Origin: Patescibacteria group bacterium
Lineage (GTDB): Bacteria > Patescibacteriota > Minisyncoccia > Moranbacterales > SCTJ01
Assembly: GCA_004297805.1 (NCBI GenBank)
Contig: SCTJ01000079.1
Coordinates: 1 to 43,398, forward strand
Reading direction: 5' to 3'
Length of the DNA stretch: 43,398 nucleotides
The notes under the pieces: model-generated
What the model saw: only the letters and a program-made list of their open reading frames with translations
Database searches by the model: none
What the model was told of the DNA's origin: nothing
Shown here: in pieces, positions 1 to 43,398 of the stretch
How the letters are laid out: every line of letters starts with the position of its first letter
How positions within the stretch are numbered: position 1 is the stretch's first letter
Made by a program: the position numbers and the translations under genes

Positions 1-238
1 TTTCACTGCCCGTCCGCCGATCCCAAAGATACAATTTGAAATCACCCGGTCCCACAAACACAAAGCAATCGGATTGTCGCTCGTGTTCATGCGGGCCGCG
101 CACCACCCCCGATTGAGTCACACTCACATAACCCATGGCTGGTTGATATCCGCCTTCGTCGACTCTGTAAATTTCCGTTAACCAGCCTCGGTCATCTTCA
201 AATTTGTCTAATTTTTTTACTATTATGCCTTTAATCAT
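1..238 (-). CDS. dTDP-4-dehydrorhamnose 3,5-epimerase-like / cupin sugar epimerase, partial (runs off left edge)
   Basis: Reverse-strand translation from ATG at 238: MIKGIIVKKLDKFEDDRGWLTEIYRVDEGGYQPAMGYVSVTQSGVVRGPHEHERQSDCFVFVGPGDFKLYLWDRR; RmlC-like DxRGWLxEIYR and GVVRGxHxH patterns. Confidence 0.8.
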   Translation of the reverse strand, partial: MIKGIIVKKLDKFEDDRGWLTEIYRVDEGGYQPAMGYVSVTQSGVVRGPHEHERQSDCFVFVGPGDFKLYLWDRRTGSE

Positions 239-299
239 AGATTCACGAGAATTTAAATAATTGTACGTCCATCTTAGCATGCCGGAGTGTCGCCTTCAA

Positions 300-836
300 G
301 GATATGAAGAACGCCAGCCCCCGTCCGGTTTCGGATGGTTGAGGGCTGGCGTTCAGGTACAGCGTTGTGTTGTTGTGTTGGGGTACTCGTCACAGGTTTG
401 TGGGCAACCGAATCGACACGGCGAACGGTCCTAGTTGGACAGTTCAGGTCTTGGCTGCGGCAGTTATTCCTGCTCAAGCAGATGTGTGCGCTGTGTATTC
501 TGCGCCCGGCTTCTTCGGAACGTTTTGGAACAGGTCACAACCTTGCCAGCGGGGGTCATGTGGGAGCCTCTTAGGCATACCCGACCATCCAGCGCTTGAC
601 GCCCCCGAGTGGGAGACTTAGTTGTGAATCTTGAAACGAACCGCTACTGATCGCCGTCGATGTGGTAATGCTGTCCGGAACCGGTTCCGATGCGCATCCA
701 GCTACCCCTCCTTTGGGTGTTCGACGGACTCCATAGCCAGTACCGCTCCCTCATTGCAAGGGAGCACCCCATCCGGATTTCCTATCCCTCACCGCGAGGG
801 ACCCTGGTCCGGAAACCAGTCAATCTTGTGAAATAT
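300..836 (-). ncRNA. candidate structured RNA (about 0.5 kb, GC-rich, no convincing long ORF)
   Basis: Non-coding GC-rich stretch with several local hairpins, a sigma70-like promoter at 843-870 (minus) and a 12-bp-stem hairpin at 309-354 at its distal end. Confidence 0.4.
309..354 (-). terminator. strong inverted repeat GAACGCCAGCCC...GGGCTGGCGTTC
   Basis: 12-bp perfect stem 309-320 / 343-354. Confidence 0.55.
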
Positions 837-842
837 AAATTG

Positions 843-870
843 ATTCTACGCCTGGATTAAAATCCGTCAA
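843..870 (-). promoter_or_regulatory. sigma70-like promoter TTGACG-N16-TAGAAT
   Basis: Read directly on the minus strand; upstream of the candidate ncRNA. Confidence 0.45.
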
Positions 871-915
871 GCCGCATTCTTGTCGATATAACCAAAATCG
901 TTGAATGAAAATGGG

Positions 916-997
916 AAGAGGAGCAGGGATGATCACTCGCGTTTGTTGCCGGACCCGGTTGGGTTGTGGGCAACGCGAATGAGCATATGCTCCTCTT
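916..997. other. 82-bp long hairpin (AAGAGGAGCA...TGCTCCTCTT with an inner GTTGCC/GGCAAC-type stem)
   Basis: Nested complementary arms read from sequence. Confidence 0.5.
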
Positions 998-1168
998 GTC
1001 GGTCTTCACCCCCACCGCTGTGAGGGTTTTGTTTCATACTGCCGGGAAAGCCTGCTGGTCCTAGCCCCCGAAGATGGGGGCTTCACAGCACGGGTCTATC
1101 CCGTAGTTCTCCGGGGTTATCCAACCCCGGTCCTGCCGTCGCCCGAGGCCTTGGGGCTAGAGCAGGTC

Positions 1169-1324
1169 CTACACCGCGCCGGTGATCCCGAGGCTGCCGC
1201 CGATCTTGTGGGCCGCCGCGTCGCCGTCCTTGAGGGCCATCGCGTCGCTCTTCTCGCCGCTCTTCTCGTCGATCACGTCCATGAGGGTGAACTTGCGCGC
1301 GTCGGTGTGGGCCGTCAGCTTCAT
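1169..1324 (-). CDS. small 51-aa hypothetical protein (MKLTAHTDARKFTLMDVIDEKSGEKSDAMALKDGDAAAHKIGGSLGITGAV)
   Basis: Strong SD (CAGGGAGGAAACACGCGATG) and a following hairpin; internal start of the listed 65-aa ORF. Confidence 0.5.
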   Translation of the reverse strand: MKLTAHTDARKFTLMDVIDEKSGEKSDAMALKDGDAAAHKIGGSLGITGAV

Positions 1325-1455
1325 CGCGTGTTTCCTCCCTGAGGTTCTGCGTGGGTTGACCTGCATCGGTACGGTGGGATCGCCTCCTCAACTTCCTGCT
1401 TGATTGTGAGCGTCCTCCTTTACGCTCTCCAGGACATTTTGGAAACGTTGGATTT

Positions 1456-1484
1456 ACTTTACTGATTCTTCGTCAGCCTGTCAA
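1456..1484 (-). promoter_or_regulatory. sigma70-like promoter TTGACA-N17-TAAAGT
   Basis: Near-consensus hexamers with 17-nt spacing on the minus strand upstream of the 51-aa ORF. Confidence 0.55.
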
Positions 1485-1504
1485 TATACTACTGAGACCT
1501 CGCG

Positions 1505-1696
1505 CTACCCGGCCAGCACTTCGTCGGCCTGCACGAGCCGGTCCATCTTGAGCGCATTGCATCCCGAGGTCACACACACCTCGGAAACGTCGTTGAGCTC
1601 CTTGCCGCGCGGATCGTTGGTCATGACCCCGCCCTCGCAGACGAACGCCCGGACACAACTCACCTCGATCGTCCCCTTCACGATCAGTTTCTTCAT
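1505..1696 (-). CDS. small 63-aa cysteine-containing hypothetical protein
   Basis: ORF with SD AAAGGAGG; four Cys residues (SCVRAFVC...VCVTSGC). Confidence 0.5.
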   Translation of the reverse strand: MKKLIVKGTIEVSCVRAFVCEGGVMTNDPRGKELNDVSEVCVTSGCNALKMDRLVQADEVLAG

Positions 1697-1724
1697 GACT
1701 ATTGTGCCTCCTTTCGTCAGTCGA

Positions 1725-3098
1725 CTATTGATTGCCTCCGGGTAACTCGATGTCTTTATTCAATACTACATCAAAATCTTGCTGGCTTCCACTTGGAGCG
1801 ACCACCTGCACTTTCACCGGAACGTCTGCTGTGCCGGGTTGCTTTTGAATCTTTAAACTATATTTATCACTCGAAAAATGATCCGGCAAGGCATACTCGA
1901 GTTCAATCGTTTTGGTTTCCCCCAGCTTCACTGGCACCAAGAAGGCAAAATATTTCTTGCCCAACTCATTGCCATAACGCGCCTCGCCCGCATTTTGCGA
2001 ATTGATGAGCCAACTGCCATCGGGCACGTAGACGCGCACATAGGTCAGATAGTCCTTGGTCATCCAATCACGCTGCATGGCCGTGTGGGTGTAGGTGATT
2101 TTCAAATGCGCTACCGGTTTAGCCTGTGATAAATCGACTGAATAGTTCAACGAGCGTCGCATATAGTAATCGCTTTTGTAGGCCCCGAGATTCGCATCCA
2201 CTACCATCAAATAATCACCCCGCCACGCTTGATCTACTGTGCCCGCCCAGCCAGCCGCTGCCACGGACTGCTGCAAGACTGGATCATGAAAATAAAGCTG
2301 AATGTCTTTGCGATTCAGATCTTCCGCCAAAATCTTGGCTAGCTCAATTTTGCCCGAGACATCCAACTGATAAATCTTGGCAATAATCGCCTGAGCCAAG
2401 GGACTCATGACTGACTTACGATCTCCCTTAGGAATGCCCTGATCGTCATAGCCCTTTTCCACTTGATATTCCAGCGCTAAAATGGCATTCTCGCTACCGT
2501 ATTCGCCGGGATAGCCTTCAATCTGCACCGGGCCAGTCGCTTTCAAAAAAGAGGTCAATACATTGGCATTCACCGCCACCACGCCATCAAATTGCTCCTC
2601 ACCCTTGCCCAGGTAGTAAAAATATTCCGCTTGCTTGGCATTTTCCACGAAATCCGGAGAATAATTTGAATCGCGTAGCTTGAGCGAAGGAATGTGCAGC
2701 GTTTCCGCCATGGGGTAGGGTGGCGGAACCACATCTGGCACGCGCCCATCAAAATTGGACAGATCATGAATTTGGAGAGCAGTCACTTTGCCACTTTTAA
2801 TCTTCACAATGCCAAAGGAGCCGATGTAACCGCCGCCTGGTCGCAACTCCATGTTGTTCTGAAACAGAATTAGAAAAGTTTGTTCGCGACCATCAGATTG
2901 CAAAAAATGATCTGCCAGGGAAGCCAGGGTTTTAAGCTCCTGTTTGGCGTCACTGGCAATTGGCAAAAAACGCACCACCGAGCCAACTGACTGAATGCCA
3001 CGACTTTTGACTTGCCAAAAGAAAAACCAGCCGACCAAAAACAAGGTGGCCGCCACCCAGAAAATTATCCAAAATTTTAGCGAGTATTTTTTGATCAT
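1725..3098 (-). CDS. DUF4012-like membrane-anchored protein
   Basis: 457-aa ORF with N-terminal TM, FLILFQNNMELRPGGGYIGSFG motif typical of DUF4012. Confidence 0.8.
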   Translation of the reverse strand: MIKKYSLKFWIIFWVAATLFLVGWFFFWQVKSRGIQSVGSVVRFLPIASDAKQELKTLASLADHFLQSDGREQTFLILFQNNMELRPGGGYIGSFGIVKIKSGKVTALQIHDLSNFDGRVPDVVPPPYPMAETLHIPSLKLRDSNYSPDFVENAKQAEYFYYLGKGEEQFDGVVAVNANVLTSFLKATGPVQIEGYPGEYGSENAILALEYQVEKGYDDQGIPKGDRKSVMSPLAQAIIAKIYQLDVSGKIELAKILAEDLNRKDIQLYFHDPVLQQSVAAAGWAGTVDQAWRGDYLMVVDANLGAYKSDYYMRRSLNYSVDLSQAKPVAHLKITYTHTAMQRDWMTKDYLTYVRVYVPDGSWLINSQNAGEARYGNELGKKYFAFLVPVKLGETKTIELEYALPDHFSSDKYSLKIQKQPGTADVPVKVQVVAPSGSQQDFDVVLNKDIELPGGNQ

Positions 3099-3116
3099 AC
3101 TTCCGCAATCCGTAAA

Positions 3117-4061
3117 TTAAAATTCGCCCCGCATCAAAGCATTCAGTCGCCGTCGATATTCCTCTTCACTCGGTTCGCGGTTAGGATCGGAAATTGACTC
3201 AGTCACAATCGGCAAAGCCCCACTTAGTGGCTCTTCCTCTTTAACAGCCACTGCTTCAATTGCCGGGACGGACGATTCATAGTCGTCTGCGATCGGCAGA
3301 TTTTCAGGAGCCGCGCCTGTTTTGCGTGGCCGTGCCAGATCCCTAGACCTAGCTGGCTGTTCACGCCGAATAGGATAATCTGTTTCTTCTAGGCGCACCC
3401 CGAACGGCCGAGAAAAGTTCTGTAGCTGTGCTGCCGCCGGAAGTTGAAAGCGACTATCTGGTTGCATTTTTTCAAAAACGGCAACCACGATATAGTTAAT
3501 CAGCACCGACAGCACATACCCCAGTAACAAACTGACTAACAGTGGCCAATACCAACGAACGACCACGACACTGGCAGTCGGACCTTCAATAATCCGCAGG
3601 TCAATGTCTGTGCGAATATTATAGTAGTGACTGGCCTCGCTGATCAGGGCGAAGGCAGTCTTGCGACTTGCTTCCAAAGCTTCGCTCTGAGTGGCCCGAT
3701 CTACGCTCAACACCAAAATAGTACTGTGATCACTCCGCGAAATATGAAATATTTTGTTCCAATTAGCTTTGCGTGCATCCGGTGATTTTCCAGCAAAAAG
3801 ATCACGCCACTCGGGATTATCTGCCACCAGCCGATCATAGAATGACAGCCGATGCGATATATCCATCAAGTTTTCCAACATCTCATCAGATTGAGCTGCC
3901 ATTGCCTCGCTCTTTGGCACAATCAAGATCGAAACTGACCCGCGATAAACCCGAAAGCTATCGATCAGCACTAAGAAAATAGTCGCCGCCAAAATGATAG
4001 CGACGATCACGACATAGGGACCAGAAAAATTGTATGACTCTCTCCTTTGACGCGTGTCCAT
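3117..4061 (-). CDS. Wzz/chain-length-determinant-like membrane protein
   Basis: 314 aa, two TM segments flanking an extracytoplasmic region, polysaccharide cluster context. Confidence 0.6.
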   Translation of the reverse strand: MDTRQRRESYNFSGPYVVIVAIILAATIFLVLIDSFRVYRGSVSILIVPKSEAMAAQSDEMLENLMDISHRLSFYDRLVADNPEWRDLFAGKSPDARKANWNKIFHISRSDHSTILVLSVDRATQSEALEASRKTAFALISEASHYYNIRTDIDLRIIEGPTASVVVVRWYWPLLVSLLLGYVLSVLINYIVVAVFEKMQPDSRFQLPAAAQLQNFSRPFGVRLEETDYPIRREQPARSRDLARPRKTGAAPENLPIADDYESSVPAIEAVAVKEEEPLSGALPIVTESISDPNREPSEEEYRRRLNALMRGEF

Positions 4062-4063
4062 AA

Positions 4064-5206
4064 TTATTTCTTTCGACGTTTGACTTCAATCGTCGACTGA
4101 TAAACTTCCATAATTTGTTTGACAATGGTATCCCAGCCATATTTCTCCTGGGCAGCGCGTTTGGCTGCTTGACCCAATCGCTCAGTTTCATCCGGCTGAT
4201 TAATGACACTGGCCAATTTCTGCTCCAGATCAGCCACATCCTTGGATTTAAAAATAATCCCACTTTCTTTGACAACCTGAGCATTCTCGGGAATATCACT
4301 CACAATCGGCGCCAGACCATAGGCCATGGCTTCTAGGAGCGCCAGCGAAAGACCTTCAGATTCAGATGGTTGCACAAAACAATAAGCATGCGAGAAAAGC
4401 TGTTGGAGTGTTCCGTTGTTTTGGGTGCCTGTGAACACAATGTTTCTCCGTCCTCCGGCCAATCTCTTCAATTCATCCACATAGTCATCCGTGTGAAATC
4501 CATCACCCACAATAACCAATTTGAAGCCATTCGGAATCTTACTGCGATCTTCAAGATGCTTGAAAGCTTCAATCAAATAACGAATCCCCTTGTGACGAAT
4601 GAGTCGCCCCACCGAAAGAATATATTTTTTCTCCTTTAATTCCCAGCGACCCAGGGCCTGGGTTTTGGAAGTCAGCTCCACATCAGCACCATTGGGGATA
4701 CACACTGCTTCACACTGATAAGCCACTCGTGCATAATCCTTCAAAATCTGACTCACCACAATCGTGCGATCAGTCTGAGTGCAAGTCATGCGCTCTCCGA
4801 AACGCAGATAGGCCTGAGCCAGCCAACCCCACTTTTGATGGAAGTAATCCTGACACTGAAAGGTTGCGATAACGGCTGTTCGCGATTTGAACAATTTCAA
4901 AATCCAAGCCAATGAAGTTGGTCCGATAGCTTGATAGTGCACCACGTCGTAACGAGAAAAAAGAGCGTGCATGGTGGCCAAGAATGTGTGAGAGATAGCG
5001 TCTAGGTTCTTGGTAGGGATGCTGGGCAAGTGAACCAATCGCACACCCTTAAACTCACGCAATTTTCGATCGGTATAGTTATTGCGAACATATACAGTGA
5101 CTTCGTGGCCCATCGCCACTAGACGCGTCGAAACTTCCTCGACATATCTTTCGACGCCGCCGGCCACTGTCGGTATTCCTTTTTGACCAATAAACGCAAT
5201 GCGCAT
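4064..5206 (-). CDS. glycosyltransferase family 4
   Basis: MRIAFIGQKGIPTVAGGVERYVEEVSTRL... with C-terminal PSESEGLSLALLEAMAYG motif; start trimmed to ATG at 5206. Confidence 0.85.
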   Translation of the reverse strand: MRIAFIGQKGIPTVAGGVERYVEEVSTRLVAMGHEVTVYVRNNYTDRKLREFKGVRLVHLPSIPTKNLDAISHTFLATMHALFSRYDVVHYQAIGPTSLAWILKLFKSRTAVIATFQCQDYFHQKWGWLAQAYLRFGERMTCTQTDRTIVVSQILKDYARVAYQCEAVCIPNGADVELTSKTQALGRWELKEKKYILSVGRLIRHKGIRYLIEAFKHLEDRSKIPNGFKLVIVGDGFHTDDYVDELKRLAGGRRNIVFTGTQNNGTLQQLFSHAYCFVQPSESEGLSLALLEAMAYGLAPIVSDIPENAQVVKESGIIFKSKDVADLEQKLASVINQPDETERLGQAAKRAAQEKYGWDTIVKQIMEVYQSTIEVKRRKK

Positions 5207-5283
5207 AAATTTTGTGATTTCTGACTGAAAATGATTTTGGCGAGTGCCCTGAAAAGTGTTCCAGGACACTTGGCCAACGCCAC

Positions 5284-6243
5284 TTAGTTGACGTTGATAA
5301 TCGGCGAAAGATTGCCGAAGCTATTATCCCAATATGTTACGTTCGATTGAACCGTAAAATTGTTCCAGCGACTGTTGGCCACATTGGCCCGTTCCACCCG
5401 AGCAATTCCATAGCGGTTGTTGCCGTGAACTTTTGAATTCTTGATATCAATGCGTCCGGCAGCTCCATAGGCACTAATTTGAATTCCTTCACGCTTATTG
5501 TCGCCGAAGGAATTGCCGCTAGTCAAAATGTTTGAATAATCCAGTACGGCCACAAATCCACTGCCACCGTTGCTCTTGACTTCATTATCACCCAGCCAGG
5601 CACTCACCCCACTGGCCAGAATGATGCCATCCTTGTGATTGCTGCGAATATCACTCTCGGTAACCACCACCCGATGCGGATCAGAATAAATTCCAGCCTT
5701 GCCATTGTCGCGAACGATAACATGATCAATGGTGACCGCATGATCGTCGTCGATCTTCTTGTGTGAGCGAATGCGAATACCATCGCGATCGTTATCTTCA
5801 ATGGTACATTTGGTGATTGAAACCTTGGCGTCGCGCTCAACCTCAATCCCATTGTTTCCACCCGTGACCTTCACCCCATTCAGTTTGGAGCCGTCTTCCA
5901 TAGAAACAACCGTCGAGTCATCATCATGAGCCTTGATGGTGACCTTGTCCCTGCCGCTTCCATAAAGCTTCACGTCTTCCTTGAGAATGATGTTTTCCTT
6001 GTAGGTTCCAGAAGACACATGCACCTCATCACCGCCATGCGCCTTTTTCAGCGCTTGACCAATGGTTTTGTAGGGATGACTCGAAGATCCATCTTCACTG
6101 CCGGAAGCACTGTCGTCGACGTAAATATTTTTGCCGTGCTTGGCAAAAGTCAGCACTGGCAAGGCAATAATCGCCACGAGCAACAGGCTGCCGATAATCT
6201 CCTTGACCAGTTTTTGGCCCAAATAGGCCTTGATAGTACTCAT
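5284..6243 (-). CDS. exported right-handed parallel beta-helix protein (NosD/pectate-lyase-like repeats)
   Basis: Signal/TM N-terminus, IYVDDSASGSEDGSSSHPYKTIGQAL, repeated N-x-x-GI beta-helix turns. Confidence 0.8.
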   Translation of the reverse strand: MSTIKAYLGQKLVKEIIGSLLLVAIIALPVLTFAKHGKNIYVDDSASGSEDGSSSHPYKTIGQALKKAHGGDEVHVSSGTYKENIILKEDVKLYGSGRDKVTIKAHDDDSTVVSMEDGSKLNGVKVTGGNNGIEVERDAKVSITKCTIEDNDRDGIRIRSHKKIDDDHAVTIDHVIVRDNGKAGIYSDPHRVVVTESDIRSNHKDGIILASGVSAWLGDNEVKSNGGSGFVAVLDYSNILTSGNSFGDNKREGIQISAYGAAGRIDIKNSKVHGNNRYGIARVERANVANSRWNNFTVQSNVTYWDNSFGNLSPIINVN

Positions 6244-6264
6244 ATAAATCACACTTAATACTAA

Positions 6265-7332
6265 TTAAATTGACCACATATAGTAGCAAGAAAGTGGTTT
6301 CTTGTCAACCCCGTTACAACCCCTAATTTTAGATACTATATTCCCAAGTCCTTTTGCCCGGCAATGCTGCAACATCCCCAAATACGACTGCACCGATTGA
6401 TGAAAGGATTCTTCACTGATTCGTCCTTCGTTCAGATTGATTCTGCCCGCCGCGATTTTTTTGAACATCCGCCGTTTGGTTTTGGTGCGCAGTATCGCAT
6501 GAGTTGGAAAAATGACATAGCCCAAAAAATCAATACCACGATGGAACTTTTTGATGGTTACTTTACGCGGATGGAGGCTGAGCTTCAAATAAGTGCGCAA
6601 AAAATCATCTAGCAGCGGGATCATATTTTCTAGCTCAATTCTGTTATAACTAACAATAGCAAAATCATCCGCGTAGCGGACATAGTGCTTGATTCTCAGT
6701 GTGCGCTTCACGAATTGGTCTAGTTCATTGAGATAGACATTGGCTAATAGTTGACTCGTCAGATTGCCAAGCGGAATACCAATTCCTCTCCCCCTGCCCG
6801 AGGGGGAGATTGAGAGGGGGTGGGAGGGAGAGACAAAACTACAAATAATTTTCTCAATTAGCTGCCTCGTTTTTCCATCCTTTATCCTTTTGGAGATAAT
6901 GTCTATTAAGATGGCATGATCCACCGAATCGAAAAACTTGCGAATATCGCATTGCAGCACCCACACGGTGCGGGTGCGATTGCGGGATAATTTCCAAGCA
7001 AATTGATGGAACCTCTGAATGGCGCGGTGCGTGCCTTTGTCTTGGCGACTGGAATACGAATCAAAAATGAAAGTCCGTTCGAAAATGGGTTCAATTACTC
7101 GCGTAATGGCATGGTGGAGTAGGCGGTCTCGGACACTGGCCTTGTGGATGCGTCTGGGTTTTGGGTCACACACCGAAAATGCGGTATACTGGGAATGTTG
7201 GTACTGATTGCCGACTAAATCGGCATGCAATTCGAAAACTTTTTTTTCCAGATTGAGCGCAAATTCCTGCACATCTCGTTTCTTTTCTTTACCCTTTTTG
7301 AACTCCCGCCAAGCGGCAAACAGGTTTTCCAA
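6265..7332 (-). CDS. DGR-type reverse transcriptase
   Basis: RT motifs CDIRKFFDSVDH, IPLGNLTSQLLANVYLNELD (DGR-type GxxxSQ motif), YVRYADDFAIV, FLGYVI; adjacent TR/VR pair. TTG start at 7332 is uncertain. Confidence 0.92.
   Translation of the reverse strand: MENLFAAWREFKKGKEKKRDVQEFALNLEKKVFELHADLVGNQYQHSQYTAFSVCDPKPRRIHKASVRDRLLHHAITRVIEPIFERTFIFDSYSSRQDKGTHRAIQRFHQFAWKLSRNRTRTVWVLQCDIRKFFDSVDHAILIDIISKRIKDGKTRQLIEKIICSFVSPSHPLSISPSGRGRGIGIPLGNLTSQLLANVYLNELDQFVKRTLRIKHYVRYADDFAIVSYNRIELENMIPLLDDFLRTYLKLSLHPRKVTIKKFHRGIDFLGYVIFPTHAILRTKTKRRMFKKIAAGRINLNEGRISEESFHQSVQSYLGMLQHCRAKGLGNIVSKIRGCNGVDKKPLSCYYMWSI
6785..6817. repeat. REP-like GC-rich palindrome inside the RT coding sequence
   Basis: CCTCTCCCCCTgcccgAGGGGGAGattgAGAGG. 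Confidence 0.5.
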
Positions 7333-7389
7333 GGAAATAATTTCATCAAAAATTTTGACATTTGAATTTTTAATTTTGAATTTACTACT

Positions 7390-7763
7390 ATGACCCCCCC
7401 CCCGGCTTTTCCGAACCTGTCATTTTTCATAAGCTTTCTGTTTTGTATCTCGCGACCCACCGGCGCGTGATTGGTTTTTCCAAGCCGTCACGCCATTCGC
7501 TGGGCGTACGCCTGGAAAATACTCTCTTGGAAATTATTGAACTTGGTTATCTCGCTCTTGGGAAACAGGGAACATCGCGGTTAATGATAATTAGCAAGCT
7601 AGACATTAAATTGCGTATCTTTTTCACGCATCTGCGCCTGGCTCACCAAACACGCTGCTTGAACGATGCCGGATACGCCGAACTTTCTCAGCACTCAGTT
7701 GAACTTGGAAAAATGATTGGCCATTGGATCAAGGCAACGAAAACCGCGCTGAATGCGCGGTGA
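7390..7763 (+). CDS. avd: Avd-like DGR accessory protein (four-helix bundle); reading frame interrupted near start by a 10-C tract
   Basis: Translation ...PVIFHKLSVLYLATHRRVIGFSKPSRHSLGVRLENTLLEIIELGYLALGK...LDIKLRIFFTHLRLAHQTRCLNDAGYAELSQHSVELGKMIGHWIKA matches the Avd/S23-like pattern; tool ORF begins at TTG 7443, ATG at 7390 is out of frame by one. Confidence 0.78.
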
Positions 7764-7775
7764 CGTCTGTTTCTT

Positions 7776-7897
7776 CAAGAGAATACCACCCCGTTGTTCG
7801 ACCACTCATTGTCAGGCTGATTCCTGTTCACGTTCGCTCCAGTCGCATTCGCGTTGCCGAAGTTGAGCAGATTGCCATCGGAAGAGGTGCTGTATTT
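7776..7897 (-). repeat. DGR template repeat (TR)
   Basis: 122-bp ungapped match to 8170-8291; adenines on the minus strand are replaced in the other copy. Confidence 0.92.
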
Positions 7898-8074
7898 GCC
7901 TGATGCCATCCGAAGCTGCACTGGAACGGACGCGGACCAAACCGCATCAGTACCGATTGGTGGGGACACATTATGTGCGCGCTCCTTTCCCCCTGGTCAT
8001 TTTCCCGCGCCAGCACCAGACAAGCAGAAACATTTGGGAGCGTGACGCTTGCGCCACGCTGCATTACCAACTTC

Positions 8075-8083
8075 ATTATATCA
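8075..8083 (-). promoter_or_regulatory. extended -10 promoter TGA-TATAAT, candidate for TR transcription
   Basis: Perfect TGnTATAAT on the minus strand between the target gene and the TR. Confidence 0.5.
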
Positions 8084-8099
8084 CAGAAATAACGCGAAA

Positions 8100-8126
8100 C
8101 TCTTTGTCCCTGACCGGGACAAAGAG
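8100..8126 (-). terminator. hairpin CTCTTTGTCCC-tgacc-GGGACAAAGAG downstream of the DGR target gene
   Basis: 11-bp perfect stem with 5-nt loop; could be a terminator or a DGR homing-associated hairpin. Confidence 0.6.
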
Positions 8127-8162
8127 AATTGCCAAAAACTCAAAAATTCAAAAATCAAAGAT

Positions 8163-9197
8163 TCAACTGCAAGAGAATACCACCCCGTTGCCCGACCACT
8201 CATTGCCAGGCTGATTCCCGCGCACGCGCGCTCCAGTCGCATTCGCGTCGCCGAAGCGGAGCAGAGCGCCACCGGAAGAGGTGCGGCTTGACCAAGAATA
8301 ATTGCCATCGGTGAAGAGTTGCTGCCCTTTTTTGTGGGCTACTAAATAGCGAAAGATGGTGTTTTGGACCGGTTCGCGCAGGAGTCGGGAAACTTGGAGA
8401 GTGGAAAGAATTTGGGAGGCTTTGATGTAGTCACCTTGCTTGATTAGTTTGGCGATTTCGGGTTTTCTTTTTTTGAATTCAGTTTCAGCGGTTTGATACT
8501 CAACTGGGAGACTTCCGGCAAAAACGTTTTGCTTGGCATATTGGATGAGGAGTTCTGTTTGTTTTAGATAGTCCTTGCCAGTGGAATCTGGCAGGATATT
8601 GGGTGAGACGAATTGCCAACCCGCTTTGGGAGTTTGTTGAATAACCTGAGTTTCATTTTTGAACCAGGCCTCGGTTTTGAGATTACCTTGGTCATCGAAT
8701 TGATCTTTGTATAATAAATATTTGGCGGGATTTCCTTGTTGGTCACGTTCGATGACATTGCTACCAATCTGCGCTATGGCCAGTTTAGCCATGGTTTCAA
8801 TGGTAAGTGGGGTGCCGTCGGGAGCATGGGAGAGATTCAAGACCAGCATGTGGCCCAGTCTTTGGTGGAGTTCCAACTCCTCTTTCTTGAATGGAATGGG
8901 CGGGATGTCCTGGGGTTTGATCTGGAAACCAAAAGCTCGTTCTAGGTCTTGGGGGCCAAGGAATCTTTCTGGTCCCATGATCCTTTCAGCTTGTTCGGGA
9001 GAGACGTGGAATTGTTCGCGGAGACTAGATATTCTAATTTCCAGCTCTCTTTGCAGGCTTTCGGCTTGGTTCAAATGGCCGAGGCTAGTTTCGGTATCTT
9101 GAGTCTTTTCGCCCTGGACTAGCAGCGTGTCAAAATCAGCCTTGAGCTTTTGGATTTCAGAAAGATTGTCGGCTATTTGGTGGCAGTTGGATTGCAT
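8163..9197 (-). CDS. DGR target (variable) protein, N-terminal coiled-coil module and C-terminal VR
   Basis: MQSNCHQIADNLSEIQKLKADFDTLL...; C-terminus WSSRTSSGGALLRFGDANATGARVRGNQPGNEWSGNGVVFSCS encoded by the VR; start trimmed to ATG at 9197. Confidence 0.9.
   Translation of the reverse strand: MQSNCHQIADNLSEIQKLKADFDTLLVQGEKTQDTETSLGHLNQAESLQRELEIRISSLREQFHVSPEQAERIMGPERFLGPQDLERAFGFQIKPQDIPPIPFKKEELELHQRLGHMLVLNLSHAPDGTPLTIETMAKLAIAQIGSNVIERDQQGNPAKYLLYKDQFDDQGNLKTEAWFKNETQVIQQTPKAGWQFVSPNILPDSTGKDYLKQTELLIQYAKQNVFAGSLPVEYQTAETEFKKRKPEIAKLIKQGDYIKASQILSTLQVSRLLREPVQNTIFRYLVAHKKGQQLFTDGNYSWSSRTSSGGALLRFGDANATGARVRGNQPGNEWSGNGVVFSCS
8170..8291 (-). repeat. DGR variable repeat (VR) at the 3' end of the target gene
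   Basis: Ungapped alignment to TR, 19 mismatches, 18 at TR adenines. Confidence 0.92.
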
Positions 9198-9265
9198 ATG
9201 TTTATATTGTACCAGATTTAGTACGCCCAGCAAAACCAACCACACACAGCCACAATCCGACGCAC

Positions 9266-9299
9266 AACATTCCAACATTCTCAAGAATGTTGGAATGTT
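9266..9299. repeat. 34-bp inverted repeat in target-gene leader (AACATTCCAACATTCT-CA-AGAATGTTGGAATGTT)
   Basis: 16-bp perfect arms. Confidence 0.75.
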
Positions 9300-9322
9300 T
9301 ATATCACGCGCTATTGGTAAAT

Positions 9323-9379
9323 GTATATACACATGTATATACACGTGTATATACATTAGTATAGCATTGGTACGTACCT
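9323..9379 (-). promoter_or_regulatory. shared promoter/operator module, copy A
   Basis: 45-bp identical to 28906-28950; contains TGC-TATACT extended -10, GTATATAC repeats and TACGTACCT. Confidence 0.75.
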
Positions 9380-10430
9380 ATCCTTTTCGATAACAACCCT
9401 TGCAATAGTCTGGCACATTGCCCCGCAAAGTGCGCTGACGCAAGTCCTGATAAGCTTGGCCCTGCCAGATATTCTTGAATTTGGTGGAAAGCATATTTCC
9501 CAAATTCGCCACCTGTGGATCAGCCACAATGCAACAAGGCGAGACATCGCCTTCAGTGGTGACATAAAGTGCGCGCCATGGCCATTGGCAACGTGCTCCC
9601 GCGGTCGGCTTCATGCTCCCTACGCCTGACACAAAGAATAATCGTACTCCCAACTTTTTCGCTTCAATCTTGGCCTGCGCTATTGCTTCAGTAACGTGCT
9701 CATTATTTTTTGCTTTCATCCCAGCAATCGTGGCCTTCCAATTCTCCTTGCCGCGATCAGAAACGCTAGTATTCACAATCACCTCATCCACTCCAATCCG
9801 CTTGGCAAATTCCAGCATCGGAATGAGCTGATCAGTATTGTCATTGAAAAGTAGCATCCAAATCCCAATCTCCAGATCACTTTTTTGCTGATTGCGCTCC
9901 TTGACCAACTGTTCCAGATTGCGTTTGACGATGGCCAATTCCCCACCCGGACGATAATGTCGATATTGTTCGGAGTTTTGCGTATCAATCGAAAAATAAA
10001 TCCGATCCAAACCACTGGCCACTGCTGCTTGAATTTTGGCGGCACTCAACAAGTTGCCATTAGTCACTGTCGTCACCGCAATTTCCTTGGATTTGGCATA
10101 GCGCACCATCTGGAAAAAATCAGCGGCCAAAGTTGGCTCCCCCATGCCTTGCAAATTCAATTTCAAAACTGTCGGCAGTTGGTCAATAATTTTTTTGAAG
10201 GTAATCAAGTCCATGGTCAAGCTCTTTCGACGCTCAGCCAATTCCCGCCGATGGCACATCACACAACTCAAATTGCAAGCAATGGTCGGCTCGATATCTA
10301 CACTGACCGGACCAGCCCAGACTTTGGCGCCTAGCGGCAATAGGAATGACAAAGCCGCGTTCAAAACCCGGCTTGGGTGACGCCAGTTATTTTTCAGTAT
10401 TTTTTGGATGAGTTTAGTTCGCCTGTCCAT
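9378..10430 (-). CDS. radical SAM/SPASM protein
   Basis: IEPTIACNLSCVMCHRR (CxxxCxxC) and C-terminal CQWPW...CCIVAD...CKGCYRKG cysteines; start trimmed to ATG at 10430. Confidence 0.88.
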   Translation of the reverse strand: MDRRTKLIQKILKNNWRHPSRVLNAALSFLLPLGAKVWAGPVSVDIEPTIACNLSCVMCHRRELAERRKSLTMDLITFKKIIDQLPTVLKLNLQGMGEPTLAADFFQMVRYAKSKEIAVTTVTNGNLLSAAKIQAAVASGLDRIYFSIDTQNSEQYRHYRPGGELAIVKRNLEQLVKERNQQKSDLEIGIWMLLFNDNTDQLIPMLEFAKRIGVDEVIVNTSVSDRGKENWKATIAGMKAKNNEHVTEAIAQAKIEAKKLGVRLFFVSGVGSMKPTAGARCQWPWRALYVTTEGDVSPCCIVADPQVANLGNMLSTKFKNIWQGQAYQDLRQRTLRGNVPDYCKGCYRKG

Positions 10431-11604
10431 TTTTTGCTTCCTCAAAAACATTAAGCAACTCTTTCAAATACTTTTCGCTTCCGTATTTTTCTTTGGCAGC
10501 CGCTTGAATAGCCTGCTCATCAAATGGAAGCTCTCGGTTAAATATTTTTTCGATCACTTTTTTCATCTCCGTCGTGTCCTGGCAAATCCAACCATTCACT
10601 CCATTTTCAACCAATTCTGAATAGGCCCCACTGGCTAGGGCCACAAAAGGCTTGCCCTCGGCCAAAGCTTCCATCCCAATCAAGCCAAACGTTTCCGGCA
10701 GACGCGAAGCGGAAACTACCAACGCACTCTTGCGAATGTAGCGCCGCACTTCCCCTGGGGAAAGATGACCCAAATGCACCACGTTGTCGCGTCGGGGAAT
10801 CTTATAACCGTCCTGGGTGCTCCCCGCCAAATACAATTGGCCTCCCTTCAGGTCGCGGAACATCGCAACCAACTGATCGATCCCCTTGCCCGGAATTAGT
10901 CGGCCGAAATAGAAGGCATAGGGGATATTCCCCACTTCCTCACCCTGACGATCAAACGGGATTTCTCGAATAAAATGCGGCCGAACTGAAATTTTGGACT
11001 CAGTAATACCCGCTTTCACCAAGATGCGCTGCAAAAAATAGCTTGGCACAACAAAACGATCAACTAAGCGGTCGATTCGTTGCGGAGAATAAATGTATTT
11101 TTTGACTACCAACAGGAGCCGCTGCAAAAATGAGTATTTTTTCACCATCAGAAATTTCCAGTACTGGGATCCGATCTGTTCATCATAAACTTCGCGATCC
11201 GGAGAAACCAGCTCATAGTCATGCACCGTCATCACAATTGGAATTTTTCTTTGCTTGATAACGCTCAGAATTCCAAAGGAGAGATGGTGATAAATATTGT
11301 GCAGGTGAACGATCTCGGGATGAAAATCATCTAGCAACTCAGCTAGCTTCCGCTTGGCCTCAAAAGAATGAAAAATCCGACCAGTGCCTTTGAGTCGTTG
11401 CCAGAAAGAATACTGACGAGAATAGCCAACCGTGGAAACAAAATATTTCTCCCACCCGCTCGACAAATTGTGGCGATGACGCATGGAAAAAACTGCCACT
11501 TCATGCCCATTGGCTTGCAGTAGATCGATCAGGTCTTGAAAGTGGGTTTCGGCCCCCCCACCTCCCACCAGAAAATTGAATTTATTGATTTCGAGTATTT
11601 TCAT
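10414..11604 (-). CDS. glycosyltransferase family 4
   Basis: MKILEINKFNFLVGGGGAETHFQDLIDLL..., FGRLIPGKGIDQL, PETFGLIGMEALAEGKP. Confidence 0.88.
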   Translation of the reverse strand: MKILEINKFNFLVGGGGAETHFQDLIDLLQANGHEVAVFSMRHRHNLSSGWEKYFVSTVGYSRQYSFWQRLKGTGRIFHSFEAKRKLAELLDDFHPEIVHLHNIYHHLSFGILSVIKQRKIPIVMTVHDYELVSPDREVYDEQIGSQYWKFLMVKKYSFLQRLLLVVKKYIYSPQRIDRLVDRFVVPSYFLQRILVKAGITESKISVRPHFIREIPFDRQGEEVGNIPYAFYFGRLIPGKGIDQLVAMFRDLKGGQLYLAGSTQDGYKIPRRDNVVHLGHLSPGEVRRYIRKSALVVSASRLPETFGLIGMEALAEGKPFVALASGAYSELVENGVNGWICQDTTEMKKVIEKIFNRELPFDEQAIQAAAKEKYGSEKYLKELLNVFEEAKNGQAN

Positions 11605-13036
11605 ATGGTTTCGCTTGTTCCGACAATTTTCCTTGTGCCCGAATCAATCCCAGGATGATCCAAAAAAATATTCCCAACAGATTGGCCTCCAAGTACGGTT
11701 GAAACAGAAAGGCCACGCCATAGTAAATCAGAGCGCCCAGGAGTGCGAACGAAACCCAGTCGCGTCGCGCTTGTTTCCAGGCCATTTGCGCAAACGTCCA
11801 ACCCAACCAACCGAACAAACCAAGGCCAGCCAATCCCATTTGGACAAAAATGACTAACGGAGAGTTGTGAACATTCCGCACCTCCACAAGATCCCAATAC
11901 CGCCCGATTTCAATAAAAACAGCTTGTCCGAAACCAATGCCCAATACCGGGCTCTTCGAATATTCCCTAAGCGCCTCTTTCCATACCGTTGCTCGCCACA
12001 GGAAGCTTTCGTCTTCACTGTTTCCCGTTAGCGACGACGCGCGCTGTTCCACCGCGCTTGTCACGCCAGACACCGCCTCGTGAATAGCTGAGCGGGGTAG
12101 CATCAGCGAAAAGTAGAAAATTGTCATCGCAATTCCGATTATCACAACCACATAGGCCGCAATTAGCTTGCCCGTTTTTTGACGTTGCTCCCGCGTGGCC
12201 AGGGCAAGCAAAAATACCAACGCCACGGCCAGGGCAATCCACAGGTGACGCATGAGCGATCCAATCACTCCCACTGCCCAAATCGCCGAAAGAATCAAAA
12301 ACCAAGTTTTGTTTTTCCACTCACCCCCGAGGTAGGCCGCCAGCGATCCAATTAGCGCTAAACCCAAATAGAAAGCGTGACTAAAAGCCAAGATGCGCAC
12401 GCCTTCGGTCGAGAGCGGAGTAAATTCCGTCCAAAGCCCTCCCCCATTGATAATACCGTACGAGATAAAAGCGATGATCGCCACGGCTCCAGCCATGACA
12501 AATTGCAAAGTTTTCTTGATTTTCTCTTGCGAGTTGGCCAGCAGCCAAACCAAAAAATAAACCAATGGATAGAAGGCATAGTTTTTGGCACTACTGAAGG
12601 ACACCGCCATGTCTCCACCCAAGACCCCGACGCTCAGAAAAAAATAAGCAATGGCTAGGACCGCAAATCCGATTACTAGCCAATCAGGCTTCTTGAATTG
12701 CCATTTAATTTTCCCATTCAACATTTGAAAAATCGTCCCCAAAATCACGGCCCCCAAAATCAAATCAATCGGATAGAGTTTCCATTCGTTCCTTCCCCAA
12801 AAAATGGATTGCAAAGTGAAAAAGCGTTCAAAAACGACTGTTAAAAATATCACGGCCCAAACTCCGGACAGCGGATAGAAAAAAGCGATCCCGGCTGCCA
12901 TCAGCATCGTCGCCAGATAGACTGGCAAGCTGAATCCCAAGAATAAATTAGACACCACAAAAATCGCAGCGAAGACAATGATGAAAATCGCGCTAATCAC
13001 CTCTTTTTTGCCTTGTTTTTGGCTAATTTCGAACAT
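11582..13036 (-). CDS. O-antigen ligase-like polytopic membrane protein
   Basis: Multiple TM helices, central VLGIGFGQAVFIEIGRYWDLVEVRNVHNSPLVIFVQMGLAGLGLF motif of the O-antigen ligase family. Confidence 0.78.
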   Translation of the reverse strand: MFEISQKQGKKEVISAIFIIVFAAIFVVSNLFLGFSLPVYLATMLMAAGIAFFYPLSGVWAVIFLTVVFERFFTLQSIFWGRNEWKLYPIDLILGAVILGTIFQMLNGKIKWQFKKPDWLVIGFAVLAIAYFFLSVGVLGGDMAVSFSSAKNYAFYPLVYFLVWLLANSQEKIKKTLQFVMAGAVAIIAFISYGIINGGGLWTEFTPLSTEGVRILAFSHAFYLGLALIGSLAAYLGGEWKNKTWFLILSAIWAVGVIGSLMRHLWIALAVALVFLLALATREQRQKTGKLIAAYVVVIIGIAMTIFYFSLMLPRSAIHEAVSGVTSAVEQRASSLTGNSEDESFLWRATVWKEALREYSKSPVLGIGFGQAVFIEIGRYWDLVEVRNVHNSPLVIFVQMGLAGLGLFGWLGWTFAQMAWKQARRDWVSFALLGALIYYGVAFLFQPYLEANLLGIFFWIILGLIRAQGKLSEQAKPYENTRNQ

Positions 13037-13088
13037 AAACCATTCAATTACTGGAAACGTTCTATTATAGCACAATTCCATAAATAAA

Positions 13089-13125
13089 TCAAGCCCCGGG
13101 TGCATGCTGCACGCGCGGGGCTTGA
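13089..13125 (-). terminator. rho-independent terminator TCAAGCCCCG...CGGGGCTTGA followed by a T-rich tract
   Basis: 10-bp stem, TTTATTTA downstream on minus strand. Confidence 0.75.
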
Positions 13126-13203
13126 GCTACCTTGCGGTAGACTTTGTACGTTGTACTGTTGGGCACTTGCCTTCGGTCCTCCGCCGAAGGGGTTACCCAG
13201 GAA

Positions 13204-13683
13204 CTACTGCTTGACGATGAGCACGCAGTCCTCGCGCTTCGCTTGGGGGTTGTAGGAGCACTTGGCACCGACCCCGGGACCGAACCAGTCGGGCGGGTCG
13301 GTTTCCATCGCCTTCTCGATGAAGGAGTAGCGCTCGATCCCCTTCTCGTCGCTGAAGGTGATCTGGAACCGCGGGCTGTCGCGCAGGTTGATCGTGATGG
13401 ACGACTTGCCGTTGTAGACCTCCACGGTGGACCAGTTGTAGTGGTGGATCGCGACCAGATTGATCGGCCCGCTCACCGAGATGGTGGCTTTGCCGTCATC
13501 GTAGACGACCGCCGAGACCAGCGTCCCCTTGGGGGGCACCTGGGCCGGGTACTTCGGCTCGGCCATGGCCGTCCCGACGAGGGACAGCACGATGGCGAAG
13601 GTGAAGCACAGCGCGATGACCTTCTGCGCCGCGATGCGGAACAACCCGCGGGCGACGGCACGGAACATCCTGATGGTCTTCAT
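13204..13683 (-). CDS. exported hypothetical protein (signal peptide ...LSLVGTAMAEP)
   Basis: 159-aa ORF, SD GGAGG, AxA signal-peptide cleavage pattern. Confidence 0.75.
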   Translation of the reverse strand: MKTIRMFRAVARGLFRIAAQKVIALCFTFAIVLSLVGTAMAEPKYPAQVPPKGTLVSAVVYDDGKATISVSGPINLVAIHHYNWSTVEVYNGKSSITINLRDSPRFQITFSDEKGIERYSFIEKAMETDPPDWFGPGVGAKCSYNPQAKREDCVLIVKQ

Positions 13684-13716
13684 GGTGTCCTCCTCCTGTT
13701 TCTGTTGTCGCTGCGG

Positions 13717-14778
13717 CTATTGCACGACGAACGTGCAGCCGCAGCAGGTATCCGTACTGCAATCGAACCCGATCCCCTGGCCGACGAAGTCGACGAGGTC
13801 AGGCGCCATGTCGGGTGTGATCAACGCCCAGTGCTTGTGCCCTTTCGAACACTTGAACTGGAAGTTGAGTCTCATCCCGAGCCAACCCTGAAAACAGGTC
13901 ATGTTCGGGGGACGTTCGATGTGACCGCCCTCCGGATCCTTCTTCCCGGTGATCGGATCGATGGCCGGGATGTAGATCTCCACGTTGACGGGCGCGATCC
14001 CGTCGATGTGGACCATGAACCGCTCGTCCCTCCAGATCCGCACCCCCTTGGGTAGGAGCTGGGGACCATCTCCCTCACCGCAGAGCGGCGGAAGCAGGAT
14101 TTCCCCGTTCACCAGCCGTGGGGATTCCATGAGACGGGGGTTGGGCTTACCGTCCTTACAGTCCCCGCCTTCCGCGCACGGATTCGACGCGCTCATCGCA
14201 GGCTTGAGAGCCGGGGCGGGAGCAGGCGGGGTTGCGGACTCTTCGGCCGCACCCATCTGGGACGGCGGCGCGATGTCCGGTATGGTCGCGATGACCTCAC
14301 CGGTGCTGCCGTTCACCATCTGATGCTCGCCGGTGGCCGCTCCTCCTGGGGCAGGCGTACCGGGCTTTGCTTCGGAATCGGGCTTCGGTCCAGGACCGGG
14401 CTTGTGACCCGACCCTCTGTGCTTGCGCTCGCCGGTGCCCTTCTGGTCGCGGCACTTGGCCAACTCGGCCTTGAGATCCGTGACCTCCTTCTGGCAGTTG
14501 ACGAGCAGCGCACCTGGCTCACCACAGCGCGTGAGCGCCGCAATGAGATTGGTGACGTTGCCCTGACAGCTCGCGAAGGCCGGCTTCATCACCTCGAGCT
14601 CGCCCTTGAGCTTGTCGAGCTCGCCCTGGTTGACCTTGGCAGGTCCACCCTGGTTGTCGACGAACCGCATGTGGAAATGGTTGCTCCCCAACCAGATGCC
14701 ACCGATGATGGCCAGGATGACGAGCAGGGTCACGATGACCCCAGTCTTCCACCCACCATCCCTGTCTCCATTGCTCAT
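13717..14778 (-). CDS. membrane-anchored hypothetical protein with proline-rich linker and Cys-rich C-terminus
   Basis: 353-aa ORF, N-terminal TM, CSTDTCCGCTFVVQ end, SD GGGAGG. Confidence 0.75.
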   Translation of the reverse strand: MSNGDRDGGWKTGVIVTLLVILAIIGGIWLGSNHFHMRFVDNQGGPAKVNQGELDKLKGELEVMKPAFASCQGNVTNLIAALTRCGEPGALLVNCQKEVTDLKAELAKCRDQKGTGERKHRGSGHKPGPGPKPDSEAKPGTPAPGGAATGEHQMVNGSTGEVIATIPDIAPPSQMGAAEESATPPAPAPALKPAMSASNPCAEGGDCKDGKPNPRLMESPRLVNGEILLPPLCGEGDGPQLLPKGVRIWRDERFMVHIDGIAPVNVEIYIPAIDPITGKKDPEGGHIERPPNMTCFQGWLGMRLNFQFKCSKGHKHWALITPDMAPDLVDFVGQGIGFDCSTDTCCGCTFVVQ

Positions 14779-14805
14779 GACGATCCTCCCTTCTTGCTTC
14801 GGTGA

Positions 14806-14846
14806 AGCGGCTCACTGGAATCTTGCGATCCAGCGAGCCGCTCGTT
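14806..14846 (-). terminator. hairpin AGCGGCTC-act-GGA...TCC-agc-GAGCCGCT
   Basis: Inverted repeat downstream of 14867-16003. Confidence 0.6.
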
Positions 14847-14866
14847 ATTGTTCTGTGTTGCCGGCG

Positions 14867-16003
14867 TTAGAACTCAACTCCGACGAACACTCCCTTGACC
14901 ATGAGGTCGCTCTTGCTGTGCCCCTTGTAGTTGTCGGGCAAGTTCAGCGGATAGCTGACCCAGCCTCCCGCCCGCACCGTCTCGGAGAGACGGATCTCTG
15001 CCCGGCCCAGGACGCCCGTGAGGTCGTCCCAGCCCTGATAGAAGAGCTGCCCACCGAACCGCGTCTGCCAGTTGTTGGCCAGACGATACTGCCCGTACAG
15101 GTCGAGGCTCGCCTGGGTGCGACTGTCCGTCTTGTCGTCCTTCCAGGTCGAGTCGAGCTTGGACCAAACTGCGGTCCAGGCATCCACCTGAACTCCGACC
15201 AGCCAGTCCTTGGAGAGCCGCTGGGCGTAGTCGGTCCACAGGCCAACCTTGATGTTGTCCTGCTTACGGCTGTAACCCTCGTCGTTTCTCCCTTTCTGCG
15301 CCTCGTAGACGACGCGCAGCTTGGCGGTGAATGCCTGAGGCTTCTTGGAGCTCTCGCTCACACCGCCGTAGTTGTAGCCGAGCTGGAGACCCCCCTCGGG
15401 AGCATCCCAGCTGTAAGTCGTGTGCTTCGTCTCGCCCTTTTCATAGGCGGCGAAGGCACCCACGCCCCACTGCTTCTCCGGTGCCAGAGGCCGCCAGGGG
15501 ATCACCTCGCCGTCGGCCCACAGGCCCGAAGCCAGGTTGCTCCACCAGTAACCGAGAGCGGCCGTGAGTTCGACATCGCTGCCGCCACCCCCACGGTGCA
15601 CCTCGTCCGGCACAGTCAGGGCCGGCGAAGCCATCACGGCTCCACCAGCGGACGGACCAGCCTGGAAAGTAGTCGACGCCATCGGCGTCGCCTGCATCCC
15701 GTTCCTGCTCCGCAGCTGAAGGTCACCGGAACGCTGGATCCCGTCCTCCACCGGGGCCGGCGCCGTTTGGGCCACCTGCTCCTGCTTCGACGGACGGTCA
15801 ATCCTGGTTCCGATCTTGAGCTGACGGGGATCGGAGATCCCCGCTTCGGACATGACGTACGAAACCGTCACGCCGAGCTTCTTGGCCACCGTCTCCGGGT
15901 TGTCTCCCATGAGGACGACGTAGAACTCTCCTGCCATCGCCGGCGTGGCCACCATGGCCAGCGCCAGTACTGCGAACAACATCACGATCGTCTTGGTCTT
16001 CAT
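14867..16003 (-). CDS. exported LysM-like protein with C-terminal beta-barrel-like domain
   Basis: Signal peptide MKTKTIVMLFAVLALAMVATPAMAGE, LysM-like FYVVLMGDNPETVAKKLGVTVSYVMSEAGISDPRQLKIGTRI, then alternating amphipathic strands ending GVFVGVEF. Confidence 0.7.
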   Translation of the reverse strand: MKTKTIVMLFAVLALAMVATPAMAGEFYVVLMGDNPETVAKKLGVTVSYVMSEAGISDPRQLKIGTRIDRPSKQEQVAQTAPAPVEDGIQRSGDLQLRSRNGMQATPMASTTFQAGPSAGGAVMASPALTVPDEVHRGGGGSDVELTAALGYWWSNLASGLWADGEVIPWRPLAPEKQWGVGAFAAYEKGETKHTTYSWDAPEGGLQLGYNYGGVSESSKKPQAFTAKLRVVYEAQKGRNDEGYSRKQDNIKVGLWTDYAQRLSKDWLVGVQVDAWTAVWSKLDSTWKDDKTDSRTQASLDLYGQYRLANNWQTRFGGQLFYQGWDDLTGVLGRAEIRLSETVRAGGWVSYPLNLPDNYKGHSKSDLMVKGVFVGVEF

Positions 16004-16218
16004 TGTTCCCTCTCCTTGGATGGTCCCCCAATAGCTTCCGCCACGGGGGAGTTTGTTTTTCCCTTACGATCCCTTATGACCAAAGACCCGGGCTTTCAAA
16101 ACCCAAAGCCTCTAACCTAGAACCTATTACTAACTATGTGCAATTGTAAAGGTTCAAGTCCGCTCGCGACCGCGCCACGGACGTTATCGAAACCATCAAT
16201 CGTCAATGTAATATACTA

Positions 16219-16935
16219 CTACTTTCGGTCGAGATACTGCAAACTTTCCAAATAATCATCCGGGTTGATTGCTGTAGCGCGCGACACACTTGGTCGGCTA
16301 CCAACCGAAACGTAGTGCTGTTTTTTTTCACCCCGATAATACACCAGTACCAAAGAAAGCAGCGCGCCAAAAAGCATCCCACCACCAATCGCCGCTATGA
16401 GTTCCGTCAGTGTTGGGTTCTGTTCAGTGATCGGGCCAGAGATTTTTCGGAATTCAACTTCTTGAGAGCTAGCACGAAACAAATTGCTTTCGCTGTTCAA
16501 AACTTCGTTGATGCCATCGGAAATCGCCAAAGCTTCGCGTTGACTATTGTCATAGACCACCACATCAATAATTCCCAGTTGCGGATTGCGTTGCACGCGA
16601 ATCATTTTGCTCCAAGCCTCCAGGCGATCTTTCTGATTGAACGGCAGAAATTCAGCATTTACTTTGCCGGTTTTGACCAACTCATTCACGAAAAGTTCGC
16701 TATAGATCGCCTCGCTCATCACTTTCCCGGTATATTCCACCGACTTGGAAAGTGAAGAAAAATCTTGGGTTCCTACGCCCTGATTTTGCACAATCAAGTA
16801 TTCAGAAGTCACTCGGAAGTTCTTCTCAATTAGTACCAAAAACAGAAAGGAGAAAGCCCCTATCAAAAGCGCACCCATGAGCACGGATCGCCATTTTTTC
16901 CCTAATACAGCCATAATAGTAGTACCTTGGTTCAT
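16219..16935 (-). CDS. Wzz-like chain-length determinant protein
   Basis: 238 aa, TM near both ends, second member of the family after 3117-4061. Confidence 0.65.
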   Translation of the reverse strand: MNQGTTIMAVLGKKWRSVLMGALLIGAFSFLFLVLIEKNFRVTSEYLIVQNQGVGTQDFSSLSKSVEYTGKVMSEAIYSELFVNELVKTGKVNAEFLPFNQKDRLEAWSKMIRVQRNPQLGIIDVVVYDNSQREALAISDGINEVLNSESNLFRASSQEVEFRKISGPITEQNPTLTELIAAIGGGMLFGALLSLVLVYYRGEKKQHYVSVGSRPSVSRATAINPDDYLESLQYLDRK

Positions 16936-17058
16936 ACAAAAATATTCAATGAATTAACGGCACATGATACCAAACAAACGGGTTTTTGTCAAGGACCTTG
17001 TGATAATTCACTGGCCTGGAAATATCAGCAGCTTTAAATAACACTATTTTGAAATAAG

Positions 17059-17091
17059 ACAGCCCCCTCCGGTATCCAACCGAAGGGGGCT
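17059..17091 (-). terminator. hairpin AGCCCCCTCCGGT-atcca-ACCGAAGGGGGCT
   Basis: Long near-perfect stem downstream of the 17116 stop. Confidence 0.7.
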
Positions 17092-17115
17092 CTTGAACTT
17101 GACCTGCAGCAGCCG

Positions 17116-18036
17116 CTAGTACGAGATCAGGTCGTAGTTATCGACCATGACCCCGCCATGTGGAACTATGAACCGGAAGTCGGCCCAGAAGATCTTGGTT
17201 CCTCCGTCGACCGTGGCGAGAAAGTACACCATCCCGCCCGAGTCGTGAAGTGGCACCGTGAGGGAAATCGAGTCGGCATTGAAGGCAGCCTGCACTCCCC
17301 CTGGCGGGTCTTCGTCGATCCACCCGCTCTCTGCCCCGTTCCAGACGACCGCGAAAACGTCGCTGAGCGGAACGGATGCCGGACGACCGTCCCCGGCCTC
17401 ATCCTCCTCCAGCACATTGACCAGCATTCCCCCCGAGACCGGTGGAAGGATGGTCATCTGGGCTTCGTCGCCAAATTCGTCATCCCCGATCACGAAGATC
17501 TCCAACATCGGATGATACGACGGGTCCACGGGCGGTGGCGGAAGCGGCGGCGGTGGTGGCGTCGGGGGAAGCAACGTCTTCCAGAAGGACAGCGTGTTCC
17601 CGTTGACGCTCCAGAGAATTCCGGGAGCGGCCGTGATCACAGCCTTCCGCAGATCCAGCTGGAGAATCTTCCTGGACACCCGAAAATTCAAGGTGCCGGC
17701 ATCCTCACTGGGCAGCGACCCGACCACATAGCGTAGATACCGACCGGATTGGTTGCGAAACCGTCTGACGCCAGCCGATTTCGGACATTCGCTGCTGTCC
17801 TGCTCACAGACCTCGTTCTTGAAGAAGACGCTGCCCTTGACCGGGATGGTCTTCTTCTGGTTCCGGAAGCTCTGCGGCTCCAGGAGGTCCCGCCCCTCCT
17901 TCACGACTGCCGGCAAGGTCAGCACCAGCTGACCCTCCTGCAAATTGATCCGGGGCGGCCTTTTCTTGGCCTCCGCGTTCTGCGCGAATGCGCAGACCCA
18001 CACCATCACTGCCAGCAACGACATGAGCTTCTTCAC
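17116..18036 (-). CDS. exported hypothetical protein with poly-Pro linker
   Basis: GTG start at 18036 with SD AAGGAGGA, signal peptide MKKLMSLLAVMVWVCAFAQNAEAKK, PPTPPPPPLPPPPVDP linker. Confidence 0.7.
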   Translation of the reverse strand: MKKLMSLLAVMVWVCAFAQNAEAKKRPPRINLQEGQLVLTLPAVVKEGRDLLEPQSFRNQKKTIPVKGSVFFKNEVCEQDSSECPKSAGVRRFRNQSGRYLRYVVGSLPSEDAGTLNFRVSRKILQLDLRKAVITAAPGILWSVNGNTLSFWKTLLPPTPPPPPLPPPPVDPSYHPMLEIFVIGDDEFGDEAQMTILPPVSGGMLVNVLEEDEAGDGRPASVPLSDVFAVVWNGAESGWIDEDPPGGVQAAFNADSISLTVPLHDSGGMVYFLATVDGGTKIFWADFRFIVPHGGVMVDNYDLISY

Positions 18037-18224
18037 GGCCAGTCCTCCTTGTGTCCCGTGGCCCACACTGATGAGTCCTTGCCACCTTGGCTCGAACTCG
18101 CCTCTTTGCTGCTTATATAGGTTAATTGATTGGCCTTCGGCCAACCAATATAACATTGGAAAGAACTACTCGAACCGGATACTGTATTGCATATGAATAT
18201 TTTTGTAAAGACGAACAGAAATGA

Positions 18225-18262
18225 AGAGACCCCCGCTGCTCGCGTTGAGCATTGGGGGTCTC
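18225..18262 (-). terminator. hairpin GAGACCCCC...GGGGGTCTC
   Basis: 9-bp outer stem plus inner GCTC/GAGC, downstream of 18294 stop. Confidence 0.7.
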
Positions 18263-18293
18263 ATTCTCGTTATTTACTTCGATTCGACTCTCC

Positions 18294-19103
18294 TCAGTCG
18301 AAATCGAAATGGATCAGGTTGTCGGAGCCGATGAACGCGCCCTTGAAGTTCCAGTCGTCATTGTTGAATGGTACGACGTGGCCCTTCCTGGTGACCGCAC
18401 TCAGCGAGCCCCGATCCTCACCCGGCAGCCCACTGATGTGGCACTCGAAGTGTCCGAGCTCGCCGGCCTCGAGGTTGCAGGTCCGAGTTCGCGTCCGGCC
18501 GTTCCACCGGATGAACGCAATGTCATCCGACAGATAGGTCTCAGTGAGACCGAAGATGCCGTTGGACTTCCAACGGATTTTGATCTCGTGATCGCTTGAC
18601 TCGAACTCCACTTCCGGTCGCTGGTAGCTACCGTAAAGGACTAGACCCTCCCGGAAGAGACGCCGACGGGCCAGGCCCGAGAAGCGCAGTCGCCGGATGT
18701 TGAGCCACAGAGGAGGGGCTTGTCCATTACGGTTGACACGCCAGTTACCCTTGTCGTTGTCCAGGGTGTTCGGGATATTGATGACAACCCACAGCTGTCC
18801 CGAACGGTCCCGAACGACCCGACGGTCGGCCGAACGCGCGAGGGACAGAATCCCAAACCCTCCGCGCCGCGCCGAGTGGAACGAAAAGGTCTCCGCCTCG
18901 GAAAGCAGGAGCGGACGCCTCCGTCTGGCAAACACCTGTGGCAGGATGAACACCCGCCCGCAGGAACCTTTGACGGCCGCCAGGAACAGCTCGTGATGGG
19001 AATTGAGAAGCTTCACCCTCGACTCCACCTGCGCCTGGGCCTCCCCCGTCCAGCTCACACCGAACAAGGCGTACAACATGACCAACGCCAGTATCCTCTT
19101 CAC
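18294..19103 (-). CDS. exported hypothetical protein
   Basis: GTG start at 19103 with SD GGGAGG, signal peptide MKRILALVMLYALFGVSWTGEAQAQ. Confidence 0.7.
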   Translation of the reverse strand: MKRILALVMLYALFGVSWTGEAQAQVESRVKLLNSHHELFLAAVKGSCGRVFILPQVFARRRRPLLLSEAETFSFHSARRGGFGILSLARSADRRVVRDRSGQLWVVINIPNTLDNDKGNWRVNRNGQAPPLWLNIRRLRFSGLARRRLFREGLVLYGSYQRPEVEFESSDHEIKIRWKSNGIFGLTETYLSDDIAFIRWNGRTRTRTCNLEAGELGHFECHISGLPGEDRGSLSAVTRKGHVVPFNNDDWNFKGAFIGSDNLIHFDFD

Positions 19104-19217
19104 GTTCGTACCCTCCCTCTTTCCTTGGTTGATATTTGGCCCAAAGGGCCGCCTCACTTATCTCAACATCGGCAGAAATAGCGCCGATTGGTACTTGATG
19201 CCAAAGAACGACCCACA

Positions 19218-19246
19218 AGTATAGTACAATCAAGTCGGTTTGTCAA
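19218..19246 (-). promoter_or_regulatory. sigma70 promoter TTGACA-N17-TATACT
   Basis: Near-perfect consensus upstream of the 19103 start. Confidence 0.65.
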
Positions 19247-19311
19247 TTGCGCTCAACAAAAAAAACGCCGCCTACAGCGCCGTTTTCCCCAAGTCAATGG
19301 ATGTATCTATT

Positions 19312-19611
19312 CTATTTTGCCTCGCGTATTTTATTCAGACTATCGACTCGCGTTGCCATTTCGTTCAACTCAACAATGGTCAGATTGAAATCGCGCTCCC
19401 AATTCAAACCGCCCTTGCTCACTCTCTCTTTCATGCGCGTCGCCATGCCCTTCGGATCTCCCAAAATTAGCGTTCCACCCACAGCTTGACACAACTTATC
19501 AATAGCATATTTAATATCAACCACCAAGTCCTCTTTCGATTTTTGCGCGTCTGGATTCGACTTGGGTTGCGGTCCAAACCCTGGCTTGGATTGGAAAAAA
19601 TCTTTCACCAT
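19312..19611 (-). CDS. hypothetical protein (99 aa)
   Basis: ORF between flanking genes, coding-like composition. Confidence 0.5.
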   Translation of the reverse strand: MVKDFFQSKPGFGPQPKSNPDAQKSKEDLVVDIKYAIDKLCQAVGGTLILGDPKGMATRMKERVSKGGLNWERDFNLTIVELNEMATRVDSLNKIREAK

Positions 19612-19624
19612 ATATTGGTTCCTG

Positions 19625-20794
19625 TTAGAAACTCACGCGCACCGTCTGCTCCTTACCGTCGCGCAATATCGACAAGTCAACTGATTCCCCGACCGCATGT
19701 TGATGCACCACATTGGACAATGGATTATCCAAATTGATTTCTTGACCGTCCACCGTCAGGATGATGTCATTCACTTTGATTCCTGCCTTCTCAGCCGATG
19801 AGTTGGCCATGACTGCCAAGCCTTGTTTGCCAGATGGCGAAAAAACCAGGGCGCCCTTGTCACGCGACAGGGCGTGTGCCAAAGCATAAGGTTTGGTAAT
19901 TGAGACATAGGAGACACCTAGCGAAGCGCGATTTTTCAACTGATCGGCGATGGTCAGTTCAATGGTGCGTCGCACCACATTGGCCGGAATGGCAAAATAT
20001 TTGTCACGATTGTCCAACCTGACTGAACCGATAATCCCAACGACATCACCGTTATAATCGATAGCCGGACCACCCACAAAATCCGCATTGTTCCCGAAAT
20101 CAACTTCAAATATACTCTCTAGCTTGCCGGAAGAAGCCACTGCTTCGCTGGAAATATTGAAAGCCTTGCTGGTCGCGCTCAAAATCCCCGCTGCATAACG
20201 ATTTTGAAAATCTCCTGGCACAATGCCCACCGCAATCAATTTGCGCCCGGCCGAAAAATCGTCAGAATTGGCAAATGAGACAGCTGTCAAATTGGACGCT
20301 TCAATTTTCAGAAAAGCTAGATTGGAAAAATCATCCACCGCACGCAACGCCGCCGAATAGGTGGCGCCGGTATTGGTGATCACTGAATAGGTGGCACCTG
20401 ATTCGAGCAAAGCATTGCGATAGGTCACAATCAAACCATCATTGGTCACGATTACTCCGGGACTCAATCGGGCGGCATCAGTTTTGACCGAGCCACTCGG
20501 CACTGAAATGATGGTCACAGAGCTAGCTGAGGCTTGTGAAGCCACTTTAGCCACCGACGTATCTTCCTTAACTGTCACCTGCTCAGTCCGCGTGATGACC
20601 GTCACATTCTCTTTGAATTTTTTGAAAATACCGAGATTCTCCAGAGCCGGATAAGTGCTCAATTTCGGCATCAAATAATAATTGGCGAATAGCGCACCGC
20701 CGCTACCGAAAACAAAAACAAAAATTATTTTTCCCAATATGGCTGGGACCGAATTTCCTCGTCGCTTTTCAGTTTGAGCTATTTCGTCTGGCAT
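19625..20794 (-). CDS. HtrA/DegP-like protein with PDZ domain, apparently lacking the catalytic triad
   Basis: Trypsin-like fold pattern and PDZ (GIKVNDIILTVDGQEI) but TYRNAL, SNLAFLKI and ADFVGGP at the expected His, Asp and Ser motifs. Confidence 0.75.
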   Translation of the reverse strand: MPDEIAQTEKRRGNSVPAILGKIIFVFVFGSGGALFANYYLMPKLSTYPALENLGIFKKFKENVTVITRTEQVTVKEDTSVAKVASQASASSVTIISVPSGSVKTDAARLSPGVIVTNDGLIVTYRNALLESGATYSVITNTGATYSAALRAVDDFSNLAFLKIEASNLTAVSFANSDDFSAGRKLIAVGIVPGDFQNRYAAGILSATSKAFNISSEAVASSGKLESIFEVDFGNNADFVGGPAIDYNGDVVGIIGSVRLDNRDKYFAIPANVVRRTIELTIADQLKNRASLGVSYVSITKPYALAHALSRDKGALVFSPSGKQGLAVMANSSAEKAGIKVNDIILTVDGQEINLDNPLSNVVHQHAVGESVDLSILRDGKEQTVRVSF

Positions 20795-20840
20795 ACAAAT
20801 ACGCTTTTATTATAACTAATATTGCCAATAGTGTAGCATA

Positions 20841-21578
20841 CTACACTATTGGAAGCCACTTGGCCGTGACCAGCAGCAACCCGATTAGGACGCCGAAAAA
20901 AATAAGGTTGGCCACAATCCGCTTCTGAGAGAGCGTATTGAGAAAATACATTTGTGTCAAGTCCCAAAAGATGAAGTAAAAAATGACTGTCACCACTCCC
21001 GTGGTCAAATAGCCAAATGGCCAAAAATTAGTCATCCAGGCTATTTCCGACATTGCCATACCCAAAATCAAGCTGTAATTCAAAGCTTTCCGCCTCTCCG
21101 CAGAAACAATTCCGAAGTATTCAAAACTCACCGCAAAAGTAAACCCCAAATAGGCCAGCATCAGCGCCCAGAGCGGAATCGAAAAATTGAGATAAAGACC
21201 ATAGGCCGCCGCATAGAAAAAAAATAAGGCTGCCATGACTGAAGCCGCCATGAGACCCCTCGCCGTTTGATCTTTGCGATAACCGCGCAAACGATAAACC
21301 GCCAAGAGTGAGATGTAAAAAACCAGTGAGCTCAGCGCAATGAATCCCTGTTTTTGTTGCGGCGAGTCAATCAAATACAACAGCATGACTGCCGCCACCG
21401 CGAAAGTAATTGGGATAATTGAAAAAACAGCGCTCTTGCCAATGCGCCGCACGCCAATCACTGTTGACCCAATGAGTAGCACGCTGAGCGCCACAATCCA
21501 ACCACTTTCCGCCACCACAAATTCCAAGACTGCAAAAAAGAGAACCGTGTGAAACAATACTTGAAAGTGGAAAAACAT
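20841..21578 (-). CDS. polytopic membrane protein, unknown function
   Basis: 245-aa hydrophobic ORF. Confidence 0.7.
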   Translation of the reverse strand: MFFHFQVLFHTVLFFAVLEFVVAESGWIVALSVLLIGSTVIGVRRIGKSAVFSIIPITFAVAAVMLLYLIDSPQQKQGFIALSSLVFYISLLAVYRLRGYRKDQTARGLMAASVMAALFFFYAAAYGLYLNFSIPLWALMLAYLGFTFAVSFEYFGIVSAERRKALNYSLILGMAMSEIAWMTNFWPFGYLTTGVVTVIFYFIFWDLTQMYFLNTLSQKRIVANLIFFGVLIGLLLVTAKWLPIV

Positions 21579-21646
21579 TTGATAGATTCTAACCCGAGCG
21601 GAGCGTCTTTAGTCAGAAAGCCCCCAGCCCCAGATTTTTCAGATTT

Positions 21647-24262
21647 CTATTTAAACACAACCTTGCCTTTTTCAAACCCAATGCGCACGCGTCCACCTTC
21701 CCGAACTTTGCCTTCAATAATAAGCAGTGCCAGCTCATCTAGAATATCATTTTGAATGACACGTCGCAATGGGCGCGCGCCATAAATCGGGTCATAGCCC
21801 TTATCCGTCAGATAATCCTTGAGCTTGGCATCAAAGGAGACGTTGATATCACGCTCCACCAAACGTTTCTTGACCAGGCCAAGCTGCAATTCCACCACCT
21901 GTTCCAGAACTGGACGACTAAGGGGATGAAAAATAATCACCTCATCAATTCGATTCAAAAACTCCGGCTTGAAGCGTTCACGCAGTGACTCCATGACTTT
22001 GGTACGCATATCTGCTTCGCTTGGAGCAGTCGCCAATAGTCGATCTTCCTTGAAACCCAAGCCTTGCATTTTATAGATGATGTCCGAACCCACGTTGGAG
22101 GTCATGATGATTACTACATTTTTGAAGTTCACCACGCGCCCCTTGGCATCAGTCAGTCGACCGTCATCCAAAATTTGCAGCAAAATATTGAACACCTGCG
22201 GATGGGCTTTTTCAATTTCATCAAAAAGAATCACGCTGTAGGGGCGACGTCGCACAATCTCCGTGAGCTGCCCCCCCTCATCATAACCCACATAACCCGG
22301 CGGCGAGCCAATCATTTTAGCAATGGAATGCGATTCCATGTATTCACTCATGTCCAGGCGCACCAGCGCTTTTTGATCATCAAACAAGAACTCGGCTAGC
22401 GATTTGGCTAACTCCGTCTTCCCCACGCCAGTTGGGCCCAAAAACATGAAGGAGCCAATGGGCCGTTGCTCTTCGGAAATGCCCGCCCGTGATCGCCGGA
22501 TAGCATTGGCCACAGATTTGATGGCTTCCGCCTGGCCAACCACATGCCGTGAAAGCTCTTCCTCAGCCTGAGCCAGCTTTTGCATCTCACCCTGCATCAT
22601 TTTGGACACCGGAATACCAGTCCAACGCGACACCACTCGGGCGATATCTTCCTCCGTCACTTCTTCCTTGAGAATGGACTTTTCAGTTTGCAGCTTCACC
22701 AACTTACGCTCTTCGCTTTTGACCTTCTTTTCCAAATCCGGAATTTTGCCATAACGAATTTCCGCCACCTTATCCAATTCCCCTTTACGTTCAGCAATCT
22801 CGGCTTCCGACCTGAGCTTTTCCATCTCTTCTTTGTGGGTCCGCATAACTGTGATCAGCTCTTTCTCTGATTTCCATTGTAAAGTCAGCTGCTGTGAACG
22901 TTCTTTCAACTCGGATAGCTCCTTGTTGAGTTGTTGGATTCTCTTTTTTGATTCGGCATTCGTTTCTTTCTGCAAGGCTTTCTTTTCAATTTCCAGCCGG
23001 CGGATACTCCGCCCTAATTGGTCAATCTCAATCGGCATCGATTCAATTTCCATCTTGAGTGAGGAAGCCGCTTCATCGATCAGGTCGACTGCCTTGTCTG
23101 GCAAAAAGCGATCAGAAATATAGCGTTGCGACAATTTGACGGCTGCCTGAATAGCATCGTCCGTAATCTTCACCCCGTGGTGCAGCTCATATTTTTCCTT
23201 GAGTCCCCGCAAAATCGCAACCGAGTCTTCAGTCGATGGCTCGCTCACCATGACCGGTTGAAAACGCCGCTCCAGGGCTGCATCCTTCTCGATATAGCGC
23301 TGATATTCCTTGATGGTGGTAGCGCCTACCGTCCGCATTTGGCCACGGGCCAAAGCCGGCTTGAGCATATTGGAAGCGTCGAGTGCCCCTTCGGTCGCCC
23401 CCGCCCCCACCAAAGTGTGCAATTCATCAATGAACATGATAAACTTGCCTGCCGAATGCTCGACTTCCTTGATGATTGCCTTGAGTCTTTCTTCAAACTC
23501 ACCGCGAAATTTGGCACCCGCCAACAATGATCCCAAATCCAAAGAGATAATTTCTTTATCTTTCAAATTTTCCGGCACGTCCCCCGACACAATGCGCTGC
23601 GCCAAACCTTCCACAATGGCAGTCTTGCCCGTACCGGCCTCCCCAATCAGCACCGGATTATTTTTGGTGCGTCGCGTCAACACTTGCATCACCCGCCGAA
23701 TCTCTTCATCGCGCCCAATTACTGGATCGAGTTTCTCAGCGCGCGCCAAAGCGGTCAGATTGATGGTGTATTTCTCAATGACTTGGAACTTACCCTCTGG
23801 ATCCGGACTATCCACTCGCTGGCTCCCCCGCACCTCCGAAAGCATTTTAAGCACGGCCTCATATTTCACCTGTAATTTTTCCAAGAGCGTCTTCATGCTG
23901 GAAGGCACGGTCAAAATCGCCAACAGCAAATGCTCAGTCGACACAAAGTCGTCTTGAATCTTGTCCATCTCGCGCTCCGCTTGATCCAACACTTGGGCCA
24001 GCGTCGGCGTCACATAAATTTGGCTGACTCCCCCGGCAGGGATTTTGGGACCCCGGCTAACTTCTTCCTTGATTTGTTGATGAAGCTGTTCTGGATCAAC
24101 ACCCAGCTTTCGCAGTACCACCGGTACGGTGGATTCTTCCTGCGTCACTAGTCCAGCCAACAAGTGACCAATATCAATCTGCTGTTGAGAAAGCGACAAC
24201 GCCAACTCTTGAGCCCGTCGCAGCGCATCCTGACTCTTGGTGGTAAATCGATTGATATCCAT
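21647..24262 (-). CDS. clpB: ATP-dependent chaperone ClpB
   Basis: Two AAA modules ([37 protein letters not shown]), Clp N-domain, coiled-coil middle domain. Confidence 0.95.
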
Positions 24263-24447
24263 AAAACTTGGTTTCCTTAGTTATCTCTGGCCAGTATACC
24301 GCGGACTACTTCCGCGCGTCCAGCACCGCCCGAACGCTCTTTGTTTCACCCCAACTGCTGGCTACATGATTGGGAACTCGAAAAAGGCGTATCCTAACCA
24401 TGCATACCTTGATTTACAAACCTAACGGATAAGTATTCGAACGAAAA

Positions 24448-24630
24448 CTAAGCTTCCATCGAAATCGCCCCAACCGGACAGCTATTCACTGCTTCTTCGC
24501 AATTGCAATCTCCGCAATCCTCGGCGATGACCGTTGATTTTCCGTCTTTAAGCTGAAACACTTGCGGACAGAGTGACTCGCAAGTACCGCAACCGATACA
24601 CAAGTCGTGATCTACTTTTGGCTTGGCCAT
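24448..24630 (-). CDS. ferredoxin (4Fe-4S)
   Basis: CIGCGTCESLCPQVF...CPVGAI. Confidence 0.85.
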   Translation of the reverse strand: MAKPKVDHDLCIGCGTCESLCPQVFQLKDGKSTVIAEDCGDCNCEEAVNSCPVGAISMEA

Positions 24631-24730
24631 ATTTTTTATTATGTTTAGTGTTTACTACTTATTACCCTTACTATTGAAAAATATTTCTAACTCACCGTTT
24701 ACTACGCCGCACCCGACCAATCGGACGCAC

Positions 24731-25813
24731 CTAAAACAAAATCGAGGGATCACCGGCCGCATTCTCACGGAGTGTCTTTTCAAATTGCACCATATCCAGA
24801 TCTATAAATTCCACAAACTGCTTGTCAGCCCCCCAACGGAAACCCTTGATGAATATATGCACCGGGATATTCCGCATCTGATCGCCAAGCCAGTCGGCAA
24901 ATTGTTGTTTTTTCACAAATATTTGGCGAATGCGCACCTGTTCGACATCATCTTCAACCTTGCGATCTTCCATCTCAATAACATGAAAACCCAGTGAACT
25001 CTCCAATGGAGCACTGCGCTCACCTTTTTTCAAAGCATAGATGGCTGGTGCAATTTCTGGAGGCAACTGCGATTTAGTAAACCAACCCAGCTCCCCGCCA
25101 GTAGCCACCGTGGCCCCCTCTGAATACTTTGCTACGACTGCCGTGAATTCCTGATCTTGCTGCAAAGCCGCCTCGGCTTCCTTAATTTTAGATTCAGCTG
25201 GCACACGCGTGGCATCTTCCCTTTGAAAAGTCTTGATCAATTCATCTTTATACATTGATGGTCGAACTACTTTTTCTTCAAAATCAGTCACCGTCCAACC
25301 ATACAAGCGCGACAGGTCGGTCGTCACCACCTCGCTGGAACCATTTTCTTCCATCTTGCGCGTCACGCTGTCATGCACCACCTCATCCGCAATCACAATT
25401 CCCCGCTGCCTGGCTAGCACTTCAATGGCCTTGTCTTCGACCATCTTGTTAATCACTTCTCGCGATTTCACTAGCAAGCGTTTCTCACCGTTAGGAGTGG
25501 AGAAGTCAACGCGCCCACCCATTGCTGAAAAGTCCTGATTTTCATAAAACTGTTTGACTGAAGCCACATTCGCATTGTAGTCGCCCAAAGATATCCAAAC
25601 CGACCCAACTTTGGCCGCGGGATATGGCACCACGCGTTCCACTGCCAAAACCAAGCGCCCTTTATTCCCAAAACCATAAGCCGCTATACCCACACCCAAC
25701 ACCACCATGAATAATAGCGCAATCGGAATTCCGATCACCGTGGAAAACTTCACGTGTTTGGGCTCGGATTCAACTTTATCTTTACTCTTTTTAGAACGCC
25801 AGGATGCAACCAT
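24731..25813 (-). CDS. PpiC/SurA-like peptidyl-prolyl isomerase
   Basis: N-terminal TM, SurA-N-like helices, GGELGWFTKSQLPPEIAPAIYALKKGERSAPLESSLGFHVIEMEDR. Confidence 0.87.
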   Translation of the reverse strand: MVASWRSKKSKDKVESEPKHVKFSTVIGIPIALLFMVVLGVGIAAYGFGNKGRLVLAVERVVPYPAAKVGSVWISLGDYNANVASVKQFYENQDFSAMGGRVDFSTPNGEKRLLVKSREVINKMVEDKAIEVLARQRGIVIADEVVHDSVTRKMEENGSSEVVTTDLSRLYGWTVTDFEEKVVRPSMYKDELIKTFQREDATRVPAESKIKEAEAALQQDQEFTAVVAKYSEGATVATGGELGWFTKSQLPPEIAPAIYALKKGERSAPLESSLGFHVIEMEDRKVEDDVEQVRIRQIFVKKQQFADWLGDQMRNIPVHIFIKGFRWGADKQFVEFIDLDMVQFEKTLRENAAGDPSILF

Positions 25814-25825
25814 GATACGTAGTTA

Positions 25826-26209
25826 TTAGTATTTGAAAAAATAATCCCACCATTTCTGATAATTGGGCCGGGAATCAACTTGAACCCCCGCCACCGCACT
25901 TGTCGGCTGATTTTCCTCACGTAGCGAGGGACTCAGTTTGATGATCGCCACCTGTTCGCCCTCTCGTTGCAAATTCAATTTGTCTTTAGCGGTTTTCTCT
26001 TGATATTCCGGAGTTTCAAAATAGGCAATCTTGTCTCGCAGTTCCTCATTATTTTTGCGGACTCGCTCGGCTTCCTCGCGCATACCTTGCACTTCCGCCT
26101 GAATCTGATGCGTGCGCTTGGCTTCGCGGAGTGCTCGATAAGCCACATAACCTGAGAGAGGCAAACCGACGAACACAATCAGGATAGAAATGATGGTTTT
26201 GCGTCCCAT
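25826..26209 (-). CDS. FtsB/DivIC septum formation initiator-like protein
   Basis: N-terminal TM plus coiled-coil, KNNEELRDKIAYFETPEYQEKTAKDKLNLQREGE; start trimmed to ATG at 26209. Confidence 0.75.
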   Translation of the reverse strand: MGRKTIISILIVFVGLPLSGYVAYRALREAKRTHQIQAEVQGMREEAERVRKNNEELRDKIAYFETPEYQEKTAKDKLNLQREGEQVAIIKLSPSLREENQPTSAVAGVQVDSRPNYQKWWDYFFKY

Positions 26210-26213
26210 GAAG

Positions 26214-26330
26214 TTAGTATTGCGAGCGGATGAGCGGCGCCAAAGAAAAAGCCACCATCGAAATGACCCCAAGAACTGAGATGATCACCCAGATCACATA
26301 CATTCGCTTTTTGTGTTTGCGTGTACTCAT
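26214..26330 (-). CDS. small single-pass membrane protein (38 aa)
   Basis: MSTRKHKKRMYVIWVIISVLGVISMVAFSLAPLIRSQY, read between FtsB-like gene and upstream hairpin; not in supplied ORF list. Confidence 0.5.
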   Translation of the reverse strand: MSTRKHKKRMYVIWVIISVLGVISMVAFSLAPLIRSQY

Positions 26331-26381
26331 CTCTGACAGTTTAGCAAATTTGTCCACTGAGTACAAGTATAAAAACAACAA

Positions 26382-26418
26382 GCCCTTGGCCACGGAATTA
26401 CCGTAACCAAGGGCTCAG
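26382..26418 (-). terminator. hairpin AGCCCTTGG...CCAAGGGCT followed by T-rich tract
   Basis: 9-bp outer stem, inner ACGG/CCGT; TTGTTGTTTTTAT on minus strand. Confidence 0.7.
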
Positions 26419-26963
26419 CGAATGGCCGTAAACTGGTCGTGCACAAACTCGTACTGGGTGACGTAGCAGCGTTGGCCGTTGCCATGAAACTGGGCTGAGG
26501 CCGGCAGAGTGACCTTGATCGGGAGGAACGACTGAGTGAGCAGCACCTCCAGCCGCAATCCACCGCCGTCGAGCCTCACTCCCTCAAGTTTCACTCCTGG
26601 TAGGCGCCGCTTGGCCATCGTGATCAGCTGCGACCAGATGAATTCCTGATGCAGCGCGGGGCCACAGAGAGGCAACCGCACTAGCACCGACACCTCGCCG
26701 ATGTGGTCCTTGGGGAACTGCACATCGACCACGAACACCTCAAGTCGCAGCACCTGCTTGCACAGCTTTTCCGAAACCACCTCTGGCCAGTACATCAGGA
26801 TCTGATTGATCTTTTGCCAGGTGAGTCGACGCGTCACGCAGCCAATCCGATGCTCCACCTCCTGAGCAATGGCCACATAGAGCAGGTCGCTGGTTTTCAC
26901 CAATCCCCAACACCTCGGCAGCAGATCCAGAACCGCTCCTCGACGCCTGAGAATCATTGCCAC
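26415..26963 (-). CDS. hypothetical protein (182 aa), GC-rich cassette
   Basis: GTG start with SD AAAGGAGGTGA; terminator at 3' end. Confidence 0.65.
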   Translation of the reverse strand: MAMILRRRGAVLDLLPRCWGLVKTSDLLYVAIAQEVEHRIGCVTRRLTWQKINQILMYWPEVVSEKLCKQVLRLEVFVVDVQFPKDHIGEVSVLVRLPLCGPALHQEFIWSQLITMAKRRLPGVKLEGVRLDGGGLRLEVLLTQSFLPIKVTLPASAQFHGNGQRCYVTQYEFVHDQFTAIR

Positions 26964-27066
26964 GCTCGCCTCACCTCCTTTGGGTTCGTTTTTCCCAAGA
27001 CCATTCTCGGGTTATTCAAAATAACACATCTCCGGAGAGACGTGCAAGGACCGACTATGAGACTAT

Positions 27067-28761
27067 CTACATCCAGTCGCTGTCCGGTGCTGGCAGGCGA
27101 AAAATTAATTTTATTCCGGCGTGCCAGGCTCTGTCTATATTGTAAGAATAAATCCCCAGCCCCATCGCCTCACTACTGGTCACAATAAAACAACTTTGTT
27201 TGTTACCATCAGATAAAGGATTCATGGCGATATGCGTGAGTCCACTAGTTGGATGATCTAGACTCACACTTATGGCGGTATCGGCTGGACAAGTCTTTAG
27301 GCCGAGTTGCTCCGCCCTACGATAGACATCATACATGTCCACATCTGGATCGCTATCTGGATAGGCAAAAAATCCCAGGTCCTCCACGGAAAGACGGACC
27401 AGCCTGATCTTTCTCGGTCTTGGAGCAATGACAAACCCATTATCCTCAATCATTCGCCGAGCGTGTACCTCAATCTCAACTTGATTCTCCTCCAATTCTC
27501 TCAGGAGCAGCTCCTTGCCTTTCCCGCCGACTGTCACCTCAAATGACTCGGCCTTGCCTTCAAGTCCATGTTCTTTGGCCCAATGACGAAACTGAGACAC
27601 CGGATTTTCAATCGCCATGTCCAGCCACGCAATCTTGCTCTCTAGATCACTCTGCAATTTATTCACCGCCTCAAACTCTTTAGTCATCTCCACCCTCGAT
27701 ACCGCCGCGTCAAAATCCGCTTTCATCTTTTGGACAGCACTCAGTTCATCAGCGATTTCTTGGCAATTGGGTTGCATAATATAACTGGCTATAAAATCAG
27801 CTACGGGAAATAACCACGCCCTTAAGCCGGCATTGCCAGGACTCCTCTCAGCGATAGCCGCGCCTGCATCGGTAAAAGCGCCAACACTTACTAGCTTACC
27901 ATTGGCAGCCAACCGATTAGTCCACGTGGCCCCATCAGCCAACAGTCTTTGATCGTTTGTGAGCAGATACACCGCAATATCATATATAGCCTCGGCTGGA
28001 GTCTGTCGCGCAAGCTGGTTGATCTGCAGGGCGGACATTTCCTTGGCATATTTCAATCTGCCCCTGCCATCCAGGATTTCACTCAAACCATCATCATGCA
28101 ACCTGACAAACTCCGGATAAGCGAAAGCATAGTCTTCAAATTCTTTGATGGCCTGCTGATAGCGGAACGGCATGGATTGACCAGCGAATACTTCGTCTCG
28201 AATGTAAGCAACGATATTTTGGGTCTGCCGGAAATAGTTTTGTTCAGCCGAATCGGGAATTGTTTTGGCCGAAACTAATGCCCAACGCGGTTGGATTGGA
28301 TCAGCTTCCCAAAATGGTTCGTTGTATTCCAGACTAAAAGTAACTTTGCCATAACCCGCTTGATCAAATTGTTCCCGGAGCGCATCACGGACATTTCTCG
28401 TAGTAAGTGGCTGGCCATATTTATCTTTTCCAATCCGCAAAATCAAAAACTGCCCGAGTTCTTTGGCACGTTCCAGCTCTGCTTTTTTGAAAGGAATCGG
28501 CGGAATGTCTCGAGTCTCCAATTTGAAACCAAACGCCTTCTCAATCGCCTTGGCACCGAGAAAGTCTTGCCCCAGGATAACCTCAGCCTGCTCAAATGAA
28601 ACCAATATCAAATCATGCAGAGAAATTAAATTAATTTCAATTTCTTGTTGGAGCGTTTTGGCCGCCTCCAAATCACCCGCTTTCAGCACCGCATCAAATG
28701 CAGCTTTCACCTTCTGGACAGCACTCAGCTCATCAGCGATTTGTTGGCAATTGGGTGGCAT
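27067..28761 (-). CDS. tandem two-module paralog of the DGR target protein (564 aa)
   Basis: Two N-terminal modules (MPPNCQQIADELSAVQKVKAAFDAVL; MQPNCQEIADELSAVQKMKADFDAAV) matching MQSNCHQIADNLSEIQKLKADFDTLL; shared AFGF...DIPPIPFKKxELE. Confidence 0.85.
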   Translation of the reverse strand: MPPNCQQIADELSAVQKVKAAFDAVLKAGDLEAAKTLQQEIEINLISLHDLILVSFEQAEVILGQDFLGAKAIEKAFGFKLETRDIPPIPFKKAELERAKELGQFLILRIGKDKYGQPLTTRNVRDALREQFDQAGYGKVTFSLEYNEPFWEADPIQPRWALVSAKTIPDSAEQNYFRQTQNIVAYIRDEVFAGQSMPFRYQQAIKEFEDYAFAYPEFVRLHDDGLSEILDGRGRLKYAKEMSALQINQLARQTPAEAIYDIAVYLLTNDQRLLADGATWTNRLAANGKLVSVGAFTDAGAAIAERSPGNAGLRAWLFPVADFIASYIMQPNCQEIADELSAVQKMKADFDAAVSRVEMTKEFEAVNKLQSDLESKIAWLDMAIENPVSQFRHWAKEHGLEGKAESFEVTVGGKGKELLLRELEENQVEIEVHARRMIEDNGFVIAPRPRKIRLVRLSVEDLGFFAYPDSDPDVDMYDVYRRAEQLGLKTCPADTAISVSLDHPTSGLTHIAMNPLSDGNKQSCFIVTSSEAMGLGIYSYNIDRAWHAGIKLIFRLPAPDSDWM

Positions 28762-28845
28762 ATACGATTAGTATATCACATTACCCATTGACTCAAAGAC
28801 TGGCATTTCTTGGCAAAAACCCAGCTCCACACACTCCTCCTCGCA

Positions 28846-28879
28846 TTCACACGAACTCACGGCCGTGAGTTAGTGTGAA
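28846..28879. repeat. 34-bp imperfect inverted repeat in leader (TTCACAC-g-AACTCACGGCCGTGAGTT-a-GTGTGAA)
   Basis: One mismatch between arms. Confidence 0.7.
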
Positions 28880-28905
28880 ATTTGATTTCTGTGGTAATGA
28901 CAAAA

Positions 28906-28962
28906 GTATATACACATGTATATACACGTGTATATACATTAGTATAGCATGAGTACGTACCT
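28906..28962 (-). promoter_or_regulatory. shared promoter/operator module, copy B
   Basis: 45-bp identical to 9323-9367, then 3 divergent bases, then TACGTACCT. Confidence 0.75.
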
Positions 28963-28963
28963 C

Positions 28964-29314
28964 CTAAAGATACATGCCGACCAACTTCTCATCCACTTTC
29001 AGTCCCGCAAAGTGGCGCGCATAGAGTGTCCCCACTCCCCCTGAAAGATTTTTGATAGTTTTTCCGTGCTGGGCCGCTACCAAATTGGCCATCATGCCAC
29101 TGCGCGAACCGCTGCGGCACACAAAGACCACCTCTTTGTGCCAATCGATTTCGTCGAGTCGTTCTTCCACCTCGTTCATCGGAATCAGTTTTGAACCCTG
29201 AACATGCGCCGCGGCAAATTCTTCCGCTTCACGCACATCAATAATCTCCAGCTTGTCTGCAGCCTTTTCGTATAGTTCCTGGAATTCTTGACTGCTGATA
29301 TTTTGCACTGGCAT
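28964..29314 (-). CDS. rhodanese-like domain protein
   Basis: EIIDVREAEEFAAAHVQGSKLIPMNE...VFVCRSGSRS active-site loop. Confidence 0.88.
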   Translation of the reverse strand: MPVQNISSQEFQELYEKAADKLEIIDVREAEEFAAAHVQGSKLIPMNEVEERLDEIDWHKEVVFVCRSGSRSGMMANLVAAQHGKTIKNLSGGVGTLYARHFAGLKVDEKLVGMYL

Positions 29315-29395
29315 AAAATTAATTTGAAAAGATTATTTTGTACATTTTCCAAGTATACTCTCAGTTATCCCTGGCTTCAAGCCTAACGACTCTGA

Positions 29396-30295
29396 TTATT
29401 TTTCAAAATACCCACTCACATAGCTAGTCACGGTTTTGTCCTGACTGCCAAAATCATTTGATGATTGATTCCGCAATAGCCTAAAGGTATGTTTGGATTT
29501 GCCCAGAAAACCACTCAGTACCCCCATACAAGCGGGACAATCGCAACCAACTTGAGCGGCGTTTTGCGAATCCAAAGATTGCAGCACGGCCATGCTTTTC
29601 TGATCGCTTCGCTGGGCATCAGCTACTGACAAGTTATGCGAAAAATCGCTGCTCACCACCAAAAGCACCTCATCGCCAGCCAACTCACGCAGTCGCTGCC
29701 CAAAAGCCACATATTTCTCCGCCGTAGCCTCTCTACTGATTATCAGCGGAATAATATTCGCATTAGGTAAAACTTTTTTCAGGAACGGTACTTCGGTGTA
29801 GATCGAATGCTCGGCAAAAAACAATGGATTATCCTCCATAACCCCAGGCTCAGCAATCAACCGTTCGCCCAAATCATGATCGGCATCCACCACGCCAAAG
29901 GGGGTCTCCCACCCCAGCAGCGAGGTGGCCGCCAAAACATTTTTGCCTTGCAAACTCTGGAAATGGTCTGGCCCGATCATGATGACTGTCTTGGCATTTG
30001 TGTTGCCCAGACCCGCAAAAAATTCCGCTATCAGACGCTTGGCCAAAAAGTGATGTGGCACAATGCCGGCACGTACCGGATATCCCACTGAATTATCAAG
30101 CCCCGCAAAGGCTTCCGCATAGTCCTGCGGATTACCGAAAAAACTACGCAGCAACACCGCTCGAGACTCGTTTCTGGCCGGCCGATTTTCTGGACCTAAA
30201 GCAGCCGGCTTGTCATGCCAGCCAGTCCACCAAATCCCCGCGGCCGCAAGTGCAACCAACAACAGCAAACCCCAAAGAAATACTTTCCGTCGCAT
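29396..30295 (-). CDS. AmmeMemoRadiSam system protein B (MEMO1 family)
   Basis: AGIVPHHFLAKRLIAEFFAGL, IGPDHFQ, EHSIYTEVPFLKKVLPNANIIPLIIS, VVSSDFSHN. Confidence 0.85.
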   Translation of the reverse strand: MRRKVFLWGLLLLVALAAAGIWWTGWHDKPAALGPENRPARNESRAVLLRSFFGNPQDYAEAFAGLDNSVGYPVRAGIVPHHFLAKRLIAEFFAGLGNTNAKTVIMIGPDHFQSLQGKNVLAATSLLGWETPFGVVDADHDLGERLIAEPGVMEDNPLFFAEHSIYTEVPFLKKVLPNANIIPLIISREATAEKYVAFGQRLRELAGDEVLLVVSSDFSHNLSVADAQRSDQKSMAVLQSLDSQNAAQVGCDCPACMGVLSGFLGKSKHTFRLLRNQSSNDFGSQDKTVTSYVSGYFEK

Positions 30296-32692
30296 CTATT
30301 TCATGAGTGGCGTAGTCCAGGTCGGTGCTGCTGGCATCTTGCCTGCCTCGATGCCATAGACCCAACCGCGCCAATCCTGATCCGTCAAACGCTTGCCCAA
30401 TGGATTAGCAAATTCAAAGTAGGAATAAGTCAGACCCTTGGTCAGCCGCGTCCCGTTGGTGTCTTTCACGGCCACGAAGATATAGTTCGGAATGCCATTA
30501 GCCTCATAGAGAATTTGATTATCCGGCACGTCTGTGTGCACATCTGCAATGAGAGCCGAGCGAGCAGAATCTTCGGTCTGATCCTCGCCGGGCAAAACCG
30601 CCATGACTGACTCCAAGTTTCCCGGGGCCAAACGCAACCATTCGAAATCCTCGTCAGAAATATTTTTATTTTCCAACTCGGCAATCGCAATTTTCCTGAG
30701 ATGCTCCAGACTTTCCAAAAGATAGGTACTGCGTCCATCAAACAAGCTATCCAACAAGCCCCGCTCTTTCAAGCCCTCGTGGGTCATCTTAGCCAGTGGA
30801 ATCAGCCGATCAAAAAATTCGATATTGGGTTCCACATAACCCTTCGGTACTGGTGGTATCTCAGCTTCATCGGGGCCGCCGCCACCCATCTCCGCATAGG
30901 ATTGCTTAGCATAGAGCAAAGTGTCGTGTTTCAACTCAGTCCATGATCCGAGCGCGCCTTGCAGATTTTTGGTATTCCAATCGGATTGTTGCATGAATCC
31001 GGGATAACCCACTTTGGATGAATCCTCTTGAAAAAGTGCGCGCAACGTGTGCAGCCATCCCCAATAGATGTTCTGCGTCCAAACGCTTTCAGGCACCGCT
31101 TGAAAGTATTGCTTCAAGCTGGTCATCCGTTTGGCAATTATTCGCTTGGAATCCGGGGCGTTGGCCGCCACCCATTGGTCCACCAATGGATCGGCGGTTT
31201 TGTTGCCCATCGTCGCCATTACCATGAGTGCGGTCGGCATACTCGGCAACGTTTCTCCTGTTTCCGAATCAGCTGTTTCTTGTCCCTGCGTCAGCGTCGA
31301 AAACACGAACGCATCCGGAGTGAATCGCTGCCCCATAAAACGGAAGCCTTTCATCTGCTGTTGTAGCTCAGACTTGCTAGTACTAGCCACACTTTCTCCG
31401 ACTACTGCCGAAGACATAATTTGCGGATTTCCCACTTCCTTGGATTCCTCCTGAATTTTCTTAACCAACGCTTCTCCCGGCGTTACACCCGGATTGGCCT
31501 CGATTATTTTTTGATATTCATAAATACCCAGGTCATCACTCTCGCCCACGAAGAACGCCGTCGGCGCATAGATATCTTCCCAGTCTTTCATTAAATTCAG
31601 CTGCTTCACCAGGAGCGTAATATTCATAGCGTCCCGCGTTAACTCTGGGCTTTTCACCAACAAATTCTGTCGCCCATACCACATCATCGAACGGAAATAG
31701 GTTCGCAGAATTGGGTTTTTGGCGTAGTGGCTGCGCGGCGTGAACTGAGTGTAATCCTCCTTGTAGGCCATACCGTTCAGCGCCTGCAATTGCAGATCTC
31801 CGAAAATGGGTGAGCTGGTCATGTCCGTGCCTTTCATCACCAGCTCTAATTCCTGTTTAGCCAGATCATAGGAAGTCGCTGGCAACTTATCTTTAAATTT
31901 TTCCAAACTAGCTATCACGGCTTCCTTAGCGTCGTCTTGGTTATCCGAAAAATTCTCGTCTTGAAATGAACGACTAGCTGTGTCGAGTAGCGCTGAAGGT
32001 ACAGCGAAATAAGCCGCCAAACGCTGATAGCTTTCCTTCTTGGCATTATCCGTAGCCGCACTCGCACCTGCTACCGCAGCATCCATGAGCGCCGTGCTCA
32101 TTTTTGAAATTCGCGGATAAAATTCTCGCTGCTCAATATATTCAAACTCTTTCTCTAAAAGCCGATGATAGACATGCAACAAATAATCCGAGGTCACAAA
32201 CACTGAATTTTCTGGTTTGCGTTCTGTCGGCAAACTAGACCCACCAATTTTGCCATACAACTCAGACCAATCATCCACCCTGGATGACGACTCATTCGAA
32301 TCTAGACCAAAAAAATCGTCTTGATTCTTGGTGATAAAGAAGTTGCGCTTGTCCAGAGATTCTTTCTGTACGGCACTAAATTGCCAAGTCTGCGCATTCT
32401 CAAAAGAATTTAGATTCCCCAGTTCGCCAGTCGCAATAGCAGCGGACGGAATACTAGGATTATAGCTAGACTTTTGATACTGATAGGCAGGAAAGCTGAA
32501 GCGCTGCCTGACATTAGGCACCCCAGCTGGCGAACCAGCGATTTGCTGATTATCAGGAGCAACCGCTTGCTTAGTCTTGTCCAAAAAGAATCCTACACCC
32601 CAAAAACCAATCAGAAAAACCAGCACGATTACTGGCACTCCAGCCAATACCACCAGTAGTTTACTTTTCCAATCAATTGGTCCGTTGTTCAT
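30296..32692 (-). CDS. DUF3160 family protein
   Basis: 798-aa membrane-anchored ORF, FVTSDYLLHVYHRLLEKEFEYIEQREFYPRI pattern. Confidence 0.8.
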   Translation of the reverse strand: MNNGPIDWKSKLLVVLAGVPVIVLVFLIGFWGVGFFLDKTKQAVAPDNQQIAGSPAGVPNVRQRFSFPAYQYQKSSYNPSIPSAAIATGELGNLNSFENAQTWQFSAVQKESLDKRNFFITKNQDDFFGLDSNESSSRVDDWSELYGKIGGSSLPTERKPENSVFVTSDYLLHVYHRLLEKEFEYIEQREFYPRISKMSTALMDAAVAGASAATDNAKKESYQRLAAYFAVPSALLDTASRSFQDENFSDNQDDAKEAVIASLEKFKDKLPATSYDLAKQELELVMKGTDMTSSPIFGDLQLQALNGMAYKEDYTQFTPRSHYAKNPILRTYFRSMMWYGRQNLLVKSPELTRDAMNITLLVKQLNLMKDWEDIYAPTAFFVGESDDLGIYEYQKIIEANPGVTPGEALVKKIQEESKEVGNPQIMSSAVVGESVASTSKSELQQQMKGFRFMGQRFTPDAFVFSTLTQGQETADSETGETLPSMPTALMVMATMGNKTADPLVDQWVAANAPDSKRIIAKRMTSLKQYFQAVPESVWTQNIYWGWLHTLRALFQEDSSKVGYPGFMQQSDWNTKNLQGALGSWTELKHDTLLYAKQSYAEMGGGGPDEAEIPPVPKGYVEPNIEFFDRLIPLAKMTHEGLKERGLLDSLFDGRSTYLLESLEHLRKIAIAELENKNISDEDFEWLRLAPGNLESVMAVLPGEDQTEDSARSALIADVHTDVPDNQILYEANGIPNYIFVAVKDTNGTRLTKGLTYSYFEFANPLGKRLTDQDWRGWVYGIEAGKMPAAPTWTTPLMK

Positions 32693-32743
32693 AACGTTGT
32701 GTTTTTAATAATTGCTAAAATATATAATTATTTTTATGCCCAT

Positions 32744-34537
32744 CTAGACCTGCAGCTTCTTCTGCTGACACTCCACACTATAATTCCGCCAAAGCACTTT
32801 GAAATTTTCGTCGTTCAGAAGCATGTTGAATGTTCCTTCGCCTATAATTTGACTATCCTTGAACATATAGACGTAGTCGAAGTGCTGCAAAAGATGCAAA
32901 CTATGGACAGCTGAAATAACCACCTTATCATCGAAGGCATTGAAGATGTTCTGATAGATTTGCACCTCGTTTTCCACATCCACGCTACTGGTCGGCTCAT
33001 CTAGGAGTAAAAATTGGCTATTAGCAGCCGCCAACAATCCCCGCGCTAAAGCCAGGCGCTGTTTCTCTCCGCCGCTCAAGGACACTCCTCGCTCCAGCAC
33101 ACTGGTCTTTAGGCCCTTTTCCAAGCGACCAATCAATCCTCCGAGGTTGGCCAATTCGATCACCCGCTCGACTTCTTTGTGATCCAGATGAACTCCCAAT
33201 GTGATATTGTATTCAATGGTGTTGTTGAAAATTTCTGATTCCTGAGGAATGAGAGTGCATTGTTCATGAATATGCGCCAGGCCTTTCTCCAGTTTTTTGC
33301 CATCACAATACACACTCACGCTATCTGCCCGGTGGAGACCCCTCAGTAGAGAAAGAATGGTACTCTTGCCCGAGCCACTCACTCCAATCAAGGCAATTTT
33401 TTTGTTGCGTTCGATACTCAACGATGCGTCAATCACCGCTTGTCGCTCTTGCTGATCTCCATCCTCTCCGCGATAGGTGAAATTGAGTTTTTTCAGTTGG
33501 ATCACCTTCCAATCGCGTGGCAATCCCGCGGGCTTCTCGGAACATAGTTTGGCGTGCTCTCGCAAGATGTCCTCAGCGGCCACCATTGCTGCGTTCTGCT
33601 TCACCACTTCGCCATATTTCCAGGTGAAAGTGTAGAAAGAATCCCCCACCCGAGTCAAATACTGATAGAGAATAAACAGCGTGCCAATCACAATCACGCC
33701 CTGATCGCGATAAGAATTGTAGGCATTCCACAATAAAGCCCCCGAGGTCATGATAGAAATCAGGGTATTGGCCGAGAACCATTTCCACTCGTTGATTTTG
33801 CTATTCTCACCAAACACTACGAAGGGCTTCATGGAACGCGTTTCCATTTCTTTGACAGCTTGACCCTTGAGACGCAAGGAGATGATGGTCACATAGTTGC
33901 TGATATAGTCATAGATTCCCGCCGCGATGAAATTTTCTCCTTTGTTGATAGTCCGATACTGTTTGATTAGGCGTGTGTCAAATTTGATAACCATAATGAT
34001 AGATGCCATGGCTGCCAGTAGCACAATGACCAAGGGACGCACGTCATAGAGAGACAGCACAACAATAGACATTACCAATCCGATGGAATTTTGGATCATG
34101 ATAAACAACTCGCTGGAAAAATCAAACAGTCGCTCGCTGGCCTTGTTGATTTTGTCGATAGTGTCACCGGAATGATGATCTTTGTGCCAACTGGTTGGCA
34201 ACTCCATAGTCTTGGCAAATAGAGTCTGCCGATAATTTTTGCGTGCCAGAAAAGCGTTTTTGGTTTCAATCACCCGGGAAACTCCGTGAAAAAACCAACC
34301 CACAGCATTGATCACCACCAGCGCCAGCGCACCCCAAGCCACTAACGTCACCTGTTGGCTGCCGCTTTTTTCAAACTGAATTACATCAAAAATTTTGCCA
34401 ATCACAATGGGACTAAGGAGCCACACCACATTTCCCAAAGCCGAAAGCACGACAAACCACACCACCCGTCGGTGCGCTCCGACCGAGTAGTGCCACAGGT
34501 ATTGCAACAAATTGAGTAATGGATTTTTGGAAAACAT
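32744..34537 (-). CDS. ABC transporter, fused permease-ATPase
   Basis: TM domain then GVSGSGKST, LSGGEKQRLALARGLL, FLLLDEPTSSVD; start trimmed to ATG at 34537. Confidence 0.88.
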   Translation of the reverse strand: MFSKNPLLNLLQYLWHYSVGAHRRVVWFVVLSALGNVVWLLSPIVIGKIFDVIQFEKSGSQQVTLVAWGALALVVINAVGWFFHGVSRVIETKNAFLARKNYRQTLFAKTMELPTSWHKDHHSGDTIDKINKASERLFDFSSELFIMIQNSIGLVMSIVVLSLYDVRPLVIVLLAAMASIIMVIKFDTRLIKQYRTINKGENFIAAGIYDYISNYVTIISLRLKGQAVKEMETRSMKPFVVFGENSKINEWKWFSANTLISIMTSGALLWNAYNSYRDQGVIVIGTLFILYQYLTRVGDSFYTFTWKYGEVVKQNAAMVAAEDILREHAKLCSEKPAGLPRDWKVIQLKKLNFTYRGEDGDQQERQAVIDASLSIERNKKIALIGVSGSGKSTILSLLRGLHRADSVSVYCDGKKLEKGLAHIHEQCTLIPQESEIFNNTIEYNITLGVHLDHKEVERVIELANLGGLIGRLEKGLKTSVLERGVSLSGGEKQRLALARGLLAAANSQFLLLDEPTSSVDVENEVQIYQNIFNAFDDKVVISAVHSLHLLQHFDYVYMFKDSQIIGEGTFNMLLNDENFKVLWRNYSVECQQKKLQV

Positions 34538-34651
34538 ATTCCAACTTGATTCTATCACAAAAACGGGCATATTCCCAAATAATCTGGATGGAAAACCAAA
34601 AGTGCGCCGACAAAGCGTAGCGGCGCACCCCATCGACAAACAAAGCATAGC

Positions 34652-35050
34652 CTACTCCGTTGTCACACCTTCAAACTCAGCTTCATTGGCCACCGCCTCG
34701 GCCTTAGTGGTTCGCACAATCCCATCCTTGTGATGCGCCGGAGAATAGATAGTATAGAGCTTCAAGGCCACGCTTCCAGACACGTTAATGACATTATGCT
34801 GGGCTCCAGAGGGCACCACCACCGCGTCGCCATCACTCACCGTGTATTCATGGCCATCGATGATCACTTGGCCCTCGCCCGATTCAAAACGAAAGAACTG
34901 ATCATTGTCCGGATGCACTTCCATGCCGATTTCTTCATTGGGCGCCAAACTCATCGCCACCAATTGACTGTGCTTGCCGGTATAGAGCACCTGACGAAAA
35001 TTCTCGTTGGCTGTTGTTAGCTTCTCAATGTTGGCTTTATAACCTTTCAT
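34652..35050 (-). CDS. cupin domain protein
   Basis: EEIGMEVHPDNDQFFRFESGEGQVIIDGHEYTVSDGDAVVVPSGAQHNVIN; start trimmed to ATG at 35050. Confidence 0.88.
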   Translation of the reverse strand: MKGYKANIEKLTTANENFRQVLYTGKHSQLVAMSLAPNEEIGMEVHPDNDQFFRFESGEGQVIIDGHEYTVSDGDAVVVPSGAQHNVINVSGSVALKLYTIYSPAHHKDGIVRTTKAEAVANEAEFEGVTTE

Positions 35051-35124
35051 AATATTTTTTGAACTTAAAATAATTAACCTACTCTCGTAGTACAACTGAA
35101 ACACAAAAAAACAACGTTATCCCA

Positions 35125-35853
35125 TTAGCGTCGCATCAACATCTCTCGCTGCCTCTTTGACAAACGCTCAATGGCATAACGCAACATGGTCCGCGGCATA
35201 TTATGCCGCCTGGGCAACAAATATTCTAGCAGCACTTTTTCGCCACACTTTTTTCCAACTTCCCGCAGCATCCAACCCGTCGCCTTGTGAATCAAATCAT
35301 GTTTGTCATTCATCAGCCTGTCTGCCATAGCCAGCGCGTCGGAACACTGTCCACAACCAATTTCCGGAAAAGTGGCCAAAATAGCAATCCGGCGTTCCCA
35401 CATATTTTTTGAACGGGCTAATCTTCGTAGAATCCCTTTGGGTTTTCCCAATAGATACGCTCCGACAATGCGCGGCGTTGTGACATCCACCAAATCCCAG
35501 TTGTTGATGAACTGCGTGTTGGATAAATAAAAATCAAAAATCGTTTTACGTTTAGACGTATTGGTTGTTTCAAATTGCGCTACCAACATGAGCAGCGCAC
35601 ACAAGCGCTCTTCGTGTTTACCATGCTTGAGAATATTTTTTATGTCCGACAAAGAGGCTTGCTCCGCATAGCGCGTGACCACGCATCGCGTATCCGGCAC
35701 CATCACGCCCCAAAACTCATCGCCCTCGGCATATTCTCCTTTGCCGGTTTTGAAAAAACCAGCTAGCAATTTGGCTTTTCTTGGATTGGCTAAACGCGCG
35801 AATTCTTTTTTGACCTTACTCGCAACTGACTCAACCCTCCTGCTGTGTAACAT
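35125..35853 (-). CDS. DNA alkylation repair (AlkD-like) protein
   Basis: Helical repeat pattern, NNWDLVDVTTPRIVGAYL, HDLIHKATGWMLREVGKK. Confidence 0.85.
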   Translation of the reverse strand: MLHSRRVESVASKVKKEFARLANPRKAKLLAGFFKTGKGEYAEGDEFWGVMVPDTRCVVTRYAEQASLSDIKNILKHGKHEERLCALLMLVAQFETTNTSKRKTIFDFYLSNTQFINNWDLVDVTTPRIVGAYLLGKPKGILRRLARSKNMWERRIAILATFPEIGCGQCSDALAMADRLMNDKHDLIHKATGWMLREVGKKCGEKVLLEYLLPRRHNMPRTMLRYAIERLSKRQREMLMRR

Positions 35854-35959
35854 AAATCGCTGACCAAATAATAATTCTTTGTGATTATATCTTAAATCCA
35901 AAATGATTGGGCGGCAAATGACCATTGAACAACTAAATAAATTTTTGGGAGAACAAATG

Positions 35960-36036
35960 ATTCAAAAAGTCGAAACCCCCTCCGCTCGCTGAGCAAAGGG
36001 GGTTCGGGTTCGTTGTTGTTGTGGAGTCGCTACTCC
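35960..36036 (-). repeat. 3' module repeat copy A (hairpin terminator plus stop-codon context), downstream of guaA
   Basis: Near-identical to 37721-37800. Confidence 0.8.
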
Positions 36037-37604
36037 ATCTCGGTTGTGGCCGGCGGCTTCGGGGTATAATCGACGAACACGCGCACGACCTGGCGATGCC
36101 TCCCGACCACGCTGATGATCTCGTCCTCCACCGCCACCGGCAGGTGGAAAGGCTTTGTGGTCATGAAGTCGAAGGTCGTGACCGGCCGCACGACGATGGC
36201 CGACCGATAGACCCGCCCCTCGCCCTTGATGCCGACCGTATCGAGACAGAGCATGGCCACGGGGCACTGAGCGATCTTGTTCCAGAGGTTGTGCTCCTGG
36301 AGAATCTCCCGCACCCGCGCATCCGCCCAGCGCACGACCGTCAGACGCTTCGGAGTGATCGACTTGCCGACCACCCGAATGAACAGCCCAGGTCCCGGGA
36401 ACGGATGCCGATTGACGATCCAGTCCGGCAGCCCCACCGCCGCCGCCAGATCGCGCACCTCGTACTTGAAAAGGTTGCGCAGCGGATGGATCTCCTGATA
36501 GCGGAGCTTGAGGCCGATGTTGTGATGCGACTTGATGAGGGCCGCTTCCCCCACCTTGCCAGACTCGATGAAGTCGGTGGCCAAGCTCCCCTGAGCTACG
36601 AACACCGGCTTCCCAAACCGCTCCGCCAGCCGCTTCGCCTCGCTGTCGAAGGTCCAGGCGTATTCCCCCTTGAAATGCCGGCGCTTGCACTCGGCGTTGA
36701 TCGTCGGGCCGATGGCTTTCCGGAACCGCGCCGCGGCCCGCACCACCTTGAGCTGGACTTTGGCAGCCTGAGCCGCCATACGGATCTCCCGAAGCTCGTT
36801 CTCGCGGAGCGCGCCGTGATCGATGGTCACTGCGTGTAAACGCTTCCCGAGCACCGGTTCCAAAGCGGCCCCCAGGAAACTTGAGTCCACGCCGCCACTC
36901 ATCCCGATGAGCACGTGCGCGTCCCCGATGGCCGCCAGCACTTCCTGCTGGATTGCCTTGATCTCGTCTCCAGACTCCCAGTCCTCGACGCAGCCGCAGA
37001 TGTTCTCACAGAAGTTCTTGAGAATCTGTTTCCCCTCCACGGTTTCCCGCACCTCCGGATGGAACTGCACGCCCCAGATCCGGCGCCGGAGATTGCTCAT
37101 GGCGATGATGACGTTACTCGGCACCGAGAGTCCGGTCATCCCGAAACCCTTGGGCAGAGCCGTCACGCTATCGCCGTGGCTCATCCAGACCGTCGTGGAC
37201 TCGTGGTCCGCGTGGTGCGAGAACAACGGATCCTCGTTCCCGAACGTCGCCTGAGCCGGGCCATACTCCCGACTCCCGGGATGCGCCTTGACCTCGCCGC
37301 CCAACCGCTGCGCCAGCCATTGCATCCCGTAGCAGATGCCGAGGATCGGCACCTTCAGCTTCAGGATCTGCTCCGGCGGCTGCGGCGCGTTCTCCTCGTA
37401 GACACTGGCCACGCCGCCGGAGATGATGATCCCCTTGGGCCGGTTACTCTGGAGCCACTCCTCGGCCTTCCCCGAGGAAAGCACGATCGACCGGTAGCCG
37501 ATCTCGCGGAGCGTCCGATTGATCACCTTGGTGTACTGCGAACTCATGTCGATGACCAGGAGTTGAACCCCAGCCTTTCCCTTCGCCTTCACCTTAGTCT
37601 TCAC
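36030..37604 (-). CDS. guaA: GMP synthase (glutamine-hydrolysing)
   Basis: GICYGMQ, GVQFHPEV, GMSGGVDSS, HPFPGPGL, KPPAT motifs. Confidence 0.95.
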   Translation of the reverse strand: MKTKVKAKGKAGVQLLVIDMSSQYTKVINRTLREIGYRSIVLSSGKAEEWLQSNRPKGIIISGGVASVYEENAPQPPEQILKLKVPILGICYGMQWLAQRLGGEVKAHPGSREYGPAQATFGNEDPLFSHHADHESTTVWMSHGDSVTALPKGFGMTGLSVPSNVIIAMSNLRRRIWGVQFHPEVRETVEGKQILKNFCENICGCVEDWESGDEIKAIQQEVLAAIGDAHVLIGMSGGVDSSFLGAALEPVLGKRLHAVTIDHGALRENELREIRMAAQAAKVQLKVVRAAARFRKAIGPTINAECKRRHFKGEYAWTFDSEAKRLAERFGKPVFVAQGSLATDFIESGKVGEAALIKSHHNIGLKLRYQEIHPLRNLFKYEVRDLAAAVGLPDWIVNRHPFPGPGLFIRVVGKSITPKRLTVVRWADARVREILQEHNLWNKIAQCPVAMLCLDTVGIKGEGRVYRSAIVVRPVTTFDFMTTKPFHLPVAVEDEIISVVGRHRQVVRVFVDYTPKPPATTEME

Positions 37605-37720
37605 CTGCGACCTCCTTCTCCCCTGTGGGGTTTGTCGACGAAAAAAGCATCTCCTTGGAACTCTCCTTGCTCTAACTTATAGCAGCACAATTGCTAGGAC
37701 GTCAATTAGACAAACATATT

Positions 37721-37800
37721 ATTCAAAAAAGTCGAAACCCCCCTCCGCTCGCTGAGCAAAGGGGGGTTCGGGTTCGTTGTTGTTGTGGAGTCGCTACTCC
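37721..37800 (-). repeat. 3' module repeat copy B
   Basis: Near-identical to 35960-36036, differing mainly by homopolymer lengths. Confidence 0.8.
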
Positions 37801-38186
37801 GGAGCCTTTGCTCCGCGAAGATACAACCGGGAGAAGAAATCGTAGTCGGTGTCGCCCTGGTTGCGGACCCAGTCAACCTTGGGAGCCAGTTCTTCCACTG
37901 ACATGCGATCATGCAGCCCGCCATAAAGGTTGTAGTAGGCAGTGCCTGCACCCGCACCGCCGCCGGCGACGTACTCGACATGCACCAGCTGGCGATCAAG
38001 GAGTTTCAGGATTGCCCCCGGCTTGGCATCGGAGAGATCCTTGGTCACCTTCTGGATCTCCTCCGCACTCCGGGCCTTCTTCTCGTCCGCTCCTCCTTCG
38101 TGGATGAATAGCCACCAGGCAGTCACAAGGCCCAGAATCAGGATGACGATGTATCCGCCCAGACTGGTGCGTTTACTACTGCTCAT
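37794..38186 (-). CDS. single-pass membrane hypothetical protein
   Basis: 130-aa ORF with N-terminal TM, GC-rich cassette. Confidence 0.65.
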   Translation of the reverse strand: MSSSKRTSLGGYIVILILGLVTAWWLFIHEGGADEKKARSAEEIQKVTKDLSDAKPGAILKLLDRQLVHVEYVAGGGAGAGTAYYNLYGGLHDRMSVEELAPKVDWVRNQGDTDYDFFSRLYLRGAKAPE

Positions 38187-38368
38187 CTTCCGCCCCCCCC
38201 TCTTGGTAAAAATATGCTATGCCTTGCAGATCCCATTGCGAGACTCTGCGCCTGTTTTCGTCCCCAGAGAACTCGCCATTGTGTTGCGTTTGAGGTAATT
38301 TGTCAAGTCTGTTTTTTCCATTTGAAAACCGGGAGCAACGTTGCCACTCCCGGTCTTCACAAAGGACG

Positions 38369-38554
38369 CTACACTGAACGCCCTTGCCCTTGATTCATCC
38401 CCGAACCGCCGCAGGTCGGACAGACCTCGACGAACTTTCCGTCCGCATCCCGGACAAACTTCAGCCCAGAACACGTTGGGCAGAAGTTCCTGTTCGCCCA
38501 CTCCTTGATGCGACGTTCGGTTATCCCCTCGTTACCCTGCTTTTTCACCGCCAT
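38369..38554 (-). CDS. small zinc-ribbon protein (CPTCSG...CPTCGGSG, DnaJ-like)
   Basis: Start trimmed to ATG at 38554 with SD GGAGGAG; two CxxC pairs. Confidence 0.7.
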   Translation of the reverse strand: MAVKKQGNEGITERRIKEWANRNFCPTCSGLKFVRDADGKFVEVCPTCGGSGMNQGQGRSV

Positions 38555-38702
38555 GACGATTCTTCTGCTCCTCCTCTTTCCGGACACACCTGGGGCACGG
38601 CACCACTCCACCGGCCAGCATGTGCCTGCTATTGAAGCATAGCGGGCAGACTTCCTTCACCTGCGTCTTATCATCTTCCGAAACCTGCGGGACTGCCCCC
38701 AT
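38532..38702 (-). CDS. small zinc-ribbon protein (CPLC...CPRC), 56 aa
   Basis: MGAVPQVSEDDKTQVKEVCPLCFNSRHMLAGGVVPCPRCVRKEEEQKNRHGGEKAG, SD GGAGGGG; below the ORF-track size cutoff. Confidence 0.6.
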   Translation of the reverse strand: MGAVPQVSEDDKTQVKEVCPLCFNSRHMLAGGVVPCPRCVRKEEEQKNRHGGEKAG

Positions 38703-38754
38703 GCGGTACCCCTCCTGGTTAGTGAACCGAAAAATTGTAACCCTAAAAAGCCGA

Positions 38755-38774
38755 CCTGTAAAGGTCGGCCCAAT
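38755..38774 (-). terminator. rho-independent terminator GCCGACCT-tta(c)-AGGTCGGC-TTTTT
   Basis: 8-bp perfect stem, T tract on minus strand, downstream of the hemerythrin-like gene. Confidence 0.8.
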
Positions 38775-38793
38775 AAGTTGCCGACATTCAAAG

Positions 38794-39201
38794 CTACTCT
38801 AGCCCATGCTCCTTGAAACACGGCACGTATTTTTGATCCATCTCCACTACATGTTTAACCAACCAGTAGTCCAGCAGTTCCACTAGTTCACCCGCCAGGC
38901 GTTCCAAGTCATCCTCGCGGAAAAAATGTTTTTTGAATTCAAAAATTTGAGTCCGAAAATCCATGTGCTGCAACAAATGTTCTTCGGCCCCCTCGTATTT
39001 AAACTCATCGAAGTAATTTTCTTCAACTGCAAAATGATAGTCAGCATAATCTGACAGTTCGTGCAAAACGGTGACCAACTTGTCTTTGGCGTCCCCACGC
39101 AAAAACGCATCATAAAGCTCATTAAAAGTTCCGAAGAACTTCTGATGTTGCGCATCAATTATTTTGACGCCCACCGCATACTGAGGTGTCCATTTAATCA
39201 T
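38794..39201 (-). CDS. bacteriohemerythrin-like protein
   Basis: IDAQHQKFFGTFNELYDA, HFAVEENYF, HLLQHMDF, WLVKHVVEMDQKY. Confidence 0.88.
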   Translation of the reverse strand: MIKWTPQYAVGVKIIDAQHQKFFGTFNELYDAFLRGDAKDKLVTVLHELSDYADYHFAVEENYFDEFKYEGAEEHLLQHMDFRTQIFEFKKHFFREDDLERLAGELVELLDYWLVKHVVEMDQKYVPCFKEHGLE

Positions 39202-39222
39202 ACATTTATTTTTAAAAACTAA

Positions 39223-41013
39223 TTAGCTTTTGAGTACCGCCAGGAAGGCATCCGGCGGAATATTCACTTTGCCAATATTTTTCATTTTCTTCTTGCCCTT
39301 CTTCTGTTTATCGAGTAGTTTGTTTTTGCGCGTCACGTCACCACCATAGAGCTTAGCAATCACATCCTTGCGAAAAGCACTGATCGTTTCCCGCGCTACC
39401 ACTTTGCCGCCGATCGTGGCTTGCAAAGCAATCGCAAAATTTTGACGCGGAATGGCCTTCTTGAGTTTTTCCACCGTTGATTTGCCTTCAGCAAAAGCGC
39501 GCTCTTTGGGCACAATGCGAGAAAAGGCTTCCACCTTGTCGCCCGCCACCACAATGTCCAATTTCACCAAGTCATAGGGGCGATAGCCGATGAGCTCATA
39601 GTTCATCGAAGCAAAACCGGACGACACGCTTTTCAAATTGTCATGAAAATTGACAATCACATCCATGAGTGGCGCCTCGAATGACAAGAGCACAGTTTCT
39701 TGATTCAAATATTCGGTGTTGGTATAGGTACTGCGAATTTGGCCGGTCAGGTCCATAACTGATCCCAAATAATTGCCAGGGGTAACAATGTCCAATTTCA
39801 CAAACGGTTCAAAGATTTCTTCAATAATCGATGGGTCAGGCAGTTCGGAGGGTGAATAGACTTTAATAATTTCTGCTTGATTGCTGACTTTCACTTCATA
39901 GACCACACTCGGCGTAGTGATGGTCGGATGCATGTTGAATTCGCGCTCCAAGCGCTCTTGGATAATCTCCAAATGCAAGAGTCCCAAAAAGCCACAGCGG
40001 AAACCGCGTCCCAAGGCCTTGTTGCTTTCCGGTTCGAAAGTGAAAGCCGCGTCATTCAATTTCAGCTTCTCCAGCGAGTCGCGCATGACATTGTAGTCTT
40101 CGCCATCCACCGGATAGAGACTGGCATAAACCATCGGTTTCACTTCCTTGTAACCTGGCAGACGTTCGGTGACTGTTTTTTGATTGGCCGCGGTAATCGT
40201 GTCTCCCACCCGGCAAAACGCCACGTCCTTGAAGCCAGTGGCAATATAACCGATGTCTCCAGCTACAATCATAGAATCAGGCACTAGCTTGGGTTTAAAG
40301 TATCCCACCTCCACTACCGGTGTTTCTTTTTCCGTGGCCAGCATGAAAATTTGATCATCGCGTTTAGCCGTGCCATCCACGATGCGCACATAAGCCACCA
40401 CTCCCTTATAAAGATCGTATTTGGAATCAAAAATGAGCGCCCGCAAAGGTTTGTCCGCGTCCCCCACTGGCGCCGGAATGCGTTCCACCACCGCCGCCAA
40501 AATTTCTTCTACTCCGATGCCGGTCTTGCCTGAGGCCAACAAAATATCTTCCTCCTTGCAACCCAAAATGTGCACGATTTCTTTTTTGGTTTTTTCTATT
40601 TGCGCGTTGGGTAAATCAATTTTGTTGACCACGGGAATGATTTCTAACCCCTGCTCGATGGCCAAATATAAATTGGAAAGGGTTTGGGCTTGCACGCCCT
40701 TGGTTGAGTCCACCAACAAAACAGCGCCTTCCACGGCTGCCAAAGACCGCGACACTTCATAGTTGAAATCCACGTGCCCCGGGGTATCGATCAAATTGAG
40801 TACATATTCTGTCCCTTGGTGCACATGATGCATGCGCACCGGTTGCAATTTGATGGTGATGCCTCGCTCACGTTCCAAATCCATCTGATCCAGGAGCTGA
40901 TCCATCATTTTCCTCTTTTCAACAGTCTTGGTGGATTCCAAAAGACGATCAGCCAAAGTCGACTTGCCGTGATCAATATGCGCGATAATACAAAAGTTTC
41001 TGACATTCTGCAT
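39223..41013 (-). CDS. lepA: elongation factor 4 (LepA)
   Basis: NFCIIAHIDHGKSTLADRLLE, DTPGHVDF, NKIDLPNA; full-length 596 aa. Confidence 0.96.
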   Translation of the reverse strand: MQNVRNFCIIAHIDHGKSTLADRLLESTKTVEKRKMMDQLLDQMDLERERGITIKLQPVRMHHVHQGTEYVLNLIDTPGHVDFNYEVSRSLAAVEGAVLLVDSTKGVQAQTLSNLYLAIEQGLEIIPVVNKIDLPNAQIEKTKKEIVHILGCKEEDILLASGKTGIGVEEILAAVVERIPAPVGDADKPLRALIFDSKYDLYKGVVAYVRIVDGTAKRDDQIFMLATEKETPVVEVGYFKPKLVPDSMIVAGDIGYIATGFKDVAFCRVGDTITAANQKTVTERLPGYKEVKPMVYASLYPVDGEDYNVMRDSLEKLKLNDAAFTFEPESNKALGRGFRCGFLGLLHLEIIQERLEREFNMHPTITTPSVVYEVKVSNQAEIIKVYSPSELPDPSIIEEIFEPFVKLDIVTPGNYLGSVMDLTGQIRSTYTNTEYLNQETVLLSFEAPLMDVIVNFHDNLKSVSSGFASMNYELIGYRPYDLVKLDIVVAGDKVEAFSRIVPKERAFAEGKSTVEKLKKAIPRQNFAIALQATIGGKVVARETISAFRKDVIAKLYGGDVTRKNKLLDKQKKGKKKMKNIGKVNIPPDAFLAVLKS

Positions 41014-41178
41014 AGTTACTTCATCATAGCGTTTCTAAGCAATCTGGCAACCTGGCCCAATCTGAGTTTGGATTGACTAGCGTATATTTTGATGCTAGCC
41101 TGGCCTATCGCTGGAACAAGTCTCAGCGACACTCAGTTCATCCAACACGCAACCCATCACCAGGAGGAGGTAGATTCG

Positions 41179-41673
41179 ATGGCAAAGCGAGCAACCAAGG
41201 AGTCGTACCAACGGACGGCCAACCGGGTGCTGAAAGCCCTGCTGGCCATGCCCAACAACGGCCTCACGAAGCGCCACCGCGGCGGCTGGTTCAGCCGCCG
41301 CGATCACCGTGGCACGGTCCGAACCTATTTCATGATCGGACACCCACCGTACCGCGATCGGGACAAGTGCCTGAGACTCTCCCTGTATAATGGCCAGCGT
41401 CTGCACTCCCACCCGGAGCACCTCAGCAGCTGGCAGAGTCGCCGCCCGAAGCTCCGCTGGTACGGAGGCGCCATCCGGATGACGGACGGCGGATCGCTCT
41501 CTTTCTGGGGTCTCCCCGAGAAGGCCAACGAGGCGCTGGTGCTCATGGTCGCCTTGATCCGCGGTCGCATCTCCTTCCACGAAGAAATCGGGTTCATCAC
41601 CACCGAAAGCCAGAACGACCTCTTCTTCAAGTTCGGAGAATACCTCTGCAGCCGCCTCGGCTGGTTCAAGTAG
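41179..41673 (+). CDS. hypothetical protein, member 1 of a tandem paralog pair
   Basis: MAKRATKESYQRTANRVLKALLAMPNNGL..., SD GGAGGAGG, terminator 41692-41730. Confidence 0.75.
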   Translation: MAKRATKESYQRTANRVLKALLAMPNNGLTKRHRGGWFSRRDHRGTVRTYFMIGHPPYRDRDKCLRLSLYNGQRLHSHPEHLSSWQSRRPKLRWYGGAIRMTDGGSLSFWGLPEKANEALVLMVALIRGRISFHEEIGFITTESQNDLFFKFGEYLCSRLGWFK

Positions 41674-41691
41674 CCGGACCGAGTCTAACAG

Positions 41692-41730
41692 CCCCCTGGG
41701 TCACAACTGACCAGGGGGTTGATCATATCC
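41692..41730 (+). terminator. hairpin CCCCCTGGGTCACAACTGACCAGGGGG, copy 1
   Basis: 39-bp identical to 42381-42419. Confidence 0.8.
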
Positions 41731-41870
41731 CAATCTTTTTATTAAAGTATCCGTACTTTAACATCTGATCTAAGATTGACTGTCAGACTTACTAATGATA
41801 ACCTGTCTAGCGCTGGAATGGGTAATGGAAAAATCGATTCGGTTCGACGCCACAAAGGGAGGGACGTTCA

Positions 41871-42353
41871 ATGGCGACAAGAGCAACCAGAGAGTCGTAC
41901 GAACGAATGGCCAATCGGTTCCTCAAGGAACTGCTGGCCATGCCCAATAACGGGCTCAAGCCTCATCACCTCGGCGGCTATCTCACCCGACGCGGCCCCG
42001 ACGGCAGGATCCGCTTCACCTACGTGATCGGCAACCCGCCGGTCGAGCGACAGAAGGAGTATGGAGAATACTCGCGAGAGAAGGGCCGGCGCCTGAACGT
42101 TCACCCGCACCATTTCAGCAGCTGGTGGAGTCGCCGCAAGCGCCTCAAGCAGTACGGCGGTGCCATCCGAACAGAAGATGGCGGCTCGCTCTCCTTCTCG
42201 GGCACGAACGAAATGGCCGAGGAGGCGCTGGCGCTGCTCATCGCCGACGCCCGTGGCCACATCACCCACGAGAACATGCTGAGGGTCATCAAGAAGAGCC
42301 GCAACCACCTCTTCATCCGGTTCTGCGCCTACTACCACCTCTGCGGGATCTGA
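41871..42353 (+). CDS. hypothetical protein, member 2 of a tandem paralog pair
   Basis: MATRATRESYERMANRFLKELLAMPNNGL..., terminator 42381-42419. Confidence 0.75.
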   Translation: MATRATRESYERMANRFLKELLAMPNNGLKPHHLGGYLTRRGPDGRIRFTYVIGNPPVERQKEYGEYSREKGRRLNVHPHHFSSWWSRRKRLKQYGGAIRTEDGGSLSFSGTNEMAEEALALLIADARGHITHENMLRVIKKSRNHLFIRFCAYYHLCGI

Positions 42354-42380
42354 CACAACTCGTCAGCCAGAAGAAAACAA

Positions 42381-42419
42381 CCCCCTGGGTCACAACTGAC
42401 CAGGGGGTTGATCATATCC
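42381..42419 (+). terminator. hairpin CCCCCTGGGTCACAACTGACCAGGGGG, copy 2
   Basis: 39-bp identical to 41692-41730. Confidence 0.8.
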
Positions 42420-42605
42420 TAATAAATTTAATAAAAGCTGCCTCACCTTAGATAATAAAACAATATTCCGTCCGTACGACCGAGGCGTTGAAAATTGAGC
42501 GAGCGAACGTAAAATTCATCCGCAGATGCGAAGCGCAGCTGAGAATTTTTAGTGAGCGAGTGATAATTTTCCGCTGAGTGGAGTCAGGATCGGCGCTTTC
42601 TTTCT

Positions 42606-42637
42606 GTCCGCTTTCTTTGGCGCCAAAGAAAGCGGAC
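42606..42637. repeat. 32-bp perfect palindrome GTCCGCTTTCTTTGGCGCCAAAGAAAGCGGAC
   Basis: Exact self-complementarity; downstream of the murJ-like gene. Confidence 0.75.
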
Positions 42638-42656
42638 AACCAATCAAAGTTGGACC

Positions 42657-43398
42657 CTATAGTCCGCTAACCTCGCTCGCATCTTCCTTGATCTGATCGC
42701 GAGCGCGGAAGATTTTGCGCGTGATCGCATCACGCAATTTGTAAAATTCATCGATGCGCAAAAAGACACAAGCAAAGGAAAAAGTGGCAACCCCCAATAG
42801 GGTAGAAATCACTAGCCACAAAAACACCTCGGGAAAAGTATCGGGACTAAATTGCAAACCAATGGCCGCCTTAGCCAGTTGCGCCGCCGTTCCGGCCAAG
42901 AGTGAAGCAATTAAAATCTTCAATGCAAACTTGATCATCCCACTGTCATCCAGATCGCCCACTCGCCGTCGAAGCGCCAGAAACAGAAAACTCATGTTAA
43001 TGATGCTGGCGACTGAAAAAGCCACTGCCAGACCCATCACCTCATAGCGACCAATCAAAATTAGAACCAGACTGATGTTCACCAGCTCGGCAAAAAAAGC
43101 AATATAAAAAGGGGTGCGAGTATTGTGAAAGGCGTAAAAGGCCCGGGTGAAAATAGGAATGAGGCTCTGCGCAAACAAACTAATCGACAGCATGCCTAGC
43201 ACACTCAGGGTCATCTCGGTGTCCTCCCATCCAAACTCTCCCGCACCCAAAATAACCCGCACGATTTGCGCGCGCAACACCAAAATCAAAGCACTAATCG
43301 GCACCACGAAAAAAAGGATTTGCCGTACGGCTTGCGAAAACAATTTGGAAAAGGCGACCTTATCATCTCGCGCGGCCAAAGCACTCAGTGAAGGAAAA
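42657..43398 (-). CDS. murJ: MurJ-like lipid II flippase, partial (runs off right edge)
   Basis: Polytopic, LFAQSLIPIFTRAFYAFHNTRTPFYIAFFAELVNISL motif of the MviN/MurJ family. Confidence 0.85.
   Translation of the reverse strand, partial: FPSLSALAARDDKVAFSKLFSQAVRQILFFVVPISALILVLRAQIVRVILGAGEFGWEDTEMTLSVLGMLSISLFAQSLIPIFTRAFYAFHNTRTPFYIAFFAELVNISLVLILIGRYEVMGLAVAFSVASIINMSFLFLALRRRVGDLDDSGMIKFALKILIASLLAGTAAQLAKAAIGLQFSPDTFPEVFLWLVISTLLGVATFSFACVFLRIDEFYKLRDAITRKIFRARDQIKEDASEVSGL

Follow-up and report, generated by a model that had tools for sequence, protein, structure and literature searches.

A conserved repeat tract between reverse transcriptase and avd as a probable on/off switch of patescibacterial diversity-generating retroelements

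The reverse transcriptase (RT) and avd genes of a patescibacterial diversity-generating retroelement (DGR) face each other across a conserved simple-sequence repeat tract, and both are out of frame as assembled in the genome analyzed here. We consider it highly likely that slipped-strand phase variation of this tract gates the DGR hypermutator, a reading for which tract lengths were compared between relatives, one genome per species. The broader reading is also probable: across the candidate phyla radiation (CPR), DGR hypermutation would be under a stochastic on/off switch, in which the repeat has been re-invented with different units at two alternative sites and toggles RT and Avd, in many cases the two together by means of a single tract in the overlapping antisense pair. 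This larger point lies outside the interval of an earlier note on the same DNA, which described a template repeat (TR) and variable repeat (VR). The window, by which we mean the whole stretch of 43,398 nucleotides that was analyzed, contains the following features of the cassette:

6265 to about 7430, − strand: DGR RT; ATG at 7430–7428, domain frame from about 7394 downwards
6783–6830, no strand assigned: G-rich palindromic insert, in frame in RT and immediately before GIPLGNLTSQ; single copy in the genome
7390–7763, + strand: avd; ATG at 7390, conserved domain frame 7404–7763
7394–7403, no strand assigned: C10 tract (G10 on the RT strand), within the 5′ ends of both avd and RT; candidate phase switch
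7776–7897, − strand: TR; its 3′ 21 nt (7776–7796) form an invariant IMH*-like tail
8100–8126, no strand assigned: hairpin directly beyond the target stop, with an 11-bp stem and a 5-nt loop (z = −3.5)
8163–9197, − strand: target gene, 344 aa; start set by analogy with the paralog MPPNCQQIAD
8170–8291, − strand: VR at the 3′ end of the target gene; IMH-like tail 8170–8190

Read along the − strand, the target with its VR comes first, followed by TR and RT; avd lies on the + strand between TR and RT. We recomputed the gapless 122-bp alignment of TR and VR and found 103 of 122 positions identical, with 19 differences. The earlier note had counted by hand 18 of these 19 changes at TR adenines on the coding (−) strand, and the computed ungapped comparison gave the same result. 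From TR to VR, the − strand shows 11 A>G, 6 A>C, 1 A>T and 1 T>A; the last is the sole non-adenine change, which had been placed near the outer edge and indeed lies 4 nt from the outer 5′ edge. The codon changes listed in that note were also correct. Because only 34 of the 122 template bases are A, the probability of at least 18 of 19 differences falling at A by chance is about 2e-11 (hypergeometric P = 2.4e-11). The 3′ 21-nt tail (CAACGGGGTGGTATTCTCTTG) is unchanged between the two repeats although it contains three adenines, as expected of an IMH, and is predicted to be IMH-like. The VR is in frame with the target gene and stops 7 nt before the target ORF does. The 8100–8126 hairpin lies just past the target stop, at a site where a hairpin or cruciform is common in DGRs. 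The 1.40 Mb genome (250 contigs) contains one Avd and one VR for this TR, and a search of it returned no further TR-like matches or extra VRs.

The reading of the two repeats as a DGR pair is supported by the substitutions at adenines, seen directly in the window, and by the adjoining DGR RT, Avd and target. The RT carries YADD and LGNLTSQ, in agreement with the DGR-type YxDD and [IVL]GxxxSQ motifs, and matches RVT_1 (7e-23), the phage RT family phrog_1423 (2e-112) and PDB 8ub7 (8e-44); its nearest relatives are Patescibacteria. Avd matches three models, PF22296 (6e-9), NF033474 (3e-12) and phrog_3206 (1e-13), two of which have a curated cut-off that the Avd score falls below. An automatic search detected adenine-biased repeat pairs, arranged much as they are here, in 48 of 180 loci, the window and 47 relatives, with the TR copy about 460–620 nt before the RT domain. 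Given the DGR RT, the Avd, the adenine-biased pair and the similar layout in relatives, the basic TR/VR finding is of a known kind, and the cassette is by itself an ordinary patescibacterial DGR. By analogy with such systems, RT and Avd would copy the TR RNA with adenine errors, and the cDNA would replace the VR, yielding new variants of the C-terminal target surface. A second DGR in this genome was considered and rejected, as there is only one Avd, and the other RT match (G000:C169:106-555; L308) is an RT-like fragment with an in-frame stop and no accompanying Avd match.

In the window, RT and avd are arranged head to head and overlap at their 5′ ends; their only plausible ATGs are at 7430 (−) and 7390 (+), respectively. 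In the assembly, the frame from the avd ATG terminates after 26 codons, the ATG and the domain being in different frames, and the frame from the RT ATG likewise fails to join the RT domain. Both genes need a tract length of 2 mod 3, which the assembled length of 10 is not; homopolymer length in draft assemblies can be off by one at single loci, the window included. The genome has only four sites with at least nine G, of which this tract is one. An alternative explanation is that the cassette is a plain DGR, with frame breaks that are assembly errors or decay and a tract that has no role. The window is indeed known from a single draft assembly, G10 tracts are error-prone, and a one-base error would put both genes in frame. 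This explanation is nonetheless unlikely in light of the relatives, where the tract is kept in independent assemblies with different units, including easily sequenced penta- and dinucleotides, where frames are mixed across loci, and where coding sequence past the break is under selection.

Head-to-head order of RT and avd was found in 73 of 80 patescibacterial relatives in the first sample, so that divergence is the rule among them and the idea of a divergent avd peculiar to the window was rejected. Among 257 distinct divergent pairs, 179 have a simple-sequence repeat at the junction, and 55 have neither tract type by the criteria used. A further 23 have a repeat inside RT, at nt 523–577 just before GxPxGN, a share inflated in the first set because split-RT loci (L216–L235) were deliberately fetched for it. 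Junction and interior repeats never occur together (0/257; Fisher 9e-14). A hold-out of 77 loci yielded 59 junction tracts and 1 interior tract. At the junction, poly-G/C runs of at least 8 nt occur at about 900 times the density found in the remaining 1.4 Mb of the same loci. Of 203 tracts, none has a unit length that is a multiple of 3, compared with 11 of the 82 found in other parts of these loci (P = 7e-7). The repeat class changes at least 39 times on the RT tree, a pair at 92% identity has (GA)6.5 versus (GA)8.5, and a pair at 86% identity has G8 versus (GA)12 in otherwise similar sequence. Across all loci, 4 of 29 assembly gaps fall at the RT/avd junction, as expected of a length-variable tract. 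For a within-species comparison of lengths, the duplicate loci came from identical genomes, and the genus sample was too small. Of 69 DGR RTs from viral contigs retrieved with the same query, none has a poly-G or dinucleotide tract where RT begins, and in these viral DGRs avd shares a strand with RT in 58 of 58.

Several smaller features accompany these tracts. The palindromic insert at 6783–6830 of the window occupies the very loop in which relatives have interior repeat tracts, and this site holds the in-frame palindrome instead of an interior poly-G. Within RT of L223, L231, L232 and L235, a small hairpin (CGATTTT...AAAATCGAGAGAG) often precedes the (GA)n tract and may represent a unit that moves or recombines. 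A poly-G/C run lies just past RT in two loci that lack a junction tract, C13 at about RT+1094 in L058 and G9 at about RT+1032 in L036.

The junction loci fall into two classes: in about half, the RT start lies beyond the tract; in the other class the RT start comes after the tract, which is then crossed by avd alone. In the first class no ATG separates the tract from the RT domain, so that translation of RT must begin on the far side of the tract or at a non-ATG codon. Among the unambiguous loci of this class, the tract length that brings RT into frame is the same as that needed by avd in 37 of 39 from the first set and in 15 of 15 from the hold-out, 52 of 54 in total. After clustering of RTs at 70% identity, this holds for 18 of 20 clusters (P = 2e-7); at 60% identity nearly everything merged into a few clusters, which were of no use as a test. 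In nearly all loci where RT crosses the tract, the RT ATG is antisense to an in-frame avd codon and the avd ATG to an in-frame RT codon, usually His, and this mutual arrangement accounts for the shared length by giving both genes common codon boundaries. Two CCTGT loci show no such coupling. Of 153 unambiguous loci, avd is in frame in 35, and its three states are represented by 35, 74 and 44 loci. One out-of-frame state is over-represented (74/153). In 62 of 179 loci, GTG or TTG codons in the avd frame are found between the tract and the domain, and some of these loci could therefore produce a shorter Avd. In RTs broken by an interior tract, pN/pS is 0.24–0.43 after the break, similar to the part before it, and such purifying selection indicates that these genes are not decaying.

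All 147 mononucleotide tracts have G on the RT strand. This bias favors another alternative, in which the tract is not a frame switch but a structural or transcriptional element, such as a G-quadruplex, promoter spacing or a segment of the DGR RNA. Also in favor of this alternative is the existence of poly-G promoter switches in other systems, such as that of meningococcal porA (PMC3639595). However, G (7–13) is replaced at the same place by GA, GT, CT, CCTGT or ATTG, never by a multiple of 3, the RT and avd frames agree across the tract, and the alternative site lies in the middle of the RT coding sequence; we therefore regard such an element as very unlikely. Programmed ribosomal or transcriptional frameshifting at the tract, which would give both products from one DNA state and account for selection on out-of-frame genes, is barely credible, because both shift directions are found, tract lengths differ between close relatives, and neither ribosome nor polymerase slips readily on GA or CCTGT repeats.

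We therefore return to phase variation by slipped-strand mispairing, which builds on what is observed of the tract, its position, the frames, its conservation, its unit types and the selection downstream of it. As at phase-variable loci, a unit not divisible by 3 lies across a translated gene, and both in-frame and out-of-frame lengths occur among relatives. In the proposed mechanism, the repeat between the two ATGs would be read by both RT and avd, and mispairing would alter its length, moving both genes in or out of frame; elsewhere avd alone would be switched, or RT alone through an interior tract. In the in-frame state, RT and Avd would be made and the VR rewritten, whereas out of frame the current target variant would be retained. 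Only a minority of cells would thus diversify the target at a time, the rest keeping the variant they have. The rate of slippage, its effect on protein levels and its benefit are what we infer from this model.

In the DGR of Bordetella phage BPP-1, avd, TR and RT lie on one strand, and no repeat switch is known there. The window cassette resembles this system (RT structure 8ub7) in its RT and Avd families, TR/VR pair with changes at adenines, IMH-like tail and hairpin after the VR, and differs from it in that avd is divergent and overlaps RT. The tract itself resembles contingency loci of Neisseria, Campylobacter and Haemophilus, with a homopolymer or short-unit repeat in the 5′ coding region, a unit that is not a multiple of 3 and mixed frames. 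To our knowledge, known contingency loci switch surface, restriction-modification and metabolic genes; in the patescibacterial loci, by contrast, the switched gene would be a programmed mutator, and one tract would serve two divergent genes. Roux et al. 2021 (PMC8144416) describe the DGRs of the CPR as clade 2; the window cassette resembles these in its DGR RT, Avd, adenine-specific TR/VR pair and the placement of the VR at the 3′ end of a target that has no recognizable domain. The main text of that paper does not mention a repeat tract, frame switch, avd, orientation or phase variation. The full-text literature searched contained no description of DGRs with repeat tracts or phase variation; since the main CPR paper, Paul et al. 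2017 (Nat Microbiol), lies outside this coverage, the novelty of the repeat switch is stated with reservation.

With a switch of this kind, a single locus would combine two textbook mechanisms of diversity. A useful receptor that was rewritten all the time would come at a cost, and a phase switch on the mutator would be a simple way of limiting DGR activity. Furthermore, surveys that accept only DGRs with an unbroken RT or Avd ORF will overlook many patescibacterial systems or split them wrongly.

The target protein has no family match in Pfam, NCBIfam or PHROG. Its structure model is confident (pLDDT 88.5), yet Foldseek returned no significant match in the PDB or among viral models, formylglycine-generating enzymes appearing only at E values of 2.8 and above. 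A C-type-lectin (CLec) fold can thus be suggested by analogy only. The N-terminal domain of the target belongs to a family with about a dozen paralog loci in the genome, including 27067–28761 (−) of the window and loci on contigs C178, C225, C190, C17, C101, C152, C203, C59, C158 and C131 of the same assembly (G000). The C225 paralog ends in a sequence that resembles a VR of another DGR type; no TR for this end was found. A 68-bp element with repeated TGTATATACA palindromes, present in 91% identical copies at 9312–9379 and 28895–28962, lies upstream of both the target gene and the 27067–28761 paralog and may be a shared operator of the two. The window also contains duplications at 41166–41349 / 41858–42041 and at 35973–36036 / 37736–37800, the latter a short palindromic element followed by almost identical sequence.
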